From: a virus
Length of the DNA: 39,846 nt
IMG/VR virus record: IMGVR_UViG_3300009512_001213
Location: 1 to 39,846 of that record
Strand: one strand, 5' to 3'
A model generated the notes under the pieces. It made no database searches. It worked only from the letters and a program-made list of their open reading frames with translations, and was not told the DNA's origin. Position 1 is the stretch's first letter, and each line of letters begins with the position of its first letter. A program made the position numbers and the translations under genes. This document shows, piece after piece, positions 1 through 39,846 of the stretch.

Positions 1-960
1 ACTGTTGTACCAGTCTTCTGATCTTACAATGCCTTTATCTTTTAGATACTGATAGAACTCTCCGATCATTGGATAGTTAAACATAGAGAAGACTGTGTTC
101 ATTGAGAATTCTACTTGTTCTAAATCTCTAAACATAAGTAAATTGTTTTCTACTGCTCCCCAATCAGTTCCTTTGCGTAACCATTCTGCTCTCTCACCGA
201 AGTGATCAACTGAACAACTTACTTCTACTTTATCAAAGTGTTTCCATAATTCTAAAATGTCATACTTCTTGTATTTAAGTTGACTTGCGTTAGTATTGTA
301 TCTTAACACAGGCTTCTTGCCACGTCTAATAAATTCTTCTAACATTAAAAAATGTTCTTCAGTAAGCATTGGCTCACCGCCAGCAAAGTAACATAGTTCT
401 ATCTCATCAATATGTTCTATGACTTCTTCTAACACTGTGCCTGTTTGATCATCAGCATGTATTAAGATAGGGTGTTTAGGGTCATGATTGGCTCGCATCT
501 CTGCTCCCCATTGTGAACTAAACTCACTACCGCATGTACGACACTTGAAGTTACATATGTTACTGAAACGAATGTCAAAGTAATGCATATTAAAATCATG
601 TACATGACCATCTGCCCCTGTGTGAGGAACTAACTTGTCAAAGTGCTGACCAAAATGTTCTTTAGAATAGTTTCTAAAACTATGCGGACCTGCTTCTTCA
701 TGTTTATAACAGAAATCACATACACTGTTCTTTTTATCGTTTAACATATCTAAACGTAATTGTTTCATCTTATCATTGTTAAATGCTTCTTTCAATGATG
801 TCTCTTTCGTATTGCCAAATGGTGTAGTATAATCATTAGAACAACAAGGATAGATATCTCCTTTAGGAGTTACATTTAAATGCAACCAAGGGAACATGCA
901 GAATGTTTTACTTTCTTCTAGTAAATAAGTCTTGTCTACAATTGGTATTAAATCACTCAT
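1..960 (-). CDS. Radical SAM protein with N-terminal SPASM/twitch-like domain (C-terminus outside window)
   Basis: The frame is open from ATG at 960 to base 1, giving 320 codons; the 3' end lies outside the window. The N-terminal part shows the SPASM/twitch-like pattern FCMFPWLHL (Cys21), PCC (Cys39, Cys40) and CDFC (Cys81, Cys84). The radical SAM CxxxCxxC motif follows as CNFKCRTC (Cys136, Cys140, Cys143), and the SAM-contacting GGEP is at 194-197. Radical SAM enzymes use a 4Fe-4S cluster to make a 5'-deoxyadenosyl radical; the extra cysteines probably hold an auxiliary cluster. The gene overlaps the preceding 440-aa radical SAM gene by ATGA, so translation is probably coupled. It closely resembles that neighbour (both contain YFDIRFSNICNFKCRTCGS), which points to tandem duplication. 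The substrate is unknown; similar proteins occur in marine phages without an assigned reaction. Confidence 0.9.
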   Translation of the reverse strand, partial: MSDLIPIVDKTYLLEESKTFCMFPWLHLNVTPKGDIYPCCSNDYTTPFGNTKETSLKEAFNNDKMKQLRLDMLNDKKNSVCDFCYKHEEAGPHSFRNYSKEHFGQHFDKLVPHTGADGHVHDFNMHYFDIRFSNICNFKCRTCGSEFSSQWGAEMRANHDPKHPILIHADDQTGTVLEEVIEHIDEIELCYFAGGEPMLTEEHFLMLEEFIRRGKKPVLRYNTNASQLKYKKYDILELWKHFDKVEVSCSVDHFGERAEWLRKGTDWGAVENNLLMFRDLEQVEFSMNTVFSMFNYPMIGEFYQYLKDKGIVRSEDWYNS

Positions 961-2279
961 GGTCGTAAACTCTTTGGTACTTTATATAATGCTCCTAACT
1001 CTGGGAACGTGACCATAAAGTCTTCGCCCCTTAAAGTATCAATTCTTTTTATTTCTTCTTTAAACTCTAGTTGATTTTCATGCCATGTATGTTTAGAATT
1101 AAGCCATGGTATACACATTTCTATCTGATGTATATGAGTTTTCTTAAAGCCTAAGTCTGACATATATTTTATAGTCAAGTGTAACTGCTCTAGTGCTTGT
1201 ACTTTGTAATCTTCTGGTAAGACATGCACAGACAAGTGTTCGGGCGAACCCATGTTGTAGAGAGTCCATACGGGACTGTTAGGGGTATAGAAATGATTGT
1301 CTATCATGTACTTGTAAAAATGTGAGATAGTCAATGCATTAAATATACTGTAAACAGTGTTAACCTGAAAGCCTACATTTCGTGCTTTCTTTAGTTTCTT
1401 TAAGTTTGTCTCAATTGTTTTCCACTTAGTTCCTGATCTAATGTACTCTGCTTTATCACCCATGTGATCGATTGATGCATAAACTTCTATCGGTTTACTA
1501 AAGTGATGCCATAGTTTAAAGATATCACGTTTCTTATATTTAAAATTAGAAATGTTTGAATTGTATCTCAACTGTATATCAGTTTTATTTTTAGCAATCA
1601 TCTCATCAATCAACATGTAATGTTCTTCTGTGATCAATGGCTCTCCACCTGCAAAGTATGCAATCTCAAAGTTTGGTACTTGTTTTAATACTTCTATAAT
1701 AAATTCTTCTCTATTACCTTTTTCGATCTCCATTGCATACATGGGTAAGCCTGTTTGTTCACGTGATTCTAAATCTTCTTGTTCCCATTTAGAACTGAAT
1801 GCACTGCCGCATGTACGACATTTAAAATTACAAATATTTGAGAAACGAATGTCAAAGTATCTCATACGAAAGTTTATTATTCTTCCTGTATTCATATCTG
1901 TAGTTTCTATAACATCATTAAAATGTTTTTCCCATGCTATGTTACTCTGTGTTCTAAAACTTGGTACACCCTGATCATCATGTTTATGACAGTTAGAACA
2001 TTCTCTATTCTTTGTACCTTTAATCATGTCTAAACGTAACTTCTTCATCTTCGGAGAGTTAACAAGATCGGCAAGACTACTTCTATTAGAGTTACCAACA
2101 CCTTCGTTGTCTGCACATGAATGTCCAATACAACATGGAGCTCCTTGGCCAGTAGGTGTGGTATGTAAATGCACCCAAGGTATCATACAGAATGTATCTG
2201 ATCTTTTTAACAGCAAATCTTTTAGAAATGCTGCCTGCTGTTTATCTACAGCGGATTTGTTAGACTTGTCTGTTGGCAT
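957..2279 (-). CDS. Radical SAM protein with N-terminal SPASM/twitch-like domain
   Basis: A 440-aa protein. Residues about 25-110 carry the auxiliary-cluster-like pattern FCMIPWVHL (Cys31), PCC (Cys49, Cys50), Cys55 and CSNC (Cys94, Cys97). The radical SAM core begins at CNFKCRTC (Cys150, Cys154, Cys157), with GGEP at 211-214. In most SPASM or twitch enzymes the auxiliary cluster domain follows the radical SAM barrel, so the order here is inverted. The ATG at 2279 lies 34 bases inside the upstream radical SAM gene and there is no clear Shine-Dalgarno, so translational coupling is likely. An alternative start within the first residues cannot be excluded. The stop overlaps the next ATG (ATGA). 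It is the middle of three tandem radical SAM genes. The substrate is unknown; the glycosyltransferase-like neighbours suggest modification of a glycan or of a virion protein, which is inference. Confidence 0.93.
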   Translation of the reverse strand: MPTDKSNKSAVDKQQAAFLKDLLLKRSDTFCMIPWVHLHTTPTGQGAPCCIGHSCADNEGVGNSNRSSLADLVNSPKMKKLRLDMIKGTKNRECSNCHKHDDQGVPSFRTQSNIAWEKHFNDVIETTDMNTGRIINFRMRYFDIRFSNICNFKCRTCGSAFSSKWEQEDLESREQTGLPMYAMEIEKGNREEFIIEVLKQVPNFEIAYFAGGEPLITEEHYMLIDEMIAKNKTDIQLRYNSNISNFKYKKRDIFKLWHHFSKPIEVYASIDHMGDKAEYIRSGTKWKTIETNLKKLKKARNVGFQVNTVYSIFNALTISHFYKYMIDNHFYTPNSPVWTLYNMGSPEHLSVHVLPEDYKVQALEQLHLTIKYMSDLGFKKTHIHQIEMCIPWLNSKHTWHENQLEFKEEIKRIDTLRGEDFMVTFPELGALYKVPKSLRP

Positions 2280-3646
2280 AATTTATAAAAATCTAGTAAT
2301 TCAGGATACACACTTAGTATATCAGTTTCTCTACGATCATCTATTTCGTTAAAGAAGTTGTAGAAGTCTCTTCTACCCTCTATCAATTTGTCTTCGTCAT
2401 AATGTGTGTTTTCCATATAGTCAACCACACGTTTAAACTTTTCATATTCAATTGTAGTAAATCTGTCACTACGTTCATCATCTACATTATCTTTTAAAAA
2501 CTTTAATGACTCATGCATGTAAGGCATGAATTCTTCTTTCGGTAGAATGTTCATGTCATACATAATTGGATCTCTTAAATACGGAGTATCAAAACGTACT
2601 CTATGTTTGTCTTCTGTTTTCCAATCGTACCATCCGTAGATTGCACGCCACTCTAAAAACTTTTCTAATAAACTTTTAAAGTCTGTTACTGCTAATAGAT
2701 TAAATGTACACATAAATGTAACAGGAGAGTCTGTCTCTGTTAGATATGTATGTAAGTTCTTTTGAAACAGTTCTAAGTCTAATCCAGTTCTAATGTACTC
2801 TGCTCGTTCTCCCCAGCAGTCTAAACTAGTAAACATTTTAAAACTTTCTAGTTTGTTTTCATCGCATAATTTCTTTACTGAACTACTTAGTCGTTTTACT
2901 AATGCATTCTTTGTACCCAAGTTACTATTGATATTAAGTTCTAACCAAGGCATGGGTTCTTCATCAATCTTCTTAAGTAGTTTCCATGTTGATGTGTGCA
3001 TCGTTGGTTCGCCACCTGTTACACGTAAGATGTTTAAGTCTTTGTTCATCTCAGGCCACCATTCCCAGAACGCATCAACGTACGGGTTTTCTTCTTCACG
3101 TTCAAACAACTTCATCCAATCAACATCGTTTCTGTGATTCTTCACAGTTTCAATTGGACCGAATTGTTTTATCTCAGCATGATAACTTGATGAATACTTT
3201 GGATGACAGTAACCGCATTTAAAGTTACACTCGTTGCCGAAGTTAATCTCTAAGTATTCTGGATTAATGTTTTGATCCCAAGGGCCGTTGAGTGCTTGAT
3301 CGAATCGTTCTTCAGTAAAGATAGATGAATTACGTATGTGTCTATCTGATATATTGTCTTTGCCTAAGTCTTCAACGTTCCAGCAGTACTGACAGCCTTC
3401 AGGCCTTTCACCTTCAAGCATTTGTTTACGTTCCATTTTCTTTTGCCATGTATTATGTAACGCACTTGGGTTATCTTTTAATTCATGCAATGGAATCTTA
3501 TGTGGTTGAGGATGATAACAACTATGTGTCTCACCTGTTTGCAAGTACATAGTAACGTGTTGCCATTTAGCCAGACAGAAAGAAGGGGTCGCTTCTTCTT
3601 CGACTCTAATTTGTATTGTTCTTATTCTATCGGTTTCTTTTGACAT
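2246..3646 (-). CDS. Radical SAM protein, divergent member of the tandem trio
   Basis: A 466-aa protein. The radical SAM motif is CNFKCGYC (Cys140, Cys144, Cys147) after YLEINFGNE, and GGEP is at 211-214. The N-terminal cysteine region is recognisable but reduced: SFCLAKWQH (Cys24), a single Cys43 in HSCYHP where the other two copies have adjacent cysteines, and CQYC (Cys85, Cys88). It therefore resembles the other two but probably acts on a different substrate or holds the auxiliary cluster differently. The long C-terminal half is rich in charged and aromatic residues and has no motif I recognise. Its ATG overlaps the stop of the upstream glycosyltransferase-like gene (TAATG), and its own end overlaps the next radical SAM gene by 34 bases. 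No reaction can be assigned. Confidence 0.93.
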   Translation of the reverse strand: MSKETDRIRTIQIRVEEEATPSFCLAKWQHVTMYLQTGETHSCYHPQPHKIPLHELKDNPSALHNTWQKKMERKQMLEGERPEGCQYCWNVEDLGKDNISDRHIRNSSIFTEERFDQALNGPWDQNINPEYLEINFGNECNFKCGYCHPKYSSSYHAEIKQFGPIETVKNHRNDVDWMKLFEREEENPYVDAFWEWWPEMNKDLNILRVTGGEPTMHTSTWKLLKKIDEEPMPWLELNINSNLGTKNALVKRLSSSVKKLCDENKLESFKMFTSLDCWGERAEYIRTGLDLELFQKNLHTYLTETDSPVTFMCTFNLLAVTDFKSLLEKFLEWRAIYGWYDWKTEDKHRVRFDTPYLRDPIMYDMNILPKEEFMPYMHESLKFLKDNVDDERSDRFTTIEYEKFKRVVDYMENTHYDEDKLIEGRRDFYNFFNEIDDRRETDILSVYPELLDFYKLCQQTSLTNPL

Positions 3647-4590
3647 TACCAGCCTTCAATTTCTCTGATAATCTCCATTTCTGTAACTAAGGGACCTAAG
3701 TTTCTTTTGTCTGCATTGTAATGCCTCTTAAAGAATTTAGATTGATCAGCATCAAGCATGTTCATTGGTAGTCCCAACTTTGCTTTTAATTCTTCCCCTA
3801 TTTCTTTTGCTGATTCGACTGGATCACTATTCATGTATTGTTCCCACATAGCAGGATAGTTATCAAACCATTGAATGTCTGTATGTTCAAAGTCTGTTAA
3901 CATTGTCATGTATGTTCCGAGTCTTGCTCCGTAGATTGCCCAGTCACCGTTCTCTGCGTCTAAGCCTACGTTTTGCCAGATAGTTAAATTGTTTAAATTC
4001 TTATCTGCAACTTTAATTTTGAACTCGTCTACAGTTACTAACGCACCGCGGTCTAGCACCATCTTAACACCTTCTCTAAAGCCTGCTCTCCATGCTTGGA
4101 ATGCTGACTTGTTAGGGTAAGTAGTTGAATAGCAATCATACATTGCCCAGTATAATGAATCTGCTGAATTCATCATAAAGTCAACTTGAGTTGCTTCAGA
4201 GCCGTCAGTATGTTCGTGTGTAGTCATGTTCTTTACGTATGTTTTCGTCCATGAACTCATACCTCCATTACCATAACGTAAGCCATTAACGTTATTGATA
4301 GACTTCCATCTAAACTGTGCTTGTTGATATCTTGGGTCTTTGTCTGTAAAATCTAATTGAATATTAAAGAAGTCTTCTTCAGGCAACGTGTCACCATCGA
4401 TAAGAATAAATCGTTCAGTCTCACTTAATTCACCTGCGGCTTTGTGTGCTTCATCTGAGCCCAATACGCCGTCAACACGTTGTGCCCAAGGCACCATGTT
4501 TTTAATCTCTACCCAGAATTCTTCTTTCTGTGGTTCATCGTAACTTAGATAGATAACATCTAAATCTGCAACGTCAACAATGTTACTCAT
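3646..4590 (-). CDS. Glycosyltransferase-like protein (GT-A type, DGD motif)
   Basis: A 314-aa protein with no signal peptide or membrane segment visible. The N-terminus reads LDVIYLSYDEP, then a segment ending in RVDGVLGSDEAHKAA, then the strand FILIDGDTLP, in which Asp65-Gly66-Asp67 fits a DxD metal and nucleotide-sugar site of a GT-A fold. This arrangement is known in hypothetical or glycosyltransferase-annotated proteins of marine T4-like phages. The C-terminal half has many Trp and Tyr residues and ends EGW. It starts with an ATGA overlap with the preceding small gene and ends with a TAATG overlap into the first radical SAM gene, so glycosyltransferase and radical SAM proteins are likely made in similar amounts. 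Sugar donor and acceptor are unknown. It is not obviously similar to the other two transferase-like proteins beyond the DxD pattern. Confidence 0.85.
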   Translation of the reverse strand: MSNIVDVADLDVIYLSYDEPQKEEFWVEIKNMVPWAQRVDGVLGSDEAHKAAGELSETERFILIDGDTLPEEDFFNIQLDFTDKDPRYQQAQFRWKSINNVNGLRYGNGGMSSWTKTYVKNMTTHEHTDGSEATQVDFMMNSADSLYWAMYDCYSTTYPNKSAFQAWRAGFREGVKMVLDRGALVTVDEFKIKVADKNLNNLTIWQNVGLDAENGDWAIYGARLGTYMTMLTDFEHTDIQWFDNYPAMWEQYMNSDPVESAKEIGEELKAKLGLPMNMLDADQSKFFKRHYNADKRNLGPLVTEMEIIREIEGW

Positions 4591-4781
4591 CCTTTTCCTT
4601 TTTTTGTTTTATTTAAGGCTTCTTCAGTGATATTATCGTCAGGTGCTATTTCTGCATCAGCATTCATAAATCTCATACGTTGAATCAAATCCCAGTTAAT
4701 GCCTTCACTTGGTTTCCATTTAGATGATATATCATCTACGTCAGTCATACTAGATATGACTTCTTCTTTATCCGATTTCAT
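4587..4781 (-). CDS. Small protein of unknown function in the radical SAM/glycosyltransferase operon
   Basis: I prefer the ATG at 4781 (64 aa, MKSDKEEV...), because a GGGAG Shine-Dalgarno sits about ten bases upstream. An in-frame ATG at 4817 would add twelve residues (MLREFSIGSYKH) but has no good ribosome site and would deepen the overlap with the upstream gene from 14 to 50 bases. The protein is hydrophilic and acidic through its middle (PDDNITEEAL) and ends in a basic KTKKGKG tail. It has no cysteines and no transmembrane segment. The terminal codons overlap the next gene by ATGA, and its A/G-rich end supplies that gene's ribosome site (AAAAGGATG). I do not recognise the family. It could be an accessory or partner subunit; nothing in it looks like a leader peptide with a clear cleavage site. 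Confidence 0.7.
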   Translation of the reverse strand: MKSDKEEVISSMTDVDDISSKWKPSEGINWDLIQRMRFMNADAEIAPDDNITEEALNKTKKGKG

Positions 4782-5151
4782 GTGTTTGTAACTCCCAATG
4801 CTGAACTCTCTTAGCATCTTTTGATTTAAATTTATTCATATCTATAAGTATACTTATGTCATCTACAGAAGTCAGGATACCTGATGTACTAGGCTTATAT
4901 TTTTGTACAACTGCATTAGGTCTGTTACGATTAATACGTCCATCGATCACTTTGATGTCAGGTCTGGCTTCTGCAAACTGGCCGGCGTCGATGATTATGT
5001 AAGTGCCTTCATGTTTATCACATGTATAGCACTCTACCGATCCGTCTTTATTATAATATAATCTAAACTCCGGAGCCTCTATTTTGGGTGCTTCCCAAAC
5101 AGTAATATAGTCCTCATCGTTATCAGTCGGTCTGTTATTTTCTGAACTCAC
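4768..5151 (-). CDS. Conserved small protein of unknown function (127 aa)
   Basis: The protein starts with GTG at 5151, overlapping the stop of the upstream transferase-like gene as GTGA. The N-terminal 25 residues are acidic and probably flexible. Residues about 25-75 form a compact beta-rich block containing EFRLYYNKDGSV, a CYTC pair, GTYIIID and IKVIDGRI. Blocks of this FRLYY...GTY...VIDG type recur in hypothetical proteins of marine T4-like phages, so I regard it as a real conserved family without a known function. The two nearby cysteines could bind metal, but no other ligands are evident. Its position between glycosyltransferase-like genes and upstream of the radical SAM genes suggests it belongs to the same pathway. 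Confidence 0.8.
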   Translation of the reverse strand: MSSENNRPTDNDEDYITVWEAPKIEAPEFRLYYNKDGSVECYTCDKHEGTYIIIDAGQFAEARPDIKVIDGRINRNRPNAVVQKYKPSTSGILTSVDDISILIDMNKFKSKDAKRVQHWELQTHEIG

Positions 5152-5945
5152 TTAAAAGACTCCTCTAGTTTAGCAGAAAATGACTTGATATGATAGTGAA
5201 ACGGATACTTCTGTGGGATTGTATTCACTCTTAATGTATTTTGATTAATCTCATACACTAATGTATCAGTCCATTTTTCTGATGGCATACCATTTATAAA
5301 TTGCTTCATGTGTATCATAGACATGTCGTTAAAAGTTGGGAGAGTGGAATTCTCTACTCCTACGACATGACATGCATAAGCATAAATCCAGTCCGTTGTA
5401 GCCGGCTCGTCTGGATTACATTGAAGTGTGTCTCTGAACTCACTCCAGTTTTCAAAGACATGTCTTACGATGTCAAAGAATTTTTTTGCTGTTTCTGACT
5501 TCTTAAAGTAAGTAATAGCATTATATGTGTCAGGCAGTTCGTTATCGTCTATAAACCTACGATAGGTGCGTACATGCGATATATTTTGCTTGAAGTCACG
5601 TACTGATGTTGATACAACTAAGTCTTTTTCTCTTAGTATATCCCACCAATAATCGATTGATGCGGGTAGATACATGTCTGCTTCTAACTTGATTGTATAC
5701 TCATAAGGACTGGCTTCATATACTTGCCAATCATTGATAAGTTTCCAATCTGAGTCTGGTGCTTGATCACCGTGCGGAAGTTTAATCACTCTATGAAATG
5801 CTTTACACTTTGTCTTATCATCAGAGATCAAAGATACTTTAGCATCTGGCATTACTCTCATAATAGACTCTGCTAATTGTTCTGCACATTGGACATAGTT
5901 GACAAGGTCAGTATTCTGTGCTATAATAACAAATCCCTTATCCAT
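5148..5945 (-). CDS. Glycosyltransferase-like protein, paralogue of the upstream gene
   Basis: A 265-aa protein. The N-terminal strand KGFVIIAQNTDLVNYV is followed by a helix rich in Ala and Glu, a second strand AKVSLISDD, and the block YEASPYEYTIKLEADMYLP, where Glu88-Ala89-Asp90 stands where a DxD site is expected. The same block in the 289-aa neighbour reads YEHSPYEETLVLDVDYLV, so the two are clearly paralogous. The change to ExD may alter metal use or donor choice. A TDWIYAYACHVVG segment and a C-terminal PFHYHIKSF follow, the latter with the His pair often seen near the end of GT-A enzymes. The ATG at 5945 is inside the end of the upstream gene (8-base overlap). The product is probably cytosolic. 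Donor and acceptor are unknown. Confidence 0.83.
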   Translation of the reverse strand: MDKGFVIIAQNTDLVNYVQCAEQLAESIMRVMPDAKVSLISDDKTKCKAFHRVIKLPHGDQAPDSDWKLINDWQVYEASPYEYTIKLEADMYLPASIDYWWDILREKDLVVSTSVRDFKQNISHVRTYRRFIDDNELPDTYNAITYFKKSETAKKFFDIVRHVFENWSEFRDTLQCNPDEPATTDWIYAYACHVVGVENSTLPTFNDMSMIHMKQFINGMPSEKWTDTLVYEINQNTLRVNTIPQKYPFHYHIKSFSAKLEESFK

Positions 5946-6807
5946 TCATAATCCCCACAAATAAATCTTTATTCATTACATGAAAGTCCATATCTTTAAT
6001 AGACATATATTCTTTTCTCACTTTACTTTTCTTCCAATGATCGAACATAATTGTAAAGTCTGTGTTAAAGTCATATTGAGAACCATTACAAGGTATTTGT
6101 ATATCGTCTGCGTTCGGATACACTGATGTGTTCTTACCAACATGAACAAGACTCCATGGTATATAGTCACTCGGTACATCTGTGTGTCCATTAACAATTT
6201 TAAGTGCAATTGTTAATCCATAATCATTTCTATATACACCACCTACAAAACTGTGTATGTTTGCGTAGTGATCATAATTGTTTTGTACCATCTCTAATGT
6301 TTCAAAGATTTGTTTTGCACGATTAGATTTCTTAAACATAATAACAGTAGCCCACAATGTAACATAACTGTATGCACTCATCTTCTCTTGTGAGGCTTCA
6401 GGATGCATGAGCATGTGTGTATTACTATGACAACAGAATGTGTCAGACAAGTCAAACGTTTTTAATAATGTATCAGAGTTAACAAGGTAGTCAACATCAA
6501 GTACAAGCGTTTCCTCATAGGGACTATGTTCATATGCTTGGAATCGACCTTTATTAATCCATGCTGTTTGTTCTTTGATATTGCTTTTGTCTGGTTCGAC
6601 TTCGATGATAGAATCAAACGTATTAATATCTGCTGTTATAGTTTTAACTGATTGTGAATCAGTAACTAAAGTTGTAGGTAAGCCTAAGAACGACTCTATT
6701 CTTCGTGCGGTATAAACAGCCATTTCAGCATAGTTATATTTGCTTGAATTAAATGCAAATACAATTACCCCGCGGTTTGCTATCTTTTTCTTTCTAGTTC
6801 TTTCCAT
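5938..6807 (-). CDS. Glycosyltransferase-like protein (GT-A type, DVD motif)
   Basis: A 289-aa protein. After a basic N-terminus (ERTRKKK) comes the strand RGVIVFAFNS, a helix with AVYTARRIESFLG, the strand LPTTLVTDS, and then ETLVLDVDYLVNSD, where Asp104-Val105-Asp106 fits the DxD metal/nucleotide-sugar site of a GT-A fold. Later WATVIMFKKS and a C-terminal FHVMNKDLF are typical of this enzyme class in phages. The start at 6807 lies 28 bases inside the 101-aa gene, with only a weak ribosome site. No later ATG precedes the first beta strand, so this start is the most sensible one. It is paralogous to the 265-aa protein that follows. Likely role: transfer of a sugar to a virion or host acceptor, inferred from fold-level features only. 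Confidence 0.85.
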   Translation of the reverse strand: MERTRKKKIANRGVIVFAFNSSKYNYAEMAVYTARRIESFLGLPTTLVTDSQSVKTITADINTFDSIIEVEPDKSNIKEQTAWINKGRFQAYEHSPYEETLVLDVDYLVNSDTLLKTFDLSDTFCCHSNTHMLMHPEASQEKMSAYSYVTLWATVIMFKKSNRAKQIFETLEMVQNNYDHYANIHSFVGGVYRNDYGLTIALKIVNGHTDVPSDYIPWSLVHVGKNTSVYPNADDIQIPCNGSQYDFNTDFTIMFDHWKKSKVRKEYMSIKDMDFHVMNKDLFVGIMNG

Positions 6808-7085
6808 TCACTGTTCCACTCAGTCATTGTTTGATTATATGTTTTAGTAAGAGATTTTAATAGTTCTATTCGATCTACTTTTACCGGATTGTCAAACGTG
6901 TCAATTACGACTAGAGTTTCATCAGAAAATGAATTGAGAAATCCTATAGTTTGTGCATCGGCTTTCCACAAGCCACCTTGTTCTGCAATAACAAGTTTGC
7001 TACTATATTTTTCTTTTAGATATGCTTTTGCTGAGTTATGACTAAATCGAGCCTTCGCATCTTTTATAAGTGTTTTTGTATCCAT
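6780..7085 (-). CDS. Conserved 101-aa phage protein of unknown function
   Basis: The ATG at 7085 is preceded by GGGAG about eleven bases upstream. The protein reads MDTKTLIKDAKARFSHNSAK at its N-terminus, then a basic/hydrophobic segment (YLKEKYSSKLVIAEQGGLWK), then ETLVVIDTFDNPVKVDR, and ends in a charged helix with EWNSEWKELERKR. I recognise this as a small hypothetical protein that is well conserved in T4-like cyanophages and pelagiphages, with no assigned function. There are no cysteines, signal peptide or membrane segment. The gene is the first of the tightly overlapping run that carries the transferases and radical SAM enzymes. It follows the largest gap among the tail-side genes (73 bases) and may be more tail-related than pathway-related. 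Confidence 0.85.
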   Translation of the reverse strand: MDTKTLIKDAKARFSHNSAKAYLKEKYSSKLVIAEQGGLWKADAQTIGFLNSFSDETLVVIDTFDNPVKVDRIELLKSLTKTYNQTMTEWNSEWKELERKR

Positions 7086-7106
7086 AGATTATAATACTCC
7101 CGCAAG

Positions 7107-7114
7107 TATTTAGA
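7107..7114 (-). promoter_or_regulatory. Possible T4-type late promoter (weak match) before the accessory operon
   Basis: On the minus strand the octamer is TCTAAATA followed by CTTGC, one mismatch from the T4 late consensus TATAAATA. Counting five bases of spacer puts the start near 7101, giving a leader of about sixteen bases that contains GGGAG before the ATG at 7085. A perfect 6-base inverted repeat (AATACT...AGTATT, 7093-7110) overlaps this site and the ribosome-binding sequence. It could be a regulatory hairpin or chance in AT-rich DNA. The position, at the head of the operon and after a stop codon, favours a real promoter. Confidence 0.35.
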
Positions 7115-7158
7115 CGTTTTTTAAAGGAGTAAAATAAAAGAATTTTAAAAACAGAGAG

Positions 7159-7395
7159 TTATTGCCAGTCTTTTTTGCCGCCCTCGGCTTCATTGAATTC
7201 ATAACCAGCTATGTATGAGGCTACTTCATTCTTATTCATTCGAGGGGGTTGAATTTTCTCTCCATTACCAGTTCCTTCTGGATAGTAATGAGGTGAGGCT
7301 TTGCGACTGTACCAAGAGTCAGCAGTTCCCCTATCAAAAGGAGAACCGTGCCATGATGGATAGTGTATACCTTTATACTCTGTAGTGTCAGCCAC
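7159..7395 (-). CDS. Conserved 78-aa phage protein (GSPFDRG.ADSWY family), function unknown
   Basis: The likely start is GTG at 7395 (MADTTEYKG...). It directly follows the fibre-like gene: the upstream stop TAA, one ATA codon, then GTG, all in one frame. No clear Shine-Dalgarno is visible, so it may depend on ribosomes finishing the upstream gene or on stop-codon readthrough. The protein contains YPSWHGSPFDRGTADSWY, then SPHYYPEGTG, then a C-terminal segment NEVASYIAGYEFNEAEGGKKDW. Small proteins with the same run of Trp/Tyr, PHxYPxGT and AGYxxNExxGxKxW blocks are common in T4-like and marine phages, with no function assigned. There are no cysteines or membrane segments. Confidence 0.8.
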   Translation of the reverse strand: MADTTEYKGIHYPSWHGSPFDRGTADSWYSRKASPHYYPEGTGNGEKIQPPRMNKNEVASYIAGYEFNEAEGGKKDWQ

Positions 7396-7398
7396 TAT

Positions 7399-8352
7399 TT
7401 AAGAGCCGGATACTGCGCCAGCTATCGAAGGTGTTCCCCACGATGCAGATAGATTTGTAGTCTCAGGTAATTGTACAGTACAAGTCACAGCAGAACTAGC
7501 AGATGCTACTAAGTCATTAGGAATTTCGTCCCAAACTGAGTAGATAGTAATGACTGAACCAGTGTCTCCGTTAGATTGTTGAGCACCATTAGATTTAACA
7601 ATATATCTAATGAATGATGACAAATAACCAGAAGGACCCGAGTCTGCTAACTGTGTGAATGCTGTTGCATTCGATGTTGATAATCCAAAGTATCCTTTGT
7701 TTGCATCTACTGTAGGAGTGTTACCACCGCCACCGACTTTAGTAATACCTGAATAGTTAGTTGATGCAATTGAAATTGTACCTGAGTTAGGTGCAGACAT
7801 AGTAACTGTTCCTGTGTCACTTGCTAAGTCTGAGAAAAGTAAGTTAATACCAGATCCAGATGGGTGTGAAGCAGTCATTTTGATTTGACCACCTGAGTTG
7901 AAGAACCACCTTGCGGCGTCGCCTGATGCAAACGTAATAGTATGAGTGAATGTAAGACCATTCTGCCATGAACTAGCACGTGTTGCTGTATCAGCAATAG
8001 TAGAACCCTGTGATGCGGCGTTTCTTCTATTATTATAAATTGTTGTTAAGTTTGTAGGGATAGCAGACAAATATGTAACCGTTCCACCGGCTGTCGGTGC
8101 AGTTACTGATGTAATTGATGACCCTTGATGTGTTGCGGCTGATGCTGTGTTAGTAACAAGAGAGTTCCATTGTCCTGTTGCTATGACAGTAGTTCCAGCA
8201 CTTACTTGTGATACAGCACTTTGACCATATCCAGCAGTTGTTCCACCAGTTGACCAAGTTGTGTTTAGTTTGTTAGCGCCAGTTTCTACTGTGGCACCCA
8301 CTAAGTTATTAAAGTCTGTTGCTTCGATTAAGCCGTTTTGTGCGTAACTCAT
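7399..8352 (-). CDS. Fibre-like virion structural protein (317 aa)
   Basis: The ATG at 8352 is preceded by AGGGA. The 317-aa product begins MSYAQNGLIEATDFNNLVG, a start style seen in tail or fibre proteins of marine T4-like phages. The rest is Ser/Thr/Gly/Ala/Asn-rich with short beta-strand blocks such as FTHTITFASGDAARWFFNSGGQI and a late VITIYSVWDEIP. Cys is almost absent (one, in AVTCTVQL). Low charge and high Thr/Ser content are typical of extracellular phage fibres or decoration proteins. It lies between the 405-aa fibre protein and the conserved 78-aa protein and probably belongs to the same distal tail structure. No enzymatic motif is seen. A baseplate-associated role is equally possible. 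Confidence 0.82.
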   Translation of the reverse strand: MSYAQNGLIEATDFNNLVGATVETGANKLNTTWSTGGTTAGYGQSAVSQVSAGTTVIATGQWNSLVTNTASAATHQGSSITSVTAPTAGGTVTYLSAIPTNLTTIYNNRRNAASQGSTIADTATRASSWQNGLTFTHTITFASGDAARWFFNSGGQIKMTASHPSGSGINLLFSDLASDTGTVTMSAPNSGTISIASTNYSGITKVGGGGNTPTVDANKGYFGLSTSNATAFTQLADSGPSGYLSSFIRYIVKSNGAQQSNGDTGSVITIYSVWDEIPNDLVASASSAVTCTVQLPETTNLSASWGTPSIAGAVSGS

Positions 8353-8367
8353 GTTATAATCCCTAAA

Positions 8368-9585
8368 TTATTTGATAGTAACAATGGCTTCTACTGTGCC
8401 AAAGTCAGTTGTTGTCTTGTCTTCTAATGCTCTGCCGATTACGTTGAATGCTGTTGCTTCACCTTCTTCAGCGGCACGTGCATGTCCTTCACCAGCACTT
8501 ACTAGTCGTTGACCTTTACGTACTGTTCCTAATGTTTTTACTCGTACACGTCCTGTCATTGCAACTGCAGGGTGAGTGTCATTTGATCCTGCCCCGTTGT
8601 TCATTAAGAACGCCATGTTGTCTGAGACAACACCAAATACGTCTTCACTTAACTCATATTTAACAGCAGTGACTTCATGTTCGCCGCCTAATTCTACAAC
8701 TGTTCCAGGAGTATATACATCATCTGCTGAGAATCGTTCAGCCAAATCCGCATATGTTGCTGATAAACGTGATCCAGTTGACAATGCCCAGTTACCTGTA
8801 ATTGTTCCTGCTGTTGTATTAGCTCCAGTAGTTAATACTGTTGCTTGAGTTTGTGTTGTTAAAATGTTACCACCATATGTTGGTAGATAAGCGGCTACGT
8901 TTGAGTTACTGTATGTACCTGCAAATGAGATTGGATCTCCGTTTGCATACATATATTTGTCTGTTCTGATACCATATAAGTTACCAGAGTTATTAATAAA
9001 AATACCACCTGTATCTAATAAGATAGCAGAAGCATTTGCACCAGTGTTACCTGTTACAGACCAAACACCAGTTAAAGTACCGGGTGTCGTTGCTGAACCT
9101 GTTGTGATCGCTGTTGTTTGCAGTGTACCGATGTTAGCAGTTGTAATAGATGCATCTGCAATAGTAGCATTAGCAGAGATTGTTAAATAACCTGCTGTAA
9201 AATTATTTGCTGTTACATCATTAGTTGCTGTAAAATTGTTTGCTGTAGCATTGCCTGTAATATTAACTGAGCCAAACGTTGTGTTACCACCGGATGCTGT
9301 TGATGTTAATGATAACCATGCTAATGCATTTGTTTCGCCGTCTGTAGGACAAACTTTCAATGTTGTAGTTGATGTGTCGTACCAGATTTGCCCTCTGAGA
9401 GATTGTGCAGGTGGAGTGCTTGACGCAAAGTTCTCAGTTACATGGACAAAGTTTGTATCTAAAGATTGACCGTACCCCGCGTAGTTTCTACCGGGCAGAC
9501 CTAATGAGGTACTGCTTGTATTAATAGTACCGTCAGCGATGGTCGTTAAGACTGTCCCATCACTTTTTACAATTGTATATGCCAT
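8368..9585 (-). CDS. Putative tail fibre/adhesin with YADLAE-type C-terminal domain
   Basis: A 405-aa protein. The N-terminal part (residues about 1-95) contains the blocks DGTINTSSTSLGLPGRNYAGYG, which leads into an NFVHVTENFA segment, and GQIWYDTST. These are seen at the N-terminus of many marine phage fibre proteins and probably dock the fibre. The middle (about 95-290) is a Thr/Ala/Asn-rich shaft with repeated TANNFT and TATN units. The C-terminal domain starts at ATYADLAERFSADDVYTPG and continues with GRVRVKTLG and FGTVEAIVTIK. YADLAE domains are common at the tips of phage fibres; some relatives resemble self-cleaving or chaperone-like ends, which I cannot confirm here. The ATG at 9585 has a GGAG ribosome site and its own late promoter 24 bases upstream. 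Confidence 0.88.
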   Translation of the reverse strand: MAYTIVKSDGTVLTTIADGTINTSSTSLGLPGRNYAGYGQSLDTNFVHVTENFASSTPPAQSLRGQIWYDTSTTTLKVCPTDGETNALAWLSLTSTASGGNTTFGSVNITGNATANNFTATNDVTANNFTAGYLTISANATIADASITTANIGTLQTTAITTGSATTPGTLTGVWSVTGNTGANASAILLDTGGIFINNSGNLYGIRTDKYMYANGDPISFAGTYSNSNVAAYLPTYGGNILTTQTQATVLTTGANTTAGTITGNWALSTGSRLSATYADLAERFSADDVYTPGTVVELGGEHEVTAVKYELSEDVFGVVSDNMAFLMNNGAGSNDTHPAVAMTGRVRVKTLGTVRKGQRLVSAGEGHARAAEEGEATAFNVIGRALEDKTTTDFGTVEAIVTIK

Positions 9586-9608
9586 TTTCTAATTCACTCC
9601 GTTAATAT

Positions 9609-9616
9609 TATTTATC
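9609..9616 (-). promoter_or_regulatory. T4-type late promoter for the fibre genes
   Basis: The minus strand reads GATAAATA, matching the NATAAATA late promoter form of T4-like cyanophages, directly after the stop codon of the 206-aa gene. A five-base spacer would put the start near 9603, leaving a short leader that carries GGAG before the ATG of the 405-aa fibre gene at 9585. Confidence 0.7.
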
Positions 9617-10237
9617 TTAAATGGTAACTAAATTAGTTAGAGATTGTATTCTAACCGTATAATCTATCTGTATTTGCCTATTCAAGGACTTTTGCACAGG
9701 GTGAAATATTACGTGAGTTAAAAGTCTTGTAATTACGTTTCCGTTTGCATCTGTGCCGTAGTTTGCTAATAACCCTAACTCATCAAAAATGTAGTTAGAA
9801 TCTGTTTGTGTACTGTTATCAAACGCGGCTTGTCCTGCAGGCTCACCATAATCTAGTAAACATTGTACTAGAATATCAGTATACACACGGCCTGTAGTGT
9901 GAAATACTGTCATTTTGTTTCTTGTCGGGTCTAAGTTAAAAACACTTGTATCATCTACGATTTTTGCATATGTTTGATTATATAAAGCCGCATTCTGTCC
10001 TGTAGTATTAGGTGGTAAATATGTGATTACACCTGTTTCGTCAACTGATGCTCCACCATTACCGAATGCCATTTGATATATCTCGCCGTAGCCTCTACTA
10101 GATAGAGTATCTGCTATTGCTTCAGACATGTTTTCGTAATTGATTGCGTTCTTTGCTTCTTGTAAAACTTCGCCGGTGTTATAGTCTCTGATTGTCAGGA
10201 ATCCTTCCATTTTCAGAATTTGTTGATCGCCAGACAT
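9617..10237 (-). CDS. Conserved baseplate/tail structural protein (206 aa)
   Basis: A 206-aa protein. Landmarks are EGFLTIRDYNTGEVLQEAKN, INYENMSEAIADTL, a MAFGNGGASV block, TYLPPNTTGQNAALYN, FDELGLLANYG and the C-terminal HVIFHPVQKSLNRQIQIDYT. I recognise this as a conserved virion structural protein of marine T4-like phages, encoded between the large baseplate genes and the fibre genes. Whether it equals T4 gp8 or is a fibre-attachment protein cannot be decided here. The start is well supported: the upstream 51-aa gene ends with GAGGAGATAG and TAATG, supplying both the ribosome site and a one-base overlap. A late promoter sits immediately after its stop codon, so it is probably also read as the end of the upstream transcript. 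Confidence 0.88.
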   Translation of the reverse strand: MSGDQQILKMEGFLTIRDYNTGEVLQEAKNAINYENMSEAIADTLSSRGYGEIYQMAFGNGGASVDETGVITYLPPNTTGQNAALYNQTYAKIVDDTSVFNLDPTRNKMTVFHTTGRVYTDILVQCLLDYGEPAGQAAFDNSTQTDSNYIFDELGLLANYGTDANGNVITRLLTHVIFHPVQKSLNRQIQIDYTVRIQSLTNLVTI

Positions 10238-10392
10238 TAACTATCTCCTCGCATCTGCACTAACACTTCTTTAGTATCAGGATCAGTTATTTTCAGACTA
10301 GATGAAAAGTAAATTCCGCTGTCTTCGTTAGGCTTAACTTCTTTAGGGTCTGAATTCTCTGATTTATTATTGTTCATCTCTTTATTTATCAT
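10237..10392 (-). CDS. Small protein (51 aa) between the giant baseplate gene and the 206-aa structural gene
   Basis: The ATG at 10392 is the codon right after the giant gene's TAA and in the same frame. An in-frame ATG at 10377 (46 aa) is an alternative, and it sits exactly five bases after a late promoter octamer. The protein has a Lys/Asn/Glu-rich start and then a conserved-looking block, GIYFSSSLKITDPDTKEVLV, close to blocks in small pelagiphage and cyanophage proteins found next to structural genes. It ends QMRGDS, with the stop overlapping the following ATG as TAATG. The TGEVL/TKEVL likeness to the start of the 206-aa protein hints at a shared beta-hairpin element. The function is unknown; a small virion or assembly protein is likely. 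Confidence 0.72.
   Translation of the reverse strand: MINKEMNNNKSENSDPKEVKPNEDSGIYFSSSLKITDPDTKEVLVQMRGDS
10383..10390 (-). promoter_or_regulatory. T4-type late promoter (GATAAATA) at the start of the 51-aa gene
   Basis: GATAAATA on the minus strand is followed by AAGAG and an ATG at 10377. With the usual five-base spacing of T4 late promoters the first transcribed base would be the A of that ATG, giving a leaderless message for the 46-aa form. It also lies within the first codons of the 51-aa form. Confidence 0.55.
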
Positions 10393-13300
10393 TTAGGTTA
10401 TATCCGTTTGTAGAAACTTTGCGGGAGTAGTATTGGAGATCTGTAATGGGTCTCCAATAGTCGTATTAAACACATAAGAGTTCCAAGATTGATCAATATA
10501 TAAGTCACTAAGACGATTATTACTCAATAAACTAAACACTTCTGTAAACTTACTAATGTATTCTTGCACTCCTGTACCGTTTGCTCCTCGTTGTAATCCA
10601 CCTACTGTGTTATTAGCAAAATCAATCGTAGTGAAAGTAATTTGCTCTCCGTTAATATACAATGTATTACCTTCTAATGATGTAATCTTCAGTGAATCTC
10701 CTGCTGAGATATAAGAACCATCTGTGATTTTTAATATCGGGGCAAGATTTTCAACATTAACAACATAAGTATCAGGATCTAATGTAATACCAGTAGTATT
10801 ATTTAGAACAGTTACACCACTCAAAATGTTTTTATCTGAGGTCAATCCGATTGAGTAAATGTTATTGACCGGAGTCGGAGCAAGTACGTTCTGTACGATG
10901 TTATCTGTAACTCTTGTAACGTCTCCTACAGAAATATTTTGTGTTAGCGGGAAGATAGGTTGTGCTAACCATGTCCTTGCTTGTACATTTGCTCTATATA
11001 CAGTTTGATTTGCATTTTGATCTACAAAGTTTAGATATATTTCTTCATTTGGTGTTGAGTTAGGTATCATATTAGTCATAATCACAACATCTCCTGGAGA
11101 GATTTCTGTTAATAGACTTACTTCATTGTCTGCATCAACTCGTAGTCTGTCAGTTGGTAGACGATAACCGTTTACAGTTACCCAAAGTCTTTCAACATTT
11201 GTTTGTTCCCATTGTGTTACATTCATAACACCTGTATCATCTGTTAGAGTTACTGCTGTACCTGCATTTCTAGTTAAGCCGATAGTAAATTGAGTACTAT
11301 TTAAGACTTGTTTGATATAGTATGTTGTACCTTGTATCAATCCACCTAGTACTGCGGCTCCTGCAACTTGTCCTTGCTTTGTAAAGATAACTTCATTGTT
11401 AACAACAAGTTCAGATGTATCCTGACATGTAATTCTACTATTAGATGCTGTAGTCACAGTTGCTTGTGTAGTAACTAAGAAGAATGTTCCTTGTCTCCAT
11501 ACATAACCACCTGAGATGTATGTTGAAATACCAGTAACTGGATAATTCACTGCATCTAGTGCTGGATTATAAACTTGTGTATAGATTTCAAATCGATATT
11601 GATCGAATACTCTTACATAGTAAGAGTTGCCATTCAATTCAACTGATCCATAGATGCCATCTAGTCTTACTAATTGATCAGTTGCTAATGAGTGAGGAAT
11701 ACCTGTTGTAATTCTTGTAGTTGGGTTACCACCACATGTTGTGACTAGCAATCCTGTTGCGGTAGTCAATACAATCGTAGTTCCTAACTGATCTTTAATA
11801 GTTGCTTTGTTAGTTCCCGTATCGATACTTGCTACAAAGTAAACTTTACCTTGTTCTAGTCCACCGAAGTTAGTTCCTTGAAAGTAAATCTGTTGATCGA
11901 TTGCAAAACCTGCTACTGTATCAAATGTAATTTCATTTGTACCTGTAGTTGTTGCAGTTGCTCTAGTAACTCTAAGCGGTTCTTCTTGTCCAGTCTCAAT
12001 GTTTGTAATGTTTGCAACTGTAATCGCATTTGAACTACCTACCATTGATCCTGTATCAGTTGTAACAGTTACAGGTGCTCCGCCTACTTCTAACGAGATA
12101 GTAAACGTTGTTGAATCAATAATTTCTAAGATATAGTATGTTACACCTGCTGTAATTCCACCTATAGTTGGATTAGAGAAGACTATTGGCTCATCTACTG
12201 TTAAGACTGATGTGTCTGCACAAGTTAAAGTGTCTAATAACTCATCGTATGTAACGATAGTAGGCGTGTCTTGGTCATATGTCTCTACATTTGGAGTATC
12301 TTCATCGAAAGTACCTTCTAAGTGAGTTGTTGCAGTAACTGTAATAGTTGTAAACGAACTACCTGAAGTACCTGAGATACCATATTGTGTTGTTAAGTAT
12401 TGTCTTTCAGTATTATTATAAGTTAAGACTGAAACTTTTGCACCAACAGCCGGTGGAGCAAAGAACAACACAGTATTCGCTCCGTCGTTTATTTGATATG
12501 ATGTATTTGTTTGACGTAAGCCATTAACTTCTACAATTGCATTCTGTGCGTTTGCTCCACCATTGTAATTGCTCATAGCAAATGATGCTGTTGATCCGTC
12601 ACCTATATATTCTTGTATTTCTGGAACAGAGTATCCATATTGTGAAGGATCAGCAGAGTCTCCGAATATTGAATAAACAATATAGTCTGTATTATTGACA
12701 TAACCAGCTGGATTTGCTAATGTAAGTTTTGCTTGTATGCCGTTTGGCTGTATACCAATTGCATAATCATTTGTTACGTATGATGATATACCTGCCGCAT
12801 CACTTAAAGTGATAACAGTTCCACCATCAGTTGCTGAAATAGTAAATTCATTATTGTCTACTATAGTTTTAATATAGTAAACAGTGTTTGGTGTAATGTC
12901 TGTTCCAAACATGTCTGCCGCAAATTGAATTTTGTTACCAGCAGATAATCCAACTGTAGTTCCTGTTGTGATCGCATTGTTTGATGCTTTAGTTCTGCTA
13001 ATAGTATTTGTTTTACCTAATATTAGTCTACTACCGTTGTGATATAAAACTGGGTCAGTCCATACTGTTCCTGTTCCCGTTTGAATATTAACTAACATCG
13101 ACCCTGTTGCATCAGTAACAGATTTGATTGGGCCCGCAAGTCCTGTGCTTGAGTCATAACTTTCTGATATAGTGATAGAATTTGTTGCTGTAGAGATAGA
13201 CTTAACATAGTAAGTAGTGTCTTCTGCAATCCCACCAAATACAATTCCTTGAAATGAGATTGGATCATTTGCTGTAAAGTCTTTTACATTAACACAAACG

Positions 13301-16300
13301 ATAGTATCGCCACTAGCAATAGTCTCTGTTGCTTCTACTTCTATAGAATGTGATCCAGTTCTGATTACTCCAGATCCTTGGAAGAATGTTGCACTATAAT
13401 TACAATTTAAGTAAATGTCATCAAAGCCTGTTTTTGCTATCGGTCTGATAGGATCAGTATCGGTGCAACCTTTAACTAGTTGATTACCATTGCCTACTTC
13501 ATATACATCAATACGTAATGATTGCTTAGGTGCAAACACTAGTGGTGTATTCAAAGTAATTACTTTTGTTATCCAGTTAACAGAATAAGCACTTTTTTCT
13601 AATCCAGTACCTAAACCAGTTGTTGCATCAATAGTCTGTAATGTTATGTCTAATGGGTATTGAGCATATTGATCGAAACTATAATCTACTTGGAACTCAG
13701 TTGTAGGTGCAACTACTTTAGATACAACATTAAATCCTGTATGAGAATATTCAGTTACGTCCCAAACTGTTCCTGGACGTGACACTATTGTCATGTTTAA
13801 TGTATCTTTGACTAAGCCCGGGACTAATTCTTCTGGTCCGTAACCATCTGCAAAATCTGATCCCTTAACATCATAGACTGGTTTCTCTACTGTGAACACG
13901 CCTGTTGCTGTCCATGTGACACCTGAGTCTGTTGATTGTAAGATAACGTTATTGTCACCAACAACTACAAACGTATCTGTTTCAGTTGCATATGTGATAC
14001 CGTTTAAGTCTTGTGTTGTACCTGATGTTTGTGTTGTCCAACGTAGACCGTCTGTTGATGTTTGTATTCTACCGTTGTCTCCTACTGTCATCCAAATGCT
14101 ATCAGCATAGATAACATCTCTAAGAGGTTGAGATGTTGCATCATATAATTCCATTCTACATTGAACTGGTATGACTGCATCTACTAATGTTACTTGTGAT
14201 GTTAGTCCTGCATCAGTAAAGATTTCTACTTGAGTAACACTTATAACATCTACGTAATAAGTTGTGCCTGCTGTTAGGCCGCCGAATGTGTTTGTAAATC
14301 TGATTGGATCTGCATCTACAAATCCTGCTGTACTTGAAACATTCAATTGATTAGAAGATTGGTTTACAGAAACAACAGATACTTCATTTATACCTGTCCA
14401 GTTACCACCGTTGTTTGTTTGATATTTAATATCATTTTCACCGACTGCTATAGCAATTGTTCCGTTACTCACTACACCATATAATCCATATGGAGTAAGT
14501 TCAGGTCCGTCTTGCCAAAACTCTCCAGTTGGTTCAAATGAATATGCAATAATGTTAGTGTCTACTAATTCTGTTACACCAGTTGAGTAATCATATTTTT
14601 TACCTTTACCAACTGCAATGAAGCCACCAAAGCCTGATGTGTCGATTGAGTTAACTCCGTATAGAACTACTCCGAATACTGTATCGTAAGTTTTTCTATT
14701 CAACCATAAATATGTGTTATCACTATTAACAATTCCTTTACCAACTGCTACATAATAATTATTTCTATATGCTACGCTGTTTAGTTCTATTGCAGGAATA
14801 GTTAATGCTGTAGAGTTAGTTGTCCATACAATGCCATCGGCACTTCTATAGATTGGAGTCGCTGTGTTCGTAGTAGTCATTACATATAGACCACCACCAT
14901 ACACTACATCAGTTGCTCCAACAATTTTATTTGAAATTTTCTTTGTTGACCAACTCTGTCCTTCAATAGATGATATAACACCTGTATATTGATCAAAGTT
15001 TGCCGATGCTAAGTATTTTGTTCCGTTCCAAGATACACCAGTAATTGATACTCCTGTTGGGTAGAAAGGCTCATCTTTTAATACTGTGTCAACAGTAAAT
15101 TGATCTTCGGGGGCAAATGCATTACCTAAGTAAACTGCATTTGGATATGACGTACCAGAGAACAATTGATCTAAATCTACGCCCGGCATATTGATGCTAG
15201 GCTGATAATATCCTTCTGCTCTATCGAGTGCGTTTAACACTCTGTTATCTGATCTCAACTCTTCCCACTTACCAATGATGAAGTCTTCATCGTTGTTAGA
15301 AATAACACAACGATAAACTCTGTCTAAGTATTTGATAATAGACTGATTGAAGTAGAATGGTTCTGGTAAGAATGCATAACTACCTGCTTTAGATAATGTA
15401 AGTCCTGTGAGTGATACTGTAGTAACTACGTTGACAACACTACCACCTGGGTTTGTTGAAATTGTAATTGAGTTAGCACCTGTATCGATTGTTTTAATAT
15501 AGTAAGATGTTGATATTACTGCATCGATTGTACTATTAGGGATTGTTCCTTCAAATATAACTTCATCATTTAATGAGAAGCCAGTAACACTTGTTAGTGT
15601 AATTGAATCTGTTCCTGATACACATCCTGTAACATTAGTTGTTGTAAATCCACCAAAGTCAAATCCTATGCCACTAACTGGTACAGTCATTCGTGCATCT
15701 GAATAAACTTTTAATGTATTCTGTCCAGTAACTTTTAAGTAATAGGTATTTGTAAGATCATTGGGCTCTCCTGAGACAATCAAACTTGTGATTGCTCCGT
15801 TTGCATCAACTGCATCAACTTCTAATCTTACATCATTTGGGGTCGTTGTGCCACCGACTTCATTACCTGAAATAGTAATGACGTTTGTGATCGCATACCC
15901 TTCGCCTGCAGTAGACAAGATTGCTCTGTAACCACCTAACTTATATCCTATATCAAAGATAGCATTAACAGTTGGTGACTGTGTTAAACTAAATGCAGTG
16001 TTTGTATCTGCAAGTGTAACATCTTGTGTTCCACCTTTAGTTGTTGACAATCTGATCCAAGGGTTACCAGTACCTACCATCGGACCGTTGTCTGTTGCTA
16101 GTACAAATGTTGCTCCACCGGATACTTCTGCAAGTGTAAATGTTGTTCCTGAATCAATAGTTTTAATATAGTATTCTGTTCCGACAACAATATTACCTAG
16201 TCCAACACCAGTAAATGTAATTGGCATGTTCACCCAAAGTGATGAAGTGTCGATACAAGTAACTCTGTTTGTTGAAGCGGACGTTGAACTACAATCTACT

Positions 16301-19300
16301 TTAATGTAAGTAGACTTGTCTCCGTTCACTGAGAAGTCAAATATAAAGTAAGTTACGCCAGTAGATATCCCTGCACCACTTGGTACTGAGTTAAACTGAA
16401 TCGGCATATCTTTATAGAAATTAAATGTTCCTCTGTCTTGGTCACTTAATGCAATTCTATTGTTTGTTGCTTCTGCGGCATCTCCTGCGATTGTTGCATA
16501 GCCTGCTCTGTCAAGTGTCTTTGACAATACTCCAGATGTAATATCTGTGTAGTATGCTGATGTATTATACATCGTAAACTTCTGTCCGTCAACCTGTCCA
16601 GGTGATACGGGCAATGACACATGCATTAACATTGATCCAGTGCCAGTAGTTAAGTCTACTGTGTCTTTCTGATTAGTTACTAAGGCTGATCCTGTTGTTA
16701 CTGTAGACAATGCTAATGGAGAAACGTTTACATTTACTGCAATTTTTAATTCAGTCAATGACACAATTTCATTTACATAATATACTGTGCCTGAAGCAAT
16801 GCCACCGTAAGATGTAAGTGTGTTGCCACTTGCATCAACCATAGTATTGAATATAACAGAGTCATTTACTGAGAATCCTGTAGTCTCTGCAACAGTTATA
16901 ACGTTTGTACCAGTTGTTGTAGCACTCACTGTAGTTGTCAGAGGCGTTGCTGTGGTGCCTATTGTAATTGTTTTATTGTCTACGACAGTTGTTACATAGT
17001 AAACGTCATTTTCTTCTATGCCACCAATCATTGTGCCTGTAAAGAACAATGGGATACCCATATAGAATCCATCTGTTCCACCTGTGCCTATTACACTTTG
17101 TGGAATTGTAATTTTGTTAGTAACTGCTTCAGTTGCCGTTGCAGTTAATAATCCCGGGTAATTAAGAGTTAATACAGCAGTGTCTGTTACTTCGCCTGCA
17201 TATGCAAACATGCCTGCTGTTCCTGATGATGCAGTTGTTAATGATTTAATTGCTCCACCTGAAGTCTCACTAATTGTAAAGTCAGTTACAGTGAGAATAG
17301 AGTTGACATAATAAACTGTTTCGTTTATAATGCCACCGATCACTGCTCCAGTAAATTTAATTGGCATGCCGACTGTAAAACCTATAGTTGAACCAGATGA
17401 GTTTAACTCACCAGTTGCATTATCATATGGATTTAATCGAACTTTGTTTCCGGTTGCAACAGTGTTTGTTACTGTACGTTTGAATTCTGTGTATAAAACT
17501 TCATTATCATTAGTAACACTAGATATTTCAAATATTGCCCCTTGTGCTGATGCTGAAATATCTGCTATCGGGGGTTGAGTTGCTTGTAAAGAAATAGATG
17601 AACTTGAAATGTTCTCACTATTAAAATAACTACCTGCAAAGAATGAACCGTAGAAAACATTTGCTTCCCAATCTAAGACTTGACTCGTATATGAGGTTCT
17701 ATCAAAACGCATTGAGATTTCATTTTCTCTTGTAGGTCTTGAACTTGAAATAGCAGATGCTTTAGCACCTACGTTTAATGCAAAGTCTCCGTCAGTTGTT
17801 CCAGCAGTAAATTGAACTCTGTTTATTTGGTTAACTGCATCATCATAACTTGTATACAAAGCAATAACTGTAGTAGGAGTAGTTTCTAATACATTAATGT
17901 AATACCATTGATTATTAACAAGTCGAGTGACTTCTGCTCCAGATACAGCATCATCTTTATATTGTATTAAGTTACCAGTTGCTAGACTAGGAGCAAACAG
18001 TTTAATTGTATGCAATGTAGAATTTATATCTGCATTTGTAAAGAACAATTGTTCTGCTGGTGCAATTCTAATTTCTGGTAACACAGCATACCCTTCTCCG
18101 GGATTTATTACGTTCACACTGATTACACTATCAACACTCATCACTGCTTCAAGTTGTGCTTCAACTCTCGGTGCTGGGTATTTCGTTAAATCAATGTATG
18201 CTGTTATCTTGGGCGGCTCAATATAATTCTTTCCACCGTCAAGTATTACCACTGAAGGTAAATCTATAATAATTTGAGCACCTGGTAGATGCGTTGTTGG
18301 TTCTGTTCCGTTTAACCCTCGTTGTAGTCCACCTAGAATATTTAAAGCACGATCTACAAAAGAGTAACTTATAATTTCTTTACCAATTTGTATTGTGCCG
18401 TTAATTGGGAAGCCTGATGCATTGTCTACCATTGCAACAACTGAACCAATTGTAATGTATTCGTTTAATTCTGTAATTTGATAATCAGTCTGTCCAATAA
18501 TTGACAAGCCGTAATTATTATACCAATTAGAATAAGGTGATGTTTGCCATAATGCGTTAGTTGGTAAATATTCTTCATCTGTATCTACATTTGCATATAC
18601 TAATTGAGGAGAAATATAAGATTGAGTTGTTTCGTTCCATTCAGCAGGTAGATCAAAGTCAGTTATATTGCCTTGATATGTATCTATACCTGTATACTTA
18701 AACAAGAAGTCTTTAATAACTACGTGATAAGGTTTTGCTTCATTAATATATCCTGACAAGAACTCTTGGTTATCTTGTTGATAGTTCTGAATCGGTTTTA
18801 GTTCTCTAATAACGTGTGATACGTCCACTAATGATGTCTTGTTTAACCAAGGCAAGTAGTTTTGTGATTCATCTGTCTCACTTTGAATATATTCAAATAA
18901 GATAATCAAAGATGTGTTTCTAAATGCTACTAATTCATCAATGTAAATTTGTTCATTTAATGCACGAATGATCCAGCGTGTTTCTTCACTTGGGTATTCA
19001 TCAAATGATGCAGTATCAAAGAAGTTGTCGCCGAAGCCTGTTTTGCCTGATGCATAATTCCAAAGATAAAGATTAAACTTGATTGTGCCGTTTTCTAAAC
19101 CGATACGTGTCCAAACATCGTTGCCGTCATAACGATACATTTCCCATTTGCCGTCGCCGTTTGCTTCAACTGTAGCAATTGTTTTTGTTACTACATCGAG
19201 TTTAGCAAGGTCTGCATAAATTGCAACAGAAACTGTTGACTTAGTATTGTTATTATATTGGCCAGCAGGGTTAGTTGTCGGTAACCACCAGTTGACATAC

Positions 19301-22300
19301 GACCAGTAATCTGATGTATCGTAATATGTTCCAGTTGCAAATAAGTATGTAGCATCCTGTCTAGTCTCTGCTATTGGATACTCTGCAAGAACTTTGTTTG
19401 CATATTCTAAATAGTTTTCTAATCCTAAGAATCTACTAAAGAAGAAACTCTGTCTTGGTCTAGCAAGTACGCCAGACTGAACTGCTTTTGGTAAATATGG
19501 ATTAGGTACAACTTCGCCAACTTCATCGACACCTGACAATGAATCTAGTAGACGATCATAAAGACCTTCTGGTCTATTAGTTGAAGTTTGCGGACCGAAC
19601 TTAGGTAGACCTGGTAAGAAGTCATCTGCTAGTCCGTCTTTAATTAAATTAAATTCTTGGTGAGAAGGATCGTCATTGTTACCTACTGCAAAGCCTATAT
19701 GAAATACACTATCAGTAGTATTAATATATGATTGTGTGTTATATAATGCAAATGTATTTTGTAATAATGGTGCAAAGAACGCAACACCTGATCTACTAGG
19801 ATTAGTAATATACTGTTGCAAGGTAGTATCACTTAATGTTTTATCTATTTCACTGTTGACAATATTAGTATCACGTACCCAGAAGTAGTAACAAGTTGTT
19901 ACTGTATTAGATGCATTTAAATCTGCTTCAACACTATATTGTGTATTTGCTTTTGGTATACCCGGACCTTGATATTGTGCAGGTGTTACTGTTGACTTAA
20001 CCCATGTATAACATGATACATTTGATCCAGGAAAGACTCTTCCCCAATGTCTAGCATTATACGTAACATCATTTTGATGATAGTTTAACCATCTAGTACG
20101 AGAAGTATCAAACCAAATCTTTCCAGTTTGCGGTGCTCCCCAAACAAGACCTGCATTTACTCCACCTATCTCACTATTATATGTTGCAGGATCTACACTA
20201 TTAACATAGTCAATATTTTCTCTAACTGATCCTAATAGTTTTTCTTGCATTGGATCCATATAATCTAAATTGATTAATGTGTCATTAGTTTCCGCACTAT
20301 AAATCTGCGAGTTTTGTATTCTATTAATATCTACGATTGCTGATGTTTGTCTATAAAGAGACCAATCTTTAGCAGTTCCAGAGTTCTGGAATAATGTAAT
20401 TTGTCCTTCTAGGTTGCCATAACTTAAGTTAGGGGTACCAATAATAACTTGATTATTAGTAAAGTCTAATGCTGTTCCGTATTGTGGTTCAAAGCCATAG
20501 TTCTGATCTTGGCTATTTAAATTCTGTGCGTAAACAAACTTACCTGGATCAGCAATTGATCCATTGTAGTTTGCAAGATAGTCATACATGTAAACTGCGC
20601 CTGCACTATCCCATGTGTCAACAAAACGAGTTGCATTGTTGTCGAAAATTGTATCGTTATCTAAGTTCTCATCGTCAATAAAATCAAATGTAGTTCCTAA
20701 GAATCTTGTTGATACCGGAGCAGAGATTACTACTGAATCACTCTCATCAAATTTGATTGTGTTACCAAACAATGTTCTGCTTACGTTGTGAGGTGCAATG
20801 ATTACTTGTGTCTTATCATAAATTGCAAAACCTAGTTCAGCAAACGCAGTAGTTGACGGTGCTTGTAACAATAGTTTTTCATTTACTAATGCTAGACTTG
20901 TATTGATAGTTGAAATAATTAGTTTACCATCAGCAGTTGCACTTGAAGTTACATTTGTAATACCATACTGATTAATTAAACTAGAACATTGACTTGCGTT
21001 TGATCCAGATGGCAACACTACAAGATAACCGTTAATTAATAATTTAGTTTCTGTAGTCAAAGCAGTTACGCCTGTACCGATTACTGTGCCGTACTTGCCG
21101 CCACCGTTTGTATATCTGTAAACTGATCCGTCTGTTTGTTTTGCCCCGTCAATTCTTATCTCGCCGGGTGCACCCATCAATATTTCACTACCATATGAAG
21201 TCATGTCAGTTGCGTAACCTAATTGTACTCCTACTCTGTCATCAGCATCAGGTATCATTGATTGTACCCATTGAATGTTACGAGAACTAACAGTAATAAT
21301 ATCGCCGGCTCTAATATCTCCAAAGTATCTAAAGTCTAGTTGTCCGCCACCAACTGCATAGTTGTTGTCATTAACAAATGTTCCGTTAACTTTAACTAGC
21401 AATGATTCAATTTGCGGGAAGATACTAAATGTAACACTAGGTTCGTCTATGAGTGTTATGACTGCATTAGTTGATCTACTCTCTTTAAGTGAGAATGTTT
21501 GTGCAGATACATACTGCATGTAGTAAACTTTGTTTGGTGTAATACCTGAGTTACCGAATGATCCACCTTCATTGAATGCTACAGATGTATTTGTAAATGT
21601 TGCATCTATTGCAGTACCTGTAAATGTAATTACGTTTGATGCTACCGCAGTTGCAGTTCTAGCAGAGAATACTGTGTCCCATGCTAGTGGATAATGTTGT
21701 GGTTGATTAGGAATTGCTGTATACTGTGATTCTATGTTTTGTACTAAACGTGAGTACACATAGTTTGTTCCCCATTTTTCTTTTGTAGTGGGAGATTTTG
21801 TATTTGGAGCACCTATTGATATAGTGTCTCCGTTACTATCGCAACTTACAGAGAAGCCAAAGTTGTCGCCTGCTACTGCACTTACTGGAGCGGCTGTACC
21901 TTCAATTTCTGCTAGTTCTACATAAGAGATTTGATCTGCTGTACCAGTGCCTGTTCCAACACCGGTTGCATTAAAGACAATGCCTACTTTATCATCTAGT
22001 GCACCGAGTGCTTTAAAGTCTGTTGTGCCTACGCTTGTAATTGTATATGTTTCACCAATTGTAAAGAAGCCTGCATTTAAAGGTATGTGTTGTCTATTGT
22101 AAACTTCTATTTGATTAGACAGTGGACTACCTGAATATATCCACTCTTGGTCATCACTTATTGCAAGACTTGTGCCTGCACCTTCTGGACCAGTAAATGT
22201 TTGCAACAATGTAATATCATCTGATAAAACAGTATCGTTTAATGTATAAATTCTAAGTGTTGATGATCCGAATGCACCTGTTGTAGTTGCTGGCTCACTG

Positions 22301-25300
22301 ATTACAAATAGATTCTTAGAGTAAGCAATTGCTGTACCAAATGAGGTTCCACCAGTTAGAAGACTTCCAGTATCTTCGTCAAAGTTACCAGTCGTAGTAT
22401 TATAACCATAACGATAAACTTTGCCTGCTGATGAATCACCTATTAGGTAACCCATTCTAGGAGTATATGCTACAGCACTACCGAATGTTTGTCCGTCAGC
22501 ACGATTTAAATTCTTTGTTAAACTATAGTTGATTGACTTTTGATATACACCCCAGTTGCCATCACTTGCTTCGTCTACCCAAACTGTGTTCTTTGAGAAC
22601 TCTGCTTCATTTAAGTCTAAGTCTGCAATGTCTGCTGGTTGTGCTACACGTTGATTAACAAATGTTAATCCTAAACCATTGCCATCTAATATAGTAGGCG
22701 GTTCTTCTAACGATAAGTTAATTGTAATTTCTGTTAGATTATTAACAGTTGTTACAAGATAATAACCGTCTACGTTAGGTGCAACATTTATAAATGATAC
22801 TGGATCAAGTTTTGATAATCCGTGTCTTTCAGCAAATGTAATTGTAGTTGTGTTGTTTGTATTTGGTGTAACGTTTATTACTCTTCCGACAGGTTTGATT
22901 GAATAAACTCTCCATTGTTCTTTGAAGTTTGCTATCCACATGTAATCTCTTACATAAAAGTCTTGTATTGGTATTTGTTTTCCGTTACTATTGACTGCTC
23001 GTAGTCCTAAATCATTATAGTAGTAAGCGGCCATCTTAACATCGTCATAGTTAACGTACCCTGCTGTTGGGTAAAGACTTAACGGATCTTCTTTCGTTAA
23101 TGTAGATAAGATATTGGGTCCGTCTATAGGCCTTGCATAGTTAAATAAGTTGTGAACTGATACTTCTTGTTGAGCACCAAAAGTAGGGGTACCTTCTGTT
23201 AACGATACGATACCAGGATTGCCTGTCAGTTTTGCTTCATTAAGTTTAAAGTCTACAAAGTTACTGTTTAGTGTTCCACCGAACTCTCCGGAAAGAATAG
23301 CCCAGTTCTCATAAACATCATAATTAATTCCGCCAGTTGATAACGTAGTTCCTTTAAATGCAGATACTGCATTTGTTGTACCTTTTAATTTAATTAAGTT
23401 TTTATAAACATTAACTTGTGTAATGTCTGATAGATTTACACTAGAGAGATAATCTCTAGGTCTAAACCCAATTAGAGAGAATGATAATTGATCTGCATCC
23501 TTTTCTAAGTTTGCTGTGTTACTGTTGTAATACAGTGTGCTTTCATATGAACGTGTCGCAGAGTTAGGTAATAAGCCTTTTTGTATATCGTTGTAATCTG
23601 TTTCTACCCAATTAGTTTCTTCAAACTTAGCGGCTGATTCAATCGTTTTATTTGCTGTAAAAAATTTGTTTTTGTATTTGACTATCTCGCCTTTTGCATA
23701 TTTATATGCAGGCTTCCATTCATAAACATTGTCTTGGTTAAGAATAAACCCAGAAGCATTGACAGTTCCGTTCCATTCAGCAGTCTTAGTACCTCGTAAG
23801 TAAATACGATTCTGTCTGAGACCTGTAATTAGGTTATAAATGACATCATTAAAGAGTGTGTTATTATCAAACACAACACCATGTTCAATATTGCTCAAAT
23901 TAAATTGACCATATGCCATGACATCACCGGAGTTCAATGTTTTTACATGAAACTTAGTGTCTAATCTTTCTATTGCTAAATCTTTAATTGCAATAGGATA
24001 TAAATTCTGATTCAATAAGAAGTTTTCTTGTTCGATTGTCAATGGCTGAACAATGTCACTTTCTTTTTGAATTTTAAAATCTTGTGCGGATGGATTAACT
24101 GTAATCAATGATCCAAGTTCCCAATTGAACTGTGACCAATACAAATATTCTTTGATCATTACATTCCAATTGAGTTCAATACCATTTTCGATATTATCGA
24201 ACACCATACCTTTGCGTTCTAACCATGCACCGTAACTTGCTAAGAATTGTGAGAGTGCTTGATACGTATAAAACTGTGTACCGTAAGGAACAATCAATTC
24301 TTCTCGTTCAGTCGTAGAGTAATTATCTGCGACCTTAACTGTATAATCATCTACTTCAATTGATGTTGTTTTACCATTTGATATTGGAGTATCAGTTGTA
24401 AAATATGCTTGTGTTTGCGAGTTACCAAATACTTTCCAACCATTTGATACAACTTGAATTATAACACTTGAAAATTTTAATTGATCGTTAGGTTGATTGT
24501 CATGCAATAATACAGCATAACTTTCATCTGGTATTAAAAGTGATGAATTGTCAGAGTTAGGTGTTGCTTTCTCTACAAAGAATTTTAATAATGCCTTATC
24601 ACTGAAACCTGCAAGTCTATATACTAAACGTACATCTAAGTTATCTAATAAAGTTGTAATTTCTGTTGTTGCATCTACACCTTGTTGCTTTTCAAAATCA
24701 ACGATCCAATTTATATAACTTGTTTTTGCTGTGCCATTACCATAGATTTGAATAGCACCAATATCTAAATGACTTCTATCATTTACTAGATATTGTTTGA
24801 ATTCTGTGTTATACTTGTAATTGTCTAAGTCAGCACTTAAGTTAAAGAACTCTGCTGGTCTAGTCAATGCAAAGATTCGCATCAAGTCAAATGGGTAAGA
24901 AGAACTTCTTCTATATGAGAACTCTGCTGGTGCATCGTCTCCTACTTTCCAGTCACGTTTGAATGTGTTAGCATCATAGTTTCCTACGATTGCATCGAAT
25001 GGAGATAAAAGATCACCATGATCATCAACTGGAAGAATTGTACTTAAGCCAGGACGTTTTAATTCGTCAACCGTAACACTAGTTGTTCCACCAGTGTTAT
25101 AAATGATGCCTGCTTCTATGTCTGCCCACATGACACCATTTGAGTTTGTATAAGGTGCGGCTCCATATTGAGCAGTCCACCAAGTTGGCATTTCAGAGAA
25201 GCCTAACATCTCCCATGGTGCAATGTTTGGCTGAGATGTACCGTAGAAGTATTCATATACTCCTCTCCAGTAACCCTGATCGATAACTGTATTTGTTAAC

Positions 25301-28300
25301 TTGTTTGCTGATTGATAATAGTTATAACTAAACTTATCTGCTGATGTATAACCTGTTTGAGTTTTGTAATCAATTCTGTTTTGTCCGGCCCAGTTTAAAA
25401 ATTGCGAGCCGTAAATTTTTAAGAAGTCAGCACTTGAGTATGTAGACTCTCTAAAGAATCCAGGTAATACTTCATAACGTTCAATAGGAACTACTGTACT
25501 TAATTTAATATTATTATAGATTCTAGTTTCAAATTCTAATAATGCTTGATCTCTAAAATCTGTTAGCCCTGTTGCTGGCGTATAGTTTAGTGTATAAAGA
25601 GATGTGTAAGAGCCGTCATGCCCTCTAAGCATATATGTAGGAACTGAATAGTTAGGATCTAATACAACTTCTGGTTTCCACTTTGGATATAGTCCTAACT
25701 TAGTAGGAGTATTCGGTACAAAGTTTCCATATGTCTGATTGTATTCTTTAATCGTAACTACATCACCTGCAATTAAATCTTTAGTTACTGTTAGTGAAGG
25801 TGCAGTTGTTGATACTATATAATCTACGTCTCTGATCAACTGTGTTGTCTTTGTTACACCACTAGTTGTACGAGTAAGATAAACAAGCACTCCTTTATAG
25901 TTTGCTGTTTTAAAGTTATACGTTTGTGTTAAAGGATAAATTGATTCTTGTAATGCATTAGCAAACGTATATGTATTTGTCTTGTATGGTGCTTGTGATG
26001 GTATCATATCAGACCAGAAGAATGAATCACCTTCTGATTTTGCTGACACCATAGTTTCTAATGCTGTATCTAAAATATAACTCGGGTTAAATCTTTGTGC
26101 CCAATCAGTATCATTGACAGTCTTAACAAGTTGCTGTTTATATTGCACATACTGACTTGAATTAAATTGTAATGCATCAAATAAATTGTGTTCTGATTTA
26201 CGTAAGAATACACTCGGCAAAACAACTGGAGCAGAGTTTTGAATAATCTTTGTTCCGTATGGTACTAAGTTTCCTAAGTCTCTTAAATTGTTAATCCCGA
26301 ATATCGTTCCAGCTGAGTTTGGGTTATTAACAAAGATGTCTTGGTATTGTGATCTAATGTCACCAATGTCTGCAATCTCTAAATCAGTATTGAACGGGTT
26401 GTTGCTTAAATTTATAGGTATGCTATAATAAGCAGTTTTAGATGTTTGTTTACTGAGTACTAATATCTGAATAGGTGTGTCTACTGTTGGTGCAGTATTC
26501 AATGTAATTTTTGTAGTCGTATCAGTTTCAGTAATTGTGTAAGTAGTTTCCAATTGATATATGTTATTAACATATACTTGAATTCTAGGCCATGAATCAA
26601 CTGTAGTGTCTATTGGAAGAACTGCAACGTCACACGTGAATTCGGCTGTGGTCCCTTTAGTATATTCTAGTTCAAATATTTGATATTGAACTGAGGGGGC
26701 AACTGCTGTTTGCCAACCTAATTCACGTGTTTTCGTTGTACGTGTTGAATAATCAAACACATAACCTGTATTAACTTTTGAAGTGACCGGAGTTGTTCCA
26801 GTAACATATGAGAATGAGTCAACATTGAGAGAACAATCAAAACTAATATCACCTACGTTATCTACTGCTGAGTAACGTATTGGGAAACCTAACACTGCAT
26901 CGTTTGCACCAGTGCCTCTGCCATAAGCAAATAGTTTATTTCCTAAGAAAGATGTGCCTTGATAGACTGTAGCATCTCCAAACGAGATTCCATTTTTATC
27001 ATAGATGTCAAAATTAGGTGCTTGATTGACTGTCAGTTTTTGTTGTGCTTCGTCCCATACTGTTCCGTTGAACCAAAATGTAGAGCCTTGATAATTATAT
27101 CCTCTAAGTGCTACTGTTTGATCATCTACTAGACAAGGTGAATCTTCTGATTCAGTTAGTGTGATGACTGGCGCTGATCCGAATGTAATCGTTGAGAAGC
27201 CTACAACATAAATTTTATTTTTAACTTCTGCATTTGTATCTGCTGTAAAGATGACTCTTGCACCAGAAAACAATTCGTAGTTATTAACTGTAGTGTCACT
27301 ACCAACGATTGAAACATTTGTTTGTCCAACAACTGTAGAGTTAGCAAAAGAAACTGTTAAAACAGTATTGACTCCTGATACACTAACATCAGTAATTTGT
27401 GTGTTGTTCGGTAACGCAAAGTTAGAATCTGTAATGTACATGCCTGTAGCAAATGTATTATAGATGTCTGTTGTCGGAATAGTAATCGTTGTACTTGTTC
27501 CTGTTACACCTGTGATCGATGCTGTATAACTTGTATACGTTTCGATGTCAGGATAGTATTGTTTTTTGTTTGCAACTTGCTCAAATGCATTTGTTGTTCT
27601 TGTGTCTATAAAGTCGACCGGTAATTTAGCAATTGTACCAGCATCAAATAGTTTTAAGTTTGGATAAAACTCAATGATAGGACGTTTTGCTTTGTTCTTA
27701 CCTGTTGCATATGTAGTAACGATAGTTGGGTCATTGTTGTAATCAGCAGTTGCATTGATAACATCAACATGGAACCATCTGTTAGAACGTGACCATGAAT
27801 TTCTATTGATAGAGTTTCTACCTATAGTAATATAATCTTGGTCTACGGGAATAAACAACTCTGTATCAAAGTTACCTATAGAATAATTTAATGTATCATA
27901 AGGTATATAATTTGTGCCAGTAAAATCTTCCGGGACAACTAAATCTGTTGTTGGAATCAAGTTAATAGATTCACCAACGCCTTGTACATAATATTCACCA
28001 GTCAAATAACTTGATGGTATAATGTCTCCGTTGAATTGTACTTTTAATCCGTTTGTAAATATGACACCATTTGTAGATGTAAATGTTTTTTGTCCTATAA
28101 TATCTGTATCGACATTTACTGTGTTAGTTAAGTTACTTTCGATTAACTTAATACTACCCACTTTATTTGCATTTGTGCCGTCTTGGTAGTATAATGTATC
28201 TAATAGTGCTGACAGATAAGGTATTCTAAGTATCTCACCTGTTTGTGATCTGTAAAAGTCTAACCCAATATAAGTTGTACCAAATTCTATACTAATTTTT

Positions 28301-29652
28301 TCATCAGTTGGTATAACACCAGCTGGTATTAAACGAATAGTTGGGTTTGTTGAATCTCCAACATATGTAATTGTATAAAAGTTTTCATTAACGTTTGTGT
28401 AGAAGCCTTCTTCCCATAAGCCTTCGTTAATGTTTGCAACCATTGACCCTGTTTGAGGAGTCAACGCTAAAGTAGTACCATTTAATGTTGCTGAAATTGT
28501 AAATGAAGTTGAATCGATAATGTCTTTAACATAGTAAATTGTATCAACATCTAATCCACCTAATAACGGATCACTACTAGGCACTGCTGTAAATGTAACA
28601 GTTTGATTTTGTGTTAAATCTGCTGTTGTGCCAGATGATAATTTAAGTTGTGTTGCATTTGTCTCATCAATTGCTAAAGTAACTGGAGCAACGATCTCAG
28701 GAGATGTTAAATTAACATCATAGTTTGCACCTGACTCATCAAAGAATGATTGAACAAAGCCTACTTCATTTGGCTCTGACGTTTGATAGAACATGACAGT
28801 CAAGCCTTCTAATGAAGTTACTCCGTCAATGTTTCCTACTTCACTTACTGTTAAGCCGTTTACTTCTGAAAATAGTTTTGTACTTACAACACCAACGTTG
28901 TTGCTTCCTGGAAATAAAAATTCGTTTTGTGCCTCTCTGCTAGGAACAGTAAATGTTACATAACCTGTGTTTGCACCGTTGTTGTTAACACCGAGAATTT
29001 GTCTAGTATCTTGTGCTCCTTCAAGGCCTGAAGTTCCGGGTACGCCTTGTATCCAAAACTGAGTTTTTTGGTTAACTGCAAATCTATATGAGCCACCACG
29101 TAACAAAGTAAGTGTAGGATTTAATGACCCTGATGCGGCACCTAATGCTTTAATACTATATGCGTTTGATGTGTCAGTTACGATATAATCAGATTCTGAA
29201 AATACTGTTGCTGATGCAATTGTGACTGCTGGAGGACCTTCTGGTATCCAATAGTATTGATTAAAGTTAATTAACTTATCTAAGTCTGTAAATGAATCCC
29301 AAGAATAAAACTCGCTTTTAAATAAACGAGAGTTGTCTAATGTTACACCCCCTTTAAGTTTAAGTGCATCGATTAGTTCAGGGTAAGATACGAAATCTTT
29401 GGCAGTCGATTGATTCTCATTTAAGAATGTAGTACCGGGTGATAATTGATAATCTGTTCGTGTTTTGTTTGGCTCTGTTACATAGTAATCTTTTGCATTG
29501 ACACCGTAACCAAATTTACTACCAACATACCCTTGTAACGTTTGTGTACTGGGTTCGTTGACTAGCTGGTCTAGTGTTGCTCCTAAGAACTGTGCGTTGG
29601 TAGAGGTTTTAAATATCTCGGGTAAAAACTCTAGTGTTCTGATCTTTGCCAT
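10393..29652 (-). CDS. Giant baseplate/tail structural protein (6419 aa) with propeller and repeat domains
   Basis: One uninterrupted frame of 6419 codons. The N-terminus (IRTLEFLPEIFKTSTNAQFL, then a NFNQYYWIPEGPP block near residues 130-145) and the C-terminus (LYIDQSWNSYVFNTTIG) resemble the large structural proteins that follow gp6 in marine T4-like phages. By position it could be the gp7 counterpart (T4 gp7 is about 1030 aa), but I cannot show homology. Internal domains: a conserved Trp/Tyr-rich core at about 1345-2090, a seven-repeat FG-GAP region at about 2385-3105, another conserved part at about 3105-3800, Asp-box repeats at about 4865-5255, two CBM5/12-like patches, and at least fourteen copies of a 90-aa beta module, most between about 4080 and 6150. 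Cys is rare. It starts 15 bases after gp6 with a weak AAGG site. Probable role: a large arm or fringe on the baseplate that touches the host. Confidence 0.93.
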   Translation of the reverse strand: MAKIRTLEFLPEIFKTSTNAQFLGATLDQLVNEPSTQTLQGYVGSKFGYGVNAKDYYVTEPNKTRTDYQLSPGTTFLNENQSTAKDFVSYPELIDALKLKGGVTLDNSRLFKSEFYSWDSFTDLDKLINFNQYYWIPEGPPAVTIASATVFSESDYIVTDTSNAYSIKALGAASGSLNPTLTLLRGGSYRFAVNQKTQFWIQGVPGTSGLEGAQDTRQILGVNNNGANTGYVTFTVPSREAQNEFLFPGSNNVGVVSTKLFSEVNGLTVSEVGNIDGVTSLEGLTVMFYQTSEPNEVGFVQSFFDESGANYDVNLTSPEIVAPVTLAIDETNATQLKLSSGTTADLTQNQTVTFTAVPSSDPLLGGLDVDTIYYVKDIIDSTSFTISATLNGTTLALTPQTGSMVANINEGLWEEGFYTNVNENFYTITYVGDSTNPTIRLIPAGVIPTDEKISIEFGTTYIGLDFYRSQTGEILRIPYLSALLDTLYYQDGTNANKVGSIKLIESNLTNTVNVDTDIIGQKTFTSTNGVIFTNGLKVQFNGDIIPSSYLTGEYYVQGVGESINLIPTTDLVVPEDFTGTNYIPYDTLNYSIGNFDTELFIPVDQDYITIGRNSINRNSWSRSNRWFHVDVINATADYNNDPTIVTTYATGKNKAKRPIIEFYPNLKLFDAGTIAKLPVDFIDTRTTNAFEQVANKKQYYPDIETYTSYTASITGVTGTSTTITIPTTDIYNTFATGMYITDSNFALPNNTQITDVSVSGVNTVLTVSFANSTVVGQTNVSIVGSDTTVNNYELFSGARVIFTADTNAEVKNKIYVVGFSTITFGSAPVITLTESEDSPCLVDDQTVALRGYNYQGSTFWFNGTVWDEAQQKLTVNQAPNFDIYDKNGISFGDATVYQGTSFLGNKLFAYGRGTGANDAVLGFPIRYSAVDNVGDISFDCSLNVDSFSYVTGTTPVTSKVNTGYVFDYSTRTTKTRELGWQTAVAPSVQYQIFELEYTKGTTAEFTCDVAVLPIDTTVDSWPRIQVYVNNIYQLETTYTITETDTTTKITLNTAPTVDTPIQILVLSKQTSKTAYYSIPINLSNNPFNTDLEIADIGDIRSQYQDIFVNNPNSAGTIFGINNLRDLGNLVPYGTKIIQNSAPVVLPSVFLRKSEHNLFDALQFNSSQYVQYKQQLVKTVNDTDWAQRFNPSYILDTALETMVSAKSEGDSFFWSDMIPSQAPYKTNTYTFANALQESIYPLTQTYNFKTANYKGVLVYLTRTTSGVTKTTQLIRDVDYIVSTTAPSLTVTKDLIAGDVVTIKEYNQTYGNFVPNTPTKLGLYPKWKPEVVLDPNYSVPTYMLRGHDGSYTSLYTLNYTPATGLTDFRDQALLEFETRIYNNIKLSTVVPIERYEVLPGFFRESTYSSADFLKIYGSQFLNWAGQNRIDYKTQTGYTSADKFSYNYYQSANKLTNTVIDQGYWRGVYEYFYGTSQPNIAPWEMLGFSEMPTWWTAQYGAAPYTNSNGVMWADIEAGIIYNTGGTTSVTVDELKRPGLSTILPVDDHGDLLSPFDAIVGNYDANTFKRDWKVGDDAPAEFSYRRSSSYPFDLMRIFALTRPAEFFNLSADLDNYKYNTEFKQYLVNDRSHLDIGAIQIYGNGTAKTSYINWIVDFEKQQGVDATTEITTLLDNLDVRLVYRLAGFSDKALLKFFVEKATPNSDNSSLLIPDESYAVLLHDNQPNDQLKFSSVIIQVVSNGWKVFGNSQTQAYFTTDTPISNGKTTSIEVDDYTVKVADNYSTTEREELIVPYGTQFYTYQALSQFLASYGAWLERKGMVFDNIENGIELNWNVMIKEYLYWSQFNWELGSLITVNPSAQDFKIQKESDIVQPLTIEQENFLLNQNLYPIAIKDLAIERLDTKFHVKTLNSGDVMAYGQFNLSNIEHGVVFDNNTLFNDVIYNLITGLRQNRIYLRGTKTAEWNGTVNASGFILNQDNVYEWKPAYKYAKGEIVKYKNKFFTANKTIESAAKFEETNWVETDYNDIQKGLLPNSATRSYESTLYYNSNTANLEKDADQLSFSLIGFRPRDYLSSVNLSDITQVNVYKNLIKLKGTTNAVSAFKGTTLSTGGINYDVYENWAILSGEFGGTLNSNFVDFKLNEAKLTGNPGIVSLTEGTPTFGAQQEVSVHNLFNYARPIDGPNILSTLTKEDPLSLYPTAGYVNYDDVKMAAYYYNDLGLRAVNSNGKQIPIQDFYVRDYMWIANFKEQWRVYSIKPVGRVINVTPNTNNTTTITFAERHGLSKLDPVSFINVAPNVDGYYLVTTVNNLTEITINLSLEEPPTILDGNGLGLTFVNQRVAQPADIADLDLNEAEFSKNTVWVDEASDGNWGVYQKSINYSLTKNLNRADGQTFGSAVAYTPRMGYLIGDSSAGKVYRYGYNTTTGNFDEDTGSLLTGGTSFGTAIAYSKNLFVISEPATTTGAFGSSTLRIYTLNDTVLSDDITLLQTFTGPEGAGTSLAISDDQEWIYSGSPLSNQIEVYNRQHIPLNAGFFTIGETYTITSVGTTDFKALGALDDKVGIVFNATGVGTGTGTADQISYVELAEIEGTAAPVSAVAGDNFGFSVSCDSNGDTISIGAPNTKSPTTKEKWGTNYVYSRLVQNIESQYTAIPNQPQHYPLAWDTVFSARTATAVASNVITFTGTAIDATFTNTSVAFNEGGSFGNSGITPNKVYYMQYVSAQTFSLKESRSTNAVITLIDEPSVTFSIFPQIESLLVKVNGTFVNDNNYAVGGGQLDFRYFGDIRAGDIITVSSRNIQWVQSMIPDADDRVGVQLGYATDMTSYGSEILMGAPGEIRIDGAKQTDGSVYRYTNGGGKYGTVIGTGVTALTTETKLLINGYLVVLPSGSNASQCSSLINQYGITNVTSSATADGKLIISTINTSLALVNEKLLLQAPSTTAFAELGFAIYDKTQVIIAPHNVSRTLFGNTIKFDESDSVVISAPVSTRFLGTTFDFIDDENLDNDTIFDNNATRFVDTWDSAGAVYMYDYLANYNGSIADPGKFVYAQNLNSQDQNYGFEPQYGTALDFTNNQVIIGTPNLSYGNLEGQITLFQNSGTAKDWSLYRQTSAIVDINRIQNSQIYSAETNDTLINLDYMDPMQEKLLGSVRENIDYVNSVDPATYNSEIGGVNAGLVWGAPQTGKIWFDTSRTRWLNYHQNDVTYNARHWGRVFPGSNVSCYTWVKSTVTPAQYQGPGIPKANTQYSVEADLNASNTVTTCYYFWVRDTNIVNSEIDKTLSDTTLQQYITNPSRSGVAFFAPLLQNTFALYNTQSYINTTDSVFHIGFAVGNNDDPSHQEFNLIKDGLADDFLPGLPKFGPQTSTNRPEGLYDRLLDSLSGVDEVGEVVPNPYLPKAVQSGVLARPRQSFFFSRFLGLENYLEYANKVLAEYPIAETRQDATYLFATGTYYDTSDYWSYVNWWLPTTNPAGQYNNNTKSTVSVAIYADLAKLDVVTKTIATVEANGDGKWEMYRYDGNDVWTRIGLENGTIKFNLYLWNYASGKTGFGDNFFDTASFDEYPSEETRWIIRALNEQIYIDELVAFRNTSLIILFEYIQSETDESQNYLPWLNKTSLVDVSHVIRELKPIQNYQQDNQEFLSGYINEAKPYHVVIKDFLFKYTGIDTYQGNITDFDLPAEWNETTQSYISPQLVYANVDTDEEYLPTNALWQTSPYSNWYNNYGLSIIGQTDYQITELNEYITIGSVVAMVDNASGFPINGTIQIGKEIISYSFVDRALNILGGLQRGLNGTEPTTHLPGAQIIIDLPSVVILDGGKNYIEPPKITAYIDLTKYPAPRVEAQLEAVMSVDSVISVNVINPGEGYAVLPEIRIAPAEQLFFTNADINSTLHTIKLFAPSLATGNLIQYKDDAVSGAEVTRLVNNQWYYINVLETTPTTVIALYTSYDDAVNQINRVQFTAGTTDGDFALNVGAKASAISSSRPTRENEISMRFDRTSYTSQVLDWEANVFYGSFFAGSYFNSENISSSSISLQATQPPIADISASAQGAIFEISSVTNDNEVLYTEFKRTVTNTVATGNKVRLNPYDNATGELNSSGSTIGFTVGMPIKFTGAVIGGIINETVYYVNSILTVTDFTISETSGGAIKSLTTASSGTAGMFAYAGEVTDTAVLTLNYPGLLTATATEAVTNKITIPQSVIGTGGTDGFYMGIPLFFTGTMIGGIEENDVYYVTTVVDNKTITIGTTATPLTTTVSATTTGTNVITVAETTGFSVNDSVIFNTMVDASGNTLTSYGGIASGTVYYVNEIVSLTELKIAVNVNVSPLALSTVTTGSALVTNQKDTVDLTTGTGSMLMHVSLPVSPGQVDGQKFTMYNTSAYYTDITSGVLSKTLDRAGYATIAGDAAEATNNRIALSDQDRGTFNFYKDMPIQFNSVPSGAGISTGVTYFIFDFSVNGDKSTYIKVDCSSTSASTNRVTCIDTSSLWVNMPITFTGVGLGNIVVGTEYYIKTIDSGTTFTLAEVSGGATFVLATDNGPMVGTGNPWIRLSTTKGGTQDVTLADTNTAFSLTQSPTVNAIFDIGYKLGGYRAILSTAGEGYAITNVITISGNEVGGTTTPNDVRLEVDAVDANGAITSLIVSGEPNDLTNTYYLKVTGQNTLKVYSDARMTVPVSGIGFDFGGFTTTNVTGCVSGTDSITLTSVTGFSLNDEVIFEGTIPNSTIDAVISTSYYIKTIDTGANSITISTNPGGSVVNVVTTVSLTGLTLSKAGSYAFLPEPFYFNQSIIKYLDRVYRCVISNNDEDFIIGKWEELRSDNRVLNALDRAEGYYQPSINMPGVDLDQLFSGTSYPNAVYLGNAFAPEDQFTVDTVLKDEPFYPTGVSITGVSWNGTKYLASANFDQYTGVISSIEGQSWSTKKISNKIVGATDVVYGGGLYVMTTTNTATPIYRSADGIVWTTNSTALTIPAIELNSVAYRNNYYVAVGKGIVNSDNTYLWLNRKTYDTVFGVVLYGVNSIDTSGFGGFIAVGKGKKYDYSTGVTELVDTNIIAYSFEPTGEFWQDGPELTPYGLYGVVSNGTIAIAVGENDIKYQTNNGGNWTGINEVSVVSVNQSSNQLNVSSTAGFVDADPIRFTNTFGGLTAGTTYYVDVISVTQVEIFTDAGLTSQVTLVDAVIPVQCRMELYDATSQPLRDVIYADSIWMTVGDNGRIQTSTDGLRWTTQTSGTTQDLNGITYATETDTFVVVGDNNVILQSTDSGVTWTATGVFTVEKPVYDVKGSDFADGYGPEELVPGLVKDTLNMTIVSRPGTVWDVTEYSHTGFNVVSKVVAPTTEFQVDYSFDQYAQYPLDITLQTIDATTGLGTGLEKSAYSVNWITKVITLNTPLVFAPKQSLRIDVYEVGNGNQLVKGCTDTDPIRPIAKTGFDDIYLNCNYSATFFQGSGVIRTGSHSIEVEATETIASGDTIVCVNVKDFTANDPISFQGIVFGGIAEDTTYYVKSISTATNSITISESYDSSTGLAGPIKSVTDATGSMLVNIQTGTGTVWTDPVLYHNGSRLILGKTNTISRTKASNNAITTGTTVGLSAGNKIQFAADMFGTDITPNTVYYIKTIVDNNEFTISATDGGTVITLSDAAGISSYVTNDYAIGIQPNGIQAKLTLANPAGYVNNTDYIVYSIFGDSADPSQYGYSVPEIQEYIGDGSTASFAMSNYNGGANAQNAIVEVNGLRQTNTSYQINDGANTVLFFAPPAVGAKVSVLTYNNTERQYLTTQYGISGTSGSSFTTITVTATTHLEGTFDEDTPNVETYDQDTPTIVTYDELLDTLTCADTSVLTVDEPIVFSNPTIGGITAGVTYYILEIIDSTTFTISLEVGGAPVTVTTDTGSMVGSSNAITVANITNIETGQEEPLRVTRATATTTGTNEITFDTVAGFAIDQQIYFQGTNFGGLEQGKVYFVASIDTGTNKATIKDQLGTTIVLTTATGLLVTTCGGNPTTRITTGIPHSLATDQLVRLDGIYGSVELNGNSYYVRVFDQYRFEIYTQVYNPALDAVNYPVTGISTYISGGYVWRQGTFFLVTTQATVTTASNSRITCQDTSELVVNNEVIFTKQGQVAGAAVLGGLIQGTTYYIKQVLNSTQFTIGLTRNAGTAVTLTDDTGVMNVTQWEQTNVERLWVTVNGYRLPTDRLRVDADNEVSLLTEISPGDVVIMTNMIPNSTPNEEIYLNFVDQNANQTVYRANVQARTWLAQPIFPLTQNISVGDVTRVTDNIVQNVLAPTPVNNIYSIGLTSDKNILSGVTVLNNTTGITLDPDTYVVNVENLAPILKITDGSYISAGDSLKITSLEGNTLYINGEQITFTTIDFANNTVGGLQRGANGTGVQEYISKFTEVFSLLSNNRLSDLYIDQSWNSYVFNTTIGDPLQISNTTPAKFLQTDIT
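13880..15060 (-). other. Asp-box (BNR/sialidase-like) repeat domain within the giant protein
   Basis: Five Asp-box-like motifs (S/T-x-D/N-x-G-x-x-W form) occur at about residues 4895 (SIEGQSW), 4937 (SADGIVW), 5077 (TNNGGNW), 5197 (STDGLRW) and 5240 (STDSGVTW). They alternate with strands such as LNSVAYRNNYYVAVG, LRDVIYADSIWMTVG and LNGITYATETDTFVVVG. Such repeats form blades of a beta-propeller in sialidases and in photosystem assembly factors. I see no sialidase catalytic Arg triad or Tyr/Glu pair, so a binding or structural role is more likely than hydrolysis. Confidence 0.65.
15250..15360 (-). other. CBM5/12-like patch within the giant protein
   Basis: Residues about 4765-4802 read FYFNQSIIKYLDRVYRCVIS, then NNDEDFIIGKWEEL. 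The spacing of I.KY...VYRC......F....W fits the short carbohydrate-binding modules of the CBM5/12 type, which present aromatic residues to chitin-like or other polysaccharides. Related patches are common in phage structural proteins. The assignment rests on pattern only. Confidence 0.4.
20340..22500 (-). other. Seven FG-GAP (integrin-alpha-like) repeats within the giant protein
   Basis: FG-GAP-type blocks begin near residues 2387 (GQTFGSAVAYTPRMGYLIGD), 2433 (GTSFGTAIAYSKNLFVISEP), 2491 (GAGTSLAISDDQEWIYSGSP), 2595 (GDNFGFSVSCD followed by TISIGAP), 2807 (GVQLGYATDMTSYGSEILMG), 2958 (TLFGNTIKFDESDSVVISAP) and 3049 (QYGTALDFTNNQVIIGTPN). Most are followed by a strand such as KVYRYG, IEVYN, GSVYRY, AVYMYDY or ITLFQ. 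Seven repeats match a seven-bladed propeller. Blades four to six are separated by larger insertions, including one copy of the 90-aa module. Confidence 0.7.
21935..22070 (-). other. GKTYTI.SVGTTDF-type mobile motif in the giant protein
   Basis: Residues about 2531-2572 read FTIGETYTITSVGTTDFKAL, then a VGIVFNATGVGTGTGTA segment. This 40-residue motif recurs in unrelated structural proteins of marine phages. Here it interrupts the FG-GAP propeller between its third and fourth repeats, as an insertion would. Confidence 0.6.
23605..23730 (-). other. CBM5/12-like patch within the giant protein
   Basis: Residues about 1975-2016 contain NVYEWKPAYKYAKGEIVKYK, then NKFFTANKTIES and a closing NWVET. 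The pattern W...Y.KGEIV.Y....F.A.......W is that of CBM5/12 carbohydrate-binding modules. Aromatic residues are kept at the usual places. The assignment rests on pattern only. Confidence 0.45.
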
Positions 29653-29667
29653 AGTTTGCTTTTAACC

Positions 29668-32600
29668 TTAAGACTGCATTGTTGCAGGAGTTAATGCGGG
29701 TACAATTACTATATCTTCTGTAACAGCCGCGTTTACAAATATTTCATAAGGTCTACATTTAATTTCATAAAGATCACCGAATAGTTTTTCTGGATCATCT
29801 GAAACAAGTATAACCGAACTCAGTAGTTCTCCTATTTGTTCATGTAGATACGCACTCAATTCTGAGAAGAAGAAAGTATCGCCGAAGTTCCAATTATTAA
29901 TATCAAAATAACTATCCATCCCCGCTAACACAGAACTTCTGATTTCACTGTTAGATGCATTCGTTGACTGTGATTTTACTACTTTGATAGTTGCTCTCAA
30001 TGATTGATCTGCTTTCGCACCGAACAAGGGTTTAAATGTAACACTATTTAATATGACTGAATCCGATAGCATTTTATAATCTTGTACCAATGGATATGAT
30101 GTGTTTAGTTCATTTAGTGTTGGTTGATTTGGTTTAACAACAGTAGATGTAGTGTCTTTAACATAGTTATTATATGCTGTATAGTATGCTTGAGTAACTA
30201 AGTACAAATCAACAATGTTTGTAGTTGCTGGATCAATACGTGTTGTATTGTTAGCATTATGTCTATATTGATAGTCTATTCCTTGTCTACCCGATTTAAC
30301 AGAGTAGTCTGTTTGTAGTGTTACAATATATGACGGAGTAGTTACTGTAGGATCTTGTACTGACTTATAAAATTTATTGTCAGTGTATGCATAAAACAAT
30401 TGACCGACAGCAAATTCATATTTTACAATTTCAATTTGATTTTTAGTTCCGTATGTGTAAACAATATCACTACTAGGAACAATAAGTTGTCTTGTTAAGT
30501 TTACAGGGTCTGTAATCGTTCTAAAGAAAACATAGACTCCTATGTTTGCACCTGCATTGACATAACCAGTAATATCATTAAAGAAATCTGGGTCTAAAAT
30601 TAATTGTCCGTTGTTAACATCAGTTGCGGCAATTTCTACTTGGAAGTCATTCACGTATCCATCACTTTCGACAGTCTGTCCTAGAATATTAACTTTTGTA
30701 TCTTCTCCTAATGCCATTGCACTATTGAAGACTGTGTTAATACCTAATACATTAATAAAGTCTTGTATGATTTTACCAGTAAACGGATCGTATACTAATT
30801 CATTTTTATTAAAAGTAAAACGAGTATCAGCAACACTACCAAAGTAATATGTTAATGATCTATAAGTTATTGTATAACGATTGTTTCCTAAACTTGTAAA
30901 TTTAACAAAGTAGTTTGCGTTTGATGCCGCGCCGATTGACCAACGTTCTTGGTTGATTAACAATGCATTGTTAAAGATTAAAGTAAAGTCTTGTTGCAAT
31001 TCAATTTTAAGAATCGCTTGTTGTATAATTGTACTTGACAATGAATTATCAAAGACAGGTATAATTTCTGTAACAGTTACTCCGTTTGGTACATAGCCAT
31101 TTAATGTAACTGGGCCTTGACCATTTGCAAACTTGCCTTCGCCGTTGTTGTTACCGTCGCCAACAACATTTAATACTGTTGACCATATATAATTCTTTTC
31201 TCCACCAGTCGGCACACCTGCAACTAAACGATTGTCTGCATCAAAGTAGTTGCCATTAGGTGCAATAAATTTCAATAATGCTCCTGTTGTTGCATACTTT
31301 GCATTAGTAGTTGTAAAAGTTCCTAATGGCTGTGGCAGTTCTATTGCGCCAGACAATGAATAAAAATATCCTGTTTCACTTGATGAGTCTACAGAACTTG
31401 TTTTCCAATATAAAGTAGTGCCTCCACCTGTGCCTGGATATGCATAACGAGTATAGTTCTGAATATAGTATTGATTAGCACGATTTAATGCAAGAACTGA
31501 TGCTAAGTCATCTGTAAAGAACTGAATGATGTCTGATGTATTATCTGCTTGTAGTGTTAAAAATCCATTAATAGATTCTTGGTACAATGCACCATCGTCT
31601 CCGAATGAGTTTGTACTTGAATACTTGCCAGTTGGGTCAAGTAAATCTAAATTCTTAGATACACCGATAGAACTTCTATTAATTGCTTTTGATTTAATAA
31701 TAGAGTTATAAAGAGTATAAGGGAAATTTGTGTAATCTTCTCCGTTCACCATACGATTTTGTGTATAGTATCTTGTAGGTGCTCTTTGTTTAATTGCGGA
31801 TAATGATTCTCTACCTTGTGCATTTGTTACTGTTACAGGTAATGCTAAGTTCATTGTCAGAGTTTCGTTTCTTCCTGTTCTACTTACATATGTTATAGAA
31901 ACTGCAACGCCATTCATTTCAGAAGGGTCAATAGTATATGTTAATGCATTACTTGATCTTACATATGCTCTAAAGCTACCTATGGGCATCTCTGAGAACA
32001 CACCGTCACCAAATACGTATGTGACTTGATCGTTTGCACGTGAGCCAACAGAGAAAATTTTCTTATTACTTGATTCTGTTTGTAAGTATGCATCTGCATA
32101 AACATTTTCTACTTGCTTCCATAGACCTGTAGTGTTGTCAAGGCTTGTTTGATATAGCCATGTGTCAGTCTGATTAACTCCTTCAATATCAATATTAATC
32201 GATTGATTTGAAATCTGTTGTTGAAAATTAAAGTTGTATGGCTGTAATGAACCTTGTTTAAAATAGAACATGAATCCTGTGTTAGGGCTTCCGAATCCTA
32301 ACTTGTCATTTCTATATAACATGTTAAGTTGACCAGTCGGTGCAGGTGGAATCTCATATACATATTCTTGGTCAAGTGATGTTGCACTTACTAATTCAAA
32401 GTTCATTGATGTTCCGTCAACTATTGTAGTAAACGGTACAATTGGTAATGTGTTTGTGGGTGTTTGTATTCCATACTCACTTGTTGTTACACCTAAGATT
32501 TCAGAACTGTTTCCCGGTCTACCTATTTTTTGTGAATCAACCATAGCCGCATTGAATACTGTATTCATCTGATCTAACCAATTTTGATTAGAAGGATCAT

Positions 32601-33033
32601 TCCAACTTATTGGAACGTTACTTAAGTTAACTCCATTTGCATCTGTTATGCTTTCAGATGTTCTTACTGTAGATACTTTTAAGTACCCTGATGCACATGT
32701 ATTTCTTTTAGGAGTATAACTAACTAAGTCTGCAAGTTTAACTACTGAGTCTCTACGTTCGGCTGTGTCTATGAAATTTTCACGTGTGTTTAAATCGTTT
32801 CTAAAAGCAAGACCTTGACCCATAAAGGCCATAACATCGAGTAGAGCAATAAACTCTGAACTTTCAATGTAATCGTTGTAAGTCTCAGGATAATAGAGAC
32901 GAAGGTAGTCGATAAAACTTTTTCTTAATGTCTCATAATCATAGGATCGAAAGTCAGCCTCACGAAAGGTTTCATAGATTGCTTTCCAATCATTGACTCC
33001 GAATAATCCTGATTGCCTTGAACTTGTCGCCAT
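29668..33033 (-). CDS. 6: Baseplate wedge protein gp6
   Basis: A 1121-aa protein, longer than T4 gp6 (about 660 aa) as in marine T4-like phages. The N-terminal block FGVNDWKAIYETFREADF, then YDYETLRKSFIDYLRLYYPE, then SSEFIALLDVMAFMGQGLAFR and RRDSVVKLADLVSYTPKR is characteristic of gp6. gp6 dimers link baseplate wedges into a ring and hold gp25 and gp53, and part of the protein belongs to the baseplate J-like family. The C-terminal region near residues 1000-1110 includes FKPLFGAKADQSLRATIKVV and a final LYEIKCRPYEIFV, as expected for the domain that closes the ring. The ATG at 33033 has an AGGGA ribosome site and its own GATAAATA late promoter 20 bases upstream. The gene follows gp25 and precedes the giant baseplate gene, the usual order. 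Confidence 0.95.
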   Translation of the reverse strand: MATSSRQSGLFGVNDWKAIYETFREADFRSYDYETLRKSFIDYLRLYYPETYNDYIESSEFIALLDVMAFMGQGLAFRNDLNTRENFIDTAERRDSVVKLADLVSYTPKRNTCASGYLKVSTVRTSESITDANGVNLSNVPISWNDPSNQNWLDQMNTVFNAAMVDSQKIGRPGNSSEILGVTTSEYGIQTPTNTLPIVPFTTIVDGTSMNFELVSATSLDQEYVYEIPPAPTGQLNMLYRNDKLGFGSPNTGFMFYFKQGSLQPYNFNFQQQISNQSINIDIEGVNQTDTWLYQTSLDNTTGLWKQVENVYADAYLQTESSNKKIFSVGSRANDQVTYVFGDGVFSEMPIGSFRAYVRSSNALTYTIDPSEMNGVAVSITYVSRTGRNETLTMNLALPVTVTNAQGRESLSAIKQRAPTRYYTQNRMVNGEDYTNFPYTLYNSIIKSKAINRSSIGVSKNLDLLDPTGKYSSTNSFGDDGALYQESINGFLTLQADNTSDIIQFFTDDLASVLALNRANQYYIQNYTRYAYPGTGGGTTLYWKTSSVDSSSETGYFYSLSGAIELPQPLGTFTTTNAKYATTGALLKFIAPNGNYFDADNRLVAGVPTGGEKNYIWSTVLNVVGDGNNNGEGKFANGQGPVTLNGYVPNGVTVTEIIPVFDNSLSSTIIQQAILKIELQQDFTLIFNNALLINQERWSIGAASNANYFVKFTSLGNNRYTITYRSLTYYFGSVADTRFTFNKNELVYDPFTGKIIQDFINVLGINTVFNSAMALGEDTKVNILGQTVESDGYVNDFQVEIAATDVNNGQLILDPDFFNDITGYVNAGANIGVYVFFRTITDPVNLTRQLIVPSSDIVYTYGTKNQIEIVKYEFAVGQLFYAYTDNKFYKSVQDPTVTTPSYIVTLQTDYSVKSGRQGIDYQYRHNANNTTRIDPATTNIVDLYLVTQAYYTAYNNYVKDTTSTVVKPNQPTLNELNTSYPLVQDYKMLSDSVILNSVTFKPLFGAKADQSLRATIKVVKSQSTNASNSEIRSSVLAGMDSYFDINNWNFGDTFFFSELSAYLHEQIGELLSSVILVSDDPEKLFGDLYEIKCRPYEIFVNAAVTEDIVIVPALTPATMQS

Positions 33034-33052
33034 AGTAATTCCCTGTTTATTA

Positions 33053-33060
33053 TATTTATC
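33053..33060 (-). promoter_or_regulatory. T4-type late promoter for gp6
   Basis: GATAAATA followed by TATAA on the minus strand, in the 48-base gap between gp25 and gp6. A five-base spacer puts the start at 33047 and gives a 14-base leader containing AGGGA before the gp6 ATG. Fits the NATAAATA form described for T4-like cyanophages. Confidence 0.75.
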
Positions 33061-33081
33061 TTTATGGAAAACCGACGATTT

Positions 33082-33531
33082 TTAAGATATAGCGGCTGTG
33101 TTTGTTTGAGAATTAAAGAACAATGCTAGATCGCCTCCATTGTTGAAAGGGTTGATAGAGAGTTGAATTTCTACTAAAATACCGTTTTCTCTGGGGTATG
33201 CATGTACTGTATTAACTTGGATGCGTGGATCTAAAGCACATACTCGTCTAAGTTCGTCTTTTAATGCTGTTTGAACGTCTGCTGTATTAGGCTCAAAGAT
33301 AAAATCCCATAAAGTTGTACCGTAACTAGGTTGCCCTACTTTTTCACCTTTGCGAATATTAAGTGCATTGACTAAATCTTGTATAACGAGTTGTTCGTCT
33401 GTCAGTTTAAACTTTTTACCAAAGACTATAGGATTAGTAATTCCGTTTGCTTGTCCGTCTATTCCAGGTGGAGGATTAACTGTTCTAGCCTTATTAGCGT
33501 TAATTGTTGAGAATCCTACGTATGTTGACAT
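33082..33531 (-). CDS. 25: Baseplate wedge protein gp25 (GPW/gp25 family)
   Basis: A 149-aa protein, close to the T4 gp25 length (132 aa). Family hallmarks are the central FKLTDEQLVIQDLVNALNIR, GEKVGQPSYGTTLWDFIFEP and the helix VQTALKDELRRVCALDPRI, followed by a paired strand (GILVEIQLSI). gp25 sits in the wedge between gp6 and the tail sheath and nucleates sheath assembly; it shares a fold with the end domain of contractile injection system baseplates. No other Met is available, so the ATG at 33531 is the only reasonable ATG start. It has no good ribosome site but lies exactly five bases after a perfect TATAAATA, suggesting a leaderless late transcript in addition to readthrough from the upstream hub/spike genes. 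Confidence 0.96.
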   Translation of the reverse strand: MSTYVGFSTINANKARTVNPPPGIDGQANGITNPIVFGKKFKLTDEQLVIQDLVNALNIRKGEKVGQPSYGTTLWDFIFEPNTADVQTALKDELRRVCALDPRIQVNTVHAYPRENGILVEIQLSINPFNNGGDLALFFNSQTNTAAIS

Positions 33532-33536
33532 AATAC

Positions 33537-33544
33537 TATTTATA
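33537..33544 (-). promoter_or_regulatory. T4-type late promoter (perfect TATAAATA) at gp25
   Basis: The minus strand reads TATAAATAGTATT and then ATG. The octamer is the exact T4 late consensus and begins two bases after the stop codon of the spike gene. With the standard five-base spacing the first transcribed base is the A of the gp25 start codon, so the message would be leaderless. Confidence 0.8.
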
Positions 33545-33546
33545 CC

Positions 33547-36500
33547 CTACTTTAGTTTCCAAGTTCCTACCTGATCCCAATACCAATAGCCGCCACCGCC
33601 ACCATAGCCGCCTTGTCCCATCTCATTTCCTGGATTAACATCACCGTAAAACTCGCCACTCTGTGCGGCACCACCGACCATACCGTCTGTAATACCTCCA
33701 GTAATTGCTTCTACTGTATTTTCTGGGACGTTTGCTCCTTCATCTACGATCTCATATATAGGCTCAATAAATGTTTTTGTAGTAGTTGCTATAATATCTG
33801 AATATGTATCTGAAGTATATTGGCCAGTAAAGTCATTTTGATTATACGGGTCAAGTCTGAAGTCATCTCCAGTTGGAGCAACATCATTTGATTCACTATT
33901 AATTGCTTGATTTTTAGTACTATCAGATGCACTTTGCAATACTTTTTCAATATCACTAAATGGGTCAGTTGCTGGGGAAGGTTGAGGAGGAGTAACAATG
34001 CTTCCTGCAATATTTTCTTTTGCAGATTCAACTTTATTAATCAATGATAACAATGCTGGGCTAGTTGCCGCTGATTGATACATTGCTTCGGCAGCCGCTA
34101 TTTCAGCAGAGCCTGCTGGGAAGTTTGATTGTGCCGCAAAGACTGCTCTTTGTTTCTCTGCAACATCTTTTTGCATTGCATTTAATTTTTTAATGTCTCC
34201 ACTTAAATCTTTTCTTAGTTGCTGTAGTGCCATTACAGAAGACACTGCTCCTGCTGAAATTTCACCCAATAAGTTTGGTCTAGGTATAATTGGATTACCT
34301 AATACGTTATCAATCAGAGATGTTAGAGATGTTCTATCATACGTGTTGATTGCTACAGTAGGCAATTTAATAGTAGAGCCTCCACCTGCAGTTAATGAAG
34401 ATAATGCTGATTCTAATGCGGCTGCCGCACCAGGACTCAATGAACTTGAAAGTCCTCCAGTGACTGAACCTAATTTATCAATTGCACCTAATGCAGATTT
34501 TCCTGCTTTAATTGCTCCACCAACATCAGTTCCTGAGAATGCTTTTGAGGCAACATTTGATAGAGAACTAGTTACGCCTCCTATTCCGTCTGCTATTGCA
34601 TTGACTGATCCTTTAGCATTGTTAATAACACTTGACCCTAACTTTTGTCCACCTGGTAAGTTACTTACACCAGATGCAATAGTGCTTGAGATTGTTGCAG
34701 TGGCTCCACGTTGAACTTTAGTTGCGGCATTCTGCAACGTATTTGTTTGAGTCAATGATGTAACACTAGAAGAAACACTCCTGACATCTGAGACTGCATT
34801 GTTGATAGCTCCTAATGCGCCGCTTGGTGCTTTGTTTGCTATTCCTGCTACTGCTCCAGTTACTGATGATACTGCTCCAGATGCAATACTTGTTGCACTG
34901 TTTACTGCACCTGATGCAGTTGTTAATTGACTTGCGACTCCGCCTAATGCTCCGGCTCCAACTGAGGCTGCCAAGTCTCCTGTAATAGAACTTGGGTCTG
35001 CTAAGTCTAATGCACTCATACCTGAACTTGCACCTGATACTTTTGCCGCGGCTTCTCCTGCAATTGCAGTTAAGTCTTGTGGTACACCAGCTTTTAGTTT
35101 ACCAAACGATGCAGTGATCGATTTGAATGATGATGCCGCCGCCCCTATATTTAAATCTAATCCAATACCAGTTCCAGGAAATGCTCCGCCGAGTGTGTTT
35201 AGTGCTTTAGTAACTCCACCTACAGCTCCTGATAGTTGTGATGTTACAACTGCTTGTGCACCAGACTTCATTGAATTTAAAACATCTTGTCCTCCGCCAG
35301 TGATAGCTCCTGCTATTCCTCCTGAGGTAGATTTGTTAATTATACCGGATACTGTTTTAACATTGTCTCCGAGATTTCCACCTGCACTTTTAGAAGTTAG
35401 TACACCTGATACTACACTGCCTAATCCACCTGATGCTTCTTTTCCTGTGATCGCGCCTACAGTCTGTAATGCTTTTTGTCCTTTTTGTAATGTTTGTACA
35501 ACACCCTTTGCTTGTGATGAGGTTGAACCTACATATTGCTCAACTGAACTAACTCCACCTTTACCTGTAAATGCTGAGTTGGGTAATACATTGCTAGGCA
35601 CTGCTCCTTTAATAGCATTTACTGCGGAGCCTCCTACGTTAGCAGAAACTAAAGTATTCACTAGTGTGTCTGCACCTGGTTTAAGTATTCCGCCTGCAGA
35701 CATCTGAGATGGTGTCTGTCCAAATTTGCCTAAAGTCAATGATGATGCTGAAGATGCCACACCACTTACTGAGTTTGTTAGTCCGGCTACTGCTCCGCCT
35801 ACACTATCACCTATGGCTTTAGATGCCACGCCTGCAAGTAATGTTGTTGTAGCATTTTTATCTAATGCACTACTAATAGCACCTACTTCTGAAATGCTAG
35901 ATGCCGCAGTAGGGCTGACTGGTGGACCAGCGACGCCTAAATCACCGATGTTACTGTTTAAATTAGTTAAACTACCAGACGGTGCTTCGGGTAACGAACC
36001 TTCTGCACTAGGATCTACTTGTACATCTGCACCTTGATTAGCATTCATCCATGGCATGTGAGCAGGTGCACGTGAAGTAATACTCGGAATTTTAGCAAGT
36101 GCGGCCGCCCAGCCAACTGTCTCATCAAACAATGTATCTGGATGCATAATAATATCTATTGGCTCTACTACTTCTGGAGTTAAACTTGCGGCTCCGTCGT
36201 TTAAATGTATTTTTGAACCTTCGTTGAAAATCTCTGCCGCAGATTTAATTCCTACTTGACCTGTTGCTTCCAATGCTAGTGCGGCGTCTGCTTTTATCTT
36301 TAAATTTTGTAGTGTATATAGACTATAGTCTTCTCCTACTCGTTGACTAAATGCTTTGTCTGCATTGAGAGTAGTATTTTCTGATGAGTTGATGTTTACA
36401 TTTTTACCACTTAAGTTAAGTGTCTCATCTGCATGTAAGTTAAGATCACCTTGTGTACGTACATTAACTGAGTTAGTAGCAAAGATATCAACTGTGCCTT

Positions 36501-37431
36501 CTTTACCTAATTCAATATATGTTTGTCCATTTGAATGCAAGATAGATAACATCTGTCCGTCATCACTCATTAGTATTTGATGTCCTAATGCAGTACGCAA
36601 TCTGATTAACTGATCTCTACCGATGATGTCTCCGTCATCCATAACAAGTGAGTGTCCGCCACGTCTTGTTACTACTCTATAATTTTCTGGAGCTAAGTCT
36701 AATTTACTTGCAATATCTTCATCAGTTAATCCGCCTTGATACACAGGACGACCCGGAGTGCTTACACCCCAACCTACTCTACTTGATGCTTCTCTTGTTG
36801 CACTTGTACTGATAGGACCTCTGTACTTGTCTCTGAGGATACCCTGCTGTTGCATAATAGATGCAGTATAACTATGTACGGGTTTAGCATCTGTAAGATA
36901 ACTTGTACTATCTGCAATGTCCGGGTTATTAACATTAATGTTTGTTGTTGGAAGTCTAGGGGCTCCTGCATATGAAGATGCTTCACCTTCATTAAGAGTT
37001 ACATTGTCTGAAGAACCTACAGCAGGTATCATTGATAGTGTTTCTGCTTTAGGTGCAGATCCTATATAGAATCCATAATTAGGATCACCATTAACAAATA
37101 TACAGATGACTTGAGTTAATTTATCCGGTGGTGCGTTCCATTGGCCATATGAACTTGGATTGGCTGTATATTCTCCAAAATCATCAGGTCCGCCGATAGC
37201 CTCAGTGTTACCAAAGAAAGTGGCAAGTCTGCTTACGTAAACCCAATTGTCTTGGTTGTAAGCGTTTTTGTCTAAGTTTTCTGATAGGTAAACTGCGATT
37301 CTACCTTGATGTGTAGGGTCAACTGTACTCATTACCGTTGCAATAACCGGTACTTCAATAACAGATGCTACTCCAGCACCAGGCAGATTTTTCTTTAGTT
37401 TGCCTCTAGGCTTAAAAACATCTTTACTCAT
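33547..37431 (-). CDS. 5: gp5-like baseplate spike protein with long Ala/Gly/Ser-rich C-terminal extension
   Basis: A 1294-aa protein. Residues about 24-135 form the OB-fold domain of gp5/VgrG-type hub proteins (VIATVMSTVDPTHQGRIAVY, then WVYVSRLATFFG and GDPNYGFYIGSAP). Residues about 258-420 form a beta-helix-like spike: GGHSLVMDDGD, LGHQILMSDDGQ, GQTYIELG, TVDIFATNSVNVRTQGD, LNLHADETLNLSG, VNINSSENTTLNAD. The T4 lysozyme domain is not recognisable between them, so this spike probably does not cut peptidoglycan. From about 477 to 1020 the sequence is Ala/Gly/Ser/Val-rich with loose repeats (GAVSSVTGAVAGI type), then a helical segment at about 1055-1145 with ALQQLRKDLSGDIKKLN, and a Gly/Tyr/Trp-rich end (GGYGGGGGYWYW). 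It follows the hub gene by 2 bases with AAAGGA as ribosome site. Confidence 0.9.
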   Translation of the reverse strand: MSKDVFKPRGKLKKNLPGAGVASVIEVPVIATVMSTVDPTHQGRIAVYLSENLDKNAYNQDNWVYVSRLATFFGNTEAIGGPDDFGEYTANPSSYGQWNAPPDKLTQVICIFVNGDPNYGFYIGSAPKAETLSMIPAVGSSDNVTLNEGEASSYAGAPRLPTTNINVNNPDIADSTSYLTDAKPVHSYTASIMQQQGILRDKYRGPISTSATREASSRVGWGVSTPGRPVYQGGLTDEDIASKLDLAPENYRVVTRRGGHSLVMDDGDIIGRDQLIRLRTALGHQILMSDDGQMLSILHSNGQTYIELGKEGTVDIFATNSVNVRTQGDLNLHADETLNLSGKNVNINSSENTTLNADKAFSQRVGEDYSLYTLQNLKIKADAALALEATGQVGIKSAAEIFNEGSKIHLNDGAASLTPEVVEPIDIIMHPDTLFDETVGWAAALAKIPSITSRAPAHMPWMNANQGADVQVDPSAEGSLPEAPSGSLTNLNSNIGDLGVAGPPVSPTAASSISEVGAISSALDKNATTTLLAGVASKAIGDSVGGAVAGLTNSVSGVASSASSLTLGKFGQTPSQMSAGGILKPGADTLVNTLVSANVGGSAVNAIKGAVPSNVLPNSAFTGKGGVSSVEQYVGSTSSQAKGVVQTLQKGQKALQTVGAITGKEASGGLGSVVSGVLTSKSAGGNLGDNVKTVSGIINKSTSGGIAGAITGGGQDVLNSMKSGAQAVVTSQLSGAVGGVTKALNTLGGAFPGTGIGLDLNIGAAASSFKSITASFGKLKAGVPQDLTAIAGEAAAKVSGASSGMSALDLADPSSITGDLAASVGAGALGGVASQLTTASGAVNSATSIASGAVSSVTGAVAGIANKAPSGALGAINNAVSDVRSVSSSVTSLTQTNTLQNAATKVQRGATATISSTIASGVSNLPGGQKLGSSVINNAKGSVNAIADGIGGVTSSLSNVASKAFSGTDVGGAIKAGKSALGAIDKLGSVTGGLSSSLSPGAAAALESALSSLTAGGGSTIKLPTVAINTYDRTSLTSLIDNVLGNPIIPRPNLLGEISAGAVSSVMALQQLRKDLSGDIKKLNAMQKDVAEKQRAVFAAQSNFPAGSAEIAAAEAMYQSAATSPALLSLINKVESAKENIAGSIVTPPQPSPATDPFSDIEKVLQSASDSTKNQAINSESNDVAPTGDDFRLDPYNQNDFTGQYTSDTYSDIIATTTKTFIEPIYEIVDEGANVPENTVEAITGGITDGMVGGAAQSGEFYGDVNPGNEMGQGGYGGGGGYWYWDQVGTWKLK

Positions 37432-37433
37432 TA

Positions 37434-39740
37434 TTATCCTTTGTCATCGTCTGGGTCTGACTGAAATAGTCCACCAAAGAAGTCTCCTACTTTTCCGAAG
37501 CTGCCTTCACCGTCTGATCCACCTCCAGTAAAGAATTTAGCGTCTTCTGTTGTCTCTGATTTTTTCTCGTTTTCACCTATTACTATTGGTGTTTCACCTT
37601 CTGCATTAGTATCTTCCTTTCTAGGATCACTATCTTTATCTACATTTTCATCTGGGAACGTGTTTATCACACAAGATAAATCTTGTATAAATTTCCCTTC
37701 TGAAAATGTGCTGGTAATAGTTATTAATTTATAACTCACGCCAACAATCGTGTCTGCTATCCATGCAGGGTATTTAAAAAACGCTATTGAATCATTGATG
37801 TTCAGAGTACCTGTTGTATCATCATAGTCTATTGCTTCTTTAAAGTCAATTTCAATAAAAACTTGTCCACCATTAGAACTTACTCTAAAACCGTCGTTGC
37901 CGTAAAATCTTTGATAGACATCATCAGGTCCACCTCTATGTTCTTGTATGAGAAAGTCTGGGTCACCCATTAATTTAATCTTTGCTGTTGCATATGAATC
38001 AGGTGAATATAAACTTGTAACATATTGATTCTGTGATGCTTTTCCGCCACCTAAACTATTTAATCTAGGAGCTCCTGATGGGTTTTGATTTGGTGCTATA
38101 GGTGTCTGTTGACTACCACCAGTGCCTACGCCATCTTCATTTAAGTTGGTATTACCTAATACTTCATTATAGAATAAGTTATCTAACTGTTGTTGATAGG
38201 ATAAGATTTCTCTGTTTTCACCAGTCCACCAGTATTCATATCTTTTGTGAGGTCCGTAGTAATCCACGCCAGCGTTTGTAGCAATAGAAGTAATTACAGG
38301 AGTTTCATATTTTTCTATTCTAAACGTTGTCACATATGCCCAATCTGCAAGAATTGAATCCCATTTAGCACCAGAGATAACAGGGGTTACTTTATACCAT
38401 GAAACTCTTGTATCACTGTTTGGGTCAACACTTTCTTGTTCTTTAGTTTCTAAATTAGGTTTTGCTTTGCTTTTATAGATAACTTGCATCGCATCATATA
38501 TGTATGAACTGCCTTTAAGAATTTCATCAAAAATTTCTATGTATGTCGTATCTGCAGGGAAAGATATCTTACGTTTTGCATCATCTGGAACTGCTTTTGC
38601 ACTTTCTGCATCAGTTGCTTCTAATGTACTGTTTATGTCATCAACATACCATTTACTTTTATCAGTATCAGTAGGTAAAACAAGATTTGCTTTTTCAATT
38701 GCTTCAACACCGTCACCTATATATTCTACCTTAAACTCATTTGCAAATTCTCTTACGCCATTTTCAACGCACCACTGTTCAAATGTGTTTAACTGTGTAA
38801 ACAGACCATTTTCACCTTGTATTGCTTCATCAAACGTTCCTCCTCCTACTGTTTTAGTAGTGAAGATTCTTCCTCTTTTTGTTCCAAATGCTTTGCCAGG
38901 AGATAGAGCAACTCCTTGTAGTTTATATGTTGTGGCTCCACCATCAATTGTAAATTTGACTCCTGTAATACTAATATCATAGTACACTTGAAACAATGAA
39001 TTACCTGATGCATTAGGATCAATTGGTCCACCTTCAAATTCTATATTACCGTCTGCTAGTTCACCTTGGCCGTCATAGCCTAAAAATTTCACACCCAATA
39101 CAAAAAATTGTCTACTTGGGTTATTAATGCTTCCTTCACCTGAATAACCAGAGTCTTGTGAATATTGTTGTAAATCATCACTGGCTTGTTTTAACTTTGT
39201 ATTAAATGAAAAACCATAAGGTTCTATAATGTCAAACTTTACTGAGTATACATTTGTAGATGACTGAGTTGCTTCTCCGGATACTGCTTGTTCTAATTTA
39301 AGATTGTCTATATAAAAATCCCAATCAAAGCCCGGTGCTCTTTGTGATGTATTGTTATTGATTCCACCTGATTGGGCAATAAGATATGCTCCGGCACCAC
39401 CTGTTTCCCCTGTTGCGGATGACAGTGTGTTGATATCTCTTCTACCGCCCGCATTAAATGCATCATATGCATCTGGGGTAATCATATACAAACTAAGTTG
39501 ATATGTATAAGATGACAATGCACCTAATGGATTTTTTAAACGTCTGCCTGGAGCATCTGTATTTGCAGTGTTTGCATTTGATTGTGCGTTGCCATCTCCG
39601 GCATTATTAGCACTGTTTTTTGATTCAGTCCCTTGAGTCTTTTTTAACTGAGATTCTTGTGCCGCATTAGGAGGAGATCCAAGATTACTTCCTGCTCCAG
39701 TGGTTTGGTCGTCTTTTACTTGATTTTCATCGATTGGCAT
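37434..39740 (-). CDS. Putative baseplate hub protein (gp27-like by position and C-terminal pattern)
   Basis: A 768-aa protein. The N-terminal 70 residues are Asn/Gln/Ala-rich and probably disordered; the folded part starts at LGALSSYTYQLSLYMITPDA. Middle blocks include VYSVKFDIIEPYGFSF, RQFFVLGVKFLGYDG and YYDISITGVKF. The part at about 640-710 (LNINDSIAFFKYPAWIADTI, then VSYKLITITSTFSEGKFIQD) resembles the closing domain of phage hub proteins such as T4 gp27. The end is acidic, with a Gly/Phe-rich stretch. Its place directly before the gp5-like spike supports a hub partner, since gp27 and gp5 form one complex in T4. The homology is not strong enough to call gp27 outright; another baseplate component of marine phages is possible. 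The ATG overlaps the upstream stop (TAATG), so translation is coupled. Confidence 0.88.
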   Translation of the reverse strand: MPIDENQVKDDQTTGAGSNLGSPPNAAQESQLKKTQGTESKNSANNAGDGNAQSNANTANTDAPGRRLKNPLGALSSYTYQLSLYMITPDAYDAFNAGGRRDINTLSSATGETGGAGAYLIAQSGGINNNTSQRAPGFDWDFYIDNLKLEQAVSGEATQSSTNVYSVKFDIIEPYGFSFNTKLKQASDDLQQYSQDSGYSGEGSINNPSRQFFVLGVKFLGYDGQGELADGNIEFEGGPIDPNASGNSLFQVYYDISITGVKFTIDGGATTYKLQGVALSPGKAFGTKRGRIFTTKTVGGGTFDEAIQGENGLFTQLNTFEQWCVENGVREFANEFKVEYIGDGVEAIEKANLVLPTDTDKSKWYVDDINSTLEATDAESAKAVPDDAKRKISFPADTTYIEIFDEILKGSSYIYDAMQVIYKSKAKPNLETKEQESVDPNSDTRVSWYKVTPVISGAKWDSILADWAYVTTFRIEKYETPVITSIATNAGVDYYGPHKRYEYWWTGENREILSYQQQLDNLFYNEVLGNTNLNEDGVGTGGSQQTPIAPNQNPSGAPRLNSLGGGKASQNQYVTSLYSPDSYATAKIKLMGDPDFLIQEHRGGPDDVYQRFYGNDGFRVSSNGGQVFIEIDFKEAIDYDDTTGTLNINDSIAFFKYPAWIADTIVGVSYKLITITSTFSEGKFIQDLSCVINTFPDENVDKDSDPRKEDTNAEGETPIVIGENEKKSETTEDAKFFTGGGSDGEGSFGKVGDFFGGLFQSDPDDDKG

Positions 39741-39846
39741 TAGATACCTAGCACACGTTTAAGAGTATCCATTCTAGGAACAAATATATTAACACCTGTT
39801 TTAAAATTAAAGTATGGATCTGATCCTAATGCATTAGGATTACGAG
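39740..39846 (-). CDS. C-terminal end of a probable gp53-like baseplate wedge protein (start outside window)
   Basis: The last 34 codons of a gene whose 5' part lies beyond the window. They read RNPNALGSDPYFNFKTG, then VNIFVPRMDTLKRVLGI and TAA, with the stop sharing one base with the next ATG. The closing VNIFVPRMDTLKRVL is like the end of gp53-type wedge proteins, whose C-terminal LysM-like domain finishes in a comparable I.VP...TL strand. gp53 lies just upstream of the spike gene in T4-like phages, which supports the call. The fragment is short, so the identity remains tentative. Confidence 0.6.
   Translation of the reverse strand, partial: RNPNALGSDPYFNFKTGVNIFVPRMDTLKRVLGI

Follow-up and report, generated by a model that had tools for sequence, protein, structure and literature searches.

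A conserved glycosyltransferase core and variable radical SAM cargo beside the fibre genes of an uncultivated T4-like phage

Among the closest described parallels is the host recognition cluster of pelagimyophages, which has GT8 and LPS genes in the stretch from VrlC to gp14 (PMC7029224) and which, across pelagimyophages and cyanomyophages, is described as non-syntenic (PMC7029224). Radical SAM (rSAM) genes, some of them fibre-adjacent, are reported from marine and Campylobacter phages with no established role: the portions of the two papers drawn on here record up to 12 rSAM genes in T4-like environmental genomes (PMC5332604) and many, partly in exchangeable modules, in Campylobacter phages CP220 and CPt10 (PMC2853527), and propose roles in Fe-S metabolism or host fitness (PMC5332604, PMC2853527). 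Many rSAMs also occur at the locus described here, but the same portions describe neither a glycosyltransferase (GT) core nor a link to fibres, and our literature search found no connection between fibre glycans and rSAM enzymes. Our analysis sets a conserved GT core apart from a variable rSAM and sugar cargo and ties that core to a single fibre protein.

The window, a 39,846-nt stretch (IMGVR_UViG_3300009512_001213, positions 1 to 39,846), belongs to an uncultivated T4-like phage. Its fibre, GT and rSAM genes stand behind a giant baseplate protein in the layout of a T4-like host recognition cluster, a likeness judged from gene arrangement. The position behind giant baseplate protein and fibres, the GT8-type transferases and the inserted rSAM cassettes are shared with the pelagimyophage and cyanomyophage cluster (PMC7029224); unlike the hypervariable T4-like cluster, however, the core order is invariant and the cargo alone varies. 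The core families were not detected by HMM search in HTVC008M (1-92.9 kb) or P-SSM2 (90-139.9 kb), and the core was absent from every cultured phage searched. A tblastn search of cultured phages (E 1e-3) gave no relative of GTa, rSAM1, diverged D314 or diverged GTb; for rSAM2 it gave matches of only ~25%, namely to Vibrio phages K566 and K567 and to one single-cell virus fragment. The view that the individual families are known in marine phages holds for rSAM and GT genes generally (PMC7029224, PMC5332604) and fails for the core families, which matched nothing in Pfam or NCBIfam and no PHROG with a named function.

Organisation of the operon

Nine overlapping genes run on the minus strand from 7085 to 1, directly after the tail-fibre genes, in the order S101, GTa, GTb, S127, S76, D314, rSAM1, rSAM2 and rSAM3:

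rSAM3, 1..960, minus strand: N-terminal-twitch radical SAM enzyme, 3' end lost at the contig end; NF033640 313 bits
rSAM2, 957..2279, minus strand: N-terminal-twitch radical SAM enzyme of 440 aa; NF033640 363 bits, full length
rSAM1, 2246..3646, minus strand: N-terminal-twitch radical SAM enzyme of 466 aa; NF033640 315 bits
D314, 3646..4590, minus strand: GT-A-like putative glycosyltransferase that closes the core; invariant D65xD67
S76, 4587..4817, minus strand: small protein of close relatives only (18 loci)
S127, 4768..5151, minus strand: small core protein in a conserved slot between GTb and D314
GTb (GT265), 5148..5945, minus strand: predicted GT8-type GT-A glycosyltransferase, from a profile match and as a GTa paralogue
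GTa (GT289), 5938..6807, minus strand: predicted GT8-type GT-A glycosyltransferase; invariant D104xD106
S101, 6780..7085, minus strand: conserved small protein that opens the core
CTAAATA, 7107..7113, minus strand: promoter-like element, 22 nt before the start codon of S101
F317, 7399..8352, minus strand: fibre-like protein, best candidate acceptor; 29% Ser+Thr
F405, 8368..9585, minus strand: fibre protein found whether or not the core is present; matches a PHROG of virion structural proteins
B206, 9617..10237, minus strand: structural-region gene, the independent anchor of the second scan; shares 52% identity with a protein of Sinorhizobium phage Phosso

Successive genes overlap by 28 nt (S101/GT289), 8 nt (GT289/GT265), 4 nt (GT265/S127), up to 50 nt (S127/S76; 14 nt with an internal ATG of S76), 4 nt (S76/D314), 1 nt (D314/rSAM1), 34 nt (rSAM1/rSAM2) and 4 nt (rSAM2/rSAM3). 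These reading frames bear out the first-pass annotation, which had described a tight operon of rSAM, GT and small-protein genes beside the fibre genes. Its inventory of three rSAMs and three GT-like proteins also stands, except that rSAM3 is incomplete at position 1 and that, in near-identical relatives, the operon extends past this contig end. No membrane segment was found in any operon gene of the window (maximum KD19 1.28, 19-residue windows), whereas membrane-bound O-antigen modification (gtr) clusters of phages encode multi-spanning membrane proteins.

Of 163 distinct loci, 60 have CTAAATA in the 60 nt before S101, whereas for B206 the figure is 1 of 162, and the density of CTAAATAC is ~120-fold higher between genes than inside them. 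The T4 late promoter TATAAATA is not enriched in the window (5.2 expected, 2 observed), so we describe the element as late-promoter-like only. Since the operon has a promoter-like element of its own, its expression may precede that of the structural genes. Some diverged relatives carry a near-consensus sigma-70 promoter before the operon. Such separate promoters would suit a rather doubtful alternative, namely that the operon remodels a host surface glycan (O-antigen or capsule), blocking superinfection or freeing progeny.

An invariant core and its exchangeable cargo

Five genes, S101-GTa-GTb-S127-D314, form a core that keeps a fixed order behind the fibre genes in all 79 loci anchored on D314, with S101 upstream of GTa-GTb in each (79/79), and the core is also present in 50 of 55 loci from an independent scan anchored on the upstream structural gene B206. 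The same order in both scans (79/79 and 50/55) is far beyond chance. Scattered, independent genes in related phages would have spoken against the first-pass reading, and the loci show no such scatter. F405 (405 aa) was found in all 55 B206-anchored loci. The core and the 317-aa F317 were both present in 50 and both missing from 5 of them (Fisher p 2.9e-7); the core-less loci number only these five and are related to one another, and the joint loss of neighbouring genes could stem from a single deletion. Pairwise protein distances of the core follow those of B206 (rho 0.87-0.89) and of F317 (rho 0.78-0.82), whereas distances of the first rSAM do not track the structural genes (rho 0.24). In these comparisons the core acts as a structural module would and is inherited with the structural genes.

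Downstream of the core lies a variable cargo of about four rSAMs and nucleotide-sugar genes, with genes for NeuB, GDP-Man dehydratase/epimerase, UDPG/GDP-Man dehydrogenase, carbamoyltransferase, FkbM and GDSL proteins. The compared loci form two layers, an invariant GT core and an exchangeable rSAM and sugar cargo. The first-pass interpretation is supported in part: its proposals of one pathway and of an unusual glycan both have good support from the fixed order, the two S127-D314 fusions, the GT-A fold and the nucleotide-sugar genes further along the operon, but there are two units instead of one.

We propose a model, to which we give about an even chance, in which a virion adhesin, probably F317, is glycosylated in the cytosol with an rSAM-tailored sugar supplied by an exchangeable cassette. 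GTa, GTb and D314 would build a short glycan on the fibre protein in the cytosol, likeliest on the Ser/Thr-rich F317 (28% Ser+Thr across its family), while S127 may serve D314 as an accessory or guiding domain and S101 may be an assembly or targeting partner. The twitch rSAMs, along with epimerases and nucleotide-sugar enzymes, NeuB-like ones among them, would make or modify a rare sugar for transfer, and cassette exchange would alter the glycan and leave the attachment core unchanged. Points against the model are the possible single deletion behind the joint loss of core and F317, the operon's own promoter-like element, the weak fold match of D314, E-A-D in GTb of the window and the cargo's resemblance to surface-polysaccharide genes. 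More tentatively, the fixed five-gene module may glycosylate F317 itself with sugars tailored by swappable rSAMs, a modular adhesin-glycan system of uncultivated T4-like phages in which radical chemistry diversifies the virion glycan. If true, phage adhesins would be served by a replaceable sugar-chemistry cassette, which bears on host-range evolution and enzyme discovery.

The first-pass annotation had allowed either the fibre or the host surface as target; the co-occurrence of core and F317 and the lack of membrane proteins favour the fibre as candidate. Were the host surface the target, the location beside the fibres might reflect host-range modules travelling together, again a rather doubtful account. 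It agrees with the published view of the pelagimyophage host recognition cluster (PMC7029224); host surface polysaccharides are another typical setting of NeuB and carbamoyltransferase, and in close relatives the cassette includes a DUF481 outer-membrane gene. However, the window holds no flippase, polymerase or membrane GT, and a core that is co-inherited with the structural genes and F317, and is not hypervariable, argues against it.

Transferases and small proteins

GTa is predicted to adopt a GT-A/GT8 fold (AF2 pLDDT 84; best Foldseek match glycogenin, E 6.9e-8), with a metal motif, D104xD106, that is invariant among relatives. The absence of a GT-A fold from the transferase-like proteins had been named as a finding that would count against the first-pass reading, and for GTa the prediction went the other way. 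GTb is paralogous to GTa (hhalign 99.7%, E 1.5e-25) and its profile matches glycogenin (E 0.0017). The predicted GT-A fold, and in GTa also D-x-D, is shared with GT8 glycogenin, UGGT and LARGE1, relatives that are self- or protein-glycosylating. The phage proteins differ in that a Pfam search at E 1 returned no GT family, hence no Pfam GT8 match, and in that GTb of the window has E-A-D at the motif site, where most diverged relatives have D-x-D.

D314 has at least 595 viral relatives, an invariant D65-x-D67 and an AF2 model of pLDDT 85. Its best Foldseek matches are weak (TM 0.2-0.4) and are GT-A or nucleotidyltransferase folds, led by a capsid glycosyltransferase of PBCV-1 (E 1.7e-4, at low TM). 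S127 is fused to D314 in two independent lineages (L352 and L150/L398). Profiles of S101 and S127 found no relative in the PDB, and S76 and S78 are confined to close relatives.

Phage GTs can also act on modified DNA bases, as is established for T4, and the enzymes might hypermodify phage DNA and add sugars to it as protection from restriction. We regard this as very improbable: the predicted fold is glycogenin/UGGT-like GT8 and not of the T4 DNA-glucosyltransferase type, and the genes are linked to fibre rather than DNA metabolism genes and accompanied by sugar-nucleotide cargo.

Radical SAM enzymes

All three rSAMs score above the curated NF033640 cut-off of 170 bits (rSAM1 to rSAM3: 314.8, 363.4 and 313.5 bits). 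The family name, 'twitch domain-containing radical SAM protein', gives no function; what sets the window members apart is their linkage to a phage fibre module. Each has four conserved N-terminal Cys, as expected for an auxiliary cluster, together with CxxxCxxC (at 136 in rSAM3, 150 in rSAM2 and 140 in rSAM1) and GGE. CxxxCxxC is kept in 605 of 605 relatives, and rSAM1 was found at 79 viral loci.

Sinorhizobium phage Phosso and Agrobacterium phage Atu_ph07 share the baseplate wedge, giant protein, B206 homologue and a fibre-like protein with the window and, like it, have an operon of several rSAMs next to fibre genes; they differ in having peptide-maturase-like rSAMs, a cupin and a CHxSCHxSCH-tailed protein and in lacking the GT core. 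Cultured jumbo phages, the ones with the closest baseplate genes, pair fibre-adjacent peptide-maturase-type rSAMs with a candidate substrate tail, as would fit an unlikely alternative in which the rSAMs modify fibre-protein residues directly and the transferases act later or separately. Yet the jumbo-phage rSAMs are C-terminal SPASM, PapB/DynA-like enzymes and not of the N-terminal-twitch NF033640 type, the CHxxCH tail is missing from the window and its relatives, and S127 has no invariant Cys. S76 has no Cys at all, and neither S101, S127 nor F317 carries a conserved Cys tail; a RiPP reading of the window was rejected, as no candidate precursor was found. Separately, proteins ending in CHxSCHxSCHxSRGRR form a widespread phage family beside peptide-maturase-like rSAMs.

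A viperin match of the rSAM profile was set aside, as it covers the SAM-binding stretch alone. Twitch rSAMs in bacterial context were found at 18 loci, several of which are phage contigs in MAGs; the bacterial ones are mostly Bdellovibrio-like, and one adjoins a carbamoyltransferase-type gene.

Window layout and conservation of the operon core

Along the minus strand, the 39.8-kb virus record runs from T4-like baseplate genes through the gene for a giant protein of 6419 aa, the structural-region gene B206 and two fibre-like proteins (F405 and F317, of 405 and 317 aa) to the operon. For the baseplate wedge and for B206, the nearest protein relatives come from T4-like jumbo phages (Sinorhizobium Phosso, Agrobacterium Atu_ph07 and the Escherichia 121Q group). 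The overlaps claimed among the operon genes in the first-pass annotation were borne out for all nine: S101, the transferase-like GTa and GTb, S127, S76, D314 and the radical SAM (rSAM) genes rSAM1-3, of which rSAM3 is truncated by the contig end. All three rSAMs belong to the twitch family NF033640 and retain CxxxCxxC.

IMG/VR was scanned from three anchors: rSAM1 (79 loci), D314 (at least 595 relatives; 80 loci) and, as an operon-independent control, B206 (80 loci). In every D314-anchored locus whose sequence extends far enough (79/79), S101-GTa-GTb directly precede D314; on its downstream side, 68/69 loci have an rSAM. Of the 55 B206-anchored loci whose downstream sequence spans 8 kb or more, 50 contain the core (S101-GTa-GTb-S127-D314) and 49 an rSAM. 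F317 is present in all 50 core-bearing loci and absent from all five core-less ones, which retain F405; the Fisher p of 2.9e-7 overstates independence because the loci are related, and one deletion can remove the neighbouring core and F317 together. Core protein distances correlate with those of B206 at 0.87-0.89 and of F317 at 0.78-0.82, and the first downstream rSAM at 0.24 and 0.26, respectively, although its orthologue may differ between loci. Three bacterial MAG contigs (L304, L310, L311; Rhodobacteraceae, Rickettsiales) also carry the full phage core; they are probably mis-binned phage contigs and possibly hint at the host.

In the window, a CTAAATA element stands 22 nt ahead of the S101 start; of 163 distinct relatives, 60 have the element no more than 60 nt upstream of S101, versus 1/162 upstream of B206. 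The density of CTAAATAC is about 120-fold higher in gaps between genes than inside them, and the sequence nearly always precedes S101 (86/90). A diverged clade has sigma-70-type promoters at the same place (20/163 versus 1.9 in shuffles). Given these promoter-like elements, the operon probably has its own transcription start. Separately, a perfect 12/12 TTGACA-17-TATAAT with extended -10 lies antisense inside GTb (window 5899-5927, plus strand).

Transferases and cargo genes

GTa and GTb form a tandem pair of ancient paralogues: they align with each other in hhalign (99.7%, E 1.5e-25), and 214/220 loci carry two genes of this type. Modelled with AlphaFold (pLDDT 84), GTa matches glycogenin and UGGT (best E 6.9e-8), and at the sequence level the GTb profile hits glycogenin (E 0.0017). 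In D314 a D-x-D is invariant, and the confident model (pLDDT 85) is closest to GT-A enzymes, though TM is low; the top match is a PBCV-1 glycosyltransferase described as acting on the PBCV-1 capsid protein. A missing GT-A fold had been named as grounds for rejecting the pathway; GTa withstands this through its glycogenin/UGGT match, and for D314 a GT-A fold is putative.

The protein encoded between GTb and D314 comes in two sizes, short (~110 aa) and long (~190 aa); both start with a similar YFD-x-x-G-x-(I/V) stretch, from which we infer that they are homologous. S127 is fused to the D314 N-terminus in two lineages (L352; L150/L398), which argues that the two proteins work together. L352 has an additional S127-like gene (12821-13120) between two F317-like fibre genes, its second S127 being the fused one.

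The 9 kb downstream of D314 (98 distinct loci) contain a mean of 4.1 rSAMs, with at least one in 96/98. Among the remaining cargo families are NeuB, NAD epimerase/GDP-mannose dehydratase, UDPG/GDP-Man dehydrogenase, FkbM, GDSL, DUF6071, B12-binding proteins and carbamoyltransferase (matched by two members, in a scanned set of 60 that contains one bacterial carbamoyltransferase); the commonest, with 94 members, has no family name. This predicted nucleotide-sugar and sugar-tailoring content lends support to the unusual glycan proposed at first pass. In the closest relatives of the window, the cassette continues past rSAM3 with genes for a DUF481 outer-membrane protein (L019:13886-14605), a fourth twitch rSAM, a further rSAM, a protein with no family name and an epimerase.

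On a Bdellovibrio-like chromosome (L307:7947-11348), a twitch rSAM adjoins an rSAM resembling the phage-cargo rSAM after rSAM4, near a carbamoyltransferase-like gene.

A possible virion glycosylation pathway

The operon may direct cytosolic protein glycosylation with a virion protein as target, which fits the fixed linkage to F317, the protein-glycosylating GT8 relatives and the Ser/Thr-rich F317 (29%; F405 is likewise rich, at 25%); acceptor, sugar and rSAM role are putative. The main rival, a change of the host surface, is the published reading of a comparable pelagimyophage region (PMC7029224). Membrane segments are absent from all operon products in the window, which speaks against O-antigen modification of the membrane-bound kind.

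Earlier papers already describe T4-like phages that are rich in rSAM (PMC5332604; PMC2853527). HMM searches of HTVC008M, P-SSM2, Atu_ph07, Phosso and others, each over the part examined, did not find the core families; tblastn against 50,697 phage records, with those operon proteins or relatives that were tried, returned no relative except a 25% rSAM match. The operon shares position and gene classes with the fibre-adjacent host-recognition cluster, which is described as variable, whereas the core here is invariant; we therefore file it as a variant set apart by that core. In Vibrio phage K566 (L097; sequenced, 255 kb), a 37-kb stretch encodes five rSAMs of the twitch type, and the phage is a possible laboratory system for these enzymes.

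CHxSCHxSCHxS-tailed proteins of other phages

At the place of the window operon, Phosso and Atu_ph07 carry rSAM genes together with a protein whose C-terminus reads CHxSCHxSCHxSRSRR; for Phosso, family search picked out a cupin and peptide-maturase-like rSAM/SPASM enzymes. The tail recurs in the unrelated jumbo phages SURPRISE13 and pPa_SNUABM_DT01 and in at least 120 IMG/VR stretches, as the exact C-terminus in 150/150 ORFs (form CHxSCHxSCHxSR(G/S)RR).

Tail-protein loci
L181:20415-21335, minus strand
L179:21119-22009, minus strand
L182:7060-7620, plus strand
L183:7025-7561, plus strand
L184-L303, further loci

Pfam and NCBIfam gave no name for any tail protein tested, PHROG 35144 (unknown function) matches the tail, and we found nothing in the literature on such phage proteins. 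About a quarter of the motif loci (L184, L198, L199, L201 and others) hold two tandem ~127-aa tail proteins with no rSAM directly upstream within the stretch examined; their maturase may be encoded elsewhere. Where the tail protein is single-copy and upstream sequence is present, 65/71 loci have an rSAM-like ORF whose end lies no more than 200 nt upstream, versus 9% for other ORFs, and the rSAMs of this type that were scanned are PapB/DynA-like. The tail, which the window lacks, looks like a candidate rSAM-modified peptide tail of a phage protein.
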